From Pleurocapsa sp. CCALA 161 (GTDB taxonomy: Bacteria > Cyanobacteriota > Cyanobacteriia > Cyanobacteriales > Xenococcaceae), in NCBI RefSeq assembly GCF_003003995.1, contig NZ_PVWF01000001.1, forward strand, positions 62,001 to 126,000: DNA of 64,000 nucleotides, written 5' to 3'. This document shows positions 1 through 64,000 of this stretch, piece by piece. Position numbers and translations under genes: made by a program. Under the pieces are notes generated by a model. That model made no database searches, was not told where the DNA came from, and saw only the letters and a program-made list of their open reading frames with translations. Each line of letters starts with the position of its first letter. Position 1 is the stretch's first letter.

Positions 1-515
1 CTAAAATCATGCAAGATGCCGATCTGTGGAGTGGCTGCATTGCAGGGGCATTTAGAGAAGATTTGTTCTTGAAAATGTTTGAAGATGCTGGGTTTTATGG
101 GGTAGAAATCCTGAAGCGAGAAGAAACTCCTTGGCAGGTAATTGATGGCGTTGAATTTCGTTCTATGACCGTCAGAGCCTACAAAGGCAAAGAAGGCATT
201 TGCTTAGAAAGAAAGCAGTCTATTGTTTATAAAGGACCTTGGAAACAGGTAATAGATGATGATGGTCATGTTTTCTGTCGAGGAGAAAGAATGGCGGTTT
301 GCGACAAGACCTATAACATTATGACTAGCTGCTGTAGTCCTTATCATAGCGATGTAATCGGGATCGAACCCTATGAGAATATTGCTTTAGAAGCAGCAGC
401 AGAATTTAACTGTAAAACCAAAGCCATACGCCACGCTAGAGAAACTAAAGGTTTAGAATACAATCTAACCGAAACTAATAGTGATGACTGTTGTTCCCCT
501 GGAACTTGCTGTTGA
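1..515 (+). CDS. arsM: ArsM-like SAM-dependent methyltransferase, C-terminal part (cut by window edge)
   Basis: Only the last ~170 residues are present; the frame is open to the left edge, so the start and the SAM-binding Rossmann core lie outside the window. The visible part has the W-S-G-C-I-x-G-A-F segment and several cysteines, including C-C-S-P motifs in the middle and a cysteine-rich end (CCSPGTCC). This is typical of the cyanobacterial methyltransferase family that includes arsenite methyltransferases, which bind trivalent arsenic through cysteines. The identification rests largely on the neighbours: a Pit permease 42 bp downstream and an ArsS-like radical SAM gene after it. Related non-arsenic methyltransferases of the same family cannot be excluded. 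Confidence 0.6.
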   Translation, partial: KIMQDADLWSGCIAGAFREDLFLKMFEDAGFYGVEILKREETPWQVIDGVEFRSMTVRAYKGKEGICLERKQSIVYKGPWKQVIDDDGHVFCRGERMAVCDKTYNIMTSCCSPYHSDVIGIEPYENIALEAAAEFNCKTKAIRHARETKGLEYNLTETNSDDCCSPGTCC

Positions 516-557
516 TTAGTAATTAGTTAATAAGTAAGTAAGCAGTAATCAGTAATC

Positions 558-1658
558 ATGTGGACTATAGCTATTTTTGCAGTCACGGTCTTTTTAGCCT
601 ACGCTAATGGTGCGAACGATAATTTTAAAGGGGTAGCAACTCTTTTTGGTAGTAAAACTACTAATTACAATGTTGCTATTTGGTGGGCGACGGCTACCAC
701 ATTTGCGGGTTCACTCTGCTCGGTAATTCTTGCCAATGCCTTATTACAAAGCTTTTCAGGTAAAGGATTAGTGCCAGATGCGATCGCCGATACTAATTCT
801 TTCCATTTAGCAGTTGCTTTCGGGGCAGCAGTTACCGTGATCTTGGCTACTGTTACAGGGTTTCCTATTTCTACCACCCACGGTATTACAGGGGCTTTAA
901 CGGGCGCTGGGTTAGCGGCAATTGGCACAGAATTAAACTTTGCTGCCTTGGGTAAATCCTTTTTTATTCCTCTGCTAATTAGTCCTCTAATGGCGATCGC
1001 TTTAGGAATAGGTATTTATAGTCTCTTGCATTATGGTCGCATTGTGTTGAAAATCGAAAAAGCTTGGTGTGTCTGTGTTGGTAGTAAACAAAAATTAGTG
1101 CCTGTTGGTAGTGAAAAACAATTCACCCAAACTTCAGAAATTACCCTTGATACAGTTGAAAACTGTAACCAGCATTATGTTGGTAATTTTTGGGGCATTA
1201 ACAGTCAAAAGCTAGTGGATGGCTGTCACTTTTTGAGTGCAGGGGCAGTTAGTTTTGCTAGAGGTTTAAATGATACTCCCAAGATTGTCGCTCTACTATT
1301 AACGGTAACGGCTTTTTCGATTAAAGGAGGAATGTTAGCAGTGGGCTTAGGGATGGCAATAGGAGGCTTATTGAATGCTCGTAAAGTAGCAATGACTATG
1401 AGCAATAAGATCACTACTCTTAACCCAGGTAAAGGTTTAGCAGCCAACCTAGTTACAAGCTTTTTAGTTATTTTTGCTAGTCGCTTAGGTGTTCCCGTTT
1501 CTACAACTCATGTTTCTGTCGGTTCCATATTTGGCGTAGGGGTTGTCTCGCAAACTGCTAATTTGGGGGTATTTTCCAAGGTTTTAAGTTCATGGGTTTT
1601 AACCTTGCCGATCGCAGCTATTATCAGTGGGATTATGTACTTGGTATTGCCAAAATGA
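558..1658 (+). CDS. pit: inorganic phosphate transporter, Pit/PHO4 family
   Basis: An integral membrane phosphate (and, in this family, arsenate) symporter of 366 residues. Both halves of the internally repeated PHO4 fold are visible: GANDNFKG near the N-terminus with STTHG at about residues 104-108, and ARGLNDTPK around 236 with PVSTTHVSVG around 316. Many hydrophobic helices surround these signatures. It lies between the ArsM-like gene (42 bp upstream) and arsS (47 bp downstream) on the same strand, which suggests co-transcription. A role linked to arsenate/phosphate handling in that cluster is an inference. The flanking gaps hold AT-rich AGTAATAAGTAAT-type sequence. Confidence 0.9.
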   Translation: MWTIAIFAVTVFLAYANGANDNFKGVATLFGSKTTNYNVAIWWATATTFAGSLCSVILANALLQSFSGKGLVPDAIADTNSFHLAVAFGAAVTVILATVTGFPISTTHGITGALTGAGLAAIGTELNFAALGKSFFIPLLISPLMAIALGIGIYSLLHYGRIVLKIEKAWCVCVGSKQKLVPVGSEKQFTQTSEITLDTVENCNQHYVGNFWGINSQKLVDGCHFLSAGAVSFARGLNDTPKIVALLLTVTAFSIKGGMLAVGLGMAIGGLLNARKVAMTMSNKITTLNPGKGLAANLVTSFLVIFASRLGVPVSTTHVSVGSIFGVGVVSQTANLGVFSKVLSSWVLTLPIAAIISGIMYLVLPK

Positions 1659-1705
1659 ACAGTGAGTAATAAGTAATAAGCAATTAATAAAAACAAAAAA
1701 TATTT

Positions 1706-2698
1706 ATGATCAATACGAGAACTTCTATTATTCCTTTTGCGCAGAAGATCAATCTACCTTTAACCAAAAGTCAGATTACGGTATTACAAATAAACCTAGG
1801 TCGTAAATGTAACCTTGCCTGTACCCATTGTCATGTGGAGGCTAGTCCTAAACGCACCGAAGAATTATCTCCCCAAGTGTGCCGACAAATTATCGAGCTA
1901 ATTAATCGCTTCCCGCAAATCCAAACTGTCGATCTAACGGGTGGTGCGCCAGAAATGAACTATGGTTTTCGTCCTTTAGTTGAAGCAGCCAAAGCTCACA
2001 GAAAAGAGGTTATTGTTCGCTCTAACTTGACGATCTTTTTTGAACCTGGGTTTGAAGACTTGCCCGAATATTTTGCCAAGCACCAACTGCGTGTAACGGC
2101 TTCTCTTCCCTGCTATCTTGAGGACAATGTAGATCGACAAAGAGGTTCAGGTGTATACAATCGCTCAATGAAAGCTATTAAGCAGTTAAATCAGCTTGGT
2201 TATGGTTGCGATCCTAATTTAGTGCTTGATTTGGTCTATAATCCACCCGTACCTACTCATAGTGATTTCTCTTTAACTCCTAATCAGCAAAAGCTAGAGC
2301 AAGACTACAAGGAGTATTTAGCCAAACATTTCCAGATTCAATTCAATAATCTATTTACCATTACTAATATTCCGATCGGTAGAACAAAACAGTTTTTGCT
2401 ACGTCGAAAAATCCATGATGATTACCTCCAGTTTTTAGCAGAAAACTATAATCCTGCTACCTTAACGAGCCTTATGTGTCGCCAGGAACTATCTATTGAC
2501 TATTTGGGCAATGTCTACGACTGTGACTTTAACCAGATGGAAAACATGGCGGCTACTACGGGCGATCGCGATTCCCTGACCGTGGCAAAATTATTATTAT
2601 TGGATAATCTAGATGTAATTAAAGAAATTAAAACCGCTAAGTATTGCTATGGCTGCACTGCTGGTAGTGGCTCTAGCTGCGGTGGCTCTTTGTTATGA
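1706..2698 (+). CDS. arsS: arsenosugar biosynthesis radical SAM protein ArsS-like
   Basis: A 330-residue radical SAM protein. The [4Fe-4S]-binding motif C-x3-C-x2-C is at residues 35, 39 and 42 (CNLACTHCH), followed by a VDLTGGAPEMN strand-loop typical of the SAM domain. The C-terminal third has further cysteines (SLMCRQELS, YDCDFNQM, and YCYGCTAGSGSSCGG at the end), matching the DUF3641-type extension. ArsS proteins are reported to attach a 5'-deoxyadenosyl group to dimethylated arsenic on the way to arsenosugars, so the ArsM-like gene upstream fits as the previous step. Length is normal for the family. ATG start; no strong ribosome-binding site is visible. Confidence 0.75.
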   Translation: MINTRTSIIPFAQKINLPLTKSQITVLQINLGRKCNLACTHCHVEASPKRTEELSPQVCRQIIELINRFPQIQTVDLTGGAPEMNYGFRPLVEAAKAHRKEVIVRSNLTIFFEPGFEDLPEYFAKHQLRVTASLPCYLEDNVDRQRGSGVYNRSMKAIKQLNQLGYGCDPNLVLDLVYNPPVPTHSDFSLTPNQQKLEQDYKEYLAKHFQIQFNNLFTITNIPIGRTKQFLLRRKIHDDYLQFLAENYNPATLTSLMCRQELSIDYLGNVYDCDFNQMENMAATTGDRDSLTVAKLLLLDNLDVIKEIKTAKYCYGCTAGSGSSCGGSLL

Positions 2699-2741
2699 TT
2701 AGTGGTGTTAGCAACATGATCATAATTAGTTTTCACGTCAT

Positions 2742-2765
2742 TCTCTATGGCGATCGCCATAGAGA
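2742..2765. repeat. 24-bp perfect palindrome centred on HIP1
   Basis: The two 12-base halves are exact reverse complements and the centre is the octamer GCGATCGC. It lies 43 bp after the arsS stop codon and 37 bp before the next gene. It could form a hairpin and end the arsenic cluster transcript, but no T-run follows on either strand, so a classical intrinsic terminator is not shown. Confidence 0.6.
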
Positions 2766-2801
2766 GAAGAACTAGAAATTGAATTTCCAGACAGCAAATT
2801 T

Positions 2802-4124
2802 ATGCTAACTGCTTCAAACTGTAGGTTATTAAAGCGCGATCGGTTCAACTATTTTTCCCTGAGGATTGGCTTAATTTGCCTATTGCTATGGTTTCTACTC
2901 GTGCTTAACGGTTGCAGCAACCAAAAACAAATTAGTACAGAAGTCACTAAGATCACTTTTTGGCATGGAATTAATCCTCCAGAGAATCGAGATATTTTTC
3001 AAGAATTAGTAGACAAATTTAACCAAAATAATCCCGATCTTGAAGTTGAAGCATTATACATTGGTCAACCTGATGCTCAATTACCCAAAATACTAGCAGC
3101 GACGGTGAGCGAACAACCTCCTGATATTCTCTGGTTTGTAGCGCAAATTGCAGGTAAGCTAAATCAGTTAGGCGCATTATTACCATTAGAAGATTGGCTC
3201 AATAATTCGGCCATTAAAGCAGAAATTGACCCTGCCATGTTTGACTCGATGCAGTTAGATAATCAGATCTTATCTGTTCCCTTTGCCACTAATAATGCTG
3301 CGGTGTTTTATCGTCCCAGTTTATTTAAACAAGCAGGTATAACTGAGCAGCCTAAAACCTGGTCACAATTACACCAGGTAGCCAAAAAGCTAACTCAAGA
3401 TCGCAATCATGATCATCGCCTGGATCAACACGGTATTTTCTTATCTTTGGGCAAGGATGAATGGACTGTCTTTACCTGGCTACCCTTTATTTATAGTGCG
3501 GGGGGAGATTTACTAGCTCACGGAAAACCGAATTTAGTTAATAAGGGCGCGATCGCGGCTTTGCAATTTGGTGCAGACTTAGTACAAGATGAGGTTGCCG
3601 TTTTGTCTCCACCCGAAAGAGGTTATGAAATTGATGACTTTATTGCAGGGAAGGTAGCAATGCAAATTACAGGCCCTTGGACGTTAGCTCAATTAAAATC
3701 AACTAATATTGACTATGATGTCTTTCCTATACCTATTGCCCAACAACCTGCTGCGGTAATTGGCGGAGAAAACTTATTTGTCTTTAAAACTACTCCTGCA
3801 AGGGAGCAAGCTAGTCTCAGGTTTCTGGAATATATCCTGAGTGAGGAGTTTCAAACTAGCTGGGCATTAGCAACAGGATATCTGCCCGTAAATATTAAAT
3901 CTCAACAAAGTGAAGCATATCAAAACTTTGTGGCGGAAAATCCTGTAATCAAAGTATTTTTAGACCAGATGCAGTGGGCGAAATCGCGACCCATAATTCC
4001 TCAATATAATCGGCTTTCAGAAAATTTAGGTAGGGCAATTGAGGCTAGTTTACTAGGTAAGCAAACTCCCACAGCAGCCTTAAGGCGATCGCAACAGCGT
4101 TTAGAATTAATTTTTGGTAATTAA
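2802..4124 (+). CDS. ABC transporter substrate-binding lipoprotein, sugar type (family 1)
   Basis: A 440-residue periplasmic solute-binding protein. The N-terminus has basic residues, a hydrophobic helix and a lipobox ending L-N-G-C with Cys38 as the expected lipidation site. The body shows the features of the maltose/sugar-binding class: an ITFWHG start to the first lobe, a Q-x-PPDILWF segment, SVPFATNNAAVFY at the hinge and an AMQITGPW segment. No permease or ATPase gene is adjacent, so it must work with subunits encoded elsewhere. The ligand cannot be read from the sequence. The start chosen gives a complete signal peptide. Confidence 0.8.
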   Translation: MLTASNCRLLKRDRFNYFSLRIGLICLLLWFLLVLNGCSNQKQISTEVTKITFWHGINPPENRDIFQELVDKFNQNNPDLEVEALYIGQPDAQLPKILAATVSEQPPDILWFVAQIAGKLNQLGALLPLEDWLNNSAIKAEIDPAMFDSMQLDNQILSVPFATNNAAVFYRPSLFKQAGITEQPKTWSQLHQVAKKLTQDRNHDHRLDQHGIFLSLGKDEWTVFTWLPFIYSAGGDLLAHGKPNLVNKGAIAALQFGADLVQDEVAVLSPPERGYEIDDFIAGKVAMQITGPWTLAQLKSTNIDYDVFPIPIAQQPAAVIGGENLFVFKTTPAREQASLRFLEYILSEEFQTSWALATGYLPVNIKSQQSEAYQNFVAENPVIKVFLDQMQWAKSRPIIPQYNRLSENLGRAIEASLLGKQTPTAALRRSQQRLELIFGN

Positions 4125-4211
4125 TACAAATTCTCAAAATTAGTGAGAGACTTGGTGTGACTTCCCCGCAGCGGTACTAAACTAAACTAAATTTATACCC
4201 AGGGATTACAT

Positions 4212-4739
4212 CTATTTTTTATGAACAGAATCTTCCCAAAGATTACTATTTCTCGCTTTAACTTTTTGAGTATTAACTATTTCTGAATCTTGCTCTTTTA
4301 ACTCTGCTAAAATAGGTTTTACTAATCTAACTACATTTTTCCAGGTCAAATCTTTTTCTGGTAAGTAATCTGCTAATTCTTGTAGAGCAGCTTTAGCTTC
4401 TTTGATACTCTTATCAATTTCAGATTCATTTTCTGACAGTAAAGGTGTAGAGCTACGAAGTAAATCTTGTTGCACTGCTGCCAAGCCTTTACGTACTTCT
4501 TGGGTAATTTTGACACTATGTTCTGAGCGTCCTTTGAGCTTTTGCTTATTAAATCCTTGTTGCGAAGAAGCATATAAAGCAGGTAATCTATTGAGGGCAT
4601 AAGTTGCCACTTCAATAGGATTAATAAATTTTTTAATATTGCTAGGAAGACGAACTATTTGCCGTTCAATTTCATCTGCAACCAATAATTCCATCACATT
4701 ACGATGAATATAATCATTTTCTGACTGGCTATTTTTCAT
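4212..4739 (-). CDS. ComFB-family protein (late competence development / cyclic dinucleotide receptor type)
   Basis: A 175-residue soluble protein. The first ~90 residues match the ComFB domain: N-V-M-E-L-L-V-A-D-E-I-E near residue 15, and INPIEVATYALNRLPALYASS at about 40-60. In cyanobacteria, proteins of this family have been reported to bind cyclic di-nucleotides (c-di-GMP or c-di-AMP) and affect cell size or competence. The C-terminal half is charged and helical, with no domain I recognise. It stands alone between convergent or unrelated genes, so context adds no function. Confidence 0.75.
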   Translation of the reverse strand: MKNSQSENDYIHRNVMELLVADEIERQIVRLPSNIKKFINPIEVATYALNRLPALYASSQQGFNKQKLKGRSEHSVKITQEVRKGLAAVQQDLLRSSTPLLSENESEIDKSIKEAKAALQELADYLPEKDLTWKNVVRLVKPILAELKEQDSEIVNTQKVKARNSNLWEDSVHKK

Positions 4740-5035
4740 TTAATCAACTTTGCTTGTAAATGATCAGATCACTGAGCAGATAGGATTTAAAATCTTTAAT
4801 CTTGCCTTTTCCATCTATACACAGATAATCATAATTGCCTAGATAGTACCACCGTAAAATAGCTGAAATTTATTTTGGGTTTATATTATCTAGTCTCAAA
4901 TCTTGTGTCTCTTCACAGAAACATCAAAGCTGACTGGCAAAAAAACTAATTGAGTTGTTATATAAAACTAAGTAAATTTATTGAGATGATTAATAAGTAA
5001 TTTGTGTTTAGACAATTATCCATCCTTAAAATAAT

Positions 5036-7666
5036 TTAATTCAACAGCTCTTTTTGCCCGCGCTGTTGAACCAGGTCGATCGCCAGAGTAACTTTTTCTG
5101 GAAAAATAACCACCAGACTATTTTTTTGAGCTTGATTCAAGGCTTTGTTGATTGCCTCAGTTTCATCGAGAATAATCTCATGGCTCTTGTCTGTAGTGAT
5201 TTGATAAATTCCTTTTTTGATTAAATCGGCAACTTCTCCAGGTTGTCTACCTCTAGGATCTTTATCTTCTTTGATCAATATCTGGTCGAAAATTTGAGCA
5301 GCAATATTACCTAGTAAAACTAGATCTTCATCACGGCGATCGCCTGGACCTCCCACTACGCCAATTTTACTTCCTTGCCAGTTACGAACAAAATCTCCTA
5401 CCGCTTTAAATCCGTGAGGATTATGGGCATAATCGATCAGTACCTGATAATCTTCAACTTCAAACAGATTCATTCTGCCTGGAATTTGCTCTGAAGACAT
5501 CTGGAAAGTACGGACGCCCTGGCGGATCTGCTCGATATCAACTCCCTGAGCAAAGGTAGCCAAGCAGCTAGCTAAAGCATTGGCAATCATAAAGGGAGCT
5601 TTGCCACCCATCGTCATCGGAATATTAATCGCTTTTTCAACTCTAAGAGTCCACTTCCCTTCTAAGATCGAAAGATAGCCGTGTTCGTAAACTGCTGCTA
5701 ATCCATTACGACGAGCATGTTCGATAATAATCGGATTATCTGGGTTCATCGAGAAATACGCCACGTTGCAGTTCAGCTTTTCTGCCATTGCTGCTACTAG
5801 TGGATCGTCTGCATTAAGAATTGCGTGACCATCAGCCTTAACTGTCTCCGCAACTACTGCCTTGACTTTTGCCATTTGCTCAATAGTGTCGATCCCACCC
5901 AAACCGAGATGATCGGCAGCAACATTTAAGACTACGCCAATATCACAGCTCTCAAAAGCCAAGCCCGAACGTAAAATACCGCCTCTAGCCGTCTCTAAAA
6001 CGGCAACTTCTACCGTCGGATCTTTGAGAATTGCGCTGGCACTATAAGGACCTGTATTGTCCCCCTGTTCGACTAAATATTCTTGAATATAAATACCATC
6101 TGTGGCGGTAAAGCCGACAACCTTGTCAGTTTGACGATAGATGTGAGCAGTTAACCTAGTAGTAGTAGTTTTACCGTTAGTTCCCGTAATCGCCACGATG
6201 GGGATACGGCTGGGAGTTTGATCGGGAAACAGCATTTCTAATACCGATGCACCAATATTACGAGGTAGCCCATAACTAGGGGCAGCGTGCATTCTAAAAC
6301 CAGGAGCAGCATTAACTTCAACAACTACTCCTTTTGTTTCATCAAGGGGCTTACTAATATCTGAAGTGACGATATCAATTCCAGCTATGTCTAAACCGAT
6401 TATTTTGGCTACTCTTTGAGCTAACCAAATATTTCGCGGGTGAATCTCGTCGGTGCGATCAATCGCAATACCGCCAGTACTTAAGTTAGCCGTAGCGCGT
6501 AGATAGGCCACTGCTTGAGTGGGTAAAACCGAATCCAGGTCATAACCCTGCTTTTTCAAAACTGCCAAAGACGTTTGATCGACAATAATTTTGGTTAGAA
6601 CATTATCATGTCCGTTTCCTCTTCTAGAGTCTTGGTTAGTCAGATCAATTAGCTCCTTAATCGTATTCTTACCATTGCCAATCACGTGAGCGGGAACTCT
6701 TTCGGCTACGGCTACTACCTTATTATCAATAACTAATACTCGATGGTCGTTGCCCTGATAATATTGCTCAACAATCACAGATCTGGTTTTAGAAGCATCA
6801 CTTGCTAAATCATAAGCTGCTTCTGCCTCCTCTACACTGTTGATATTAATGGTAATTCCGCGACCATGGTTACCATCTAAAGGCTTAATTACAATCGGGA
6901 AACCACCTACATCAGCGATCGCCTGTTCTAATTCATCTAAATATTCAATGAGTGTACCTCTAGGTACGGGTACGCCGGCATTACCCAAAATATTTTTGGT
7001 ACCTTCCTTATCACAGGCCAGCTCTACCGCGAGGATGCTGGTATTGTTGCTTAAGGTAGCCTGAATTCGCTTTTGCCTTGCTCCATAACCAAGCTGCAAC
7101 ATGGCACGGGCACTTAGCCACATCCAGGGAATTTTTCTGGCCTCAGCTTCCTTAATAATTGTCTCAGTAGATGGACCCAAAGCACTGCTGGCGTGCAGCT
7201 CTTTAAGATCTCTTAGATCCTGCTCCAACTCAGCCGTTGAATACGTGCCTGTTTCCACAATTGACTGGCATAATCTAACTGCCGCTCTGCCTGCATAACG
7301 CCCTGCCTGTTCTTCAACATATTCAAAGGCGACGTTAAACACTCCTAGAGTTGAGGTTTCTCTAGTACGACCAAAACCTACAGGCATTCCTGCCAATTCT
7401 TGAAGCTCTAAAGCAATATGCTCGACAATATGACCCATTAAGGTCCCTTCTTTAATTCTTTCTAGAAAACCACCACGATGTCCACGGGAGCAGTGATGTT
7501 CAATCAAGCTAGGTAAGACTTTAATTATACCCTCATAAAATCCAGGAATCTGATCAGACGTTTTTTCAGTCAATTCTTCCAAAGCTAGCTGCATCACAAT
7601 CAATTTATTGCGTCGAATGCTCCAGTAGTTAGGACCCCGTAAGGTTTGAGTTTGTAAAATTCTCAT
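5036..7666 (-). CDS. cphA: cyanophycin synthetase
   Basis: An ATP-dependent polymerase that builds cyanophycin (aspartate backbone with arginine side groups), the insoluble nitrogen store of cyanobacteria. Its 876 residues match the family length. The N-terminal domain starts with the typical MRILQTQTLRGPNYWS. An ATP-grasp domain follows (about 210-480; DGNHGRG at 264-270), then a Mur-ligase-like domain with the P-loop GTNGKT at 495-500, and a DYAHNP-type motif near 740. It lies downstream of cphB on the same strand, 271 bp away, giving the usual cphBA order. The two genes may share a transcript, although the gap is long enough for a separate promoter. Confidence 0.97.
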   Translation of the reverse strand: MRILQTQTLRGPNYWSIRRNKLIVMQLALEELTEKTSDQIPGFYEGIIKVLPSLIEHHCSRGHRGGFLERIKEGTLMGHIVEHIALELQELAGMPVGFGRTRETSTLGVFNVAFEYVEEQAGRYAGRAAVRLCQSIVETGTYSTAELEQDLRDLKELHASSALGPSTETIIKEAEARKIPWMWLSARAMLQLGYGARQKRIQATLSNNTSILAVELACDKEGTKNILGNAGVPVPRGTLIEYLDELEQAIADVGGFPIVIKPLDGNHGRGITININSVEEAEAAYDLASDASKTRSVIVEQYYQGNDHRVLVIDNKVVAVAERVPAHVIGNGKNTIKELIDLTNQDSRRGNGHDNVLTKIIVDQTSLAVLKKQGYDLDSVLPTQAVAYLRATANLSTGGIAIDRTDEIHPRNIWLAQRVAKIIGLDIAGIDIVTSDISKPLDETKGVVVEVNAAPGFRMHAAPSYGLPRNIGASVLEMLFPDQTPSRIPIVAITGTNGKTTTTRLTAHIYRQTDKVVGFTATDGIYIQEYLVEQGDNTGPYSASAILKDPTVEVAVLETARGGILRSGLAFESCDIGVVLNVAADHLGLGGIDTIEQMAKVKAVVAETVKADGHAILNADDPLVAAMAEKLNCNVAYFSMNPDNPIIIEHARRNGLAAVYEHGYLSILEGKWTLRVEKAINIPMTMGGKAPFMIANALASCLATFAQGVDIEQIRQGVRTFQMSSEQIPGRMNLFEVEDYQVLIDYAHNPHGFKAVGDFVRNWQGSKIGVVGGPGDRRDEDLVLLGNIAAQIFDQILIKEDKDPRGRQPGEVADLIKKGIYQITTDKSHEIILDETEAINKALNQAQKNSLVVIFPEKVTLAIDLVQQRGQKELLN

Positions 7667-7937
7667 GATGTTTGCTGTTCTTTGCTTTGGGGCAGCTTAG
7701 AGAGGAAGTTTATTAGTTAGCTTATCATCTCGTTTCAACCAATAATCAAACTGTTCTCAGTGAACAATTTACTTAAGTAGCTGGGTGGAATTAAATATAA
7801 AATAACGGATTCTTATTTTTCTCCCCTACTCCCCTATCTCCACTACTCCACCACCTCATATCAGTCTTTAAATTAATTATGCCTAGCTACTTACTTGCGA
7901 TTACATACTGACTATTATGTGCGCTTATGTGTCCTAA

Positions 7938-8798
7938 TTAATGCAAAGGAAGATGACGCTGTAGATCATAGCGATCGCCGTAGCCTAAGATGTGCAGCTT
8001 GAGATTGTGTAAACTTAAAGGCTGATTACCAATAGCTTGTTCTTGGTTAGAGTAAGACATGGTTGTGGCATCAACAATAGTTACCGCCCCCTTGCCAATT
8101 ACCTGAATCATGCCGTCACTTTCAAACATGGCACAGGTGTCTTCATCAATTCCAATCCCTAGTAGTTCAGGATGAGCGCCAACAGCACTCAATAACCGAG
8201 CTAAACGATTACGATTGTAAAAGTGCTGGTCGATCAGTACTCCAGGAAGAATATCCAAACCTTTAGCCATATCTACCAAAGCGCGATTAGGACATTCAGC
8301 ACTACTACCTCCAGAAATCATATGATGACCCATAATGGCTGCGCCTGCGCTAGTTCCTGCCAGGCTAATCTGCTGCTTTTGCGCCCTGGCGACAATTCGG
8401 TTCATTAAGGGAGTGTCGGCGAGTAAACCACAAAGACGAAGCTGATCGCCACCAGTCAGAAAGATTCCCGTACAGTTTTCCACGAAATTAAGATAATCTA
8501 GATTTTCTGCGCCTGGGCGATCGCGTATATCTAAAACTTTAATTTCTTTTGCACCCATCTCTTCAAAGAGCCGATAGTATCTCTCCCCAATCAAACCAGG
8601 TTCGCGGGAAGCGCAAGGGACAATTCCAATTAGGGCATCTGTTCCTCCTGAACGCTGGACAAAAGTTTGCAGTATTTCTTTGCCATGTACTTTATCTTCC
8701 GCCCCACCAATAACTAAAATAGCGTTCTTAGTAGATTGAGAAGATAAGCTGGTGTGTTGTTTTACTTCGGTGTTGATCATAATTGGATTAACGGGCAA
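7938..8798 (-). CDS. cphB: cyanophycinase
   Basis: A serine-type exopeptidase of the S51 family that releases beta-Asp-Arg dipeptides from cyanophycin. It has 286 residues; the nucleophile is expected at Ser150 in AGTSAGAAIMG. The FLTGGDQLRL segment ahead of it and the DQHFYNRNRLARL segment after it are family signatures. It is followed by cphA. The annotated ATG gives a short extra N-terminus; the internal ATG at 8780 (MINTEVKQ) is an alternative start. trmD is divergent, with 133 bp between the two start codons that must hold both promoters. Confidence 0.96.
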   Translation of the reverse strand: MPVNPIMINTEVKQHTSLSSQSTKNAILVIGGAEDKVHGKEILQTFVQRSGGTDALIGIVPCASREPGLIGERYYRLFEEMGAKEIKVLDIRDRPGAENLDYLNFVENCTGIFLTGGDQLRLCGLLADTPLMNRIVARAQKQQISLAGTSAGAAIMGHHMISGGSSAECPNRALVDMAKGLDILPGVLIDQHFYNRNRLARLLSAVGAHPELLGIGIDEDTCAMFESDGMIQVIGKGAVTIVDATTMSYSNQEQAIGNQPLSLHNLKLHILGYGDRYDLQRHLPLH

Positions 8799-8931
8799 GA
8801 GACATATCTATGATACTGATAGATGATCGTAGCGATGTTCGTTACGCAACTACTGTGTCAAAGACTACTTAAATTTTTGAGTCAGCCAGACTTATACTTA
8901 TTATTCTTAATAAATTGGTAAACTTTTAATC

Positions 8932-9636
8932 GTGCGTTTTGATATTATCACTCTTTTCCCCGACTTTTTTGACACTCCCCTCAATTGCAGTTTGCTAGGT
9001 AAAGCGATCGCCAGGAAAATTGCCACCGTAAATTTAGTTAATCCTCGCGACTTTACTACAGATAAGCACCGCAAAGTAGATGACATTACTTATGGTGGTG
9101 GGGTGGGGATGTTGCTTAAGCCTGAACCGATGTTTGCTGCGGTGGAATCTTTGCCTGTTTTGCCCAAGCGGGAAATTATTTTAATGACTCCTCAAGGACA
9201 ACCCCTGAATCAGCCTTTGCTTAAAGATCTGGCTACTAACTATCAGCAGCTTGTGTTAATCTGTGGTCACTATGAAGGAGTAGATGAGCGAATAAGAGAG
9301 CATCTGGTCACTAAAGAGATATCTTTGGGGGATTTTGTCCTAACCTGTGGCGAAATTCCAGCTCTTACCCTGATTAACGGCGTTACTAGACTTTTGCCAG
9401 GAACAGTCGGCAAAGAAGCGTCCCTCAAAACTGAAAGCTTTGAAACCGAATTATTAGACTATCCTCAATATACTAGACCCGTAGAATATCGTGGTTGGCA
9501 AGTCCCTGAAGTACTGAGATCGGGGAATCACAAGTTAATTGACGAGTGGCGTAGAGAAGAACAGATCAAGCGTACTCGCGATCGCCGTCCTGATTTGTGG
9601 GAGCAATGGCAAGATAAAGTCAAAGGGGAAGAGTAG
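8932..9636 (+). CDS. trmD: tRNA (guanine-N1-)-methyltransferase
   Basis: Methylates G37 of tRNAs that read codons beginning with C, protecting the reading frame. It has 234 residues, typical for TrmD. The SPOUT knot is visible as LICGHYEGVDERI and SLGDFVLTCGEIPAL, and the N-terminus reads RFDIITLFPDFF. The start codon is GTG (8932); no ATG fits the conserved beginning. The stop codon TAG at 9634-9636 is inside a tandem heptamer array that continues downstream. Confidence 0.96.
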   Translation: MRFDIITLFPDFFDTPLNCSLLGKAIARKIATVNLVNPRDFTTDKHRKVDDITYGGGVGMLLKPEPMFAAVESLPVLPKREIILMTPQGQPLNQPLLKDLATNYQQLVLICGHYEGVDERIREHLVTKEISLGDFVLTCGEIPALTLINGVTRLLPGTVGKEASLKTESFETELLDYPQYTRPVEYRGWQVPEVLRSGNHKLIDEWRREEQIKRTRDRRPDLWEQWQDKVKGEE

Positions 9637-9694
9637 GTAGTAGGTAGTAGGTAGTAGGTAGTAGGTAGTAGGTAGTAGGTAGTAGGTAGTAGGT
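9633..9694. repeat. tandem heptanucleotide repeat (GTAGGTA)n, about 9 copies
   Basis: Sixty-two bases with an uninterrupted 7-bp period, starting within the last codons of trmD and including its stop codon. Short tandemly repeated heptamers (STRR type) are well known in cyanobacterial intergenic DNA. Copy-number change would move the 3' end of the trmD transcript but, because each unit carries TAG, would hardly alter the protein end. Confidence 0.95.
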
Positions 9695-9815
9695 TAAAAC
9701 TTTTGACTTTTGTACTAACTATCCCTCAAAACAAATTTGATGCCCTAGTAGTTTCTCGCCTTGTAGTTTTAAATAGCTCAACAGCAGATCAATTTTTTCC
9801 AGCACTCTTTTGACT

Positions 9816-10457
9816 TCAAAGCCTACGCAGGACGACATCATTATACATTCGTCCCTGAAGTGCAAAATATATAAGTTCAAAATTATGCTCTAAACAAAAC
9901 TCATTGACAGCTTCAATCACGCCGTATTTGACCAAATCTAAAGAACCTAAAAAAATATAGTCATTCATGGCGATTAAGCCATCGGGCTTTAACTTTAGCC
10001 GCGTAGCATTCAAGTCTTGCTTTACTCCTTCATAGGAATGATCGCCATCAATATAAACCCAATCAAAATAATGATCTGGCATTGACAAAATAATTTCATA
10101 TGAGTTGCCGAGTTCTACGGCAACTGTCCCGTTTGATATCTCTTGAGCAAATTTTTGATGGGCAATTTCTATAGCCGCATGATCAATATCAATTAAGTGT
10201 ATTTTTTTAGGCTGCGTTGTCTTCAGGATTTTATCGGAAAATTCACACCTAAAAATACCTACTTCTGCACAGGTTGCTTCCTTGGGCATATATTCGAGCA
10301 TTTTGTCTCGACTCTCGACTAATTTGCAGTTCCGAAGATATTTTTCTGCCAATGGTTTAGCTGGTGGCAACATTACCCTTCTTTGCTCTACTGTCGAGCC
10401 TACAAGAAATTTTAGTCTTGCCATTTTTTGAGTCAATTTGCGAAATCCATCTGTCAT
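9816..10457 (-). CDS. class I SAM-dependent methyltransferase (Methyltransf_24 type)
   Basis: A 213-residue soluble protein. The SAM-binding region is visible: CAEVGIF at about residues 63-69 (motif I), HLIDIDHAAI around 92 (motif II) and DWVYIDGDHSYEGV around 132. These are characteristic of the Methyltransf_24/cephalosporin-hydroxylase-like group. The substrate is not identifiable. It has no same-strand partner that suggests a pathway; a small exported protein gene is 53 bp upstream on the same strand. The weak N-terminal part is basic and is not recognised as a separate domain. Confidence 0.75.
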   Translation of the reverse strand: MTDGFRKLTQKMARLKFLVGSTVEQRRVMLPPAKPLAEKYLRNCKLVESRDKMLEYMPKEATCAEVGIFRCEFSDKILKTTQPKKIHLIDIDHAAIEIAHQKFAQEISNGTVAVELGNSYEIILSMPDHYFDWVYIDGDHSYEGVKQDLNATRLKLKPDGLIAMNDYIFLGSLDLVKYGVIEAVNEFCLEHNFELIYFALQGRMYNDVVLRRL

Positions 10458-10510
10458 CTAAAAACTTACCTTATTCCTTAATGGTAGGATTCATTTTAAG
10501 CGATCAACGG

Positions 10511-10831
10511 TTACAAATCGGGAAGATACTCAGCATACTTTTGGTAGGCGTTCCAGCCTGGAATATCTTGTTTAAACTCAGCAGGAACGGTGTATTTATC
10601 CTCAGTATATTCTTTGCGGACTAGAGCGATCGCTTTATAGGGAGTTTCCTGCAAACTATCCAGCATTTCATCATCGCTTTCTTTTTGGGCTAATTGATCC
10701 GTCTCAATTGCGATCGCCATTAATTCCACTGTTACAGGAAGACTAGAAGCAGAGGAAATATCAATACTAGTTAGACTTAAAATCAGTAAAATTGTCGCCC
10801 CAGAAATATGTTGCAGCTTTGTTTTGCCCAT
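10511..10831 (-). CDS. small hypothetical exported protein
   Basis: A 106-residue protein with a likely signal peptide: MGKTKLQH, a hydrophobic core (GATILLILSLTSI) and small residues near position 28 (SSASS) suitable for cleavage. The mature part is acidic with many Asp and Glu and has no domain I recognise. It lies upstream of the methyltransferase gene on the same strand with a 53-bp gap. Confidence 0.5.
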   Translation of the reverse strand: MGKTKLQHISGATILLILSLTSIDISSASSLPVTVELMAIAIETDQLAQKESDDEMLDSLQETPYKAIALVRKEYTEDKYTVPAEFKQDIPGWNAYQKYAEYLPDL

Positions 10832-10989
10832 TGGTACTATTAAAAATTCTTTTAATATCTAAAGTTCCCAGGTAGTGCAAAAAAATCATAAAATATTTAA
10901 GTATTATTTGAGTAATGCTTTGAGCTAATTTTCGCTTGCAATAGCTATGACGGTATGGTCTATAGTTTCGTAACGCTATCTACTTTTCA

Positions 10990-11406
10990 TTAGCTAGTTT
11001 TTGCCACTGTCAAACCAATTTCCTGTCCGTAAGATAGTTCGAGAGTGTGACCATCTGGATCGCGTAAAAATGCCCAATAACCGATTGGATATCCAGAGTC
11101 TTTCGGTTCTTCAATCAGTACACCTGACTGGCTAGCCCGCTGACAAAGTGTATCCATCTCTGCGCGACTTTTACAACCAACTCCCAAATGTGCCAACGGA
11201 GACAACACAGGATGTACGGCATCTGTCTGAATTAAAACAATTACAAAAGGTCGAGTATTGTCAGTGAGCCAAACTACGGCAACACCTGTTGCTGCATCAA
11301 TGCGTCGATGAACAACCTCCATTCCTGCGTAGGTCGAATAGAATTCGATACTCCGCTCTACATTTGAGACAGGAAGAGCGATATGAGTAAGTCCAATATC
11401 AATCAT
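10990..11406 (-). CDS. VOC-superfamily (glyoxalase/bleomycin-resistance type) protein
   Basis: A 138-residue protein with the paired beta-alpha-beta-beta-beta fold of the vicinal oxygen chelate family. The N-terminal metal-ligand segment GLTHIALPVSNVERSIEFY and the C-terminal FLRDPDGHTLELSY are diagnostic; His8 and Glu near 126 are candidate metal ligands. Enzymes of this fold include glyoxalase I, dioxygenases and antibiotic-binding proteins, and the exact activity is unknown. It is divergent from a GNAT acetyltransferase gene. Confidence 0.8.
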   Translation of the reverse strand: MIDIGLTHIALPVSNVERSIEFYSTYAGMEVVHRRIDAATGVAVVWLTDNTRPFVIVLIQTDAVHPVLSPLAHLGVGCKSRAEMDTLCQRASQSGVLIEEPKDSGYPIGYWAFLRDPDGHTLELSYGQEIGLTVAKTS

Positions 11407-11550
11407 TGTTAATCACCGAAAATGCTAACTAATAGCCTTCCTGTTAAAACTATCAATAGTATATAGCGGATACAGTAGAAATTAAGATAGTCCTGTAATA
11501 TCTGTAACTCCTAACGAAATGAAAACTTAATCTTTTGTAGTTTTACTAAA

Positions 11551-12030
11551 ATGCAAATTGAACCATTCGCTTCCCATCATCTTGATGCCATTGTTGATCT
11601 TTCCCTTCGAGCATGGACTCCTGTATTTGCTTCGATTCAGAACGCGATGGACACCGATGTGTACCAGGCATTTTATCCCGATAATTGGCGTGTGAGTCAG
11701 CAAAAAGCTGTTGAGGATGTCTGCACCACCGAAGATACAAATGTATGGGTTGCTCTTGATGCAGATTCAATTGTGGGTTTTATCGTAGTAAAACTACACT
11801 CAGAGGATAGCATGGGTGAAATTTACATGGTCGCTGTCGATCCAGACTTTCAAGGTCAGGGTATTGGCACTGCTCTAATAGAATTTGCTCTTACTTCGAT
11901 GAAAGATGCGGGGATGTCTATTGCTATGGTTGAGACTGGGGGTGATGACGGTCATGCTCCAGCACGTCGCACTTATGAAAAAGTGGGCTTCGGGTTATTA
12001 CCGATTGCTAGATATTTTAAAAAGCTTTAG
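11551..12030 (+). CDS. GNAT-family N-acetyltransferase
   Basis: A 159-residue protein. The acetyl-CoA-binding motif A is clear: MVAVDPDFQGQGIGTALIEFAL (about residues 92-113; the loop Q-G-Q-G-I-G-T binds the pyrophosphate). The C-terminal end AHAPARRTYEKVGF-type segment is also usual. The acceptor substrate is unknown. It is next to, and divergent from, the VOC protein gene, a pairing often seen for small resistance or detoxification enzymes, but that link is only suggestive. Confidence 0.85.
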   Translation: MQIEPFASHHLDAIVDLSLRAWTPVFASIQNAMDTDVYQAFYPDNWRVSQQKAVEDVCTTEDTNVWVALDADSIVGFIVVKLHSEDSMGEIYMVAVDPDFQGQGIGTALIEFALTSMKDAGMSIAMVETGGDDGHAPARRTYEKVGFGLLPIARYFKKL

Positions 12031-12146
12031 GTACGCGAGAATTAACGAGAATTAAATTGTGCATTCTGGGTAAGTGCCTACGCTCTATTTCTAGCCATTG
12101 ATATTTAATGATGCATCCCAACATAAATTGTGTAAAAATGTAAAGC

Positions 12147-13079
12147 GTGTTGATAGCATCTTCAAGCGAACAAATTAAAACCCCTACAGCGATCGCTCTT
12201 GGCAATTTTGATGGCATTCATCAAGGGCATCGTACTGTATTGCGACCAATTATTGATTCGTTTAAGTCTACTCAGCAGCCTCATATATATCCCTCCGTCG
12301 TTAGTTTTACTCCTCATCCCCGCGAGTTTTTTACAGGTGGTAAACTACAGCTATTAACCCCCATTCCCCAAAAAGCCGAATTATTATCAAATCTTGGCAT
12401 TGAGCAGTTAGTTTTGTTGCCTTTTAACAGCGATTTAGCATCCCTGACTCCCCAGCAATTTGTCCAACAGATTATAGTTGAAAAATTACAGGCTACCTTT
12501 ATTAGTGTTGGTGAAGATTTCCGTTTTGGTTATCAGCGCAAAGGTACAGCAGCAGATTTAAAAAACATCGCTGCTGATTATGATATTGAAGTACAGCTTA
12601 ACTCACTGTATAAATATGGCGATCGCCATCATCAGCAAGTTCGTGTCAGTAGCTCTTTGATTCGTCAGGCTTTATCTGAGGGAGACATGAAAACTGCTAA
12701 CTTGATGTTAGATAGACCCTATAGTTTATGGGGAACAGTAGTTACAGGACAACAGCTTGGTCGCACCATTGGCTTTCCTACGGCAAATTTACAGCTTCCT
12801 CGGGAAAAGTTCTTACCGCGCTTTGGAGTCTATGCAGCGAAAGTTCTGTTTGCACAAACAATCCTTAAAGGGGTTATGAATATTGGCTGTCGTCCCACCG
12901 TAGCAGGAGTCGCTCCAACTATTGAAGTACATCTGCTCAATTGGTCGGGAGATCTTTATGGTCAGACTCTTAAAGTAAACTTGATTGAGTTTTTGCGACC
13001 AGAACAAAAGTTTGATTCATTAGCAGCACTAAAGCAGCAAATTAGCCAAGATTGTCAATCAGTGTTAGAAAGCGACTAA
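12147..13079 (+). CDS. ribF: bifunctional riboflavin kinase / FAD synthetase
   Basis: Converts riboflavin to FMN and FMN to FAD. Its 310 residues are normal for RibF. The N-terminal nucleotidyltransferase domain has ALGNFDGIHQGH (about 17-28) and SFTPHPREFF. The C-terminal flavokinase domain begins near 188 with GTVVTGQQLGRTIGFPTANL and holds GVMNIGCRPT near 253. The start is GTG at 12147, a few residues before the conserved core; an upstream in-frame ATG is not available. No FMN riboswitch is seen upstream. Confidence 0.95.
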   Translation: MLIASSSEQIKTPTAIALGNFDGIHQGHRTVLRPIIDSFKSTQQPHIYPSVVSFTPHPREFFTGGKLQLLTPIPQKAELLSNLGIEQLVLLPFNSDLASLTPQQFVQQIIVEKLQATFISVGEDFRFGYQRKGTAADLKNIAADYDIEVQLNSLYKYGDRHHQQVRVSSSLIRQALSEGDMKTANLMLDRPYSLWGTVVTGQQLGRTIGFPTANLQLPREKFLPRFGVYAAKVLFAQTILKGVMNIGCRPTVAGVAPTIEVHLLNWSGDLYGQTLKVNLIEFLRPEQKFDSLAALKQQISQDCQSVLESD

Positions 13080-13206
13080 AATTATTGGCGTTAATAATCA
13101 AATGTATACCATAAAACTACAATATGAAATTAAGAGCAATACTGTTTGTAGTTATTAGTTGCTAGTTATTAGCTCTCATAATTTTGACTGTCAAACAAAA
13201 ATCATC

Positions 13207-14136
13207 ATGGAAGAATCTGTAAATCAACCCACAGCAAGATTTTTATTACAGCCTGGTACTTTGTTGTCTAAAACGACTGAGCAGACAGAATTTGCTCGTC
13301 AATGTGGTGCGCTAAAATCGATTGAAACTGAGTACCATTTGATTCAGCAGCAAGATATTTCTTTTGTGGTTCGCACTTTATCTAATTTAGCCCGCAAAGA
13401 ACAGGCTAGTAAAAAACAGCATCAACAAGAACATAAAACTGGGAAGAAAATAGATCCTTTTTTACCTTACGAAAACGATTTATTTGTCGGCGATCTTTCT
13501 TCTTCTCATATTTGCTTGCTAAATAAGTTTAATGTAGTCAATAATCATCTGCTGATTGTGACTCGCAATTTTGAATTACAAACAGATCTGCTCAATCTTG
13601 AGGATTTTAGAGCGCTATGGCGTTGCCTCAAGGAAATAGATGGACTAGCCTTCTTCAACGGTGGCAAGACTGCTGGCGCTTCCCAAAGTCATAAACATTT
13701 ACAGCTTATTCCCCTGCCTTTTTTACCTAATGTCATGCACCAACCGTTAGAGGAGGCGATCGCCAAGATAACTTTTAAAAACTCTTTGGGTAAATTAGAC
13801 AGCTTTGCTTTTCGTCACGGTATTGCAACTTTGAATATATCGAAGCAGCATTCTGATCGAGAGGCAGTTGAAATCATGCTACAGAAATATCGTGCTTTAT
13901 TAGATTATGTCGGGTTTGAAATCTCTCCTCAGACTCATAAACAACCTGGCGCATATAACTTTTTAGCCACAAGAGAATGGATGATGATTGTACCGCGATC
14001 GCGCGAATCTTTCCGCAATATTCCCATTAATTCCCTTGGCTTTGCTGGCTCTTTGTTTGTGCGCGATCGCTCTGATTTAGAACTACTCAAAAAATTAACT
14101 CCCCTCCAACTTTTGACTAAAGTAGCTATTGTTTGA
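13207..14136 (+). CDS. Ap4A phosphorylase / ATP adenylyltransferase family protein
   Basis: A 309-residue protein of the HIT-like superfamily that splits diadenosine tetraphosphate by phosphorolysis. The active-site strand G-A-S-Q-S-H-K-H-L-Q-L-I is present (expected nucleophile His in H-K-H-L-Q), preceded by FNVVNNHLLIVT and followed by the C-terminal domain with PGAYNFLATREWMMIVPRS. ATG at 13207 (MEESVNQ) is chosen; the frame is open further upstream to a TTG at 13159, but that stretch consists of repetitive TTAGTTGCTAGTTATTAG-like spacer sequence. Confidence 0.9.
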   Translation: MEESVNQPTARFLLQPGTLLSKTTEQTEFARQCGALKSIETEYHLIQQQDISFVVRTLSNLARKEQASKKQHQQEHKTGKKIDPFLPYENDLFVGDLSSSHICLLNKFNVVNNHLLIVTRNFELQTDLLNLEDFRALWRCLKEIDGLAFFNGGKTAGASQSHKHLQLIPLPFLPNVMHQPLEEAIAKITFKNSLGKLDSFAFRHGIATLNISKQHSDREAVEIMLQKYRALLDYVGFEISPQTHKQPGAYNFLATREWMMIVPRSRESFRNIPINSLGFAGSLFVRDRSDLELLKKLTPLQLLTKVAIV

Positions 14137-14177
14137 GATAAATTTTTGAGATCAATTATTTTCTGTTTTCTAGTCAC

Positions 14178-14222
14178 AAAAAAAGCTCTACCAAGAAGCT
14201 ATCATTTCTCATTAGTAGAGCT
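14178..14222 (-). terminator. intrinsic terminator for the small basic protein / rbp unit
   Basis: On the minus strand an 8-bp stem (AGCTCTAC with GTAGAGCT, arms at 14184-14191 and 14215-14222, loop 23 nt) is followed immediately by seven T residues. It lies 30 bp after the stop codon of the 59-residue gene, as expected for a Rho-independent terminator. The convergent Ap4A phosphorylase gene could use the stem but lacks a T-run on its side. Confidence 0.75.
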
Positions 14223-14251
14223 GAACTAAAAATAGAGGCGAATTTAATCGA

Positions 14252-14431
14252 CTAATTATCTCCAGAATCAGAGTCGCCGTTATTAGCATCTGCTGTCTCT
14301 TTGTTGTCGCTGTTGCCGTTATAGTTCCTTTTGCCACGATTTCCGAAGCGACTAGTTTGCTTACGGAATTTGCGTGCATTGATCTTATTACGAGCAGCCT
14401 TTTCTTTTTTCGCGTTACGACGTTTAGCCAT
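14252..14431 (-). CDS. small basic/acidic hypothetical protein
   Basis: A 59-residue reading frame beginning MAKRRNAKKEKAARNK with a strongly basic first half (about 20 Lys/Arg) and an Asn/Asp-rich acidic tail ending DSDSGDN. It has no membrane segment. It lies 101 bp downstream of the RNA-binding protein gene on the same strand and just ahead of a good terminator, so it is probably expressed. Composition suggests nucleic-acid or ribosome contact. In some cyanobacteria rbp genes are followed by rpsU (ribosomal protein S21); this is not S21 by sequence, and I do not recognise the family with certainty. Confidence 0.7.
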   Translation of the reverse strand: MAKRRNAKKEKAARNKINARKFRKQTSRFGNRGKRNYNGNSDNKETADANNGDSDSGDN

Positions 14432-14532
14432 TTAGATATGATTCCTCATTACACAATAAAACGCTTCTGGGAGTTTCTAGCATCATAATCTAGTTGCCCC
14501 CCAAAAGCGCAATTTCGATTCAGTTTTGCAGC

Positions 14533-14820
14533 TTAGAAGCGATCTCGACGACCACCTCCACCAAAAGAACTTTTGTTTTCGCGAGGTCTTGCCTTGTTGA
14601 CTTTAATCTCGCGACCCATCCATTCTGCTCCATCTAGAGTCTCAATTGCTTTATCCTCTTCTGCTTCTGTTTCCATTTCTACAAAGCCGAAACCACGTTT
14701 GCGACCTGTTTCACGGTCAGTAGGAAGATGAACTCGTTTAACTTTACCGTATTCTGAAAATACTTCGCTTAAATCTTCTGGGCTAACCTCATAGTTGAGA
14801 TTACCAACGTAAATTGACAT
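14533..14820 (-). CDS. rbp: RNA-binding protein, RRM family (cyanobacterial Rbp)
   Basis: A 95-residue single-RRM protein. RNP2 (SIYVGNL at residues 2-8) and RNP1 (KRGFGFVEM, about 40-48) are intact, and the C-terminus is a short Gly-rich tail (FGGGGRRDRF) as in cold-inducible cyanobacterial Rbp proteins, which bind single-stranded RNA and influence mRNA stability or localisation. The start at 14820 (MSIYVGN) follows the family; a longer frame beginning 8 codons upstream adds unconserved residues. The 220-bp AT-rich upstream region would carry the promoter and leader. Confidence 0.95.
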   Translation of the reverse strand: MSIYVGNLNYEVSPEDLSEVFSEYGKVKRVHLPTDRETGRKRGFGFVEMETEAEEDKAIETLDGAEWMGREIKVNKARPRENKSSFGGGGRRDRF

Positions 14821-15040
14821 GGACTGAATGTCTCCTGAATGCACATTAGATGTAGAGAGTTTAAATTTCGGAAAAAAACCAAATCAATACTATATGGAAA
14901 AACCTATCAATACTGAATACAAACTGGGTTGCCGATCTTTATCTCAATATGAATCCTAACACTTTATGCTAGAAAAAAAAATCTTCTAGCAAATGCAATA
15001 TTTTTTTACATAATTTGATGATTATTTTATTATTTATTAA

Positions 15041-15580
15041 TTATTTGAGCTGCCAATTTTGTGTGGCGATAGCTTGTTTTAAACCTGATTCGACCAAAAC
15101 TTGAGGAGCAGTTGTAGCAATGGTTGAAGGATAGACATGATCTTCCCAAATTGGATGGGTGATTAAAGAACATTGCTGATAGTTCACTACAGGATAGTTG
15201 AGTACAGCTTTGACCGCTGCATTGTCATCCCAGGTCATGTCCTGACTAGCTAGTAGAGGATAACCAGTACGAGGATCGAATAAATCGCTGTTATATCCTC
15301 GATCTTGTAGGGTAAAAAGCAAACTACAGCCAAAACGAATAAATTCTGCTCGTAGTCGCTCCTTTTCCGCTGCAACTTCCAGCGTAGATTCTTTTAGGGA
15401 AATAGATGACTGCTGTAACACTAAGATTAAATAACTTAGAGGAGTTGACCAACTCGGTAAGAACTGCTGTTGATGCTCAAGGGCAAACTGGTGCGGAGAT
15501 GCCACGCAGACATCAACTTTTGTTTTTGATGATGGGTTGAAAATATTTAATTTAAATACTAGATTAGGTGGCGATCGCAT
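15041..15580 (-). CDS. MMADHC-like (methylmalonic aciduria and homocystinuria type D homologue) protein
   Basis: A 179-residue protein related to the MMADHC/CblD family, which in animals handles cobalamin trafficking; the role in cyanobacteria is not established. Recognition rests on the D-L-F-D-P-R-T-G-Y-P segment, the W-D-D-N-A-A-V-K-A-V-L-N-Y-P segment, and the C-S-L-I-T-H-P-I-W-E-D-H-V-Y-P-S segment, spaced as in cyanobacterial members. The ATG overlaps a HIP1 octamer. It lies 30 bp after the TrpD-like gene on the same strand and is probably co-transcribed with it. Confidence 0.6.
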   Translation of the reverse strand: MRSPPNLVFKLNIFNPSSKTKVDVCVASPHQFALEHQQQFLPSWSTPLSYLILVLQQSSISLKESTLEVAAEKERLRAEFIRFGCSLLFTLQDRGYNSDLFDPRTGYPLLASQDMTWDDNAAVKAVLNYPVVNYQQCSLITHPIWEDHVYPSTIATTAPQVLVESGLKQAIATQNWQLK

Positions 15581-15610
15581 GATTACTGATTATTTGCCCT
15601 AAAGGATTCC

Positions 15611-16690
15611 CTACTCAAATCGAAGCTTATACCACAAGGGTACAACGTCCTTAAGGACTGATTGAAGCTCAGATAGTTTATGGGCAACTTTTCTGGTGGT
15701 CAACATTTGTTCGGCTAGAGCAAAACCTGATTCTAAGGTGTTGGTAAGATTAAAGCGCCAGAGATAGAAACCGCCATTAAAAATTGCCGTCGGGAATAGT
15801 TGATTATTTTGACCTTGAATAGTTTCTTTGATTAAAGCGATCGCGGCAGGATTTGATTCAAAAGTAGAATCACAACCGCCAAAGCCAGATTGATAGGGGT
15901 CTAATAAAAGACGCTCAAAATCTTTTTCTGCCCGACTTAAAGCCATAATTCCCGTGCGGCTACGAGCAAGATCGCAACTACCTTCTGACCCTTTAACGAG
16001 AGTATAGTTTCTTGTTCCTCTAATCTTAAAAGTCTCTCGAAAACGCTCTTCTGTGGGAGGATGAACAAATCCAGCTACTAGATGAACATCACCCGCAATC
16101 GGACTCCAAATTAGCTCTGCGGTGGCAAAAGGAGGACGCTTGCCAATTTGCTCGCGAAAAGTTACAAAGCTGTGAGCAGCAGGAAAGTGCTGCGGGAGAT
16201 AAACTAAGCCAAGATTAGTTTGATTATAAACACTTTGTGTCTGAGCTAGATTTAGAGCCGAAAAATCAACTCCTAACTGCTGCCAAATATCAACTAAGGG
16301 AATGCCATATTTAGTTGGCATACAGTCACCACCGTGTAAGATAACAGGGACGTTAGCCGTTGCTAGGATAAGCGCTGTGATAATAGTTACAGGGACGGTA
16401 CGCGATCGCCCATCATAAGGAGTGCCTAACACTACTGGCTGATATTGATGAGTAGGACAGATTTCCAGCTTATTGCTTAAGCGATCAAATGTATCTAAAA
16501 TACCCGCTAGCTCTTCTGGGGTTGGGCGTTTAATGCGATGGGCAATCATGAATGCGCCTATCTGAGCAGGAGTTGCTATCTGTAACAGCATCATTTCTGT
16601 CGCCGTGGCTGCCTCGGCACGGGTTAGGTTCTTGCTGGTATGAGTCCCACTGCCGACTCTTTTGAGTAATTCTCGAAACTCACTGCTCAT
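15611..16690 (-). CDS. anthranilate phosphoribosyltransferase-like protein (TrpD2/YbiB-like)
   Basis: A 359-residue member of glycosyltransferase family 3. The helical N-terminal domain is typical (LTRAEAATATEMMLL, IGAFMIAHRIKRPTPEELAG), and PVILHGGDCMPTKYGIPLVD corresponds to the substrate-binding region. The canonical phosphate-binding motif GTGGDG of true TrpD is replaced by GTPYDGRSRT at about 90-99, and the true TrpD DE motif is not evident. It is therefore more likely one of the TrpD-like proteins of uncertain or nucleic-acid-binding function than the tryptophan enzyme. It sits between a LysR regulator gene (31 bp upstream) and the MMADHC-like gene, all on one strand. Confidence 0.75.
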   Translation of the reverse strand: MSSEFRELLKRVGSGTHTSKNLTRAEAATATEMMLLQIATPAQIGAFMIAHRIKRPTPEELAGILDTFDRLSNKLEICPTHQYQPVVLGTPYDGRSRTVPVTIITALILATANVPVILHGGDCMPTKYGIPLVDIWQQLGVDFSALNLAQTQSVYNQTNLGLVYLPQHFPAAHSFVTFREQIGKRPPFATAELIWSPIAGDVHLVAGFVHPPTEERFRETFKIRGTRNYTLVKGSEGSCDLARSRTGIMALSRAEKDFERLLLDPYQSGFGGCDSTFESNPAAIALIKETIQGQNNQLFPTAIFNGGFYLWRFNLTNTLESGFALAEQMLTTRKVAHKLSELQSVLKDVVPLWYKLRFE

Positions 16691-16721
16691 GGGTGCTACT
16701 AAAAATTACTTTAAAAATTAC

Positions 16722-17690
16722 TTACTTACTTACTAACTGTGATTGTCCTGTCTGGGATGATTTGCTCAAATCTTTAACTAAATTAAAAAAATGGGCAATG
16801 GGAGGAATCATCAGGCGATCGCTTGTTGTCACCATTACTACCTGGCGAGTAAGAACATTATCAGAGTCCAGCTTTCCATTCATGTCTGAGATCAATGCAG
16901 GTGATTGGAGCGGACGAATTGCTAAAGTGGGGTCGTTGTAAGAATCGGTTAAAGCTTTATGAGGCAACAGGGCAATCATTTCTCCTTGGCGAATTACGCC
17001 CCGAAAGGCATCTAAGGTATTTAACTCCATCGCCGTTTTGAACTGCACATTTTGATCGTCAAACCATTGCTGTACTAATCTTTGCATTCCATAGCCGTCT
17101 TTAAAGACCACTTGAGGATATTTAACTAGCTCTAAGGGGGAAATCCGCGACTGCTTGCTTAAAGGGTGGTTAGCTGCCATTAGAACATCAATCTGTTCTT
17201 CATATAATACGGCTAACTCTATTTCGGCTGAATTGGTTAAAAAGCGATTGTTCATGACGATCGCCACATCAACTAAACCATCCCTCAGTACTTTTAGAGC
17301 GCGATCGCTGCCCAACGCTGTAACTCTCAACTGAACTTCTGGATAGTCTTGACAAAACTGCTGCAAAATTGGCGGTAAATAGTGAGCGCAAACGGAATGG
17401 ATCGCGGCAATACAAAGTTCAGGCTGCTTACCTGCCATTAGTTCAGCAAATTCTTGAGTAGCTTTGTACCATTCTTGACAAATTCTTTGAGCGCGAGGCA
17501 AAAGTTTTTCCCCGCCCATGGTTAATTTGGCTTGAGCGCTGCGATGAAATAAAGTCAAGCCTAAATCTTGTTCTAAGGACTGTATTTGACGACTAATCGT
17601 TGATTGGGTTACGCCACATTTTTTTGCTGCTTGTCCAAAACTCCCTGTTTCCGTAATTGCTAAAAAGGCTTGCAATTGCTCGATTCGCAT
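16722..17690 (-). CDS. LysR-family transcriptional regulator
   Basis: A 322-residue DNA-binding regulator. The N-terminal helix-turn-helix is clear (LQAFLAITETGSFGQAAKKCGVTQSTISRQIQSLE split at about 5-40; recognition helix VTQSTISRQI), and the substrate-binding domain follows from ~90 (LCIAAIHSVCAHYLPPIL). LysR proteins usually respond to a metabolite and regulate themselves and a neighbour. Here the gene leads the TrpD-like and MMADHC-like genes in the same direction, so these could be targets. The effector is unknown. It is not obviously one of the well-known cyanobacterial LysR members such as CmpR or NdhR. Confidence 0.9.
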   Translation of the reverse strand: MRIEQLQAFLAITETGSFGQAAKKCGVTQSTISRQIQSLEQDLGLTLFHRSAQAKLTMGGEKLLPRAQRICQEWYKATQEFAELMAGKQPELCIAAIHSVCAHYLPPILQQFCQDYPEVQLRVTALGSDRALKVLRDGLVDVAIVMNNRFLTNSAEIELAVLYEEQIDVLMAANHPLSKQSRISPLELVKYPQVVFKDGYGMQRLVQQWFDDQNVQFKTAMELNTLDAFRGVIRQGEMIALLPHKALTDSYNDPTLAIRPLQSPALISDMNGKLDSDNVLTRQVVMVTTSDRLMIPPIAHFFNLVKDLSKSSQTGQSQLVSK

Positions 17691-18159
17691 ATTTTCTCTT
17701 TGGGCAAACGGCTATACATTATGAGCAACTTGCCCCTTAATTGAACATAGCTGATTAAGTAAGATACATTTAGTATCAATTGCAACATTCATTTGTTCTG
17801 ATCTTTGCACTGTCAGCTAATTGCTGTAGTTTTCAACAGCACGGTTGAATATGCGGCCGCAGGTGGCGCATCCCCCCGCTCAAATGAGTAGACCACAATT
17901 GTAAAATTCAAATGTCAAATTCAAAAAAGCTAATAGCTATCTGCCCCAAAGGACGAATAGTCATCTTTTGTACGACATGACTTAATCAGCAATGCCTAAC
18001 AACGTAGTCTATTCAGCTGAAAATAGCTGTACGTGCCAAAGCTTTAACTGATTGCCTTTGAGCGAGAATCTAATAGACGTGGGCGTAAATAAAACAATCC
18101 TTAATTTAGCTTAAAACCTTGACGATATCTTACTTATTACTTCCGCGTAGCGGTACTAG
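17691..18159. other. 469-bp intergenic region
   Basis: It lies between the start of the LysR gene and the 3' end of the coiled-coil protein gene. It should contain the LysR promoter near its left end. A TGCGGCCGCA palindrome near 17855 and a fragment of the dispersed repeat (TTCCGCGTAGCGGTAC, about 18140) are visible. No coding frame with credible composition and no structured RNA was recognised. Confidence 0.5.
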
Positions 18160-19104
18160 CTACTGGGGACGAGGAAAAGTTGGTAAATCAACTGCTGCCA
18201 AAGACTGTGGTTTTTTGCTCTGGTTGGTTTTACTTGTTTGAGCCTGAGCAACTTTATTACGAGATGTTGCGGTAGCTGACCAGGTAGCAATTTCCGCTGC
18301 CGTTTTGATAGTTGTGGCCGTGTTCCCAGTTGTCTTTTGGACTTTAGTGAATTGAGACTTATTTTTAGGTAGAGCAATCTTTGGCTCAGGAATAATTGAG
18401 GTTGACCAAGGCTGAATAAAGCGATTATGGGGATAATTTTGGTTACGACTAACAGCTTTTTCTTTACGGGATGCAGCCTCTTGATAGCTTTTTAATTTGG
18501 CTTCTTGTTGCAAAACGCTGTGTTGTTGTTGGCTTAGTTCGTTTTGTAATTTTTGGCTTTCTTGTTCTTTTGTTGCTAATTCAAAAGCTTTTTGATTATA
18601 TTTTTCCTGTAACAGAGTACATTCCCTTTCTAGCTGCGCTGTTTGCTGCAAAGAAAGTTCATGTTGATTAGATACTTGCTTAATGAGCAATTCTTGATTT
18701 TCGATTTGTTGTTGAGAGCCTGCTAATTGCTGCATTAGTAAAGCGACTTGTTCTTGATAGCTTTCCAATTCTTCTGCTTGTCGAGCCAATAACATATCGT
18801 TATTGCGCGACTTTTCAACGTATTTGTTAAACTTATTGTCAATTTCGGCTAATTCTTCTTCAAGACGATTGACCTTTTTGAGCAGCTTACGGTTGTACTC
18901 TCGCAGTTTATGGGCTACTCGTTGCCAATTCATAATTCCAGTCAATGATTCATTTTCGGCTGTAGTTGCTATTTGAGGGGAACAATGTTGTGGCGAATCA
19001 TCATTGCTCATTGTTGATTCACTAACTAATTCTTGGGGATGGTTGGGATGGGAAACTGTAGCTTCAGCATCGCAGGAATTAAAATTTTGGTTGGATTGGT
19101 TCAT
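18160..19104 (-). CDS. coiled-coil protein of unknown function
   Basis: A 314-residue soluble protein. Residues about 60-225 are an almost continuous heptad-like coiled coil rich in Glu, Gln, Leu and Lys. The N-terminal ~55 residues are Asn/Ser/His-rich and probably disordered. The C-terminal ~90 residues are Thr/Lys/Ala-rich and end in LPTFPRPQ. There is no signal peptide or membrane segment. A cytoskeletal or scaffold role is possible, but nothing in the neighbourhood supports a specific one. It is monocistronic, with 241 bp upstream. Confidence 0.65.
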   Translation of the reverse strand: MNQSNQNFNSCDAEATVSHPNHPQELVSESTMSNDDSPQHCSPQIATTAENESLTGIMNWQRVAHKLREYNRKLLKKVNRLEEELAEIDNKFNKYVEKSRNNDMLLARQAEELESYQEQVALLMQQLAGSQQQIENQELLIKQVSNQHELSLQQTAQLERECTLLQEKYNQKAFELATKEQESQKLQNELSQQQHSVLQQEAKLKSYQEAASRKEKAVSRNQNYPHNRFIQPWSTSIIPEPKIALPKNKSQFTKVQKTTGNTATTIKTAAEIATWSATATSRNKVAQAQTSKTNQSKKPQSLAAVDLPTFPRPQ

Positions 19105-19346
19105 AGTTTTGGTACTTTCTATGTATTAATAATAGAGCAATAACTAAATCTAAAGTATGTGCGTATTTTCGCGCAATTAGCTGGTATTAATTATTATTTA
19201 ATTGCATTTAATTGCTTGAGCTGCTAAGAATTGCAAATATATTATAAATATAAAATAAGACGATTTTTCTTTATTTTCTCTTTTGCTTATGCTTTAGATT
19301 TGATTAGATATAGCTTAAACCTTGCGTCAAAAAATGCCAAGGTTTG

Positions 19347-20393
19347 TTAATCTTTGATAATTGTTTCCCTCAATAGTTGTTGATGTATTAAAGCTCGATC
19401 CACTAGTGATTGAATCTTTAAAGCTTCACCTGCTGGCTGCTCTAATTGTGCTAACCAAGTAGCAGTAATTATTTCTGGCTCATGAGGCAGCTCTGTTAGC
19501 TCATATCCTGGCAAACTGAGTTCCGACATTAGTTGGGAAACTTTGGGATCGTAGCTTAAGGCAAAACAGCGACAACCTTCAGCTGCTGCCATAATTAAAC
19601 TATGTAATCGCATACCAATCGCCATATGCACTTCTTTAAATAATCCTTTTAATTGTTGAGGATTGGGAATCGACATGATTGTGCAGTCTTGTGGTATTCT
19701 AACAGCAATTTGTTCGGCGATCGCGCGATCTTGAGCGGGTTGAAAAGGGATTAATAAAATAAAGCAGTTGCTTTTAAGTTGAAAATCCTCAAGAGCCTGA
19801 ATTAAAATCTGAAGTCGGTTGACTGTTAATAAAGGATGAGATCGCAATACCACCGCCACAATTGCTTTATCGGTAGCGGGTAAGGCTGGTGGAGTATCAC
19901 TTTGTAAAGCCCAAACAGGATCGGGGGCAACTATGGGTTCTATCTGCCAATTACTAAGAAGCTCTGCTGAAGCATTGTCTCTCACGCTAATAGCATTACA
20001 GCCCAATAATACCTGTTTAGTTAACCAGCGAGTTAAAGATCTGTTTAAAGGGCCAATTCCCTGCGCCCATGCAATAGTTTTCAAGCCTCTTTGTTGCGCC
20101 AATGCCATCAAACCTGCATAGTAAATTGGGCTGGCAATACTAGTAGCATCCTGCATCAAGCTGCCACCACCCCAAATAAACACATCAGACTGTTGCAGAA
20201 TTTTTAAAAGAGCAAGCGATTTGCGATCGCAACTTGCCACACCATAACTTTTTTTTGTCGCCTGGGGATTACCAGATAAGACAATTGGCTCAACCGCTTC
20301 GGGCAGCATTTGTAACAGTGACACCAATAATGCTTCATCTCCTGCATTACCCATGCCATAATATCCACACAATACTGCTCTAGTAGGACTCAT
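19347..20393 (-). CDS. csaB: polysaccharide pyruvyl transferase CsaB
   Basis: A 348-residue enzyme that transfers a pyruvyl group from phosphoenolpyruvate to a cell-wall polysaccharide; pyruvylated polymer anchors S-layer-homology proteins. Family features are the N-terminal LCGYYGMGNAGDEALL, the VFIWGGGSLMQD segment near residue 72, and the late MRLHSLIMAAAEGCRCFALSYDPKV-type segment (split around 260-285). Length fits CsaB. It is divergent from the dynamin-like GTPase gene, with 125 bp between. Confidence 0.88.
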   Translation of the reverse strand: MSPTRAVLCGYYGMGNAGDEALLVSLLQMLPEAVEPIVLSGNPQATKKSYGVASCDRKSLALLKILQQSDVFIWGGGSLMQDATSIASPIYYAGLMALAQQRGLKTIAWAQGIGPLNRSLTRWLTKQVLLGCNAISVRDNASAELLSNWQIEPIVAPDPVWALQSDTPPALPATDKAIVAVVLRSHPLLTVNRLQILIQALEDFQLKSNCFILLIPFQPAQDRAIAEQIAVRIPQDCTIMSIPNPQQLKGLFKEVHMAIGMRLHSLIMAAAEGCRCFALSYDPKVSQLMSELSLPGYELTELPHEPEIITATWLAQLEQPAGEALKIQSLVDRALIHQQLLRETIIKD

Positions 20394-20518
20394 TTGTTCT
20401 GTTAACTTTGTAGTGTTGAGTTGAAGATAGCATTATCTTTAGCTCTTAACTATTAGCTTTCAGTAAAATTAAAATTTGTATTCTTAAACTTATTATTTAT
20501 AATACTCACTTGCTTACT

Positions 20519-22225
20519 ATGGATAATCTTATTGTCGCTCAGGGGTTGGTTCAAGATCAATCAAGTTTAGACAGTCTTTTAAAACGACTACAGATATTTG
20601 CCACGGAAATTAATAATCAGCAGCTACAGGTAACAATTCGTAATTTACGAGTCAATATTAATGAGCCATTTTTGTTTGTGGTGGTAGGAGAAGTTAAGGC
20701 AGGTAAAAGTAGCTTCGTGAATGCTTTGTTGCAGGCAGATATTTGTAAAACCGCAGCGGATCCTTGCACCGATGTGATTCAACAGCTTGTCTACAGTAAG
20801 GAACAGTTTGAGCAGCCTGTAAGTCAACATTTGCGTAAGATTGGTTTGCCCAACGAGATTCTCAAAACTCTATCGGTAGTGGATACTCCTGGGACAAACA
20901 CCATCGTGGAAAATCATCAGGAAATTACTAAAGATTTTATCCCTAACAGTGATTTGATTTTCTTTGTCTTCTTTGCTAAAAATCCCTATACTCGCAGCGC
21001 TTGGGAATTATTAGACTTTGTCAATAGTGAGTGGCGTAAAAAGGTCGTATTTGTGCTACAACAGGCAGATTTAGCCAAACCAGAAGAATTAGCCAAAAAC
21101 AAGGAAAAACTAGCAGAATTAGCCGTACAAAAGGGCATCGAGTCTCCTGTAGTCTTTGCCACTTCCGTTGAGTGGGAAGTCAGCGGCGAACAAGATCTTA
21201 GTGGATTTAAAGAAGTCAGAAATTATATTCAGCAAACTCTCAAAGATGGCAGCACTAAAAAATTAAAACTTCAGGGAGTAAAGAAAACTAGTGAGCAAAT
21301 TATTGACTTACTGAGAAAAGACTTGGTTATGGTGCAGCATCAACTTATTAAAGATCAGGCAGGTGTCAGCAAGATCAAAACTAAGCTACTGCAAAATAAA
21401 CGACAGTCAGGCTTTGAACTAGAATCTTTGATTAACCGACTGCTCACTAAATACGATCTAATCACCGCCAGAGTTAAAGCAGATTTTCGCGAACAACTAT
21501 CGCTGTTTACTTTAGTAAAAGGCTCATTTGCCGTACTGTTTCGTACCAAAAAATCTGCTCCCACCTGGATGGATGAGCTTAAGCAAAGCTGCGAGAATGA
21601 ACTTAAGAATTCCCTGGGAGAAATATCTCAAGATGGGATTAAACACTTTGTCGGGGGAATTAGAGATTTACTCCAAAGTCTGGTAGATGACTTGCAGGAT
21701 ATCAAAGTCAACCACGTCACTACTAATACCATCACCGTTAACACGATTGAAAGTCGCCAAGAAATAGTTGAGGATGTGCAGCAAAAAGTTGCCACTCTCC
21801 TAGACGATCAAAGTTTCCTGCATTCCATTGAATCAGTTAATGCCAGTGTTGCCCCTAGATTTCTGGGGGGTAGTGCAGCTACCGTTGCGGGTACAGCGAT
21901 CGCTGCCCTGACAGAAATAGTATTATTAGATATTATCGGTACTGCTTTTGCTGGAGTTGGCTTGTTGTTTGCTGGTGGAACTTTAGTTTTGAAAAAGCGC
22001 AAGATTATTAAGCAGTTTGAAGAGAAGCTAGATCATGAAAAAGTCCGTTTTGAAAGTGAGCTATCTGCTAAGTTAACTTCTAAGTTAGATATTATTTACG
22101 AAGAAATCGAACGCAACTTTGCCAACATTTATAGTTACGTTGCCGAAGAAGAGCAAAAGATTATGCCTTTAGTAGAGCAGTTTAAGCAAATTGAGCAAGA
22201 GGCAGCACAATTAACCATCAAGTAA
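20519..22225 (+). CDS. bacterial dynamin-like GTPase
   Basis: A 568-residue membrane-remodelling type GTPase. G1 GEVKAGKS is at residues 57-64, G3 DTPG at 122-125, and a G4-like QQAD at 181-184. The middle and C-terminal parts are long helices, with a hydrophobic hairpin (GTAIAALTEIVLLDIIGTAF... to GGTLVL, about 460-500) serving as the likely paddle or membrane anchor, then a final coiled coil. Proteins of this kind occur in many cyanobacteria and act at cell or thylakoid membranes. ATG at 20519 is preferred to the TTG three codons upstream. Confidence 0.88.
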   Translation: MDNLIVAQGLVQDQSSLDSLLKRLQIFATEINNQQLQVTIRNLRVNINEPFLFVVVGEVKAGKSSFVNALLQADICKTAADPCTDVIQQLVYSKEQFEQPVSQHLRKIGLPNEILKTLSVVDTPGTNTIVENHQEITKDFIPNSDLIFFVFFAKNPYTRSAWELLDFVNSEWRKKVVFVLQQADLAKPEELAKNKEKLAELAVQKGIESPVVFATSVEWEVSGEQDLSGFKEVRNYIQQTLKDGSTKKLKLQGVKKTSEQIIDLLRKDLVMVQHQLIKDQAGVSKIKTKLLQNKRQSGFELESLINRLLTKYDLITARVKADFREQLSLFTLVKGSFAVLFRTKKSAPTWMDELKQSCENELKNSLGEISQDGIKHFVGGIRDLLQSLVDDLQDIKVNHVTTNTITVNTIESRQEIVEDVQQKVATLLDDQSFLHSIESVNASVAPRFLGGSAATVAGTAIAALTEIVLLDIIGTAFAGVGLLFAGGTLVLKKRKIIKQFEEKLDHEKVRFESELSAKLTSKLDIIYEEIERNFANIYSYVAEEEQKIMPLVEQFKQIEQEAAQLTIK

Positions 22226-22357
22226 TCAAGTAATCAATTGCACTGTACCTACTACCCATCAATTAATATTTGACAGACTACTAGTACTGGTTGAGCAAAT
22301 TTAAACTAATAATTTTTGATAGAATCTTAAGACTATCTATACATAGCAACTCCGCCC

Positions 22358-23869
22358 ATGAAATCCGACTATCTGGAGAGGATTCTGAATGCCCGCGTTT
22401 ATGATGTTGCCCAAGAATCTCCCTTAGAATATGCGCCTAATTTGTCAGCTAGGCTAAATAATAAGCTGCTGCTAAAGCGAGAAGATATGCAGTCGGTATT
22501 TTCGTTTAAACTTAGGGGGGCTTACAACAAAATGGCAAAACTGCCCCCAGATGTTCTCCAGCAAGGCGTAATTGCAGCTTCTGCTGGCAATCATGCTCAG
22601 GGTGTAGCTTTAGCTGCCCAGCATTTAGGCACTACGGCAATTATTGTCATGCCTATAACTACTCCCCAGGTAAAGATAGATGCGGTCAAAGCCCGTGGGG
22701 GTCATGTAGTATTGTGGGGAGATACCTATGATGATGCCTGCGCCCATGCCAAGCAACTATGTCAACAGAAGGGTTTGACCTTTATTCATCCTTTTGACGA
22801 TCCTGACGTAATTGCTGGACAAGGAACTATTGGGATGGAGATCTTAAGGCAATATCAGCAACCAATTCACGCTATCTTTGTCGCCATTGGTGGTGGTGGC
22901 TTAATCGGGGGCATTTCAGCATATATCAAGCGATTACGACCCGAAATTAAAATTATTGGGGTTGAGCCTGTAGATGCCGATGCCATGTATCGATCCCTTA
23001 AGGCAGGATACCGTGTTTGTCTACCTAGAGTTGGTTTATTTGCCGATGGGGTAGCAGTACGGGAAGTGGGAGAGGAAACTTTTCGCTTGTGTCAAGACTA
23101 CGTAGACGAGATTATTTTAGTTGATACAGACGATACTTGTGCTGCCATTAAAGATGTGTTTCAGGATACCCGCTCGATCTTAGAGCCTGCTGGAGCATTA
23201 GCGATCGCTGGGGCTAAAGCCTATGTAGAAAGAGAAAATATTACAGGAGAAACTTTAGTGGCGATCGCTTGTGGGGCAAACATGAACTTTGATCGCCTCA
23301 GATTTGTCTCGGAAAGAGCAGAGTTTGGTGAGCGACGCGAGGCAATTTTTGCCGTAACTATTCCTGAAGAAAGGGGCAGCTTTCGCAAATTTTGTGAGTG
23401 TATCGGTAAACGTAATTTGACAGAATTTAACTATCGTATTTCTAACGAACAGAAAGCCTATATTTTTGTGGGTATTCAGATCGAAAATCGCGCCGATGCA
23501 GCCTCCATAGTCGAAACTTTTGTAGCCCAAGGATTTGAAACTATCGATCTCACAGATGACGAACTAGCCAAAATGCACCTGCGTCATATGGTTGGCGGGC
23601 GATCGCCCCTCTCAGAAAACGAACTGCTCTATCGTTTTGAATTTCCCGAACGTCCAGGGGCGTTAATCAAGTTCTTAAGCTGTATGAGTCCTAATTGGAA
23701 CATTAGTCTGTTTCACTATCGCAACAACGGTGCAGATTATGGACGTATTGCAGTAGGAATGCAAGTTCCACCAGAAGAAATGGCTCAATGGCAAAAGTTT
23801 CTCAACTCCATCGGCTATCGCCATTGGGATGAAAGCTCAAACCCTTCCTACAAACTATTTCTTAGCTGA
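22358..23869 (+). CDS. ilvA: threonine ammonia-lyase, biosynthetic
   Basis: Catalyses threonine to 2-oxobutanoate, the first step to isoleucine. It has 503 residues. The PLP lysine is Lys51 in SFKLRGAYNKM, the serine/asparagine loop SAGNHAQGVA is at about 74-83, and the glycine loop AIGGGGLIGG is around 185. The C-terminal half has two ACT-like regulatory repeats (AIFAVTIPEERGSF and LYRFEFPERPGAL starts), as in the isoleucine-inhibited form. ilvC is in this window but 33 kb away, so the pathway genes are scattered, as usual in cyanobacteria. Confidence 0.96.
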   Translation: MKSDYLERILNARVYDVAQESPLEYAPNLSARLNNKLLLKREDMQSVFSFKLRGAYNKMAKLPPDVLQQGVIAASAGNHAQGVALAAQHLGTTAIIVMPITTPQVKIDAVKARGGHVVLWGDTYDDACAHAKQLCQQKGLTFIHPFDDPDVIAGQGTIGMEILRQYQQPIHAIFVAIGGGGLIGGISAYIKRLRPEIKIIGVEPVDADAMYRSLKAGYRVCLPRVGLFADGVAVREVGEETFRLCQDYVDEIILVDTDDTCAAIKDVFQDTRSILEPAGALAIAGAKAYVERENITGETLVAIACGANMNFDRLRFVSERAEFGERREAIFAVTIPEERGSFRKFCECIGKRNLTEFNYRISNEQKAYIFVGIQIENRADAASIVETFVAQGFETIDLTDDELAKMHLRHMVGGRSPLSENELLYRFEFPERPGALIKFLSCMSPNWNISLFHYRNNGADYGRIAVGMQVPPEEMAQWQKFLNSIGYRHWDESSNPSYKLFLS

Positions 23870-23893
23870 TCGCTGATCATTGATCGGTAAATT

Positions 23894-25780
23894 TCATCTT
23901 TTAAGATTGAGGCGATTAAGAATTCGATTAGCAAGTTGTTGAGCAAGAACTGGTTTGATGACTAGATCATTAGCACCACTAGCAAATACTTCCGTGGAAA
24001 TCGAGTCATCACGATGAATACTCAGAAAGAGAACTGGTAACTTACACCAGTATGAATGAGTTCTGAGAACTTTACACAGTTCAATTCCGCTCCGATGAGG
24101 CATTTCTATATCCAGTACGAGTAGATCGGGTGCAACCGCTTGAAGTACATCCCAAAATTGTCGCGGATCGTCTAGGGTAGTAAGTTTAAATCCCCAGGGT
24201 TTCAGTAGAGTTGGTAAGGTTTGCAAAAATTCTATGTCGTCATCGACAATCATAATTTTTTTATCTAGAGATGAATATTGTGCTGCTTTTTGGCAAACAG
24301 TAATGACTTGCTTAGGATTAACTGGCTGGGTAAGATAAAACTTGCCTCCGTGCCGTGCCACGAGTAAACGATCTTCAAAGCGATCGCGATCGGCAATGAC
24401 GATTACTGGTATAGATGGTGTAAGTAGTTTAAATTCTGCAATTAAGCCCAAATACTCTTCTTTAGTAGGTGATTGAGCAGCATCTTCAGCAAAAAATACT
24501 TTGAGTACCACCGCATGGGGAAGTTGTTCCCCTCTGATTTGTTTTTCTTCCAGCCAATGCTTAGCTTTTTCTGGAGTAGAAATTGTCTTGGTACGAATTT
24601 CTCGATCTATTGCTTCAGAACTCAACTGCTCGATAAATTGCTCATCTTCGCCAATGATTAATAGTAAAGGCAAATTATCGGCAAATTTTTGGGATATTTG
24701 CTCAACAATATTTTGTTTGAGGGCCAATTCTTGTCGTAAAGACTCAAATTTATGTGACAGTAGCAGTAATTGATTTGAGTCTTGACTAAAATCCTCTTGG
24801 AGTAATTGTTCTATATCTTTAGCTAATTCAGAAGCTCGGTCTAGGCCAAATTGTCCTAGGTTTCCCGCCAAAGTATGAGCGGTAATAATTGCCGAGAGGC
24901 GATCGCTAATCTCTAGATTGCCCGCATCTAATGCGGCGATTGCTTGAGCTAATATTGCTAACTGTTGTTCTCTTTTGGACTGATGTTTTGACCAAATAGA
25001 AGTTAAAGCGGCAATGTGTTGCGATCGCTTATTTGGTTGCTCAGGAGAAACTGAAGCTGTATTGGGGGTGGTTTGCCGCTCATCTGTACCAACATTATTA
25101 TCTTCAGGAAAAGCTCTCAGACAATAGCCTTGTCCCCTGACAGTGGTAATTAAATTATCAGGAAAGCCCTTTTCCTTTAATTTTTGGCGTAAGCGTCGCA
25201 AATGAGAACGGACTGTGGCGATCGCTGGATATTCCGTAGATGACCAGAGGCGATCAATAATATCTTCAACCGAAAAGACTTCTTGACTATGACGTAAAAA
25301 CAACTCCAGCAATCGGTATTCTTTAGCGGTTAGAAATAACGATTGTCCCTGATAAATAACTTCGCTAGTACAAGGATTTAATTTGAGATCTCCCCAATGC
25401 AAGATAGGTAAAAAATCACAGGTCAATCGACGTAATAAAGCTCGGATACGCGCAGCTAACTCTTCCACATCAAAAGGTTTACAAATATAATCATCTGCCC
25501 CAGCATCAAGACCACGTATTTTATTTTGACTACCACTACGAGAGGTCAACAAGATAATGGGAGTATCATAATCATGAGCGCGAAAACGTTGGCATAACTG
25601 AATTCCATCCAGCTTGGGCAAAGACCAATCGAGGATAATTAAATCATAGGTATAGGTAGAGCCGTAAATCCAGCCTTGTTCCCCATCTGTTGCCACGTCC
25701 AGGGCATAATTTTGTTGGGCAAGAGTTTTGGTCAACAATTCTACTAAAGCTTCATCGTCATCAACTAATAAAATTCTCAT
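23894..25780 (-). CDS. multidomain response regulator: REC - OmpR-type wHTH - HPt - degenerate REC - REC
   Basis: A 628-residue DNA-binding phosphorelay protein. REC1 is residues 1-117 with phospho-acceptor Asp51 and Lys101. The OmpR/PhoB winged helix is ~128-225 (LTAKEYRLLELFLRH, RSHLRRLRQKL, VRGQGYCLRAF). An HPt-like module covers ~265-350, with His302 in AHTLAGNLGQFG. The middle receiver-like domain (~372-497) lacks the acidic pair and Asp-containing strand. REC3 is ~508-628 with Asp557 in LLVLDIEMP and Lys609. It lies 198 bp downstream of a single-REC protein and its kinase on the same strand, so all three probably form one pathway. Confidence 0.9.
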   Translation of the reverse strand: MRILLVDDDEALVELLTKTLAQQNYALDVATDGEQGWIYGSTYTYDLIILDWSLPKLDGIQLCQRFRAHDYDTPIILLTSRSGSQNKIRGLDAGADDYICKPFDVEELAARIRALLRRLTCDFLPILHWGDLKLNPCTSEVIYQGQSLFLTAKEYRLLELFLRHSQEVFSVEDIIDRLWSSTEYPAIATVRSHLRRLRQKLKEKGFPDNLITTVRGQGYCLRAFPEDNNVGTDERQTTPNTASVSPEQPNKRSQHIAALTSIWSKHQSKREQQLAILAQAIAALDAGNLEISDRLSAIITAHTLAGNLGQFGLDRASELAKDIEQLLQEDFSQDSNQLLLLSHKFESLRQELALKQNIVEQISQKFADNLPLLLIIGEDEQFIEQLSSEAIDREIRTKTISTPEKAKHWLEEKQIRGEQLPHAVVLKVFFAEDAAQSPTKEEYLGLIAEFKLLTPSIPVIVIADRDRFEDRLLVARHGGKFYLTQPVNPKQVITVCQKAAQYSSLDKKIMIVDDDIEFLQTLPTLLKPWGFKLTTLDDPRQFWDVLQAVAPDLLVLDIEMPHRSGIELCKVLRTHSYWCKLPVLFLSIHRDDSISTEVFASGANDLVIKPVLAQQLANRILNRLNLKR

Positions 25781-25978
25781 TTTTAAATAATAAATAATAA
25801 GTTTATTTTGATTTTAATTTATTGATTGTTGAAGTCAGAATTTTGATGATTTCCACCTAAGCTTTAATAACTCAAATAGCAAAATCTTCCGTTCTTTGTT
25901 GAATAGTTTTTTCATAGTTAGTCATCTTTAAAATCAAGTTGAGCCACTAAAAATAAATAACTTATTACTTATTACTTA

Positions 25979-26359
25979 TTAAATTTCCCATCTCAATATT
26001 TTGGCTATTTGACTAGCCAGGGTCATAGAATTAAAGGGTTTGGTAATTACATCCACCACACCTAAGCTTTGAAACTGCTTTTTTTCCACAGCTTGGGCTT
26101 TTGCCGTTAAAAAAATAACGGGGATAGTACTAGTTTTGTCGTTGTTTTTGAGGTGTGATAAAGTATCAATGCCGTCCATTCCAGGCATCATGACATCGAG
26201 TAGAATTAGGTCAGGCTGATGGTTTTGAGCCAAATCAATTCCTACCAAACCAGAAGAAGCGATCTCAACTTGCCAACCTGCTTCGATGCTGATGCCCACC
26301 TGAACTACCTCCTGAATCGTTTCTTCATCGTCGATGAGTAAGATATTTTTTTTAGTCAT
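25979..26359 (-). CDS. single-domain response regulator (CheY-like)
   Basis: A 126-residue receiver domain without an output domain. The acidic pair is Asp10-Asp11 (LLIDDEE), the phospho-acceptor is Asp55 (LILLDVMMPG), and the C-terminal Lys is in VITKPFNS. It is 13 bp downstream of the histidine kinase, so co-transcription is nearly certain. It may pass phosphate between the kinase and the HPt of the next gene. Confidence 0.93.
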   Translation of the reverse strand: MTKKNILLIDDEETIQEVVQVGISIEAGWQVEIASSGLVGIDLAQNHQPDLILLDVMMPGMDGIDTLSHLKNNDKTSTIPVIFLTAKAQAVEKKQFQSLGVVDVITKPFNSMTLASQIAKILRWEI

Positions 26360-26372
26360 GGCGATCGCTCTT

Positions 26373-28544
26373 TTACTGAATTAGTTCGGGTAAGGTGAAA
26401 TAAAAAGTACTGCCGTTCTCTAAACCACTTTCAGCCCAAATTTGCCCGCCATGTCCTTCAACTATCTGGCGACAAATAGCCAAGCCTAAACCAGTACCCC
26501 CTTTCTTACGAGAATCAGAAGAATCTACCTGTTGAAACCTCTCGAAGATTGTTTCTAGACGATCTTGGGGAATACCCTGTCCTCGATCCTGAACAGCAAA
26601 AGTAATGTAGGAGATTGATTGATTTTGGCGATGAGGCAAAGCCTCTGCTAGATGCGAAGCGCGAAAAAGCGTTGGCGGGGTTTCCCCGCTTGAGCTTATT
26701 GAGCAAGAAGCGGTATCTTTGAGGACGCGATCGCGATTTTTCTGAGGACTTGCAAAGAGCATTACAGTACTTTTAGGCGGAGAAAACTTGATTGCATTGC
26801 TGACCAAATTAGTCAGAGTTTGCACTATGTAATCTCGATCTGCCCACACAATCAGATCGTTGGGTTTAAACGATAGCTGAATCCCCTGTTCTTGAGCTAA
26901 GTTTTTCATGGCTTGAACAGCTTCGACCATCAATTCTTTAGTTTGACAGGCTTGTTTGTTCATGTTGATTTTGCCTGACTGAATTCTTTGGAGATCGAGA
27001 ACATTATTGACTAGATGTACTAGTCGCTCAGTTTGTTCGTCGGCAATTTTCAGCATCCGCTTTCCTTGATGAGAAAGACTACCTAGTTTGCCCGTGGCTA
27101 AAATTTTTAGCGAACTATGTATGGAAGTTAAAGGCGTTCGCAGTTCGTGGCTAACAACAGAAAGAAATTCGTCTTTCATCCGTTCGATCGCTTTGCGATC
27201 GCTAATATCACTACTCAAAGCAAAAAAACCTTGAATTGTATTCTGTGATTGAAGATGAGGAATATAAGTAACGCTGAGAGAATGTACACATCCATCCTGC
27301 AAGACTAAATCTCGCTCGTAGGTAACGGTTTCACCCTTAAGTGCTGTGGCTACGTACTGGCTAATTTGTTGGTATTCGTCTTTGCCATGAACTTGGGCAA
27401 GATGGCGATCGCTCATCTCTTCGGGAGATAGTCCCAACCAAGTTTGATAAGCCTGATTGTTAAAGCGATAATGCTGTTGGCAATCTACATAGGCAATCAA
27501 TACAGGTAAACCATTGGCAATTAAGCGTAGTTGCTCTTCACTGTGACGTAGTGCTGTTTCTGCTTTGGTGCGTTCACGGAGTGCGGCTTGTCGTTCGCTA
27601 ATTTCCTGCCTCAATTTAGCGGTACGTTCAGCAACTATACCTTCCAAATTTTCTAGCAATTCCCCTTGAAATAGAGCAATGCCAATTTGATCGGCTAATT
27701 GTTGCATTAGTTCCTGTTCAAACTCAGTCCACTCTCTCGGTGCTTGACATTGATGGGCAATTAATAAGCCCCAGAGATGTTCGCCCTTGCTTGAAGACTT
27801 AGTATTTTGGAGGATCGGCACAACCAGCTTGCTTTTTATTTGCCACTCCTTCATAAACTCAATGAGGCATTCGGCTAATCCCGCATCAGGTGCATGAACA
27901 TTAGCGATCGCTCTGATTCTTCCCTGAGTATATAGCTGGCGATAATCTGCGGGAAATACTTCTTCAGGAAACTCTACGCCTAAAATTGGCTTGAAGTCTG
28001 GTAATACAGCTTCTTTAATCGGCATCCCTGTACCATTACTAAATACCTGATAAATTAAGACGCGATCGGCTTGTAAGATTCTTTGTACTTCGCTTACGGC
28101 AGTTTGAAGAATTTCTGGTAGCTGTAAAGATTGACGAATTTTGAGGGTAACTTCAGCAAATAGTTCTACCCGTTGGTGATGGAGATTTAGTTCTGTTGCT
28201 TCTTGCTGTATAGAATCTGTAATGTCTCTAAAAACTAGTAAGTTATGGTGGGGGAGGAAATCTTTAACCAGGCTATATTCAGCCACCTTAGTTTTTCCCT
28301 GTGGTTGTTTGAGCTGAATTTTGGCTCGCTTTTGTACCTGTTGACTATCTATAGATGACAGCAAGAAATCACCGATTAATTTACCAATCAGCTTTTTTTT
28401 TGTTGCGCCAAATAACTTACAAGCAGCAGGATTGAGTTCTACTATGTGATCTTGGCGATCAAGAATGGCGATCGCTTCTGAAGAATGTTTATATACTGCT
28501 TCTAAGAATAACTTTTTGGTTGGAGATTTTTTTGCTCCCGCCAT
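26373..28544 (-). CDS. sensor histidine kinase: PAS - GAF - PAS - HisKA - HATPase
   Basis: A 723-residue cytoplasmic kinase without membrane helices. PAS1 is ~14-110; the GAF is ~130-295 with phytochrome-like segments (YRQLYTQGRIRAIANVH, KLVVPIL, LWGLLIAHQC) and a cysteine, Cys226, at the position where bilin-binding GAF domains carry their chromophore Cys, but followed by Leu instead of His. A coiled coil is ~300-335 and PAS2 ~338-450. HisKA has His466 (SVVSHELRTPL). The HATPase has Asn583 (VSNAIKFS), G1 DRGQG 653-657 and G2 GGTGLGL. Residues ~601-643 form an unusual insertion encoded by palindromic repeat DNA. Its partner receivers lie directly downstream. Confidence 0.92.
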   Translation of the reverse strand: MAGAKKSPTKKLFLEAVYKHSSEAIAILDRQDHIVELNPAACKLFGATKKKLIGKLIGDFLLSSIDSQQVQKRAKIQLKQPQGKTKVAEYSLVKDFLPHHNLLVFRDITDSIQQEATELNLHHQRVELFAEVTLKIRQSLQLPEILQTAVSEVQRILQADRVLIYQVFSNGTGMPIKEAVLPDFKPILGVEFPEEVFPADYRQLYTQGRIRAIANVHAPDAGLAECLIEFMKEWQIKSKLVVPILQNTKSSSKGEHLWGLLIAHQCQAPREWTEFEQELMQQLADQIGIALFQGELLENLEGIVAERTAKLRQEISERQAALRERTKAETALRHSEEQLRLIANGLPVLIAYVDCQQHYRFNNQAYQTWLGLSPEEMSDRHLAQVHGKDEYQQISQYVATALKGETVTYERDLVLQDGCVHSLSVTYIPHLQSQNTIQGFFALSSDISDRKAIERMKDEFLSVVSHELRTPLTSIHSSLKILATGKLGSLSHQGKRMLKIADEQTERLVHLVNNVLDLQRIQSGKINMNKQACQTKELMVEAVQAMKNLAQEQGIQLSFKPNDLIVWADRDYIVQTLTNLVSNAIKFSPPKSTVMLFASPQKNRDRVLKDTASCSISSSGETPPTLFRASHLAEALPHRQNQSISYITFAVQDRGQGIPQDRLETIFERFQQVDSSDSRKKGGTGLGLAICRQIVEGHGGQIWAESGLENGSTFYFTLPELIQ
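26616..26744. repeat. repeat-like, palindrome-bearing segment inserted in frame in the kinase ATPase domain
   Basis: This stretch encodes kinase residues ~601-643, where the ATP-binding domain normally has a short turn between two strands. It contains two near-ideal hairpins, GAGGC-AAA-GCCTC (26633-26645) and GCGGGG-TTT-CCCCGC (26675-26689), and GCGAAGCGCG-type sequence, so it looks like a small repeat that entered without breaking the frame. Confidence 0.6.
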
Positions 28545-29040
28545 GATTAAATTTGTAATTATTTTTATATAATTATTTTTATTAAATAAGTTTAACTTGA
28601 ATTAAACTTTGTTATATCAAGGCGACACTAAAATTAACTAACTATATTAAATAATGTCTCGCACCAAAGATTACCGTTTGCAGCTATAAGCTTTTTTGAT
28701 AACAGTTTCTTGTCAAAGAGATAGAAGCTTGCTCAATAGCATTATAGTTAAGTAATATCATTTTTTTGGTATTAATCGCATTAAAGACAAAGACCACTCC
28801 TTGAATTCGATAGCTATCTTTAATTCGACTTCTGCTTCTATGATATTGTTGGTTGTTACTTGATATTTTCTTTACCTTTGCATATACGGAAGAGATAAGC
28901 TTTTGCCTTAAGCACCAAGCTTATCTCAATCTCATTAAGCTCCAGATAGTTGAATCGTTAATTTAGAAATATCAACTTATTGGATCTAGTTATTCTATTG
29001 CCTCAAAGGTTGTCACTTCAGAAATCGAAGTTTTTCCTAA
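28545..29040. other. 496-bp intergenic region ahead of the kinase gene
   Basis: AT-rich sequence between the 173-residue gene and the histidine kinase gene, both on the minus strand. It should carry the kinase promoter and any terminator of the allophycocyanin unit. I see no credible coding frame, structured RNA or long repeat. Confidence 0.4.
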
Positions 29041-29562
29041 TTAGTTGTGATTATGTTTGGGTTCATAAAACACGGTTTCTATTGGTTGAGAATAAGCCAA
29101 CGCTTTAGTCCGAGTCTTGGGCTGTTCGTACAGTTGCGTCGAGTTATTGTTACCGTATCCAAACATTTCCTGAGCCTTTGACGGCTTAGAAGCCTGATAT
29201 AAACTGTACTTTTGGGTTTGATAAGTAGTTTGATACAGTGTATTTTCAACACCATTAATCCTTGTCAAATCAGGTTGCTCAATTCCCTGAGACGGACGAT
29301 AAAAGTAATCTCCAAAGGGTTGCTTTTGTTTGAGATAGGGTTGAGACTCAGCTTGAGGTATTCTATATTGTAGCCAGGGAAAAGGTTGAGGCTGTGAATT
29401 TATTGGCTGCTGATACACTAACTGCGGATTTTCATCTGCTAACATCAGATTCCACTGCCAGTTTTTGAACATTTTGCCGATAAAGGTGTTAGATAAGTCA
29501 ATAAATCGGGCAATTGCTGCCCACCAGGGATATCGCTCCTGGGTTTTATTAGAAGCGTACAT
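29041..29562 (-). CDS. hypothetical soluble protein with CP43/IsiA-like N-terminal signature
   Basis: A 173-residue protein, 83 bp downstream of the apcB3-like gene on the same strand. Residues 11-29 read YPWWAAIARFIDLSNTFIG, matching the conserved cytoplasmic N-terminus of the CP43/IsiA/Pcb family (Y-x-WWAGNAR-[FL]-x-N-L-S-G) at most of the defining positions. No transmembrane helix follows. The rest (about 45-173) is hydrophilic and rich in Gln, Tyr, Pro and Asn. Low-light allophycocyanin clusters elsewhere carry a CP43-like isiX gene here, so this may be a remnant of one, or a recruited docking or linker protein. The function is unknown. Confidence 0.7.
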   Translation of the reverse strand: MYASNKTQERYPWWAAIARFIDLSNTFIGKMFKNWQWNLMLADENPQLVYQQPINSQPQPFPWLQYRIPQAESQPYLKQKQPFGDYFYRPSQGIEQPDLTRINGVENTLYQTTYQTQKYSLYQASKPSKAQEMFGYGNNNSTQLYEQPKTRTKALAYSQPIETVFYEPKHNHN

Positions 29563-29645
29563 AGTAATAGTTTGACTTTAGCAGTAATTTTTCAAGTAGG
29601 CTCACCCGTAACTGAGGGTAGGCTTTAAAAGTAAGTTTTCAAGAC

Positions 29646-30131
29646 CTATTTCAGACCATTAATTATATGATCGAGATAGACATCCATTTCTTGTCCCGCT
29701 TCAGTCCCCACCCGTTGAGTTACTACTTCTTTCATAGCCTGGAGAGCCTGAATTATCGGCTCAATAGGAACTCCAAGTGATGAGTAGGTGTCGTTTAAAC
29801 CATTTAGTACTCGCTCATCTAGAATCGAGGTATCAGCTGCCAGCATCGCATAAGTGGCGTAACGCAAAAAGTAAGTTAAATCCCGTAGACAAGCTGCATA
29901 GCGTCTTGTGGGGTACATATTGCCCCCAGGGAGTGTAATATCTCCATATAGCAGGCTTTTTTCAACTGTTTGACTAATAATACTGGCAGCACTAGATCCG
30001 ATTTTATTAGCTGCATTGACCCGTAAATTACCAGTTTGAAAGTATTTTTTGAGCTGGTCTAGTCGGTTACCCTCAAGATATTGACCTTTCTCATCAGCAG
30101 GGTTAATAAGGGAAGTAATTGTGTCTTGCAT
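29646..30131 (-). CDS. apcB3: allophycocyanin beta-subunit paralogue (ApcB3-like)
   Basis: A 161-residue phycobiliprotein closest to ApcB by eye (start [10 protein letters not shown], core [20 protein letters not shown]). The bilin-attachment Cys81 is in [17 protein letters not shown], and the methylatable Asn71 in PGGNMY is kept. It departs from standard ApcB at many positions, and the main apcAB operon is not here, so it is a paralogue. The gene is 135 bp downstream of an ApcD-like alpha subunit, the arrangement of the apcD4-apcB3 low-light pair. The two would form alpha-beta units with a red-shifted bilin. The assignment to the ApcB3 subfamily is by recall and context, not by a tree. Confidence 0.8.
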
Positions 30132-30266
30132 GAGTGTTTATTATTTTAATTACGAAGTTAGGTACAGAAAAAATGCGCTCTTGTATGCTTTAACTTGTCT
30201 CTCCTCAGAGCCTAGATTTTTTACGCTTAAACCAAGTCCTCAAGAGGTTTAAAAGAGATACATCTC

Positions 30267-30740
30267 CTAAAAGGCACGTATGAGCTGATCGAAATAAGGA
30301 CCAGCTAAGGCAGCTTCCTCTGAAGTTAATAGACCCATCGCAACTGACTTTAAGCAGCGCATTGCTAACTTCAGATTAGCTAGGGGAACTTGTAGAGAGG
30401 TATACATATCGCGCATCCCATCTAGTCCAATGTCTTCTAAGGGCTTAGAATTACCAGCCAGAACGCAATAACTGACTAGGCGAATGTACCATCCTTGATC
30501 TCGTTGGCAAAGGGCTGTTTTTTGTGAATCGCCGCTGTTGCTAGGAGTATTAGAACACTGAGACCAGAACTGCTTACTGCCTTGGTCGACAATTTTCTGT
30601 TCGTTAGCTGCCAGTTTTTGGGCAGCACTAATACGTACACCACCTTTGTTGAAAAAATCTTGAAGCTGAGTTAGCTCGGCGCTACTCAAAAATCGATCGG
30701 ACATATCTGATTGAGCAATTACTTTAGCTACAATACTCAT
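30267..30740 (-). CDS. apcD4: allophycocyanin-B alpha-type subunit (ApcD4-like)
   Basis: A 157-residue ApcD-type alpha subunit: MSIVAKVIAQSD at the start, ENEQKIVDQ-like helix (NEQKIVDQGSKQFW), bilin Cys78 in KTALCQRDQGWYIRLVSYC, and GPYFDQLIRAF at the end. Extra aromatic and polar changes around the bilin (Trp59, Gln79, Gln82) set it apart from ordinary ApcD. ATG 30740 is chosen because AGAGG precedes it at a proper distance and it fits the family; the frame extends 14 codons further upstream. ApcD4/ApcB3 proteins are known to make far-red-absorbing allophycocyanin in other strains. Confidence 0.8.
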   Translation of the reverse strand: MSIVAKVIAQSDMSDRFLSSAELTQLQDFFNKGGVRISAAQKLAANEQKIVDQGSKQFWSQCSNTPSNSGDSQKTALCQRDQGWYIRLVSYCVLAGNSKPLEDIGLDGMRDMYTSLQVPLANLKLAMRCLKSVAMGLLTSEEAALAGPYFDQLIRAF

Positions 30741-31326
30741 TGATGAATTTTCCTCTAAATTGATACTACTTTCTCTGGGCAAATTTTCATTTGAAAACTT
30801 ACCTCCAAACCGAAATAAATTTTTAAAATAAACTCTAAAAATTTATCGATCTACTAAACAAACAAGGATTAAAAATGATTCGGAAAAATGTTTCTATTAA
30901 TAATCACTTTTTTGTTTAAATTGGTGCTTTTTTAAAGCCGTTTTATAAAATTTAAACGTTTTCTTTTCTATGTTTAGAATATCATATCTAAATTCTTATT
31001 TAATAAAGGTTAACATATATTTTGGGGATTTAAAAAACTATAAAACTTGCTATTTTTCTGTGTTTTCAGCATTTTTATCGAATTAATGCTTTTGCTCAAA
31101 GTTATTGATACTTAATAAATAAAATGCTTAAAGTTAAATAAACTAAACATTTTTTGAGTTAGTTTTTTACCAAATCATAGATTTTTATCAATTATTTTAT
31201 ATAAGATTAAGAAATGAAATTACCTCAGTCATTGGTAGGGGTATTTCATTCTAAAGAGAGACAAAATATGGTTATTTCAAGCAGCTATATGTCAAAAGTT
31301 TTAAGGGCAATTAAACAGCATTTGAG
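30741..31326. promoter_or_regulatory. long AT-rich leader/promoter region of the apcD4-apcB3 unit
   Basis: A 586-bp region with very high A+T and runs such as TTTAAAGCC and TTTTTTGTTTAAATTGG. It separates the allophycocyanin pair from the pcyA remnant. No coding frame is credible. A promoter for the minus-strand pair must be here, but no element can be assigned confidently. Confidence 0.4.
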
Positions 31327-31608
31327 TTACATAACGATCTGTCCAAGCCTTACCCATATAAAATTAATTTGGGGTAGATTAGCCAGACCTTGACTGTAAG
31401 CAGGAGCTAGAGTGCGATCGCGATTGACAGGAGACAGATCGACAATTGCTGCTGCGATACCAGACTGGCTTCCCACCAAATCTACGCCAAATATAGGTAG
31501 GTCGTAGTTAGTGCGGGGGAACATGACACAGTGCAGAATATCCAGGCGATCGCCTACTTGAGCTAACTCTAAATAGAGAAGACTTAAATTGAGTAACCAT
31601 TGGCTCTG
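31327..31608 (-). pseudogene. pcyA: pcyA (phycocyanobilin:ferredoxin oxidoreductase) internal fragment, decayed
   Basis: An open stretch of ~93 codons matching the middle of PcyA: LELAQVGDRLDILHCVMF, then PRTNYDLPIFGVDLVG and AAAIVDLSPVNRDRTL. The equivalents of the catalytic Glu76, His88 and Asp105 of the Synechocystis enzyme are all present and correctly spaced. A full PcyA has ~240-250 residues; here the N-terminal ~65 and C-terminal ~95 are missing, an in-frame TAA lies directly upstream, and homology ends at about NFIWVRLGQIV before a stop. It makes phycocyanobilin when intact, so its remains inside a phycobilisome locus suggest a former pigment-synthesis gene or a duplicate that was lost. 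Confidence 0.8.
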
Positions 31609-31670
31609 TTATATTTTAAAATTTAAGCAAAATTCAAACAAAATTCAAAGTTAATTTAAAACCATCAATC

Positions 31671-31698
31671 GTAGGAGCTTTATCGAGCAAGCCCCTAC
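31671..31698 (-). terminator. possible hairpin terminator downstream of cpcD
   Basis: Ten-base arms (GTAGGAGCTT at 31671-31680 and AAGCCCCTAC at 31689-31698) pair with a single mismatch around an 8-nt loop, about 37 bp after the cpcD stop. No T-run follows on the minus strand, so it may be a processing or stability hairpin instead. Confidence 0.35.
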
Positions 31699-31734
31699 AG
31701 CTAAATGACTTAAAATTATTTTGGACGAGCAAAA

Positions 31735-32064
31735 TCAATTTTGATGATCTTTAGCAGCTGGTTTTTTTGGGTGTCTAGTAGCTTCAGTTTCTTCAAGTGC
31801 TTCAGTATTATCCTTTTGTTCCTGCTGCTTCAAAGCTTCGAGAGATTGAATACTGACAATAGTTCCTCCCATTTTGCCAATACGCTGCATCTCTTCGTTC
31901 ATCCGACTATAAGGAACAGATACAAAGGCGCTGCTACTGCTGCGAAAAGCATAGTCATTGCTATCATTGGCTTGATTTTGCTTCAATCCCGTAACTTCAT
32001 ACACAAAAATACGATTGTTTGATGAAGAACTCGATCGCCCGCTAATTACTGATTTTCCTAACAT
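31735..32064 (-). CDS. cpcD: phycobilisome rod-capping linker CpcD, with C-terminal extension
   Basis: A small linker that caps the outer end of phycocyanin rods. Residues ~15-75 form the CpcD domain (RIFVYEVTGL, then VSVPYSRMNEEMQRIGKMGG and IVSIQSL). Total length is 109 residues against about 80-90 usually: a charged tail of ~30 residues (QQEQKDNTEALEETEATRHP onward) follows the domain. It is the last gene of the cpc operon, 13 bp after cpcC2. Confidence 0.93.
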   Translation of the reverse strand: MLGKSVISGRSSSSSNNRIFVYEVTGLKQNQANDSNDYAFRSSSSAFVSVPYSRMNEEMQRIGKMGGTIVSIQSLEALKQQEQKDNTEALEETEATRHPKKPAAKDHQN

Positions 32065-32077
32065 CTTTTTAAGTCCT

Positions 32078-32938
32078 TTAAGCTAAGGTAACGCTGGCAA
32101 CCTTTCCACCCATTTTGTTAATTTTTTTCAACGTGGGGGTAAGTTTATCGTAGGGTACTAAAATGGCTCGACTAACTCGACGCACCTTGGGATATCTAGG
32201 CAAATTCATTGCTGATATTTCAATGCGATAAATACGATTATCTTGATTTGCAGTTCTGAATGCTTTGTTGGGTGCGTTTCCTTGACTAGATTCTTGATAA
32301 CCCCAGCCAGTTCCTCCACCTGAAGGTGCGATCACCGCAGAAGAAGCATTTTGCGCCAAGTCTTTAGCTAAGCGGGATGTTTTTCCTGCAATCTGAGAGC
32401 GATCGCTATTGGCATAACCCCGATATAGTTGGAACATACGGGTGAAACCCACCATTTTCTGTGCTGGTTGAGTTGCAAAACCGATGTAATAGGGAACTAT
32501 ATTGTCACCAAAGTTGGCTTCATATTCTGCCGAGTCGATATAGTCGTCGATATCTGCCTCATAACCCTTATTTTGATAAAGATCGAGGTGATAAATCACT
32601 TCAGACTCGTCATAAGCTGCTCGCCCTAGCAAATGCTTGAGATTTAACTCAATTACTCTAGTTTGAAAATTGTCATAAAAGAACTTGGTTTTATAGAGTT
32701 CTGATTTAGCTACCGCCCGCACAAATTCTCGCACCGTCAGCGAACCATTACACAGTAAAGATTCTGTAGCGGTTAACCGCTCGGACTGCATAATATAGTC
32801 GTTGCCCAGAACCTGACGATAGACAGCATTAATTACTGTTTTGGCGTCGTCTTGAGTCCAATTGGAACGTAATTCTAAAGGTTTGCGATCGTTAAAAGCA
32901 GAAACCCCTAAACGAGAAGCTGCTGTTGTAATTGCCAC
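32078..32938 (-). CDS. cpcC2: phycocyanin-associated rod linker CpcC (second copy)
   Basis: A 286-residue linker. The N-terminal linker domain (PF00427 type, about 20-150) contains [29 protein letters not shown] and [12 protein letters not shown]; the C-terminal CpcD-type domain is ~230-286 ([27 protein letters not shown]). It joins successive phycocyanin hexamers. It is 28 bp from cpcC1. The start is GTG with CAGGAG a few bases upstream; no ATG fits the family beginning. Confidence 0.95.
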
Positions 32939-32966
32939 TTACTATTCTCCTGATTATTAATTAAAA

Positions 32967-33782
32967 CTAAGCATTGGTAATGCTGAGAATGCGACTACCC
33001 TGCTTGTTTAGCTTTTGCATAGTTGCAGAAAGTCTTTCGTAAGGAACGACATATTCCTGCATACTGCGACGTACTTGGGGTGCGCGTCCCACTGTTCCTT
33101 TAGTAACTTTTACCCGATATAATCCGCCTCGATCCGTAATGGTTGTACCAGAAAGAGAACCATTGCCTCCAGGACTACGCACGGCAGTTGCCATATTACG
33201 AGCTAAATCATAGGTTAAGCGAGGGCTACCTGTGTTACCTTGAGAGCGATCGCTATTGGCATAACCTTGATATAGTTGGAACATTCTGGTAAACCCAACA
33301 GTTTTTTGTCCTGCTTGGGTGGAAAAACCCCGATAAAAGGGAACAATATTATCGCCAAAGCTCTGCACATATTCCTCAGAATCGATATAAGAATCGATAT
33401 CTGCTTCAAAGCCCTGATTTTGATAGAGATCGAGATGTTCGATGATTTCCGATTCATCGTAGGGGGCACGACCGAGTAAGTGTTTGAAGTTCAACTCAAT
33501 CGTACGAACCTGATAGTTGTTATAAAAGAATTTTGATTTATAAAGTTCTGATTTTGCTACTGCTCTAACAAAGTCACGCACTGAGATTGAACCATCTGCG
33601 AGCAGAGATTCCGCACCGCTTAGACGTTCTGATTTCATCAAATGCTCGTTGCCTAAAACGTGTCGATACACTGCGGCGATCGCCGTGACAGCATCTTCTT
33701 TATTCCAATTGGGACGTAGTTCTACTATGTTAGTCTCGTCGAAAGCAGAAATTCCTAGGCGTGATGCTGCTGTAATTGCCAT
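32967..33782 (-). CDS. cpcC1: phycocyanin-associated rod linker CpcC (first copy)
   Basis: A 271-residue rod linker with the same two-domain structure as its neighbour: linker domain ~18-150 ([25 protein letters not shown]) and CpcD-type domain ~220-271 ([28 protein letters not shown]). The two copies share long identical stretches, showing a tandem duplication. Which copy is core-proximal cannot be decided from sequence alone. ATG start with CAGGAG upstream; 121 bp from cpcA, a gap with a small hairpin that commonly lowers linker expression relative to subunits. Confidence 0.95.
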
Positions 33783-33903
33783 TGGTTATACTCCTGATTT
33801 TTTTTTGATAGGTACATTAAAAAAAGTGCCTGGAATTACAGTTGACCATTAAACAAACTAGTAAAGCTCAATAGTCATCTGGGATTCCAAGCTACTAGAA
33901 AAT

Positions 33904-34392
33904 CTAGCTTAGAGCGTTAATTGCATACTCAATGTAGGAGTTAGCTTCCACAGCAGGATCGCCACTTAAACCATGATTAGCTTTAATGTATTTAAGAGCT
34001 TCTACATACCAGCTAGGAGAAAGCTCGAAAGTAGTGTTAATTTCCGCAACTCCCGCAATTAGATAATCATCCATAGGGCCCGTGCCACCAGCAACTAGAC
34101 AGTAGGTGATCATTCGTAAATAATAACCAATGTCGCGAGCGCATTTAGCTTTACCTTCAGGAGTAGAGGCATAATTTGGTCCCTGCATTTGAGTAGTGTA
34201 GGGAAACTTGGTGTAAACTGCTTGCGCTGCACCTTCAACTAGTTTGTCTGCTTGATTAGTTAATCCTTGAGCAGCTTCTAAACTTGCGTTAGCCTGGCGA
34301 AAACGACCAAAGGCAGTTTGAATTTCGCTACTACTTAAGAAACGACCTTGAGAATCAGCAGCCGATACTGCTTCGGTTATAGGAGTCTTCAT
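33904..34392 (-). CDS. cpcA: phycocyanin alpha subunit
   Basis: A 162-residue globin-like light-harvesting subunit. Phycocyanobilin attaches at Cys84 ([18 protein letters not shown]). The beginning [20 protein letters not shown] and the end [10 protein letters not shown] are those of CpcA. It pairs with CpcB encoded 68 bp upstream. No lyase genes (cpcE/F) are found in this window. Confidence 0.98.
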
Positions 34393-34460
34393 GGATAAAA
34401 TACCTCTGGGAATAATGTTTTACTATGTTTAACTAAAAGATGAATTGAGGTAGGAATAAA

Positions 34461-34979
34461 TTAACCTACAGCAGAAGCAGCACGATCAAAGTAACTGGAT
34501 ACTTCTGACATTAGAGAACTACAGTCTCCTTGAGTTACACCATTCTTGTCATTAGCTAAAGCGATCGCCGCTGCCTTCATTTTGTTTACAGCTTCCGCTA
34601 CAGAACCACCAGGAACACCTAATGCTACATAAGTTTCTCTTAAACCATTTAAGCAACGATCTTCTAAAACACTGCCATCGCCAGAAAAAGTAGCATATGT
34701 AACATAGCGCAAGATAATTTCCATGTCTCTTAAACAAGCAGCCATGCGACGGTTAGTATAGGCGTTACCACCAGGGGCAATTAACTGAGGCTGTTCAGCA
34801 AACAGAACACGAGCAGCATTAGCAACAATAGCGGAAGAGTTTCCTGTGATGCGGTTTACAACATCCATTCGTTTGTTGCTATCTGCCACCATACTTTTAA
34901 GTGCATCAAACTGACCTTGATTGAGATAGTCACCTCTAGCATCAGCTTGAGAAATCACTCTGGTAAATGCGTCAAACAT
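34461..34979 (-). CDS. cpcB: phycocyanin beta subunit
   Basis: A 172-residue subunit with two bilin-attachment cysteines, Cys82 ([16 protein letters not shown]) and Cys153 (TQGDCSSLM), and the methylated Asn72 (GGNAY). The ATG at 34979 (MFDAFTRV) is the family start, with AGGAG upstream; a TTG directly before it is not used. First gene of the operon cpcB-cpcA-cpcC1-cpcC2-cpcD, which encodes a phycocyanin-only rod. Confidence 0.98.
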
Positions 34980-35367
34980 CAATATTTCTCCTAAATCTTA
35001 GATTTACACCAAATGATTTTTTTAGAAAACTGATTCCTAACTTTGCTTTACAGAATAGAAGTTTTCAACTCTTTAAAAAGTTAGGAGATTCAGTGACATT
35101 TGGATAACACTTATTCAATCAAAGTCTTTGTGCAGTTCTTGTGCAATCAGGTCTTGAGAAAATAAAGTTTTGTATGTTTTTGTGATGATAAGTTTATTTT
35201 TTACCGTGTCTAATATCATTAATCCTTTCTGAGATAATTTGGTAATCCTGTTTTTTGTTGATTGACCAGAATTACCACGATTTACTCTTGGTTAGCTTTA
35301 GAGATTTTTTCTTCGTCTTGTTGCGCGAATGAGGAGTAATTACTAATCACCAATCATCAATCACTAA
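34980..35367 (-). promoter_or_regulatory. cpc operon promoter and leader
   Basis: A 388-bp gap between cpcB and a small minus-strand gene. Near the cpcB start is a good ribosome-binding site (TTTAGGAGAAATATTG). The rest is AT-rich with runs of T, typical of the long untranslated leaders of cpc operons. No specific promoter hexamers are assigned. Confidence 0.5.
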
Positions 35368-35595
35368 TCATTCTTGTTTAAAAGTAACTGGCTGATAGCT
35401 ATCTGTAGGCTGAATTGCCGAAATTTTATCCACATCTTGATTAATACAGCCATCCCGCTTACCTGCCACATATTGACAAACTCTTGCCCAAAGCCTTGTG
35501 CGATCGCCTGGTTTCCCAGAACTAAATATTACCTCGCGATCATTTTTGATTTGAACTTGACAAACGGGGCAAATTTCGATGTTTTCTGAGGACAT
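35368..35595 (-). CDS. small conserved cyanobacterial protein with zinc-ribbon-like cysteines
   Basis: A 75-residue soluble protein. C-P-V-C at residues 9-12 and further cysteines in RVCQYVAGKRDGCINQD suggest a metal site. The segment FSSGKPGDRTRLWARVCQY is a pattern I recall from a family found across cyanobacteria, with no known function. It lies upstream of the cpc leader on the same strand. Confidence 0.7.
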   Translation of the reverse strand: MSSENIEICPVCQVQIKNDREVIFSSGKPGDRTRLWARVCQYVAGKRDGCINQDVDKISAIQPTDSYQPVTFKQE

Positions 35596-35764
35596 AAAAC
35601 CTTACCAACTACTATTGATTGCCTTATTATCATACGTATTTTTGTCGTTAATGCTAACTATTACCCTACGATCTCGTTCAAACATAAAGTCGATCTGTTT
35701 TTATTGGCTTGCATTGACTGGAGCAGCGCTACAATGCAAATAATGCCGTCTTAGTCGCCTTGGA

Positions 35765-36376
35765 TTGATGACATATACTACCGACGAACTAATTAAAATA
35801 TTAGACTGTGAGCTAAAAGAAAATTGGAAGGGTAAGCGTGTAGTCTTATCCTCGGCACAGCGTATTAATGATCCAGTAGTTGCTAAAGCTCTTAATATGG
35901 ATCAGGTAAATAAGGTTTTTGCCTATCGTGATTTTCGTAGCCAAATTCATGAATACCAACAGCAACACGGAGTTTCGGGCATAATTTGGCGTTCTTGCAC
36001 TTTCAAGCAACAGAGTATTACTTATCCTGAAATTCACAATCAATTGATTCCAGTAGAGGGAGATAAAGAAATACTAATTGCTGCTCGAACTAAAATCTTA
36101 AATTTTTGGGAACGGGTTACTTCCCAGATGAAGTTTTGGTTAGTTAACCATCAAAAAGATCGTCAAGGCAATCACCATCAACTAATATCCAAGGAATATC
36201 TGCGTAAATTAATTAGTCAAACAGAATGGGCAGAAATTGATGCTGCCCGTACTGAAATCTATCTGGGCTTATGCTGGGGCGATCCGCAAGAATCTCAGTA
36301 TCAGTGGGCCAAGCCAAAATCAGGTTGCGATCGCATTATCGCTACAGTATCGGAACCGAGCGCAATCAAGATATAG
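35765..36376 (+). CDS. hypothetical protein upstream of ccmK3
   Basis: A 203-residue soluble protein that I do not recognise. It has a TTDELIKIL start, a WRSCTFKQQ segment near the middle and an EIYLGLCWGDPQESQYQW segment near residue 170. No membrane helices, signal peptide or known motifs. The first gene of a same-strand group with ccmK3 (56 bp downstream) and ccmK4, so a link with carboxysome shell expression is possible. Confidence 0.6.
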   Translation: MMTYTTDELIKILDCELKENWKGKRVVLSSAQRINDPVVAKALNMDQVNKVFAYRDFRSQIHEYQQQHGVSGIIWRSCTFKQQSITYPEIHNQLIPVEGDKEILIAARTKILNFWERVTSQMKFWLVNHQKDRQGNHHQLISKEYLRKLISQTEWAEIDAARTEIYLGLCWGDPQESQYQWAKPKSGCDRIIATVSEPSAIKI

Positions 36377-36432
36377 TAGTCTAAGCTAATATCTGATCTG
36401 CCTCAATTAACTAAAATTTTGTACTGAAATTT

Positions 36433-36747
36433 ATGTCTCAACAACACGCAGTAGGGGTAATTCAAACTTTGGGTTTTCCCTCTATTTTAGCAGCTGCGGA
36501 TGCTATGTTAAAAGCTGCTCGCGTTACTCTAGTGTATTTTGATAAGGGCGAAAGTGGTACTTTTGTAATTGCGATTCGTGGTCCAATTTCTGAAGTAAGA
36601 CCTTCGATGGCAGCAGGAATAATAGCAGCCGAAAATACTTTTGGGGGAGAGGTAATAACTCACTATACTGTGCCTAATCCCCCAGACAATGTAGTTGCTG
36701 TTTTGCCAATTGAATATACTCCAGAGGTAGAGCAATATCGCTTTTAA
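36433..36747 (+). CDS. ccmK3: carboxysome shell protein CcmK3
   Basis: A 104-residue bacterial-microcompartment hexamer-type shell subunit. The family opening AVGVIQTLGFPSILAAADAMLKAA is followed by VTLVYFDKGESGTFV and PNPPDNVVAVLPIEYT. The pore loop and the YFDKGESG segment separate it from CcmK1/2 and match CcmK3. CcmK3 proteins usually do not form hexamers alone and mix with CcmK4, encoded 141 bp downstream. Confidence 0.93.
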   Translation: MSQQHAVGVIQTLGFPSILAAADAMLKAARVTLVYFDKGESGTFVIAIRGPISEVRPSMAAGIIAAENTFGGEVITHYTVPNPPDNVVAVLPIEYTPEVEQYRF

Positions 36748-36888
36748 GCAATGACTAATAGATAGCTGAATCTATGTTAAAACTACCCCTAGTCAGCTAA
36801 GATTAGTATTCGTATCAAGTAATTTTGAATTACTAAATTTGTATTTGTAATTAATTTTGTAATTAAATAATTTAAGGAGCAAAAATTT

Positions 36889-37242
36889 ATGCCATCTCAA
36901 TCTGCTGTAGGCTCGATTGAAACAAAAGGATTTCCAGGTATTCTTGCCGCTGCTGATGCTATGGTAAAAGCTGGTCGTGTTACTCTAGTCGGCTATATTC
37001 GTGTCGGTAGCGCCCGTTTTAGCGTTAATATTCGTGGAGATGTCTCAGAAGTTAAAACCGCTATGGCTGCGGGGATCGAGGCGGTCAAAAAAGCTGAAGG
37101 AGCTACTTTAGAGTCGTGGGTAATTATTCCTCGTCCCCATGAAAATGTTTGTGCTGTTCTGCCAATTGACTACACCGAAGCTGTTATGCCCTATCTAGAT
37201 CAAGTAGAAGGCAGAACTTTACCCGTTGCCCCAAATAATTAA
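36889..37242 (+). CDS. ccmK4: carboxysome shell protein CcmK4
   Basis: A 117-residue BMC-domain shell subunit. GSIETKGFPGILAAADAMVKAG, GYIRVGSARF and IIPRPHENVCAVLPIDYT are characteristic of CcmK4. An AAGGAG ribosome-binding site precedes the ATG. The ccmK3-ccmK4 pair usually lies away from the main ccm cluster, as here, and adjusts shell permeability. Confidence 0.95.
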   Translation: MPSQSAVGSIETKGFPGILAAADAMVKAGRVTLVGYIRVGSARFSVNIRGDVSEVKTAMAAGIEAVKKAEGATLESWVIIPRPHENVCAVLPIDYTEAVMPYLDQVEGRTLPVAPNN

Positions 37243-37273
37243 ACTCAGCTCAAGTAGCAATATTGAACTGAGT
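37243..37273 (+). terminator. hairpin directly after ccmK4
   Basis: Arms ACTCAGCTCAA (37243-37253) and TTGAACTGAGT (37263-37273) pair over 11 bases with one mismatch and a 9-nt loop, beginning right after the stop codon. A G/T-rich stretch, not a pure T-run, follows. It probably ends or protects the ccmK transcript. Confidence 0.5.
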
Positions 37274-37397
37274 GGCGTTGTTCTTCTGATTATTCTCTAT
37301 AGCTGCAAACTTCATTTCCTAGAGATTATTATTGCGCAACCTCACCTTATAAGTCTCTGATGGATTGGACTTTGCTTTCTACCCATTAGAGACTTAG

Positions 37398-37946
37398 TTA
37401 ACTCAAACTCATGCTACTTAGCAGTTTTCTTTTGATAGCTCTAACATAAAGAAAAATTGGAAATTGATAATACTCGATAATTAGCCAGATTACGCAAAAT
37501 AGATGAGCGCAGAAAGTTAAGATTGTCCACATTAAAGGAAGCCAGGATAACAAGCTACCGTTCATGGGTGGAAACAGGTATACTCCAAGAGCAATAATGG
37601 CGGTAGGAATCAGCACAAAAGCGATCGCCAGCAAAATATAAACCACTCCGACTTGTGATCCCTCTCGGTAAATCCCCTTCCAAACTTTACCATTCCAATA
37701 CCAGGTCAAAGGTAGTTGGCTATCTGCCATCTTTAGCAATTGTTTATCGAAGTTGGTAGTGAAAATATGCTGACAAAAGCTACAGGCAAAAGTTTCCATT
37801 AAGGGCATTTCTGCCACTTTGCCATGACGACAGACAGGACAAGGATATGTTCCTTGGCAGTGAAAACGGTTGAATTGTGACCATTCTTGTTGTAAAAGAT
37901 CGGTACTAGGGTGGAGTGAGCGCTGAAAATTATGAACGTTAGACAT
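37398..37946 (-). CDS. membrane protein with N-terminal zinc ribbon, unknown function
   Basis: A 182-residue protein. Two C-x2-C pairs (CPVC at 36-39 and CSFC at ~55-58) form a predicted zinc ribbon; a segment L-T-W-Y-W-N-G-K-V-W-K-G follows, then two or more hydrophobic helices (VVYILLAIAFVLIPTAIIAL and LMWTILTFCAHLFCVIWLII). I recall proteins of this design as conserved hypothetical proteins in cyanobacteria. It is convergent with ccmK4 and has no operon partner. Confidence 0.7.
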   Translation of the reverse strand: MSNVHNFQRSLHPSTDLLQQEWSQFNRFHCQGTYPCPVCRHGKVAEMPLMETFACSFCQHIFTTNFDKQLLKMADSQLPLTWYWNGKVWKGIYREGSQVGVVYILLAIAFVLIPTAIIALGVYLFPPMNGSLLSWLPLMWTILTFCAHLFCVIWLIIEYYQFPIFLYVRAIKRKLLSSMSLS

Positions 37947-37950
37947 ATAA

Positions 37951-38106
37951 CTTGATAATGCCGTTAATACTTGTGACCGTGCTGCTAGCTATGAGAATCA
38001 TCCAGCTGCTAGGTGGCATGGAGATAAACAAGAGATTGCTTGGTCGTATCGACAAGGTAAAGCGATCAAAATGTTGCCCCATATCAACTGTGATCATTAT
38101 GACTAA
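37951..38106 (+). other. 51-codon open frame without a start codon (possible gene remnant)
   Basis: Between a TAA and the TAA at 38104-38106 this frame reads a protein-like peptide with WHGDKQEIAWSYRQGKAIKM and a CDHYD end, but no ATG, GTG or TTG precedes the conserved-looking part. It could be the end of a lost gene or chance. I do not recognise a family. Confidence 0.25.
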
Positions 38107-38219
38107 TCCTAGTCCTAGATTGTAATTATAGCTAGCTAGCTATGACTGCTGAACAGTCGTAACCATTTTCGATATAAATGTCAATATTAATTTGCAAAAT
38201 AAACTTTTGTTGCCGATAT

Positions 38220-38708
38220 TTAAGCTAAATCAGGGGGAATTTTGGTTAGCTGCTCAATCTGCTGTCGAATTAGCTGGGATAAGCGATCGCGTTTTATTTC
38301 AACTCCGTGATTGAGATTTAGCGAATTCTCTAGGAAAATGATGCTGTCTACTTGCTCTAGGGAAAAGAGTCGAAACAAAAGCTGCACCACAGAAATTGGC
38401 ATGGCGATCAAATTTGGATTGGCTGTACCTTGAAAAGTTGCTGCATCCTGTACGGAGACGAAGGCATAAATTACTGTTTTTGACTGCTGTAGTTGAGGAT
38501 TAGCAATTGTGGTTAAAACCCAATCCTCATCTAGGTTTTGCAGAACATAATATTCGAGATGCTGCAACTGTTGGGCAAATGATTTTAAGACAGGAGCGAT
38601 CGCGCCTTCGACAACTGCGCTGGGTACGCCATAGTTAGCGGCATCGTTGATAATTATTTGTAACTGTTGCTCCAGTGTCATTGGTAGCTGCGGTGAGTTG
38701 TTCCTCAT
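38220..38708 (-). CDS. hypothetical protein downstream of the ABC-F gene region
   Basis: A 162-residue soluble protein. It begins MRNNSPQLPMTLEQQLQII and contains helices and strands but no known motif. The internal ATG at 38708 is preferred: the 25 residues encoded upstream look like spacer sequence. It lies 92 bp downstream of the ABC-F gene on the same strand and may be read through from it. Confidence 0.55.
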   Translation of the reverse strand: MRNNSPQLPMTLEQQLQIIINDAANYGVPSAVVEGAIAPVLKSFAQQLQHLEYYVLQNLDEDWVLTTIANPQLQQSKTVIYAFVSVQDAATFQGTANPNLIAMPISVVQLLFRLFSLEQVDSIIFLENSLNLNHGVEIKRDRLSQLIRQQIEQLTKIPPDLA

Positions 38709-38800
38709 GGATAAGGATAAGTAATTTTTAGTTTTCAGTTGAGTAATTTTATCTTGTGTAAATAACAGGGAATTACTCAACAAATAAAGTCGCTCTGAAA

Positions 38801-40519
38801 TTAAGCTTTGGCTTTTTTTTGCTTATTTTTCTTTTTGTCGGCTTGTTTGGCTTGTTTTGCCTCTTTTTTCGCTGCCTTTAAATTTGCTTCAGCCTCTTGT
38901 CTGGCTTTCTCTTTTTCTTCGGCAATTTTATCAAGATAGTAGTGATAATCTCCACGATAAACAACCAATTCTCCATCACGAATTTCCACAATTTTATTAG
39001 CCGTCTGAGAAATAAAATAGCGATCGTGAGACACAATTAACACAGTGCCATCATAATGCTGTAAAGCTTCTTCCAGCATTTCTTTCGCAGGAATATCAAG
39101 GTGGTTAGTCGGCTCGTCTAAAATCAAGAAATTAGCAGGCTTGAGGAGCATTTTCGCTAAAGCTAATCGCGCTTTCTCTCCACCACTTAAAGCTTCTACT
39201 TTGTTAAAGGCGCTGTCCCCACTAAACAAAAACTGTCCTAATAGAGTCCGTACCTGCTCGTTTTTCCAGTCAGGAACTTCATCATGGATCGTATCCATGA
39301 CGGTTTTATTCAAGTCCAAAGCTTCGGCTTGATTCTGCTCAAAATAGCCAGGAACAACGTTATGTTTACCCAGTTCAATCTTGCCCTCATCAAACTTTTC
39401 CATCCCCATTGCCATCCGCAACAGAGTCGATTTTCCTGCACCATTAGGACCCAAAATAGCGATGCGATCGCCTCGTTCAATGGTTAACCCTGCCCCTAAA
39501 AATAAAATATTATTATTATAAGCATGGACTAAATCCTCAATAATCAGCACTTCTCGACCACTTCTAGGTGATGGTGGAAAGCGAAACTTAAGAGTTCTTA
39601 GGTTAGCTACTGGTGCTTCAACCAACTCAACCTTATCTAGCTGCTTTTCTCTACTTTTTGCTTGAGTACTACGGGTGGCGCTGGCTCTGAATTTTTCGAT
39701 AAATTCTTGTTGTTTAGCAATTTCTTTTTGCTGTCGTTCATAAGTCGATCCCTGAGCTAGTCGAGCTTCGGCTTTCTGCTGAAGGTAGGAGGAATAATTG
39801 CCTAAATAGGTAGTGGAGACACCTCGTTCCGTTTCCACAATTTTGGTGCAAAGGCGATCGAGAAACTCACGGTCATGAGAGACAATCACCATCGGCGTAT
39901 TAATCCCTCTTAAATAGTTTTCTAACCACTCAATTGTTTCTAAATCTAGGTGGTTAGTCGGCTCATCCAGTAGCAGCAAATCTGGCTCTTGCAGCAAAAT
40001 TTTTCCCAAACTCATTCGCATTTGCCAACCGCCACTATAAGAACTTACTAGGCGATCGCCATCTTCTGAACCAAACCCCATCTCAGGCAAAATCTTCTCG
40101 ATTTGAGCATCCAGAGTATAACCTTCTAAAGCTTCAAATTGACGCTGTAGCTTATCTAACTTATGAATTAAACGATCAAGTTGTTCGCCATCAGCCGTTT
40201 CCATATCCTGCTGCACCTGATGCATCTGCTGCTGAATCTCGTTGGCTTCCACAAAAACCGTCCAAAATTCTTCGTAAACGGTGCGGGTTGGCTCTACCTC
40301 AAATTCCTGGGTTAGATAAGCAATCTTGAGGCTGGTGGGGCGAATTACTTCTCCTGATGTGGCTTCAATTTCACCACTAATAATTTTAAGTTGAGTCGAT
40401 TTTCCTGCGCCATTGACTCCCACTAACCCTACTCTTTCGCCAGGTTTGACTTCCCAAGTAACATCTTTGAGAACTTCTCCCGTCGTATAAGTTTTACTGA
40501 TATGTTCAAGTCGCAACAT
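38801..40519 (-). CDS. ABC-F family ATP-binding protein
   Basis: A 572-residue soluble twin-ATPase without membrane domain. Cassette 1 has GVNGAGKST near residue 37 and the signature SYSGGWQMR with LLLLDEPTNHLD; cassette 2 has GPNGAGKST near 360 and ALSGGEKARLALAKML with ILDEPTNHLD. The linker holds the P-site tRNA-interaction-type helices, and the C-terminus is a Lys-rich coiled coil (AKKEAKQAKQADKKKNKQKK). ABC-F proteins act on the ribosome E site. ATG 40519 is chosen: AGGAG lies 10 bases upstream, while the longer frame has none. Confidence 0.93.
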   Translation of the reverse strand: MLRLEHISKTYTTGEVLKDVTWEVKPGERVGLVGVNGAGKSTQLKIISGEIEATSGEVIRPTSLKIAYLTQEFEVEPTRTVYEEFWTVFVEANEIQQQMHQVQQDMETADGEQLDRLIHKLDKLQRQFEALEGYTLDAQIEKILPEMGFGSEDGDRLVSSYSGGWQMRMSLGKILLQEPDLLLLDEPTNHLDLETIEWLENYLRGINTPMVIVSHDREFLDRLCTKIVETERGVSTTYLGNYSSYLQQKAEARLAQGSTYERQQKEIAKQQEFIEKFRASATRSTQAKSREKQLDKVELVEAPVANLRTLKFRFPPSPRSGREVLIIEDLVHAYNNNILFLGAGLTIERGDRIAILGPNGAGKSTLLRMAMGMEKFDEGKIELGKHNVVPGYFEQNQAEALDLNKTVMDTIHDEVPDWKNEQVRTLLGQFLFSGDSAFNKVEALSGGEKARLALAKMLLKPANFLILDEPTNHLDIPAKEMLEEALQHYDGTVLIVSHDRYFISQTANKIVEIRDGELVVYRGDYHYYLDKIAEEKEKARQEAEANLKAAKKEAKQAKQADKKKNKQKKAKA

Positions 40520-41005
40520 GGATGTCTCCTGTAATGATTGCAATGTAGCAGGGCAAAATACTTGGCTTTAATATTTATTTTTGTTACATTTTTGTCTGAA
40601 TTTATATTATATGATTAATGAATTGAAATGTTTAACTATTTTGCCGATCACTTGGCTGCCGAACTGAAGATAAAAGTAATAGTGCAGTAATATTGTATTG
40701 CTGACGTTTTTTAAAAGCGATGATTGTTAGCTTCAACTATAAAATTAGTTTAAAGATAGTAGCATCTGCACAAATAATTTTTGTGTAATTTTTGCAGCAA
40801 TCAGATATTATTAATATTTATGAAATAAATTGAATACACAGGCAAAATAACTAGTTATTAAAATGTGTCCAGCGCTTAATCTGCTTGAAAAAGGTAGTTG
40901 TTTTTACTATTTTTCAGACTAATCTTTATGAGCTAATTTTCCAATAAATCTATAAGTCTATAAGTCTAATTTAGTTTCATTGATATATTTATTATTTTTG
41001 TTGCG
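40520..41005. other. 486-bp intergenic region between divergent genes
   Basis: AT-rich spacer between the ABC-F gene (minus) and the receiver-membrane protein gene (plus). It must contain promoters for both. No coding frame, RNA or long repeat is evident. Confidence 0.4.
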
Positions 41006-41827
41006 ATGACTACAGTTTTAATAGTTGATGACCTAGGCAGTATTAGAGAATTTTTGAAAATCAATTTATCTAGTGAACCAGATCTGAAGGTAGTTGGTTT
41101 AGCCGATAATGGTCAAGGAGCGATCGCTCAGACAGAAGAACATCAACCAGATATTATCCTAATGGATATTAATATGCCAGGGGAGATTGATGGGATAGAG
41201 GCAACAGAGAGAATTGTAAACCGTTTTCCTCAGAGCAAGATTTTGCTCCTGACTACCCAAGATGATAAAAAGCAGTTGGAACGCGCTCTTAAAGCAGGGT
41301 CTAGAGGCTATATTCTCAAAAATACCAGCATTAAAGATCTGGCTAATATCATTCGTTTAACAGAAAAAGGCTTTTTTCAAATTGGTCCTGTATTGGGTGA
41401 TTGGGATGGCACACTGCATCAGGTTGCGCAGGTAGGCGCTGGAAATTTAGAAATAACTAAAATCGGTGGAGCAAATGCCATCATGTCTCATGATTTTGAT
41501 TATCCTCTAGAAGCTCGTCAAACTAAGCAAATGAATCATTCTCTGTCTAACTTCAGTGCAGAGCTGGTGCAATTGCAGGCAACGATTAAATCTCAAGAAA
41601 ATACAATTATGAATCTGACTCATCAATATTCTCAGGTTCAACAAGAAATCAACAGTAAATTCAGAAACAAGCGCTCCCCAGGCAAAAATCTCAATTCGAT
41701 TTACTATGGTTCTATCTTCACCAAAAGCCGATCTCAAAATCAACGTCATCTTTTGTTTATTGGCAGTTTTTTCTTGGGAGTTATCAGTGTAATGTTTTTG
41801 ATGCTGCTCGTTATGGTAATCGGCTAA
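41006..41827 (+). CDS. response regulator receiver domain protein with C-terminal membrane anchor
   Basis: A 273-residue protein. The REC domain (1-122) has Asp8-Asp9, phospho-acceptor Asp54 (ILMDINMPG) and Lys105 (YILKNTS), the NarL-like variant. Instead of a DNA-binding domain it continues into an unassigned region (~125-180), a predicted coiled coil (~178-215, QLQATIKSQENTIMNLTHQY), and a single C-terminal transmembrane helix (~248-272, LLFIGSFFLGVISVMFLMLL). It would hold a phosphorylatable switch at a membrane. No kinase gene is adjacent. The output is unknown. Confidence 0.85.
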   Translation: MTTVLIVDDLGSIREFLKINLSSEPDLKVVGLADNGQGAIAQTEEHQPDIILMDINMPGEIDGIEATERIVNRFPQSKILLLTTQDDKKQLERALKAGSRGYILKNTSIKDLANIIRLTEKGFFQIGPVLGDWDGTLHQVAQVGAGNLEITKIGGANAIMSHDFDYPLEARQTKQMNHSLSNFSAELVQLQATIKSQENTIMNLTHQYSQVQQEINSKFRNKRSPGKNLNSIYYGSIFTKSRSQNQRHLLFIGSFFLGVISVMFLMLLVMVIG

Positions 41828-41873
41828 ATATAATTAACCTCAGTTCGGGTTAAGAACATTAATCGGTGGAGGT

Positions 41874-42317
41874 TTAGTTGCTTAAGGCGGTGTCACCAAT
41901 TAACTTAGATTCCCTTGCGCCAAAAATTACTTCAGGCTGACTGTAATATTTAAATTCCAGCAAATTATAAAATGGATCTTCGAGAAAAAAGCAGTGATGC
42001 TCTAAAGGCTGATGGGGAAAACGCAACTTGGGAGGGTGATAAAAGGTAATATTTTTTGCTTGAGCGCGATCGCATAATTGTTGCCAAGCTGATTTAGTCG
42101 GTAAGATTAAACCTAGATGTCGAGGATAAATTCCAGGCTGTCTGGTCAATGGGTCTTGAGTAACATGACCGACTAATTGAGTACCGTAAAAATTAAAAAT
42201 TACCGCTGATTTATTTTCACGACCAACTGCACAACCTAAACTATCGGCATAAAATTCCTTAGCTCGAGCCACATTATCTATAGGAATAGCTAAATGAAAA
42301 ATAGCTGTAGTCATCAT
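41874..42317 (-). CDS. VOC-superfamily (glyoxalase type) protein
   Basis: A 147-residue protein with two beta-alpha-beta modules. AIFHLAIPIDNVARAKEFYADSLG opens the fold; HHCFFLEDPFYNLLEFKYY closes it with the metal-ligand glutamate. Enzymes and binding proteins share this fold, so the reaction is unknown. Convergent with the receiver-membrane protein gene, 46 bp away. Confidence 0.8.
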   Translation of the reverse strand: MMTTAIFHLAIPIDNVARAKEFYADSLGCAVGRENKSAVIFNFYGTQLVGHVTQDPLTRQPGIYPRHLGLILPTKSAWQQLCDRAQAKNITFYHPPKLRFPHQPLEHHCFFLEDPFYNLLEFKYYSQPEVIFGARESKLIGDTALSN

Positions 42318-42442
42318 AATTTTAAAGCTAGCAACTATAAATGTAGTTGAGGCTTATATTCTAGCTATTTTCTGGCTTGTGTGAAGCATTAATCAAGATT
42401 CTCATCTTACTTTTTCTGGTTGTATTAAAATTATCGCCCTGA

Positions 42443-43204
42443 TTAATAATCCAGTAACACTCTAACCCACTCAGGAGGAGGAGGAATGGGATTATCTAAG
42501 CGATCGAGCAACATTAATGCCACCAGGTGTACGGCGAACAAATAAACTAAGTTCTGAACTATGACTGAGCCAATCGCTAAGGTTTGAATCAAAGCAAAAT
42601 TTGGTTGAGCCAAAATTCCTAATTGAAAAAATCCCCAATCGAGTAACTTAGTAATGTTAGTAATTACATATACCCAGAGATTTTCGCCAATGAGAATCGA
42701 ATTGAGCCAAAACCGAAAAAACAACCCTAAAGAGCCAATCACAGCGCCTGAGACAATTGATACGAGCCAACTCAGGCGACGCTGCCAACATGTTCCTAAC
42801 GCTACTCCCATCAATCCATAAGGCATCAAAAAAAACAGACTACGGATAGGTCCCATTAAGACCAACAGCAGCAATGAAGATACAATTGCTGCCATCCAAG
42901 CAGCACGATTACCCCGCCTCAAATAGATCAAGGCGATGGGAATGGGGAAAAAAATTTTGAGAACTGGACCTACAGGAAAATAAAAGTTTATTAGCCAAAC
43001 CAAACTGGCTGTACTAGCTAGAAAAGCAGTTTCGACCATCACTACTGTATCAGTAGTAACTTTAGTCTGTTTGCTAGCTTTGGTTGGCAAGGACACTGGA
43101 TAAGTATGAGTTACCTCAGCATCCTCTTGATCGACCCAATTAATTTCGTCTTCATCAACCTGATTTGTAACGTCAGACAATGAATCTTTGTAGTCTTTGG
43201 ACAT
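42443..43204 (-). CDS. DUF2232-family multi-pass membrane protein
   Basis: A 253-residue protein. The N-terminal ~60 residues are acidic and cytoplasmic; six or so hydrophobic helices follow, with LIYLRRGNRAAWMAAIVSSLLL and LMPYGLMGVALGTCW as distinctive stretches, then a PPPPEWVRVLL tail. The pattern resembles DUF2232 (YybS-like, related to transport S-components). Its substrate and partner are unknown. It lies 47 bp downstream of a Crp-type regulator gene on the same strand. Confidence 0.7.
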   Translation of the reverse strand: MSKDYKDSLSDVTNQVDEDEINWVDQEDAEVTHTYPVSLPTKASKQTKVTTDTVVMVETAFLASTASLVWLINFYFPVGPVLKIFFPIPIALIYLRRGNRAAWMAAIVSSLLLLVLMGPIRSLFFLMPYGLMGVALGTCWQRRLSWLVSIVSGAVIGSLGLFFRFWLNSILIGENLWVYVITNITKLLDWGFFQLGILAQPNFALIQTLAIGSVIVQNLVYLFAVHLVALMLLDRLDNPIPPPPEWVRVLLDY

Positions 43205-43251
43205 AGTAATTTGATTGGCTAAACCAAAGAAATATTGGAGGTTTGAATATA

Positions 43252-43959
43252 CTAGCAGATAGTGTCTTCTAACGCTGGTAAGTTAGGAATACGCATAGAA
43301 TCGGCATTCCTTTCAATTAAACCTTTTTTTTCTAGCTTAGTTAATACTCTGGTCACAGTTTCTCTGGCTAATCCGCTGAGGCTGCTAATTTCACGGTGGG
43401 GTAAATTGGGAATTTCCGTACCTCGATCGCCTGCGGTTCCTTGTCCTTCCACTAAAAATAAGATGGCATCAGCAACTCTAGAGATACTGCTAGCTTCTCG
43501 CAGTTGTAGCCGTCGATTCACTTGGCGCAAACGCTTTGCCATTAGCTGAACTAACTGAACTCCTGCCATTGGTTCAGTGTTAATTAAGTTAACAAAATCT
43601 TCAGCGGGAATTCTTCCAATCAATGTTTTGGTTAGAGAAATAGCATCCGTAGAACGAGGCATCTTGTCCATTGCTGCCATTTCACCAAATATTTCTCCTC
43701 TACCCAAAATATTGAGGGTAACTTCTTTGCCATCCAGATTATAAGTACGAATTTTTACCCATCCTTCGAGGATAAAATACACCGATCCGCCCCAATCATT
43801 TTCTAGTAATAGTACCTGATTAGGCGGATGAGAAATAGTGACAAAATGAGCAGCTATTTTATGAATACTGTCTTCTGGTAAATCAGTCATAAATGGAACT
43901 AATTGGATTAATTCATCATGATTGATATTAGACTCTAAATAACGAGATTGATCTTCCAT
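43252..43959 (-). CDS. Crp/Fnr-family transcriptional regulator
   Basis: A 235-residue regulator. The cyclic-nucleotide-binding-type beta barrel is ~20-140 (VYFILEGWVKI, GEIFGEMAAMDKMPRSTDAIS), and the winged helix is ~160-225 with recognition helix SGLARETVTRVLTKLEKKGLI. The E-M-x3-D-x-x-P-R-S-x-D stretch resembles the cAMP-pocket arginine-serine motif (R-S), so an effector nucleotide is possible. It is not NtcA by sequence. It may regulate the DUF2232 gene next to it and itself. Confidence 0.88.
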   Translation of the reverse strand: MEDQSRYLESNINHDELIQLVPFMTDLPEDSIHKIAAHFVTISHPPNQVLLLENDWGGSVYFILEGWVKIRTYNLDGKEVTLNILGRGEIFGEMAAMDKMPRSTDAISLTKTLIGRIPAEDFVNLINTEPMAGVQLVQLMAKRLRQVNRRLQLREASSISRVADAILFLVEGQGTAGDRGTEIPNLPHREISSLSGLARETVTRVLTKLEKKGLIERNADSMRIPNLPALEDTIC

Positions 43960-44384
43960 GGAGAGTTGAGCTTACAGTTCTCTAGAAACATCTCCTTTGT
44001 ATCATTAAAAAACGAATAATACCTTTAGTGAATATAGCTAGAAGAGATATAATTTCTTTTTCGATATCAGTAATACACAGTAAATCTAATCTTTTATTTC
44101 TAGCTTTAAACTAAATCTAACTATTTTAATTAGCCTAAATTACCATCTAAAAATTAACTTTGGTATAACTTATTACTGAAGCTTATCAATGCAATAACCA
44201 TCTATTTAAAGATTTTTTAAATTAAATAATATCTGGTCTTCAAAAACATGATATTTTTCGGTAAAGATTTGGTAAAGAGACTCTTTAATCCTGGTATTTA
44301 AGCATCTTGAACAAATAATATTGCATAAAGAACATTGTCAAATTGTATTGATAATTAAACTTATTTTATTTAATTCTTTATTTT
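43960..44384. other. 425-bp intergenic region between divergent genes
   Basis: AT-rich gap between the Crp-type regulator and the sugar transferase genes. It should hold two divergent promoters. I see no coding frame or structured RNA. Confidence 0.4.
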
Positions 44385-45065
44385 ATGACTTCTCCTGCTA
44401 ATCTTTATCCCAGAAATACTAGTACTAGGGTTCAGCCTTTGCGGGTAGAACGCCAAGTTCATGCTTCCGTGGTTAGCAAAACCAAACGAGCATTAGATAT
44501 ATTTGGTGCAATCGTTGGCTTGATGATTACAGGTTTGATTGCTATTCCCATTGCGATCGCCATGCAGTTTGACGATCCCGGTAAAATATTTTATAGTCAA
44601 ACTCGCTGTGGATTTAGCGGTAAGCCTTTCACAATTTGGAAATTTCGCTCGATGATTGCTAATGCAGAGCAAAAAAGACATTTAGTTGAAAACCAAGCAA
44701 TAGGACATATTTTTAAAAATGAAAACGATCCTCGTGTCACACGAGTAGGTCGTTTCTTACGTCGCACGAGCATAGATGAGTTTCCTCAGTTTTGGAATGT
44801 GCTTAAAGGTGAGATGAGCTTGGTTGGCACTCGACCACCGACAACTGCTGAAGTGGCCATGTACGAAGATCATCACTTTGAGCGCTTAAAAGTAAAGCCT
44901 GGGATTACAGGTGAATGGCAGGTTAGAGGTCGTTCAGAAATATTAGACTTTGAAGATATTGTCCGCCTGGATCTTGAATATCAGCAAAAATGGTCTTTCT
45001 TTTACGATCTTAAGTTGATTTTCCAAACTATCGCTGTCGTTTTGGCCCGTAAAGGAGCTTGTTGA
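44385..45065 (+). CDS. undecaprenyl-phosphate sugar phosphotransferase (bacterial sugar transferase family)
   Basis: A 226-residue initiating glycosyltransferase: it moves a sugar-1-phosphate onto a lipid carrier for exopolysaccharide synthesis. A short N-terminal tail, one hydrophobic segment (FGAIVGLMITGLIAIPIAIA) and the catalytic domain are present. Motifs are KFRSM, the D-x-RVTRVGRFLRRTSIDEFPQ region and GTRPP. It lacks the extra N-terminal membrane domain of WbaP-type proteins. Followed after 65 bp by pgsA on the same strand. Confidence 0.92.
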   Translation: MTSPANLYPRNTSTRVQPLRVERQVHASVVSKTKRALDIFGAIVGLMITGLIAIPIAIAMQFDDPGKIFYSQTRCGFSGKPFTIWKFRSMIANAEQKRHLVENQAIGHIFKNENDPRVTRVGRFLRRTSIDEFPQFWNVLKGEMSLVGTRPPTTAEVAMYEDHHFERLKVKPGITGEWQVRGRSEILDFEDIVRLDLEYQQKWSFFYDLKLIFQTIAVVLARKGAC

Positions 45066-45130
45066 ATTGGGAATCTGGAACACACTATGATAAAACTTCC
45101 AGGTTTTACTCATCAACTGGTCAATACTTT

Positions 45131-45679
45131 ATGAATCTACCAACTTGGATTACTCTATCTCGCCTGTTAGGACTGCCTTTTATTCTTTATCTACTCAACT
45201 ACCCCACAACAGACAATCGTTGGCTCTGTGTGGGGATTTTTGTCGTTGCCGCTGGAACAGATTGGGTCGATGGTTATCTGGCTCGTCAACTCAATCAGGT
45301 GACCGAATTAGGTAAATTTCTCGATCCTCTAGTTGACAAATTATTAGTCTTAGGTACTTTTTTGGCATTAATTGAACTGCAACTTGTACCTGCTTGGGGA
45401 GTATTTATTATTTTAGCTAGAGAATTAGCGATCGCTGGATGGCGAGTTAATCCCAAACTAACAGGTAATGCCAGTATTTCAGGGGCAAATATCTGGGGAA
45501 AACTCAAAACCGTCATGCAAATTATCGCGATCGCTTTTTTAATTGCGCCTCTTTCTGCCGAATGGGTCACCACAACCAGCATTTTGTTTTGGCTAGCGGT
45601 AGCCTTAAGCCTTATCTCTGGCTGGATTTATATTGCGCCCAATATTTCATCATCTAAAGAAAAATCGATCTCAGAGTGA
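45131..45679 (+). CDS. pgsA: CDP-diacylglycerol--glycerol-3-phosphate 3-phosphatidyltransferase
   Basis: A 182-residue membrane enzyme for phosphatidylglycerol phosphate synthesis; phosphatidylglycerol is required by the photosystems. The CDP-alcohol phosphotransferase motif D-G-x2-A-R-x8-G-x3-D-x3-D is complete (WVDGYLARQLNQVTELGKFL then DPLVD). The start ATG 45131 (MNLPTWITLSRL) fits the family; the open frame upstream overlaps the previous gene and is not conserved. The 3' end overlaps the convergent epimerase gene by 52 bp. Confidence 0.93.
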   Translation: MNLPTWITLSRLLGLPFILYLLNYPTTDNRWLCVGIFVVAAGTDWVDGYLARQLNQVTELGKFLDPLVDKLLVLGTFLALIELQLVPAWGVFIILARELAIAGWRVNPKLTGNASISGANIWGKLKTVMQIIAIAFLIAPLSAEWVTTTSILFWLAVALSLISGWIYIAPNISSSKEKSISE

Positions 45680-46563
45680 TCTCTGCCTGATGCGAGATAG
45701 TCATGCTGGAAAGAATCTTTTAAACCAGATACCAGGTCATATTTTGGTTGCCAATCCAAGTCGGTTTTTGCCTGCTGGATGTCAGTAAAGAAGTGCTGTT
45801 GACGCATCGGGAAAGCCTTGCGTTTACCAAAGTCAAACTGAGCAGGATCGTAATGAACTAGTTGAATTTTTTCAAGAGATTTTCCCGCAGCCTCGGCACA
45901 GGCATAAGCTAATCCATCAAAAGTCACGTAGCGATCGCCTGAAAGATTGTAAATTTTGTTAATTGCAGTTTCATTGCCTAAAATCTTTGCCATGGCGATC
46001 GCCAAATCTTGAACATGACCAAACTGAGTCATATATTTACCGTTACCTGGAATAGGTAACGGGCGATCTCGGACAATACGATCAAAAAACCAGGCTTCTA
46101 AATCGTTATAGTTTTGAGGGCCGTAAATATAACAAGGGCGTACCGATGTCCAGGGAATACCTGATTCAGCCAGATATGCCTCGGTGTGATGTTTACCCTT
46201 ATGGCGACTATTAGGATCGACAGGATCGCCTTCTCGGTGGGGCATTTGCTCAGTGGGGAGATATACCCCCGCCGAACTTACATAGACAAAATGCTGAAGC
46301 TGACCATGAAAGATTTCTACCAGAGGTTGAGTGTCGCTTAACTCTCTACCGTTGTTATCAAAGATGGCATCAAAGTTTTCTGCTGATAGTTTTTCTTTAA
46401 GTTGATTAGTATCTTTGCGATCGCCTTGAATCTGCTTGATTCCTGTTACTGGAGTAGGATGATTACCTCGATTAAACAAAACCACCTCATGTCCCTGTTC
46501 AACCAAAACTTTTGTGAGATAAACTCCAATAAAACGAGTCCCCCCCATAATTAAAATTCGCAT
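45628..46563 (-). CDS. NAD-dependent epimerase/dehydratase, CSP41-like
   Basis: A 311-residue short-chain-type protein. The nucleotide-binding loop GGTRFIGVYL is at residues 7-16; YVSSAGVYLP near 93 and a late RPCYIYGP segment follow. The sequence pattern (GDRKD, NGRELSDTQPLVEIF, DWQPKYDLVSGLKDS) resembles the plant chloroplast CSP41 (stem-loop-binding) group and its cyanobacterial relatives. Those bind RNA or stabilise transcripts; sugar epimerase activity remains possible. The 3' end overlaps pgsA. Confidence 0.82.
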   Translation of the reverse strand: MRILIMGGTRFIGVYLTKVLVEQGHEVVLFNRGNHPTPVTGIKQIQGDRKDTNQLKEKLSAENFDAIFDNNGRELSDTQPLVEIFHGQLQHFVYVSSAGVYLPTEQMPHREGDPVDPNSRHKGKHHTEAYLAESGIPWTSVRPCYIYGPQNYNDLEAWFFDRIVRDRPLPIPGNGKYMTQFGHVQDLAIAMAKILGNETAINKIYNLSGDRYVTFDGLAYACAEAAGKSLEKIQLVHYDPAQFDFGKRKAFPMRQQHFFTDIQQAKTDLDWQPKYDLVSGLKDSFQHDYLASGRDHSEIDFSLDDEILGAI

Positions 46564-46663
46564 GACCTACCTCTTTTAGCACTAACACTACATCCTAAAA
46601 CGTTGCCGACCATTGTGGACTATTTTAGAGGGATCAACATCTTGATCTAACTTTTAACTTGTA

Positions 46664-46945
46664 CGGGCGAACGCCCTCAAGGATTCCCTAAAGGGTATAT
46701 GCGAAGCGGGACGCGATCTGCGGAGCGGTATCTCCAACTATGCGACTTGTACCGCTTAGTTCGGTAGACAAGTCCTTTAGGACGTAAGGAGCTAATCCTT
46801 ATGCGAAGCGGCTTGCACTTATCGCATTGAGTGTATCCTAAAGGATACCTTCGGACGATGCCCAGCTTATACTAAAGGATACCGCTTCGCATATGCTTTA
46901 GTATAAGCTGAGTCTAACGACTTGAAGAGCGCAATCGCGTCGCCG
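46664..46945. repeat. island of palindromic dispersed repeats
   Basis: Within a 437-bp gap there are at least four inverted repeats: CCCTAAAGGG-type (46686-46695), GTCCTTTAGGAC (46771-46782), GTATCCTAAAGGATAC (46833-46848) and a long hairpin with 15-base arms (46863-46877 and 46896-46910). They share the core CCTAAAGG and the accompanying GCTTCGCATA/TATGCGAAGC motif. GC content is higher than in the flanks. No coding frame. Confidence 0.85.
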
Positions 46946-47000
46946 TTCGTCCCTGACCTGAGTTTTGACTTAGCCAATATCTTTAAACCCTGCAAGAAAT

Positions 47001-49268
47001 CTAATTATTAACTGCCTGTTTCATATATTTTCCCCACAAACTAGCTGCTTGATAGCTACTACCACTAGTAGGAGAGTTATCATCATTTCCTAGCCAAATC
47101 CCTGTTACCAAGTCTCGATCTGGGAGATAGCCAATAAACCAAAGATCGACGTTTTGATCTGTTGTCCCAGTTTTACCTGCTGCACCCTGGTCGATATAAG
47201 CTGCTTTCCCCGTACCTTCTTCTACTGCTATTTGCAACATATCTGTTAGCTCATCGGTGACATCTTGAGCGATCGCATCATGATAAGTCTCTTTGTCATC
47301 CTCATAGGTATAAATTACCCGACAAGTATCGCTTTTTTTAGAATCTTTGCAGTCACTACCATCCAAAATACGGTTAATAGCATGGGGTTTATTCCAAATA
47401 CCGTCATTAGCGATGGTGGCATAAGCGCCAGTCATTTCTAGTACAGTCGCTTCACTTTGCCCGATCACCAATCCAGGAGCTTCTGTGAGGGGGGAAGCTA
47501 CGCCAAATCGTTGCGCTACATCCATAACCTTTTGCAGCCCGACCTCTTGGGCTACTCGCAGGGCAACAACGTTTTCTGACTGAGCTAAACCCTGGTATAT
47601 ATCAATATCGCCACTGCTGCGCTCACAACCCCGATATTGCTGTCCTTGCCAAGATAGAGGCGCACAAGAATATTCTGTATTGGGATCTATGCCCTCTTCA
47701 AGAGCTGCGGCATAGGCAAAGATTTTAAAAGTTGAACCAGGCTGTCTTTTTGCCTGTACTACCCGATTAAATTGACTTTCTCCGTAGTTTACGCCTCCAA
47801 CTAAAGCCAAAATATTACCGTTTTTACGATCCAATGTTACTACTGCCCCTTGAGCATACCCGAGGCGATCGCCGTCATTGCTAATAGAAGATTCTAGAGA
47901 TTGTTCCGCTTCTTGTTGTAAGGTAGGATCGAGGGCTGTTTCGATAATAAAATTACCTTCCTCCGCTACGTCTGAACCTAATAATTCTTGCAGTTCATCG
48001 ATGACGTAACTGTAAAAATAGGGTGCTATAGTACTGGAGAAACTTTCACGAGCGCTAGGACTTACTTCAATACGCGATCGCCTTGCCCGATCTGCTTCTT
48101 CTTTATTTACCATGCCTAGTTTGACCATGCGATCGATAATACGGTTTCGCAGAGCGATGGCAGTATCATAGTCTTTAACAGGGTTATAGGCATTAGGTGC
48201 GGGCAAAATAGCCACTAAGGTTGCTGCTTCTGAAAGATCTAGATCCTTTGCCGACTTGTCAAAATAAAACTGGGCTGCATCTTCAAAACCATAGCTACCG
48301 ATACCTAAATAAACTCGATTGAGATAGGTTTTTAGAATAAAATCTTTGCTATAAAAAGTTTCTAGTTTTAAAGCTACTATAGCTTCTCGCAGTTTTCGTC
48401 CCGCTGTGTTTTGTCTGCCAACTTCAGCAAACAGACTACGAGCTAGCTGTTGTGTCAAAGTACTTGCACCTTGACGCAATTCAGAAGATGTGAAGTTAAT
48501 GACTAATGCCCGCGTCACACCAATGGGATCGACGCCAAAATGCCAATAAAAGCGACTGTCTTCCGAGGCGATCGCCGCATCGGGTAAATAAGGGGAAAAA
48601 TCTGAGAGTTTTTTTAGCTCACGGTGAGTATTATTGCTGGCGGTAGGATTAATCGGAGTTTCACCATCTTCGGCATAAACCACAATTGGCAGAGTCGATT
48701 CTTGAGGAATTGGATAGACAGGTACTTTAAACCACTCAATACTCAAAAATAATAATAGCAGCCCCAATATGCCCACCAAACTATAAAGACAATAGCGGAG
48801 CAAGTAGATCCACCAAGGAGGCGGATTAAAATACTCGACAGTCACCCCCGCAGCCAATTCTGGAGGGCCCAGGGTAAAACTTTCTCCATGAAACAAAGAT
48901 AGAGTTTGCAGACGACGTTTACCGCGATAGATCCCATTAGTAGATTTTTCGTCCTGAATAATAAAAGACCTGGGCTTTTTACGGTTTCTTTTAATAGTCA
49001 AATGAGTTTGACTAACGACAGGGTTGCGGATACTAATATCACAGCGAGAACTTCTGCCTAAAGTATAGCGATCGCCCACCAACGGATATTTTTGTTTTTT
49101 GCCGTTCGCTTCTTTAATTCTCAATTCTGGGGTTACTGTCCCTGATTTAAAATTGGCAGCATTAAAATTAACCTTAGACTGAATTCGCTGCACTACTTGA
49201 GTAACAGCTTTACTAATAGGTGATTTAGCATTGTCGTTGTCACCATTGGCAGGAGGTTTACTAGTCAT
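47001..49268 (-). CDS. class A penicillin-binding protein with N-terminal FHA domain
   Basis: A 755-residue bifunctional peptidoglycan synthase. An FHA phosphothreonine-binding domain lies at ~50-145 (YTLGRSSRCDISIRNPVVSQ, STNG), followed by one transmembrane helix (~160-180). The glycosyltransferase domain has catalytic Glu in SEDSRFYWHFGVDP (~236) and QGASTLTQQLAR. The transpeptidase domain has the S-x2-K motif PGSTFK (Ser ~512, Lys ~515) and KTGTT (~699). ATG 49268 is preferred; a GTG eight codons upstream is possible. FHA fusion suggests control by Ser/Thr phosphorylation; a PP2C phosphatase gene is at 60.7 kb. Confidence 0.94.
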   Translation of the reverse strand: MTSKPPANGDNDNAKSPISKAVTQVVQRIQSKVNFNAANFKSGTVTPELRIKEANGKKQKYPLVGDRYTLGRSSRCDISIRNPVVSQTHLTIKRNRKKPRSFIIQDEKSTNGIYRGKRRLQTLSLFHGESFTLGPPELAAGVTVEYFNPPPWWIYLLRYCLYSLVGILGLLLLFLSIEWFKVPVYPIPQESTLPIVVYAEDGETPINPTASNNTHRELKKLSDFSPYLPDAAIASEDSRFYWHFGVDPIGVTRALVINFTSSELRQGASTLTQQLARSLFAEVGRQNTAGRKLREAIVALKLETFYSKDFILKTYLNRVYLGIGSYGFEDAAQFYFDKSAKDLDLSEAATLVAILPAPNAYNPVKDYDTAIALRNRIIDRMVKLGMVNKEEADRARRSRIEVSPSARESFSSTIAPYFYSYVIDELQELLGSDVAEEGNFIIETALDPTLQQEAEQSLESSISNDGDRLGYAQGAVVTLDRKNGNILALVGGVNYGESQFNRVVQAKRQPGSTFKIFAYAAALEEGIDPNTEYSCAPLSWQGQQYRGCERSSGDIDIYQGLAQSENVVALRVAQEVGLQKVMDVAQRFGVASPLTEAPGLVIGQSEATVLEMTGAYATIANDGIWNKPHAINRILDGSDCKDSKKSDTCRVIYTYEDDKETYHDAIAQDVTDELTDMLQIAVEEGTGKAAYIDQGAAGKTGTTDQNVDLWFIGYLPDRDLVTGIWLGNDDNSPTSGSSYQAASLWGKYMKQAVNN

Positions 49269-49404
49269 TGAGTCAACTCGCTTCAAGAACACCAGAATGG
49301 TAAATTATCCTAATTGTAAGAAATTTCACCACAGGTTGATTTTGCCAGTTAATCTTCTTTTTGTCTGTTTTGAAATTAATTTGAAATTAAATGACACAGC
49401 CCAA

Positions 49405-49755
49405 TCAAGATCGCTGAATTGATTGATGAAATTTGGAGTATAACATTGCCTTGACAGGAGATTTACCAATAATGTGTTGCTGAATTACAGTTTCAACTTC
49501 CTCTGGATGAACTTGGGAATACCAGGTTTGGTCTGGTTCAACCACAACCATTGACCCATTACCACACTGTCCTAAACAGGGAACAGACATCAGTTCGACA
49601 TCAGAAGGTAAGTTTTGGGCAAAATTATCCCAGACAGCTTCTGCTTGATATTTACGGCAGCTACGCCCGCGACATACCACTACTTTTGCTGTTGATGAGG
49701 TTGATGAAGATGCTGAACTTTTAGCGATCGCTGGTAACTCTATTTCTGACGTCAT
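49405..49755 (-). CDS. thioredoxin-like [2Fe-2S] ferredoxin domain protein
   Basis: A 116-residue protein. The cluster ligands are Cys28 and Cys33 (VCRGRSCRK) and Cys60 and Cys64 (PCLGQCGNG), the arrangement of the thioredoxin-fold 2Fe-2S ferredoxins and NuoE C-terminal domain. The flanks are a Ser-rich N-terminal tail and a short C-terminal helix. It would carry electrons in the cytoplasm; the partner is unknown. It is upstream of the penicillin-binding protein gene, same strand. Confidence 0.88.
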   Translation of the reverse strand: MTSEIELPAIAKSSASSSTSSTAKVVVCRGRSCRKYQAEAVWDNFAQNLPSDVELMSVPCLGQCGNGSMVVVEPDQTWYSQVHPEEVETVIQQHIIGKSPVKAMLYSKFHQSIQRS

Positions 49756-50076
49756 TACTGCACAATTAAAGTAAATATAATTTTGCTTTTAGTTACAATA
49801 GTTACAATTCTGTCAATTTTAAAACAGCTTTCGGAAGATATAATTCGCCTTCACTTTAGAACTTCAGATCGGCAAATTCTTAACTGAATTAATGAAATAT
49901 TTAATTTATGCTGCTAAATCTTAACTTTTTCAATACCCCAGGGGGGCATTTAGGTAAAATGTGCTAGCTTAATTAGTAATCAGGAATTGGATTTTAGTTT
50001 ATCTCTGCAAAATACGGCATATATCTCCTCTAAATCTGACTCACAACTTAATTCAACTTATTAAAGGAAGTAGTAA
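49756..50076. other. 321-bp intergenic region between divergent genes
   Basis: Spacer between the ferredoxin gene (minus) and the CbiX-like gene (plus). The right end has an AAAGGAAG ribosome-binding site (50063-50070) that fixes the GTG start of the next gene. Otherwise AT-rich; no coding frame or RNA structure recognised. Confidence 0.5.
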
Positions 50077-51225
50077 GTGGTTACAATCCCTCATCAATCA
50101 ATATCGACAGTTCATGAGCATCACCATCATCATGAATCTGAACATAACCAAAACAATCGAGTAGCCGTATTATTAATGGGCTATGGCGAAGTGGAAAGTT
50201 ATGCAGACTTTGCTAACTATAACGAACAGGCACTCAATCTTTTGACGGCTAAATTTGCCCCTGTTCCTACCTGGATTTATCCAGCGATCGCTAAATTATT
50301 AGCAATTTTTGATCTTCATGAGTGGAGTCATCAGCACAATAATTTTATTTCCCCTCACAACGCTATCTTTGAAGAGCAAAGAGCAGGTATTGAAAAAGAA
50401 CTTCAAGAAACCTGGGGAGATAAGGTAACTGTTTTCAAAGCGTTTAACTTTTGTGCGCCTCATTTGCCTGAACAGGTACTAGCTGAAATTAAAGAGCAAG
50501 GCTTTGAGAAGATTTTAATTTATCCTTTGCTAGTAGTGGATTCTATTTTCACTAGCGGTATTGCTGTCGAGCAGGTGAATAAAGCCTTGGCACAGCAAGC
50601 CGATGGGGATGCTCATTGGTTGAAAAGTTCTCGCTATATTCCTTCCTTCTTCAACAAGCCAGAATATATTGATTTAATGGCGCAGATGGTGGAAGAAAAA
50701 ATTGAGGCAGAATTAGCTCAAGGGCATCTAGCTTCGCAAATCGGCATCATTCTCATGAATCATGGTTGTCCCCATAAAGCCAAGGGATTTACTTCAGGTA
50801 TTGACGAAAGCCAAGCTATGTATGAATTGGTCAGAGAAAAACTGATTGATAAATATCCGCTTATTTCTGTCGGTTGGCTCAATCACGATACCCCTTTAAT
50901 TGAGTGGACACAGCCAAATGCTAAACTAGCTGCTCAAAACTTGATGGAGTTGGGAGCAAGCGCAATTATAATGATGCCCATTGGTTTCGCGACTGAAAAC
51001 CACGAAACTCTGCTAGATGTGGATCATATTATCCATAGCCTCCAGCATAAGCATTCTGACGTTACCTTTATTCAGATGCCTTGCGTCAATAGTCGTCCTG
51101 AATTTATGCACATGGCAGCGGAGTGGGCAAATCCTCAGATTGAAGCTTTGTTAGGGGAGTCTGGAAATACAGTCAATCCTCAGCTAGCTAAAACTCAAGC
51201 TACTCATCACCATCATCATCACTAA
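50077..51225 (+). CDS. CbiX/ferrochelatase-superfamily protein with histidine runs at both ends
   Basis: A 382-residue protein of the chelatase fold. Two similar lobes are visible: NRVAVLLMGYGEVESYADF with CAPHLPEQV, and IGIILMNHGCPHKAKGF with MMPIGFATENHETL. The latter contains the His of the ferrochelatase active site region (family knowledge). The N-terminus has HEHHHHHESEH and the protein ends with six histidines. Histidine tracts occur in CbiX-type cobalt or nickel chelatases and may store or deliver metal. The start is GTG 50077 with a good ribosome-binding site. The metal and tetrapyrrole are not identifiable. Confidence 0.75.
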   Translation: MVTIPHQSISTVHEHHHHHESEHNQNNRVAVLLMGYGEVESYADFANYNEQALNLLTAKFAPVPTWIYPAIAKLLAIFDLHEWSHQHNNFISPHNAIFEEQRAGIEKELQETWGDKVTVFKAFNFCAPHLPEQVLAEIKEQGFEKILIYPLLVVDSIFTSGIAVEQVNKALAQQADGDAHWLKSSRYIPSFFNKPEYIDLMAQMVEEKIEAELAQGHLASQIGIILMNHGCPHKAKGFTSGIDESQAMYELVREKLIDKYPLISVGWLNHDTPLIEWTQPNAKLAAQNLMELGASAIIMMPIGFATENHETLLDVDHIIHSLQHKHSDVTFIQMPCVNSRPEFMHMAAEWANPQIEALLGESGNTVNPQLAKTQATHHHHHH

Positions 51226-51320
51226 ACCTTCCCTGTAAATTATCTTCGTTTAAATTAGATAGTTTTTAGCTTTTAGCTCTTAGCTTTAGAAAACTAAGGT
51301 AAACAACACAGAGATGGCAG

Positions 51321-51342
51321 GGGTGAATGATCATTCACCCCA
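51321..51342. repeat. 22-bp perfect palindrome
   Basis: GGGGTGAATGATCATTCACCCC reads the same on both strands. It lies 96 bp after the histidine-tailed protein gene and ~76 bp before menH. No T-run follows. It may be a dispersed palindromic unit, a hairpin at a transcript end, or an operator. Confidence 0.75.
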
Positions 51343-51417
51343 ACAATAATTATCGATCATGTTTGCAAATTAGGCTGATATTATTTATCAACTACTAACT
51401 AACTATCAACCAAAAAT

Positions 51418-52224
51418 ATTAATTTAACTCAATTTAACTATGTACTGAAGGGAGATCGCCATCAACCAACGATCTTGTTTTTGCATGGTTTTATGGGAAA
51501 CTGTGATGATTTTGCTCAGGTTATTAGTAACCTGGAGGAGTTTTGCTGTTTGATGGTAGATTTACCTGGTCATGGTCAGACTACAGTACAGCAGGATAGT
51601 GATTATCAGATGCCGAATGTTGCTCAAGCACTAGTTCAATTATTAATCGCGCTAAACATTAAGCAATGCATTCTGGTGGGTTATTCGATGGGAGGCAGAA
51701 TTGCTCTTTATCTAGCTATTCATTTTACTCAGTATTTTCAGGGAGTAATTTTGGAATCTGCGTCCCCAGGATTGTCTATTCAGCTAGAGCGCGATCGCCG
51801 CATAGCTCAAGATTTAAAGCTGGCAGAGCAGCTAGAGACATCAGATTTGGCTGATTTTATCCAACAGTGGTATGGCAAGCCTTTATTTGCATCCTTCGTG
51901 GGACATTCTGATTATCCCCAGGCGATCGCCAGAAGACTATGTAACGATCCATACAAGCTAGCCAAGTCCTTACGATTGATTGGATTGGGGATTCAGCCAT
52001 CACTATGGAAAAGTCTGCCAAAAATACAAATTCCCCTGCTGCTAATTGTGGGAGAGTTAGACACCAAATTTGTCCAGATTAATCAAATGATGGCTAATTC
52101 CTGCCCTCATGCCACTCTACAAAGCGCTAATAATACTGGACACAATGTTCATTTTGAAGATCCCTTCCAGTTCACTCAACTCCTTAAAGATTTTATTGCC
52201 AGATTATCTTCAACAATTGACTAG
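51418..52224 (+). CDS. menH: 2-succinyl-6-hydroxy-2,4-cyclohexadiene-1-carboxylate synthase (MenH), alpha/beta hydrolase
   Basis: Phylloquinone-pathway enzyme of ~268 residues. Catalytic serine in GYSMGGRIALYL and the histidine in NTGHNVHFEDP are intact, and LFLHGFMGNCDDF provides the oxyanion loop. The conserved N-terminus (NYVLKGDRHQPTILFLHGF) is encoded upstream of the first TTG (51475), but between an in-frame TAA at 51400 and that TTG there is no ATG, GTG or TTG. ATT at 51418 (before NLTQFNYVLKGD) sits where the initiator is expected, so an ATT start is the best reading. Starting at 51475 would remove the first strand of the fold. Confidence 0.7.
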   Translation: MNLTQFNYVLKGDRHQPTILFLHGFMGNCDDFAQVISNLEEFCCLMVDLPGHGQTTVQQDSDYQMPNVAQALVQLLIALNIKQCILVGYSMGGRIALYLAIHFTQYFQGVILESASPGLSIQLERDRRIAQDLKLAEQLETSDLADFIQQWYGKPLFASFVGHSDYPQAIARRLCNDPYKLAKSLRLIGLGIQPSLWKSLPKIQIPLLLIVGELDTKFVQINQMMANSCPHATLQSANNTGHNVHFEDPFQFTQLLKDFIARLSSTID

Positions 52225-52498
52225 TAGCAAACATTTAAGTATTTCATATAACTACATGTTTCAATTTTGGTTAAACAGCTGATTTTAAGCGATTTTTTGT
52301 TGATTTTGCTTTAAATGTACAGAAGATATTTTTATTCAAATAAGTTAAGATCCTCAGTAGTAACACATAAACATAAAAGTAACAAATATATCTTTATTCT
52401 TGAGGAAGTAGCATCGATTCCTTTATAACTAGTTCAAATGTTCTGCTTTTTAGGGTAGACAAGACATTTAACAATATTAATAATTATTAATAATCAAG

Positions 52499-53956
52499 AT
52501 GAATATGCAACCATCATTATCTTTGACGCAGTTATCATCTAACGGTTCGGTAGATGGCACAACTTTGCTCGATTTGAGCGAACTGTTGAGTAATCTACGT
52601 GAGGCTAAGACAGAAGCAGATATTCTGCAAGCGGGAGTGAAGATTGCTTACCGAGCATTGAAATGCGATCGCGTCGTTGTCTATAGTATGCAACCAGAAT
52701 CTTACTGTAAAATCGTGGCAGAAGCTGTCACTCCTGGTTACACTCAAACTTTAGGTAGGACGCTCAAAGACCCTTGTTTTGAGGCGAGCTATATTGAAAA
52801 GTATAGTAAAGGTCGAGTCCGAGCAATTACTGATATTCATAAATCGGGGATGAATCCCTGTCATATTGAAAGCCTCGAAAAAATTGAGATTAAATCAAAC
52901 TTAGTTGTACCAATTGTCCGTCAAGATGATTCCCTGTACGGATTGCTGGTTATGCATCAATGTTCGAGAACTAGAGAATGGCAACAGTTAGACGTAGAAT
53001 TTGTTCTCCAAATTTCTAGCTGGCTGATTACAGAACTTGCGAGAAAGCATTATTATGCTAGTTTAGAGTCGCAGGTAGAAAACGCCAGGCAAGCTAGACA
53101 GCTAATCACCACAGCAACACAAAAAATTAACCAAGCCCTAACTAGTCAAGAAGTTCTTGAGCAGAGTGTATCACAGGCAAAAGAAATAATTAATTGCGAT
53201 CGCGTGGTGGTTTATGGACTACAAGCAGGAAATATGGGAGAAATTGTCGCTGAGGCAACTATTCCTGCTTTAGCTTCGATTTTGGGTAATGTCATTAAAG
53301 ATCCTTGTTTTGAATATCGTTATTTGGAGCAATATCAAAGTGGAAGGATTCGGGCAATTCCCAACATTTTTGAAGCTGGCATGAGCAATTGCTATGTTGA
53401 TAATCTTGTCAAAATAGGTGTTAGATCTAATTTGGTTGCACCGATCAATTGGGACAACGGGAAAATTTATGGTTTGCTAGTAGCTCATCAATGCTTTGAT
53501 TTTAAAGACTGGCAGCCAGACGAAATTGAAAATTTTAAAGAAATAGCTTTTCATACCGGATTGTCTTTATCCAAAGCCATCATTAAAGAACAATCTCATA
53601 CCATTGAAGCAGGACTACATCAACTAAATCACGTTAAGGACACAGTTAATTTGGCAAAATATAAGATAGAGCAGATTAAACAGCCAATGCAGGATACTGG
53701 TAAGGTTTTAGTTGAAGTCAACAATCTCAATAAGCTGTTAGAACGAGAAATCGATCAGATTAATCAAAATGCCTCGGCACAGACGAAAAAAGATACCAAG
53801 TTAATGCAAATTATTGCTCGAAAATTAATTTCAATCACCTCAAGACTCAGAGGTTCTTTAGGCATAGTTAATACTAGTGGTAATGAAGCAAGACTATTTT
53901 TAGAGGAGGCAATCGAGCATATTGATGGGAACAAATCTGATTTGGTTGATTTGTAG
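52499..53956 (+). CDS. protein with two DXCF-type cyanobacteriochrome-like GAF domains
   Basis: A 485-residue soluble protein. GAF1 (~38-180) has D-P-C-F at 91-94 and a second cysteine at 121 followed by His; GAF2 (~215-365) has D-P-C-F at 268-271 and Cys298 followed by Tyr. In both the two cysteines are 28 residues apart, as in the DXCF photosensor TePixJ. The C-terminal ~115 residues are a helical, probably coiled-coil tail with no kinase, diguanylate cyclase or chemotaxis signalling tip. Bilin binding is predicted but not shown; GAFs of this shape without pigment also exist. Confidence 0.75.
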   Translation: MNMQPSLSLTQLSSNGSVDGTTLLDLSELLSNLREAKTEADILQAGVKIAYRALKCDRVVVYSMQPESYCKIVAEAVTPGYTQTLGRTLKDPCFEASYIEKYSKGRVRAITDIHKSGMNPCHIESLEKIEIKSNLVVPIVRQDDSLYGLLVMHQCSRTREWQQLDVEFVLQISSWLITELARKHYYASLESQVENARQARQLITTATQKINQALTSQEVLEQSVSQAKEIINCDRVVVYGLQAGNMGEIVAEATIPALASILGNVIKDPCFEYRYLEQYQSGRIRAIPNIFEAGMSNCYVDNLVKIGVRSNLVAPINWDNGKIYGLLVAHQCFDFKDWQPDEIENFKEIAFHTGLSLSKAIIKEQSHTIEAGLHQLNHVKDTVNLAKYKIEQIKQPMQDTGKVLVEVNNLNKLLEREIDQINQNASAQTKKDTKLMQIIARKLISITSRLRGSLGIVNTSGNEARLFLEEAIEHIDGNKSDLVDL

Positions 53957-53977
53957 TTATAGTTAAAAATTAACAAA

Positions 53978-55360
53978 CTATTTAGCGATCGCTTTAAATC
54001 TCAATCGACTAATAATCTGGATTAAGCGGACTAAAAACAAGAGCGCGGCGATCGCCAAACCAAGAGACTGTCCGATCCATAAGCCCTTTCCTCCCATGCC
54101 GTAATTAAAGCCCAAAATATAGCCCGTAGTTAAACCAATACCCCAAAAAGCAGGAATACTCAAGAACACAGGAATTTTCGTATCCTGGAGTCCTTGGAGT
54201 GCGCCATAAATAATTTTTTGCATCCCGTCGAGGATTAGTGCCACTACTCCAATAGTTAGCATTGGCACGGCCAGTTTAATTACGGCTAAATTAGCAGGAT
54301 CGTTCAAGTCGAGATAGAGTCCGATAACTAATTGAGGAAAAATACAGATAGCGATCGCCATTCCCAAATTAAATATTAGTCCCAAGACAATGCTTAGATA
54401 AGCAGCCTGTTGAATCCCGATTAAATCTTTTTTGCCCAAAGCTTGTCCCACTCTAATAGTTGTAGCGTAGGAGATGCCCAAAGGAATCATAAAGATAATC
54501 ACAATAGTTTGTAAGACTATTTGATGAGCAGCCAAAGTTTCTGTACCCAATGCACCCATAAGATAAGTAACTACTGCAAATAGTCCTGACTCCAAAGCGA
54601 TAAAGATGCCAATGGGTGTGCCAAGCTGAATTAGCTGGCGAAAGATAGCTAATTGAAATTTACCTAGCTGTGCAAAAAGACAGTAGGTTTTAAGTCGTGG
54701 ATGTAGCATTAGATAAATCAGCAAAGTCAAAAACATACCCCAGAAAGTAATGACGCTGGCGATCGCTAAACCCGCAATTTCTAAACTAGGAAAGCCAAGT
54801 TGACCAAAAGCCAGTACATAGTTACCAACTATATTAAATATTGTCCCGCCCATAACAATAAACATCAAAGGACGAGGATGCGATAAACCAGAGATAACTC
54901 CGCGTAAAAGCATAAATCCCAAGAGCGGAAAGCAGCCCCAAACCATGATGTCTAAATAGGTGCTGGCAAGAATAACGGTAGCAGGATCTTGCCCAATCAT
55001 TAGTAACAGGCGGTCTAGATTGGCGATCGCCATGGCGATCGCCATCGTTAAAATTAAGACTAGGTAAAATCCTTGACTGGTAATCTTCGCAACTTGATGC
55101 TTCTGCTGCGCACCATCAGCCTTGGCAATCAATGGCGTGACAGCCATGACTACTGCCCCAACTATACTGGTTAGAGTCATAAAAGTAATGCTTGCCAGCC
55201 CTCCTCCAGCGAGAGTTGATGCTCCTAAACGACCCATCATTAAAGTGTCAAAAAAACCAGTAAGAGCCTGGGCTAGTTGAGCGCTAGCTAGAGGAATGGC
55301 TAAGTGGAGCAGTTTTTTACTCTCCTGATAAATTGAACTGGTTGTTAAAGTCAAAAGCAA
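53978..55360 (-). CDS. MATE-family efflux transporter
   Basis: A 460-residue membrane protein with twelve hydrophobic helices in two homologous halves, starting LHLAIPLASAQLAQALTGFFD with TLMMGRLG. Family members export cationic drugs or metabolites using Na+ or H+. The substrate is unknown. Its 3' end is 21 bp from the GAF protein stop (convergent). Confidence 0.92.
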   Translation of the reverse strand: MLLTLTTSSIYQESKKLLHLAIPLASAQLAQALTGFFDTLMMGRLGASTLAGGGLASITFMTLTSIVGAVVMAVTPLIAKADGAQQKHQVAKITSQGFYLVLILTMAIAMAIANLDRLLLMIGQDPATVILASTYLDIMVWGCFPLLGFMLLRGVISGLSHPRPLMFIVMGGTIFNIVGNYVLAFGQLGFPSLEIAGLAIASVITFWGMFLTLLIYLMLHPRLKTYCLFAQLGKFQLAIFRQLIQLGTPIGIFIALESGLFAVVTYLMGALGTETLAAHQIVLQTIVIIFMIPLGISYATTIRVGQALGKKDLIGIQQAAYLSIVLGLIFNLGMAIAICIFPQLVIGLYLDLNDPANLAVIKLAVPMLTIGVVALILDGMQKIIYGALQGLQDTKIPVFLSIPAFWGIGLTTGYILGFNYGMGGKGLWIGQSLGLAIAALLFLVRLIQIISRLRFKAIAK

Positions 55361-55573
55361 AGCTACGCTGTTCTAATATTAAAAGTATGATTGCCAATCA
55401 CATCAACTTAGTATAGATGGCTTAAAATACAATTTTCATCTATTCCCTAATCTCCCTACTTATCTTATCTATAGACAAAATCTATTGTGCTTATCGTATT
55501 CATTGTATTTTCTGAACCAACCTAAAAAAACTATAATAATCAGGCAAGATTTAACAATGCTGGAGAAACTCTT

Positions 55574-56569
55574 ATGGCGCGGATGTATTACGACGAGGAT
55601 GCCAATCTAGATCTATTAAAAGATAAAACGGTAGCAATTATTGGTTATGGTTCTCAAGGACACGCTCACGCACTTAACCTCAAAGATAGCGGTGTTAATG
55701 TCATTGTTGGTTTATATCCTGGCAGTAAATCAAAAGCCACCGCAGAAGCAGACGGGCTAACAGTTCATTCTGTAGAAGATGCAGCCAAAGCAGCAGATCT
55801 AATTATGATTCTGCTACCAGATGAAGTCCAAAGACAAGTTTATACTCAACAGATTGCCCCACATCTTAGTGATGGTAAAATCTTAGCCTTTGCTCACGGG
55901 TTTAATATTCACTTCGGGCAAATTCTGCCTCCTCAAGGTGTAGACGTAATGATGGTCGCTCCCAAAGGGCCAGGACATCTAGTTAGACGTACCTATACTC
56001 AAGGACAGGGTGTACCTTGCTTATTTGCCGTGTATCAAGATGCTACAGGTCAGGCACGCGATCGCGCCATGGCATATGCTAAAGGTGTCGGTGGTACTAG
56101 AGCAGGTATTTTAGAAACTTCCTTTAGAGAAGAAACTGAAACTGATTTATTTGGGGAACAGGCCGTACTTTGTGGCGGTTTAAGTGCCTTAATCAAGACA
56201 GGGTTTGAAACTTTGGTAGAAGCTGGTTATCAGCCAGAACTAGCTTATTTTGAATGTCTGCACGAAGTTAAGCTAATTGTCGATCTAATTGTGGAAGGCG
56301 GTTTGGCTAAAATGCGCGACAGTATTTCCACTACAGCAGAATACGGCGACTATACTCGTGGTCCGAGAATCGTCAATGAACAAACCCGCGCTGAAATGCG
56401 TAAAATTCTGCGAGAAATTCAGCAAGGAGATTTCGCTCGCGACTTTATTTTAGAAAATCAAGCTGGGAAACCAGGCTTTACAGCAACTCGCCGTTTAGAA
56501 GCAGAGCATCCCATTGAAGAAGTGGGCAAAGATGTTCGCGCTCACTTTAGTTGGTTGAAAAACAATTAA
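55574..56569 (+). CDS. ilvC: ketol-acid reductoisomerase (class I)
   Basis: NADPH-dependent enzyme of valine and isoleucine synthesis; 331 residues is the class I length. The nucleotide loop [13 protein letters not shown] (~24-36), [11 protein letters not shown] (~130) and [16 protein letters not shown] (~189) are conserved; the last carries metal-binding acidic residues. ATG with GGAG-containing leader. No ilvB/N adjacent. Confidence 0.97.
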
Positions 56570-56700
56570 GCTGGATTTTCAACGTTGCTCAATCTGTTTT
56601 TGCTCAATGGTAAGATTTCTAGATTGAAGACTCGGCGATCGCAATCTGCTATGATCGAACCAAGATAGATTTGTCTTTGTAAATTTAGCTATTGAGCGAG

Positions 56701-56937
56701 ATGGAATGTGCAATTATTAGTCGTGCAGGACAAGTCTTGGCTAGAGGAAAACTAATTCTCCAAGCAGGAACAGACGGCACTCGCTTAAATTTAGAAACTA
56801 GAGGTGGCAAGCTAATTGAAGGTGGTTTGGTTGGCGAAGATGGAGATTTGGGTGCAGCCAGCGCAGTCTTATTTGAAAACTGCTTTGCAACCTGGCGGAT
56901 GACGGGGTTAACTCTCCAAGTAGTTATTAGCTCTTAG
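56701..56937 (+). CDS. small hypothetical protein
   Basis: A 78-residue frame beginning MECAIISRAGQVLARGKLIL and rich in Gly, Leu and Ala. The pattern of short hydrophobic strands (AIISRAG, LARGKLIL, LTLQVVIS) suggests a small beta fold. No family is recognised. It lies 131 bp after ilvC in the same direction. A TTG three codons upstream is an alternative start. Confidence 0.45.
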   Translation: MECAIISRAGQVLARGKLILQAGTDGTRLNLETRGGKLIEGGLVGEDGDLGAASAVLFENCFATWRMTGLTLQVVISS

Positions 56938-56983
56938 AACAACTCAACTAAAGAGTAACAAGTAATATAAGTAATAAGTAACG

Positions 56984-57072
56984 AGTCCTAAAGGACAAAG
57001 GCTTGCCCTAAAGGGTACCGCTGCGCATAAGCTGTATGTAGCTTCGAGACCGTAGGGAATCCTTTAGGGCAA
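56984..57072. repeat. palindromic repeats of the CCTAAAGG family
   Basis: GTCCTAAAGGAC (56985-56996) and a 12-base inverted pair TTGCCCTAAAGG (57003-57014) and CCTTTAGGGCAA (57061-57072) bracket a GCTGCGCATAAGC motif. The same elements make up the island at 46.7-46.9 kb, and a shorter copy lies near 15597. Confidence 0.8.
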
Positions 57073-57191
57073 ATATTAGTTATTCTGATTTCATCACCAA
57101 ATTTTTACGCAGAAATTAAACATTACCTTTGCCAAGCGGATTTAGTATGACTTTTAACTTCTGACTTCCATTACAGATAAACCTGCGGAAA

Positions 57192-58388
57192 TTAATTGTA
57201 ATGACTAGAGGCTGCAACTACCTTAGTTAAACCCTTAATTAAGCGCTCAATTCCTTCTTTAGCCGTAGATAGTGACAGGCTACCATAAGCTACCCGCAGA
57301 TAACAGCCCTGCTTCATGCCAAAAGTACTCCCAGGAATTACCGCCACCCGATCTTGCTCAATGAGCCGTTTGACCAGTTCAAAATCATTAAGATCTGTGT
57401 TGATTTTAAGGAAAAAATAAAATGCGCCAGTGGCAGGAGCGATCGCACAAATATTTTTAATTGACTGTAATTGCTCGACGACAACTGTACGTACTTGAGC
57501 AATCTCGATTAGATGTTGCTGACAATAACTTTTGCCTGTCTTTAATGCGCCTATTGCTGCATATTGAGAGACGACGGGAGGACAGATCAGGTTAGTATCC
57601 TGTATTTTTTTGATCGGCAGCAAAAGATGCTGCGGAATAACCTGATAGCCAATGCGCCAGCCAGCAAAACCATAAGCTTTGGAAAGACTAAACAGAGAAA
57701 TTGTATGAGCTGCACTATGGGCAAAACTTCCAGGTGAAATATGCTCAACACCTTCATAGGTAAAGTATTCATAGGCTTCATCGCTAATATGATAGATACC
57801 ACGATCCCGACACAGATCGTTGACTGCCTGGAGGCTTGCTCGAGAATAAACTGCTCCTGTTGGATTATTGGGGGAAATAGTCACAATCGCTTTGGTTTTA
57901 GCGGTAATTCCTTGGGCGATCGCCTGAAGATCTAACTGGTAATTGCGATCCGTATTAACCAACACGGGATGACAGTTGGCCATGGTAATTGCCATTTCAT
58001 GATTAAAGTAATAGGGAGTATTGAGGATAATCTCATCTCCTGCCTGAGTAATCGCCAAAATAGCGTTGAGAAAACCCATATTGCTACCTGCGGTGACCAC
58101 AATGTCGTTTTGCTCGGTAATTTCAATTTGATTATCGAGAGCCAGTTTTTGGGCGATCGCGCTTATTAATGGTTCAATCCCTGTTACGGCTTGATAGAGA
58201 TGATTGCTGGGCTGAGCTAAAAAAGTTTGCAGTGAGGCGATCGCCTGGGGTGGAGGGGGATAATTAACTACCCCCTGTCCTAAAGAGATCGTTCCAGGAT
58301 GATTACGAATTAGTTCACCCACCACAGGAATTAGAGGTAGCTGTACCCAATCCATGCGCGAGTTAAAATTATTGGTAGTTGCTGTCAT
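57192..58388 (-). CDS. class I/II pyridoxal-phosphate aminotransferase
   Basis: A 398-residue aspartate-aminotransferase-fold enzyme. The PLP lysine is in SLFSLSKAYGFAGWRIGY; ISPNNPTGAVYSR and DEAYEYF are conserved. ATG 58388 (MTATTNNFNSRMDWVQ) is preferred: family homology begins at RMDWVQLPLIPVVGELI, while a longer frame starts at 58436. The specific amino-acid substrate is not readable. No pathway genes adjoin it. Confidence 0.9.
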   Translation of the reverse strand: MTATTNNFNSRMDWVQLPLIPVVGELIRNHPGTISLGQGVVNYPPPPQAIASLQTFLAQPSNHLYQAVTGIEPLISAIAQKLALDNQIEITEQNDIVVTAGSNMGFLNAILAITQAGDEIILNTPYYFNHEMAITMANCHPVLVNTDRNYQLDLQAIAQGITAKTKAIVTISPNNPTGAVYSRASLQAVNDLCRDRGIYHISDEAYEYFTYEGVEHISPGSFAHSAAHTISLFSLSKAYGFAGWRIGYQVIPQHLLLPIKKIQDTNLICPPVVSQYAAIGALKTGKSYCQQHLIEIAQVRTVVVEQLQSIKNICAIAPATGAFYFFLKINTDLNDFELVKRLIEQDRVAVIPGSTFGMKQGCYLRVAYGSLSLSTAKEGIERLIKGLTKVVAASSHYN

Positions 58389-58682
58389 TGAGCTTATCTG
58401 TATTTCTAGCTTATTGGAGTGAAAAAGAACTACCATGCTAATAGTCCCTAGACTATAAAGTCAGTACTCTTATACTAAATTAGTCGCCTAATCCAAATTC
58501 TATTAGGCTTTCTAGCAATCCTGGCAGTGCTTTCGTGTCTATGTTTTTAACTGTTAATTCAGTGGCAATTAACCAAGTGGGGAAATCTTCCTCAGTTTTT
58601 TGGTCGATAAGTCGCTACTATTTAGATTAGTTAATCATAGTTAACCAGATAACATAATAATTAATTTTTTGTCATAAACTCT

Positions 58683-60470
58683 GTGTCTCCTGCTTTTCCC
58701 AATCAAAATTCAACAGATTACGGTTCAAGTAAGTCAGATCAACCATTGTCAATAGCAGTTACGCCCCAGCCCAGCGAGCAAAAACTGGTCGTGCCAACTT
58801 CTGGTAAGTCCTATCGCTGGAATCGTCCCAAGTACTCGCGGAATCGTCGCCGCTTCGACATTTGGGTGTTTGCATTTGCGTTTTTATTTAGCAACTGGCG
58901 CAATGGTCGCAAATGGACTTACCCAGGCGGATTTACCCCTGAAAAACAAGCAGCAAGACGCAGATCTCAAGCAATTTGGATTCGGGAGACTTTTCTGGAT
59001 CTAGGTCCTACTTTTATTAAGCTAGGTCAGTTGTTTTCCACACGTGCCGATCTTTTTCCTCTAGAGTACGTAGAAGAATTATCCAAGCTTCAAGATCGAG
59101 TTCCCGCCTTCGATTATGAGCAGGTCAAAGAAACTATTGAATCTGACTTTGCCAAACCAATTGATAAGCTCTTTTCAAGCTTCGATCCAATTCCTTTGGC
59201 AGCGGCTAGCTTAGGACAAGTACACCGAGCCAAGCTATTCAATGGTGAAGACATAGTTGTTAAAGTACAGCGACCAGGATTAAAACAGCTTTTTACCATC
59301 GATCTGGCTATATTACGTCAGATTGCCCGTTATTTCGATAATCATCCTAAATGGGGTGAAAACCGCGATTGGATCGGTATTTACGATGAGTGCTGTCGAA
59401 TTTTGTGGGAAGAAACCGATTATCTTCTAGAAGGACGTAATGCCGATACTTTTCGGCGCAATTTTCGCGGTGAAGATTGGGTCTGTGTCCCCAGAGTTTA
59501 CTGGAAGTATGCTTCCCCTAGAGTACTTGCTTTAGAATATCTGCCTGGCATTAAAATCAGTCATTATGAAGCAATTGAAGCTGCTGGTCTAGACCGCAAG
59601 CTCTTGGCGCAGTTAGGGGCAAGAGCTTATTTACAGCAAATTCTTGGTGGAGGCTTTTTTCATGCCGATCCTCATCCAGGAAATCTTGCTGTTAACGCCG
59701 ATGGCGCACTTATTTTCTACGACTTTGGCATGATGGGGAAAATTGAAAGCAACATTAGAGAAGGTCTAATGGATACCTTAGTTGGGATAGCCCAAAAAAA
59801 TTCTGACAAGGTAGTCAATTCTCTAATCAATTTAGGAGCATTAGTACCCACAGGGGATATGAGTTCGGTACGGCGTTCAATTCAGTTTATGCTGGATAAC
59901 TTTATGGACAAGCCGTTTGAAGAACAGTCGGTAGATGCAATTAGTGAAGATCTTTATGAAATTGCTTACGGACAACCATTTCGTTTTCCCGCCACCTTTA
60001 CCTTTGTAATGCGAGCCTTTTCTACTTTAGAAGGTGTCGGTAAAGGTTTGGACCCCGAATTTAACTTTATGGAAGTAGCTCAACCTTATGCAATGAGGCT
60101 TATGACTAATAGCAATGGCTCGAATGGCGGCACTATTTTTGATGAATTAGGCAGACAAGCAGCTCAAGTGGGAAGCGCAGCCTGGGGACTACCTGGACGA
60201 ATCGAAGATACAATAGATAAGTTGGAAAGAGGTGATTTGCGGGTTAGGGTTCGTTCCCTAGAATCAGAGCGAGTCATGCGTCGTTTAAGTGCGGTTCAGT
60301 TAGGAACAAACTATACTATTTTGTTAAGTGCTTTTTTAATTTGCGCTACTATCCTTTTGGTTAGTCAATTCAAGATCTTGGCAGCGATCGCTGCTACTAT
60401 TGCTTTAGTGCCTGGATGGGCATTATGGCGAGTACTCAGGCGTCTTGATCGGATTGACCGTATGTTTTAA
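58683..60470 (+). CDS. AarF/UbiB-family atypical kinase
   Basis: A 595-residue ABC1K protein. The family KxGQ motif is at residues 113-116 (FIKLGQLFSTRADLFP); PIAAASLGQVHRA-like A-rich loop, FHADPHPGNLAV and IFYDFGMMGKI (ATP and metal sites) follow. Two C-terminal hydrophobic helices (~545-580) anchor it to a membrane. These kinases influence quinone and isoprenoid metabolism. The start is GTG; the N-terminal ~45 residues are low complexity. Its downstream neighbour is a PP2C phosphatase. Confidence 0.93.
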   Translation: MSPAFPNQNSTDYGSSKSDQPLSIAVTPQPSEQKLVVPTSGKSYRWNRPKYSRNRRRFDIWVFAFAFLFSNWRNGRKWTYPGGFTPEKQAARRRSQAIWIRETFLDLGPTFIKLGQLFSTRADLFPLEYVEELSKLQDRVPAFDYEQVKETIESDFAKPIDKLFSSFDPIPLAAASLGQVHRAKLFNGEDIVVKVQRPGLKQLFTIDLAILRQIARYFDNHPKWGENRDWIGIYDECCRILWEETDYLLEGRNADTFRRNFRGEDWVCVPRVYWKYASPRVLALEYLPGIKISHYEAIEAAGLDRKLLAQLGARAYLQQILGGGFFHADPHPGNLAVNADGALIFYDFGMMGKIESNIREGLMDTLVGIAQKNSDKVVNSLINLGALVPTGDMSSVRRSIQFMLDNFMDKPFEEQSVDAISEDLYEIAYGQPFRFPATFTFVMRAFSTLEGVGKGLDPEFNFMEVAQPYAMRLMTNSNGSNGGTIFDELGRQAAQVGSAAWGLPGRIEDTIDKLERGDLRVRVRSLESERVMRRLSAVQLGTNYTILLSAFLICATILLVSQFKILAAIAATIALVPGWALWRVLRRLDRIDRMF

Positions 60471-60659
60471 ACAGATATTATGGGTTGAATCGTACATAGT
60501 ACATAATAGTGGTGTTCAGCGGTTACTGAAAATTCGTCGTCTTCAGACCAAGCAATCTTTGACCACTTTCCGCCGTCAACCACAAGTTCAGCTTTTTCAA
60601 GGCAAGGAACGGTTGACTTTATCTTTGATTTTTAGCATCCAGACTAATATTTATAGTTT

Positions 60660-61385
60660 ATGAAACGTCAATTTATCGGTCTTACAGACACAGGTATTGT
60701 AAGAACAGCCAACCAAGATAATTATTTTGTTGATGATGAGCTGGGGCGTTTTTTTATTGTCGCTGACGGTATGGGCGGTCATGCTGGAGGTGAACAAGCC
60801 AGCAGAATTGCCACAGAAATAATTTATGCCTATCTGCAAGAGAATTGGGATTCCCCTGTTGAATCAGACGTACTGCTAAAAGAAGCGGTAAATAAAGCCA
60901 ATCAAGGCATTATCCAAGATCAACAAAATCATCCTGAAAGGGGAGACATGGGTACTACAATTGTAGTGCTAATATTTCGAGATGAGCAACCACTGTGCGC
61001 TCACGTTGGCGATTCTCGTCTATACCGTCTACGAGGCTCACATCTAGAGCAGATTACCGACGATCATACCTGGGTGGGGATGGCTCTCAAAAAAGGAGAA
61101 ATTGATGCGGAACAGGCAAAATTTCATCCCTGGAGACATGTTTTATCTCAATGTTTAGGACGAGAAGATTTACAGCACATTGAAATTCAAAAATTTGAGG
61201 TGCGAGCTGGCGATCGCCTGTTAATTTGTAGTGACGGTTTAACCGAAGAAGTGACCGATGGACAAATTGAAACTGCTTTGACTAACCTGCAATCTTGTCA
61301 AGCAACAGCTCAAGAGCTAATTGATGCAGCCAAGGCAGCAGGAGGGTCTGATAACATCACTATCGTTATCGTCGAACAAGAATAA
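60660..61385 (+). CDS. PP2C-type Ser/Thr protein phosphatase
   Basis: A 241-residue PPM-family phosphatase. Metal-binding aspartates are in VADGMGGHAGGEQAS (~35-50), a second in ICSDGLTEE, and the last in GGSDNITIVIV. NAR-like and RLRGSHLEQIT motifs match the bacterial Stp/PphA group. No regulatory domain is attached. The gene is 189 bp downstream of the AarF kinase gene in the same direction. Confidence 0.93.
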   Translation: MKRQFIGLTDTGIVRTANQDNYFVDDELGRFFIVADGMGGHAGGEQASRIATEIIYAYLQENWDSPVESDVLLKEAVNKANQGIIQDQQNHPERGDMGTTIVVLIFRDEQPLCAHVGDSRLYRLRGSHLEQITDDHTWVGMALKKGEIDAEQAKFHPWRHVLSQCLGREDLQHIEIQKFEVRAGDRLLICSDGLTEEVTDGQIETALTNLQSCQATAQELIDAAKAAGGSDNITIVIVEQE

Positions 61386-61438
61386 TCAGAATCATCGTTT
61401 TAGCCCAGCTAGGCGATCGCCATTAAAACTAAATGTAA

Positions 61439-62617
61439 ATGCTTGCTGAAATTAAAGATATTGCCCAAAAATTTACCCCCAGATTAATTGAAATTCGTCG
61501 TCATCTTCATGCTCATCCTGAGTTAAGTGGCAAAGAACATCAAACTTCGGCTTATATTGCCGGGGTCTTATCCTCCTGTGGCTTAAGCGTCAAAGAAGCT
61601 GTCGGTAAGACAGGAGTGGTGGGGGAGCTAGTGGGTAAGGGAAGCGATCGCCGAACCTTGGCAATTCGTACCGATATGGATGCCCTGCCAATTCAAGAAC
61701 ATCTTGAGCTAGATTTTGCCTCGGCTAATCCTGGAATTATGCACGCCTGTGGGCATGATGTTCATGCCACCTTGGGTATGGGGACAGCAATGGTGCTATC
61801 TCAACTCTCGGATAGTCTGCCTGGAAATGTGCGCTTTCTATTTCAGCCAGCGGAAGAAATCGCCTTAGGGGCGAAATGGATGGTGCAGGATGGTGCTATG
61901 AATGGTGTTAATGCCATTTATGGGGTGCATGTCTTTCCCTCGATTCCTGCTCGTTGCGTGGGTATTCGCTATGGTGCTTTAACCTCCGCAGCAGATGAAT
62001 TAGAGATTCTCATTCAGGGAGAGTCAGGACACGGTGCGCGTCCTCATCAGGCGATCGATGCCATTTGGATTGCTGCCCAGGTAATTACGAGCTTACAGCA
62101 GGCAATTAGCCGTACTCAAAACCCCCTGCATCCGATTGTCTTATCATTGGGACAGATCGAGGGGGGAAGAGCGCCGAACATAATTGCCGATCGCGTGACA
62201 ATGAAGGGAACAGTGCGATCGCTTCATCCTGAAAGCTATGATAATCTACCTCAGTGGATTAACAATATAGTTCAAGGAGTATGCCAAACCTATGGTGCAA
62301 AGTGCCAGGTTGATTATCGTCGCGGAGTACCTTCTGTCCATAATGACGACACTTTAACCCAAATTATTGAATCGGCAACTCGTGAAGCCTGGGGAGACAA
62401 TAGCGTACAAATTTTACCAGAACCTTCTTTAGGCGCGGAAGATTTCTCGGTTTATCTTGATAATGTCCCTGGCTGCATGTTTCGTCTAGGGGTAGGACAC
62501 GGCAATAAAATCAACTATCCTCTTCATCATCCTAAATTTGAAGTAGACGAGGATGCAATTCTCACGGGAGTAGTAACGATGGCCTACGCTGCTTATAAAT
62601 ATTGGCAGATGGCATAA
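61439..62617 (+). CDS. M20-family metallo-amidohydrolase (hippurate/IAA-amino-acid hydrolase type)
   Basis: A 392-residue zinc/manganese-dependent amidohydrolase. HAHPELSGKE opens it; the metal ligands are in MHACGHDVHATLG (~100-112), QPAEEIALGAKWM and near the end LHHPKFEVDE. The lid domain is ~180-290. Members remove acyl groups from N-acyl amino acids; the substrate is unknown. It is 53 bp downstream of the phosphatase gene. Confidence 0.93.
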   Translation: MLAEIKDIAQKFTPRLIEIRRHLHAHPELSGKEHQTSAYIAGVLSSCGLSVKEAVGKTGVVGELVGKGSDRRTLAIRTDMDALPIQEHLELDFASANPGIMHACGHDVHATLGMGTAMVLSQLSDSLPGNVRFLFQPAEEIALGAKWMVQDGAMNGVNAIYGVHVFPSIPARCVGIRYGALTSAADELEILIQGESGHGARPHQAIDAIWIAAQVITSLQQAISRTQNPLHPIVLSLGQIEGGRAPNIIADRVTMKGTVRSLHPESYDNLPQWINNIVQGVCQTYGAKCQVDYRRGVPSVHNDDTLTQIIESATREAWGDNSVQILPEPSLGAEDFSVYLDNVPGCMFRLGVGHGNKINYPLHHPKFEVDEDAILTGVVTMAYAAYKYWQMA

Positions 62618-62719
62618 ATATATATAAAAGATCAAAGATGCGATCGCCTAATTTCTTCTCTCAAACTGAAACAAACAGTTTAGCTGAAGAAAAAAGATGG
62701 CGATCGCATTTATTATTGG

Positions 62720-63142
62720 TTAATTACTAAAAACATCTTTGATGTTATCAACAGTGCTTTCAATAATATTTTGAGTTTTATCTACTGCTTTTTTAGTTCT
62801 AGCTGCATCTTTATCTGCTTTATTTTCAATGCGATTAGCATCTTTTTTAGCTTTGTTTTCTAGCAAACTATCATTGTCTGTTGCGCGATCGACTTTACTG
62901 GCATTTTTATTAGCAGTTTCTTTGACCTTTTCTTTCGTATTTTCAATAAAACCTTTACTTCGATCGAGATCGCGATCGGCTTTATTTTCGACGCGATCGC
63001 CTAGATCTGCTAACATTACAGAATCAGCCATAGCTGTATCATTAGCTATAAACATACCCTGCCAAACAAAAGCGATAGTTAATAGACTTAAGATACTTGT
63101 GGCTATCCAGCGTTTAACAGATGAAAATTGTTTTGCGTGCAT
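62720..63142 (-). CDS. exported LEA-like repeat protein
   Basis: A 140-residue protein. The signal peptide is clear (WIATSILSLLTIAFVWQGMF with a cleavage-type AMA-D near residue 39). The mature part is highly charged and built from degenerate repeats of the type N-K-A-D-R-D and E-N-K-A-K-K-D, predicted to be amphipathic helix. This matches late-embryogenesis-abundant-like stress proteins. Function is not known. Divergent from the CsbD gene, with 260 bp between. Confidence 0.7.
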   Translation of the reverse strand: MHAKQFSSVKRWIATSILSLLTIAFVWQGMFIANDTAMADSVMLADLGDRVENKADRDLDRSKGFIENTKEKVKETANKNASKVDRATDNDSLLENKAKKDANRIENKADKDAARTKKAVDKTQNIIESTVDNIKDVFSN

Positions 63143-63402
63143 AATTTACCTTTGTATAATACTTAACAAGATTTAGATTTAGCATCCTAAGTTGTACCTT
63201 ATTTAGTAAATGGCTAAAATCGCTCTTTAGATATAAATTTGGTCAATAGTTATAGTTAGCAAAATAAGCGCAATGCAATTAAGTTGAGTAATCTTCAATA
63301 GCAAATTTTTCAGTTTACAACTTTAGACAGATAAAGTTTGTATAAAATTTATCTAATATTGTAGTTAGTTAAAGATAAAATAATTTGCGGAGATAAATTA
63401 TT

Positions 63403-63585
63403 ATGAGTGCAGAAGATAGAGTAAAAGCCACAGCTAAAAATGTCGAAGGCAAAGCCCAAGAAGCTTTAGGTAAAGTAACTGGCGATCAAGGAGATCAAGC
63501 CGAAGGTAAAGCAAAACAAGGCGAAGCATCTACTAGACATGCTGTTGAAGATGGCAAAGACGCTGTTAAAAAAGCAGTTGACTAA
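63403..63585 (+). CDS. CsbD-family stress protein
   Basis: A 60-residue protein: the CsbD motif NVEGKAQEALGKVTGDQGDQ is followed by a charged, Lys/Glu-rich helix ending VKKAVD. CsbD proteins are induced by general stress in many bacteria; their mode of action is unknown. A ribosome-binding site (GCGGAG) precedes the ATG. Followed by two terminator hairpins. Confidence 0.9.
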   Translation: MSAEDRVKATAKNVEGKAQEALGKVTGDQGDQAEGKAKQGEASTRHAVEDGKDAVKKAVD

Positions 63586-63610
63586 TTGTAGTTAATTTAA
63601 AGCATAAAAA

Positions 63611-63631
63611 AGAATAGACTTATTCTATTTT
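63611..63631 (+). terminator. intrinsic terminator 1 of the csbD-type gene
   Basis: AGAATA (63611-63616) pairs with TATTCT (63621-63626) around a 4-nt loop; ATTTTT follows on the plus strand. 25 bp after the stop codon. Confidence 0.65.
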
Positions 63632-63652
63632 TGTCTTTAAGTAGAAGTAGCG

Positions 63653-63690
63653 AAATGATTCTGTTTGTAAAAAAGCAGAATCATTTTTGT
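63653..63690 (+). terminator. intrinsic terminator 2, strong hairpin
   Basis: Eleven-base arms AAATGATTCTG (63653-63663) and CAGAATCATTT (63676-63686) pair perfectly, with a 12-nt loop; TTGTT follows. It sits ~20 bp after terminator 1, making a tandem stop. Confidence 0.7.
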
Positions 63691-63852
63691 TAATAGTTTT
63701 GAAAATTGATTAAGGGAGATCGCTTTTGTCTATTGAGGATAATATTTTTAATTAATTATGCAGTAAATAATCAAAGATTATTCCAATTCGTAGCAAAACT
63801 AGATCAATTCTTGCTCTACAATAAATAACTATCATCAAGTTTTGAGCAATCT

Positions 63853-64000
63853 ATGTCATCCGATTCATCTCCCAATATTTTGGCAGTGACTACCGACGCT
63901 AATTTAAAGAGTGTCGATCTGACAAATTGCGATCGCGAACCAATTCATATTCCTAACTTAATCCAGCCTCATGGGGTGCTGTTAGCCATATCTGCCGACA
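63853..64000 (+). CDS. bacteriophytochrome-type protein, N-terminal part (cut by window edge)
   Basis: The first 49 codons of a longer gene. Residues 22-41 give the N-terminal phytochrome PAS signature D-L-T-N-C-D-R-E-P-I-H-I-P-N-L-I-Q-P-H-G. Cys26 occupies the position of the biliverdin-binding cysteine of bacteriophytochromes (Cys24 of the Deinococcus protein, by family knowledge). The output domain lies outside the window, so kinase or other function cannot be stated. Phytochrome-like kinases without chromophore may keep this signature. Confidence 0.75.
   Translation, partial: MSSDSSPNILAVTTDANLKSVDLTNCDREPIHIPNLIQPHGVLLAISAD

Follow-up and report, generated by a model that had tools for sequence, protein, structure and literature searches.

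The window analysed here, a stretch of 64,000 nucleotides from Pleurocapsa sp. CCALA 161, carries three minus-strand reading frames next to its phycocyanin operon, and these frames raise the question of which light-harvesting complex they encode and what the third of them contributes to it. In the original prediction, the first two were read as an alpha gene of the ApcD type and a beta gene of the ApcB type that match the pair apcD4-apcB3 of the low-light (LoLiP) operon; the third was called unusual, and the unit was described as lying away from other low-light genes. The three frames were recovered where they had been predicted. Their coordinates and those of the neighboring features are collected in Table 1; with an alternative TTG start, the apcD4 frame would encode 171 aa. 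The linkers in the phycocyanin operon are named after their families, and the two regulators farthest downstream are presumably rcaF-like (25979..26359) and rcaC-like (23894..25780).

Table 1. Features of the cassette and its surroundings (positions in the window)
Feature	Coordinates	Strand	Remarks
apcD4, far-red allophycocyanin alpha subunit	30267..30740	-	157 aa from ATG; Cys78, Ser11, Lys74
apcB3, partner beta subunit	29646..30131	-	161 aa; Thr4, Pro11, Asn71, Pro74, Cys81
delta-isiX, isiX minus chlorophyll-binding core by in-frame deletion	29041..29562	-	173 aa
delta-isiX, N-terminal part	29479..29562	-	28 codons; homologue of the intact IsiX N-terminus
delta-isiX, C-terminal extension ("ruler" tail)	29044..29478	-	145 codons retained
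delta-isiX, Tyr50-Tyr122 stretch	29197..29415	-	five invariant tyrosines: 50, 66, 88, 110, 122
Cassette, approximate extent	28642..31299	-	compared with the empty site in G012, where the pcyA end joins the rcaE upstream region
pcyA remnant	31300..31581	-	Fe_bilin_red piece 31369-31581; 3' end 31300-31358
Phycocyanin operon, upstream	31735..34982	-	cpcB, cpcA, two rod linkers, small cap linker
rcaE-like histidine kinase, downstream of cassette	26373..28544	-	PAS, GAF, PAS, HisKA, HATPase
Small receiver-like protein	25979..26359	-	rcaF-like by position
Response regulator	23894..25780	-	two receiver stretches, winged helix, Hpt domain

Profile searches assigned the products of the first two frames to PF00502 (4.2e-50 for alpha and 1.2e-54 for beta), and both bilin cysteines were present, as predicted. 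This genome contained 24 PF00502 matches, 4 of them on the window contig (the pair and two matches coinciding with cpcA and cpcB) and 20 on other contigs. The best PDB match of the alpha subunit was 8ddy_A (263.3 bits), followed by ApcD5 (170), and the best match of the beta subunit was 8ddy_B (262.2 bits), followed by one at 223.9. 8DDY is the helical far-red allophycocyanin of thermophilic Synechococcus/Thermostichus. Published diagnostic residues were also compared. In the available text of the structural work, alpha-Ser11, beta-Thr4 and beta-Pro11 are named as specific to ApcD4 and ApcB3 (PMC10038336); in that of a second paper, beta-Pro74 is given as conserved only in ApcB3, and alpha-Lys74 is likewise listed (PMC11614940). 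All of these residues are found in the window pair, with Ser11 taking the place of Ala11. Ser11 was present in all 47 readable ApcD4 sequences from 48 genomes, the window included, and the seven tested beta positions were identical to those of the window in 45 of the 48. Neither Ser11 (alpha) nor Thr4 with Pro11 (beta) occurred in the 17 examined of the genome's 22 other PF00502 matches; the five left out of this check comprised fragments of ApcE-type frames and a single distant match.

Trees were built by a quick method, without bootstrap and without a named ApcD1-5 reference set. In the alpha tree, the 48 ApcD4 rows lay on one side of a branch with an SH-aLRT value of 99, and eight paralogues from this genome lay outside it; in the beta tree, the 48 ApcB3 rows were separated in the same way (SH-aLRT 98) from five such paralogues. 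Sequence L112, which falls inside both clades, had 8ddy_A as its sole PDB match at E<=1e-60. The window pair, located on contig C89, was not among the FaRLiP paralogues, whose cluster is on contig C136 and which belong to other clades. On the best PDB matches, the diagnostic residues and the trees, the pair is ApcD4-ApcB3, as had been proposed, and it does not group with the ordinary allophycocyanins of this genome. The pair and its operon are known biology (LoLiP): genes of this kind had been listed for Xenococcus sp. PCC 7305 and further genomes by Olsen 2015 (PMC4477158), and for the ApcD4-ApcB3 of relatives, absorption at 709 nm and helix formation are established and co-purification with IsiX is reported (PMC10038336). 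The window pair would accordingly be expected to form a helical rod that absorbs near 710 nm.

The third frame had no Pfam match at E<=1 (hence no PF00421), and its NCBIfam match was at chance level (E 0.15). When it was searched in 60 relatives, matches were found in 8. Three of these were full length, in this genome (G000), in G011 (97%) and in G004 (88%). In G001, G018, G019 and G044, residues 1-29 and 27-173 matched two places approximately 1 kb apart, both inside single frames of 480-503 aa, and G043 gave a weaker match of the same two-place kind. These long frames are isiX, adjoining apcD4-apcB3. In the alignment, approximately 300 residues are gone after residue 28, at a junction common to the window, G011 and G004; the G004 short form has extra small length differences, each a multiple of three bases. 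Identity of the tail to G018, G001 and G019 was 61-82%. Hydrophobic spans were absent from the short forms, and four or five were found in each of five intact IsiX.

An AlphaFold model of the intact G001 IsiX, which with a mean pLDDT of 49.5 is a weak control, had six long helices. The deleted part takes in all six apart from roughly the first five residues of the leading helix, and the rest of the tail was without predicted structure, bar short helices just after the cut. For delta-IsiX itself no confident fold was obtained (mean pLDDT 54, pTM 0.17); a helix was predicted with low confidence at residues 27-44, at the junction. Judged from the alignment, the third gene derives from isiX through a single in-frame deletion, with the C-terminal extension of IsiX present and the six-helix chlorophyll-binding core gone. 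An unrelated third gene or a new linker family was ruled out by this alignment and by the two-place matches. The third gene, called unusual in the original prediction, is not an unrelated partner; that it is an isiX without its chlorophyll-binding core had been overlooked. Because a deleted isiX in third place gives the LoLiP order apcD4-apcB3-isiX, the statement that the unit is not near other low-light genes fails. By its gene content, the unit is an altered LoLiP operon. At 29507-29523, approximately 40 bases into delta-isiX, where the codons differ from those of intact isiX, a seven-pair hairpin precedes an AT-rich stretch; this region held no more sites of the kind than shuffled sequence did.

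A search for the IsiX core covered 13 genomes, and no second core, either whole or moved away as a split gene, was found in the short-form genomes G000, G011 and G004. The best match in G000 was IsiA-like, with two such genes at 58%. The only full-length match in G011 (99% complete) was a CP43-like protein at 49%, accompanied by a 172-residue fragment at 58% that is interrupted by an internal stop, and G004 had a match at 49% and a 59-residue piece at 63%. All three short-form genomes are multi-contig drafts, but it is extremely improbable that the deletion is an assembly error or that the core lies elsewhere in the genome, given that the same junction recurs in the three, that their retained N-terminal part carries a substitution (N17I) found in none of 43 intact IsiX, and that, the 59-residue piece of G004 excepted, nothing exceeded 58%.

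The frequency of the short form was determined in a survey. Of 388 genomes sampled from the class, 33 had ApcD4 at E<=1e-58, as did 18 of 388 sampled from the order; three were in both sets, for a total of 48 genomes. Beside apcD4-apcB3, isiX was a single frame of 451-568 aa in 43 of these and the deleted form in 3; it was split in two frames in one (G367) and unseen at a contig end in another (G407). The third gene was matched in 6 of the 27 genomes of the window's family (3 deleted, 3 intact) and in 4 of the 13 of its genus (3 deleted, 1 intact). In the alpha and beta trees, the short trio groups together within the intact forms (SH-aLRT 94 in both). A search of 63 genomes with full-length IsiX at E<=1e-120 returned 18 long isiX and the split gene of G367; this search is blind to short forms and was not used for counting them. 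A second deletion in SynAce01, which comes from the named set of at least 24 loci, was ruled out, its isiX being about full length with an interrupted frame. The interrupted genes can be read in two frames at L081:9182-10701 (SynAce01) and L107:3778-5251 (G367).

The tail that the deletion spared contains a recurring motif. In 46 tails (43 intact, 3 short), [VILFMA]Y[EQ] occurred 233 times, compared with 21.9 on average and at most 37 in 300 shuffles, although these tails are related by descent and hence do not amount to 46 independent tests. Enrichment was also found in five single tails tested alone, only weakly in the case of G004 (P 0.01-0.02). Five invariant tyrosines are spaced 16-22-22-12. 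These distances depend on the alignment, except that the first needs no gap: 16 was found in 46 of 46 tails, the first 22 in 30 (range 19-25), the second 22 in 41 (22-24) and 12 in 38 (12-13), and the mean pairwise identity of the sequence between the tyrosines was just 32-42%.

In a model published in 2023, the IsiX tail was proposed to thread the tube as a ruler and to bring it to photosystem I; the same source leaves it possible that the tail is instead wound around the tube externally, and gives the tube repeat as seven protomers over 72.6 A (PMC10038336). At an assumed extension of 3.3 A per residue, 22 residues would cover 72.6 A, the published repeat; the extension being assumed, this agreement was not counted as evidence. 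The words "tyrosine" and "motif" are absent from the main text of PMC10038336, and its passages on "repeat" concern the helical unit. Longer tails were seen in the intact IsiX of L101:5517-7115 (205 residues), where a tandem duplication is visible by eye, and of L111:1949-3655 (241 residues); they might be naturally occurring rulers of other lengths.

Selection on the short gene was estimated by comparison of the window with G004. The dN/dS of delta-isiX was 0.42 (13 synonymous and 23 non-synonymous differences; Fisher about 0.016), compared with 0.08 for apcD4 and 0.18 for apcB3. Since the dN/dS of the C-terminal part, 0.48, is above the 0.09-0.24 found among three intact forms, the tail of the short gene seems less constrained than that of intact IsiX. 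Selection on this gene appears weak, and, because the window and G011 are nearly identical, it is read in effect from two sequences.

The seven tail positions that are invariant in 43 intact IsiX (W35, Y50, Y66, Y88, L109, Y110 and Y122 in window numbering) are kept in all three short forms, whereas three of the six invariant N-terminal positions (G16, N17, R19, S24, T26 and F27) are altered in at least one of them, N17 being replaced by Ile in all three. The Fisher P for this strict contrast was 0.07; at a 90% threshold, changes were found at 1 of 12 tail positions versus 5 of 11 N-terminal positions. Position F121 is Phe in 42 of 43 intact IsiX and Leu in all three short forms. In a neutral simulation, an open frame with all seven anchors was retained in 0.4% of runs with 67 changes (about the synonymous divergence) and in 4.3% of runs with 36 changes (the observed number). 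In this small sample, the N-terminus looks as if it had lost its former role, and the tail as if it were still under constraint.

It is on balance probable that this LoLiP operon has had its isiX cut to a soluble protein composed of a 28-residue N-terminal part and the C-terminal extension, and that the tail organises an unanchored rod. Most likely, delta-IsiX would be a soluble, membrane-free linker of the far-red rod. More tentatively, it may be a working disordered linker whose five tyrosine anchors, at 16-22-22-12, organise far-red nanotubes detached from chlorophyll. The proposed course is as follows. One in-frame deletion reduced isiX to its N-terminal 28 residues and its C-terminal extension. 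ApcD4 and ApcB3 would assemble into a helical far-red rod, the tail could bind repeating sites of this rod via its evenly placed tyrosines, and the bound tail would set or stabilise the length of the rod. Without the membrane core, the rod would no longer be tethered to photosystem I through IsiX and might work unanchored or through another acceptor.

If delta-isiX is instead a slowly decaying remnant, ApcD4-ApcB3 would have been kept and IsiX lost, and the short frame would have survived through the short time elapsed and by travelling with the useful pair in recombination. This is the main alternative, and the available text of PMC10038336 agrees with it in reporting that recombinant ApcD4-ApcB3 form tubes without IsiX. 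Loss of IsiX also occurs elsewhere, as in the split gene of G367 and the interrupted gene of SynAce01. The dN/dS of the short form, higher than that of the neighboring genes and of the intact tails, and the loss of invariant N-terminal residues point the same way. However, the frame has stayed open in each of the three species, G004 differs in length by multiples of three, 7 of 7 invariant tail residues are retained, and neutral change reproduced such an outcome in just 0.4-4.3% of simulated runs, so that we regard decay as rather unlikely.

It is improbable that the short protein still docks at the membrane via another partner and keeps the rod tethered, with the N-terminus and its predicted junction helix, or an IsiA-like paralogue, replacing the lost core. 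The two IsiA-like genes of G000, with 58% identity to the IsiX core, could supply such a paralogue, and the low-confidence helix at residues 27-44 and the change of N17 to Ile in all three short forms would be compatible with such docking. Yet G011, at 99% completeness, offers only the CP43-like protein (49%) and the broken 172-residue piece (58%); because it has no full-length match beyond the former, an IsiA partner is not general. The N-terminal motif that intact IsiX share is also disrupted in the short forms.

Should delta-IsiX indeed be a soluble linker of an unanchored rod, IsiX would consist of two modules, ruler and antenna, that can exist apart, and there would be a far-red antenna lacking the IsiX connection to photosystem I. 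A natural gene that has the tail tyrosines and their spacing but no membrane core makes the ruler idea directly testable, and the conserved spacing points to residues for mutation. With the tether gone, the destination of the far-red energy becomes a question. What appears new here, from the sequences compared, is the coreless isiX and the conserved tyrosine spacing: neither was found in the literature searched, which took in PMC6424891 besides the papers cited here but not the main LoLiP physiology paper. That search returned no paper on isiX with Pleurocapsa or on truncated isiX with the phycobilisome, and none joining rcaE, pcyA, chromatic acclimation and Pleurocapsa.

Several known systems were compared with the window. 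The LoLiP operon of thermophilic Synechococcus/Thermostichus (8DDY), as far as it is described in the available texts (PMC10038336, PMC4477158, PMC4658448), has the same subunits, gene order and strand, an isiX-derived third gene and the same published helix-specific residues. In contrast to it, the window isiX lacks the chlorophyll-binding core, the window kinase is rcaE-like with one GAF domain where the LoLiP photoreceptor LcyA has two (PMC12214013), and the unit sits in the cpc-pcyA-rcaE locus of a Pleurocapsa-like genus. In Halomicronema hongdechloris, whose ApcD4/ApcB2 is described at 728 nm, ApcD4 and a beta partner also lie beside an isiA-like gene, no LcyA-type photoreceptor is reported nearby in the available text, and the genome also has a FaRLiP-type cluster; the differences are an annotated isiA2 in its cluster (PMC12279586) and Trp instead of Thr at beta position 75. 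The FaRLiP subunits ApcD2, ApcD3 and ApcD5 with ApcB2 resemble the window pair as far-red alpha subunits with a shortened loop (PMC11614940). The window pair nevertheless falls outside the paralogues of its own genome on C136. The IsiX of Hyella patelloides LEGE 07179 (L040/L066) and of an uncultured Pleurocapsa (L041/L085) have a tail identity of 77-82% and the same place behind apcB3, the latter also with the same kinase downstream, but both are full length with the core present (475 and 498 aa). EPYC1, CsoS2 and other disordered repeat linkers that bring enzymes together presumably share with delta-IsiX predicted disorder and a recurring short motif; no sequence relation is claimed, and the partner proposed here is the allophycocyanin helix.

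Dependence of the short form on FaRLiP was also considered. A FaRLiP-type cluster is present on C136 (L045:5173-17394), with psbA, a ChlF-like PsbA of 418 aa, psbC, psbD, psbB and apc genes; rfpABC and psaAB copies were not identified in the stretch of C136 examined. An NRPS-like ORF lies upstream of this cluster at L045:140-3580. Among eight genomes, the ChlF-like protein was found at 82-100% in G000, G004, G003 and G002 (82-87% in the latter three) and not in G011, G001, G019 or G018. The only match in G011, at 61%, is at the level of ordinary PsbA, and no psbC2-like match was found there. Since G011 carries the short form without a ChlF-like protein or a psbC2-like match, the short form is independent of FaRLiP, and such a dependence was ruled out.

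The location of the unit directly beside the phycocyanin operon is explained by the cassette sitting between pcyA and the rcaE-like gene. This site is free of such a cassette in several species of the genus. The order cpc-pcyA-rcaE without a cassette was found in G002 and G012; G008 and G010 have no room for one at this place, and in G003 the rcaE stretch is 94% identical to that of the window, with neither pcyA nor cassette there. Compared in 250-base steps, the cassettes of the window and G011 were 93-100% identical; their dS was 0, against 0.74-1.03 for the flanking genes. The comparison with G004 gave a dS of 0.12-0.15 for the cassette versus 0.88-1.61 for the flanks. The simplest reading of these values would be a recent homologous exchange of the cassette between species. 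Over 491 codons of the three cassette genes, the window and G011 (L038) differ by 0 synonymous and 10 non-synonymous changes, which is an odd excess of amino-acid replacements. Where the window has its pcyA remnant, an ORF of 243-256 aa that looks complete is found in G011, G004, G002 and G012; three other bilin-reductase genes are present elsewhere in this genome.

The GAF domain of the rcaE-like kinase had 8k9o (209.6 bits) and RcaE 7ckv (209.5) as its best PDB matches, the next being at 103. A two-GAF photoreceptor of the LcyA type was not found adjoining the cassette, the adjacent kinase having one GAF domain. This kinase has 723 aa in the window, 749 aa in G003 and 685-696 aa in most relatives. 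Because it is longer and its matches to other relatives stop near residue 600, an in-frame insert in its ATPase domain is indicated. Control by RcaC through an L-box was considered and rejected: TTGCAN4TTGCA with at most one mismatch had 2 matches in 64 kb, compared with 9.4 expected by chance, and these, at 40530 and 46813, are near neither cpcB nor apcD4. Scans for promoters and terminators gave no more sites than shuffles. In G007, a different phycobiliprotein cassette (L168:2706-6151) with CpcB-, CpcA-, linker-, ApcA- and ApcB-like ORFs lies between pcyA and rcaE, as though antenna cassettes could be accommodated at this site.
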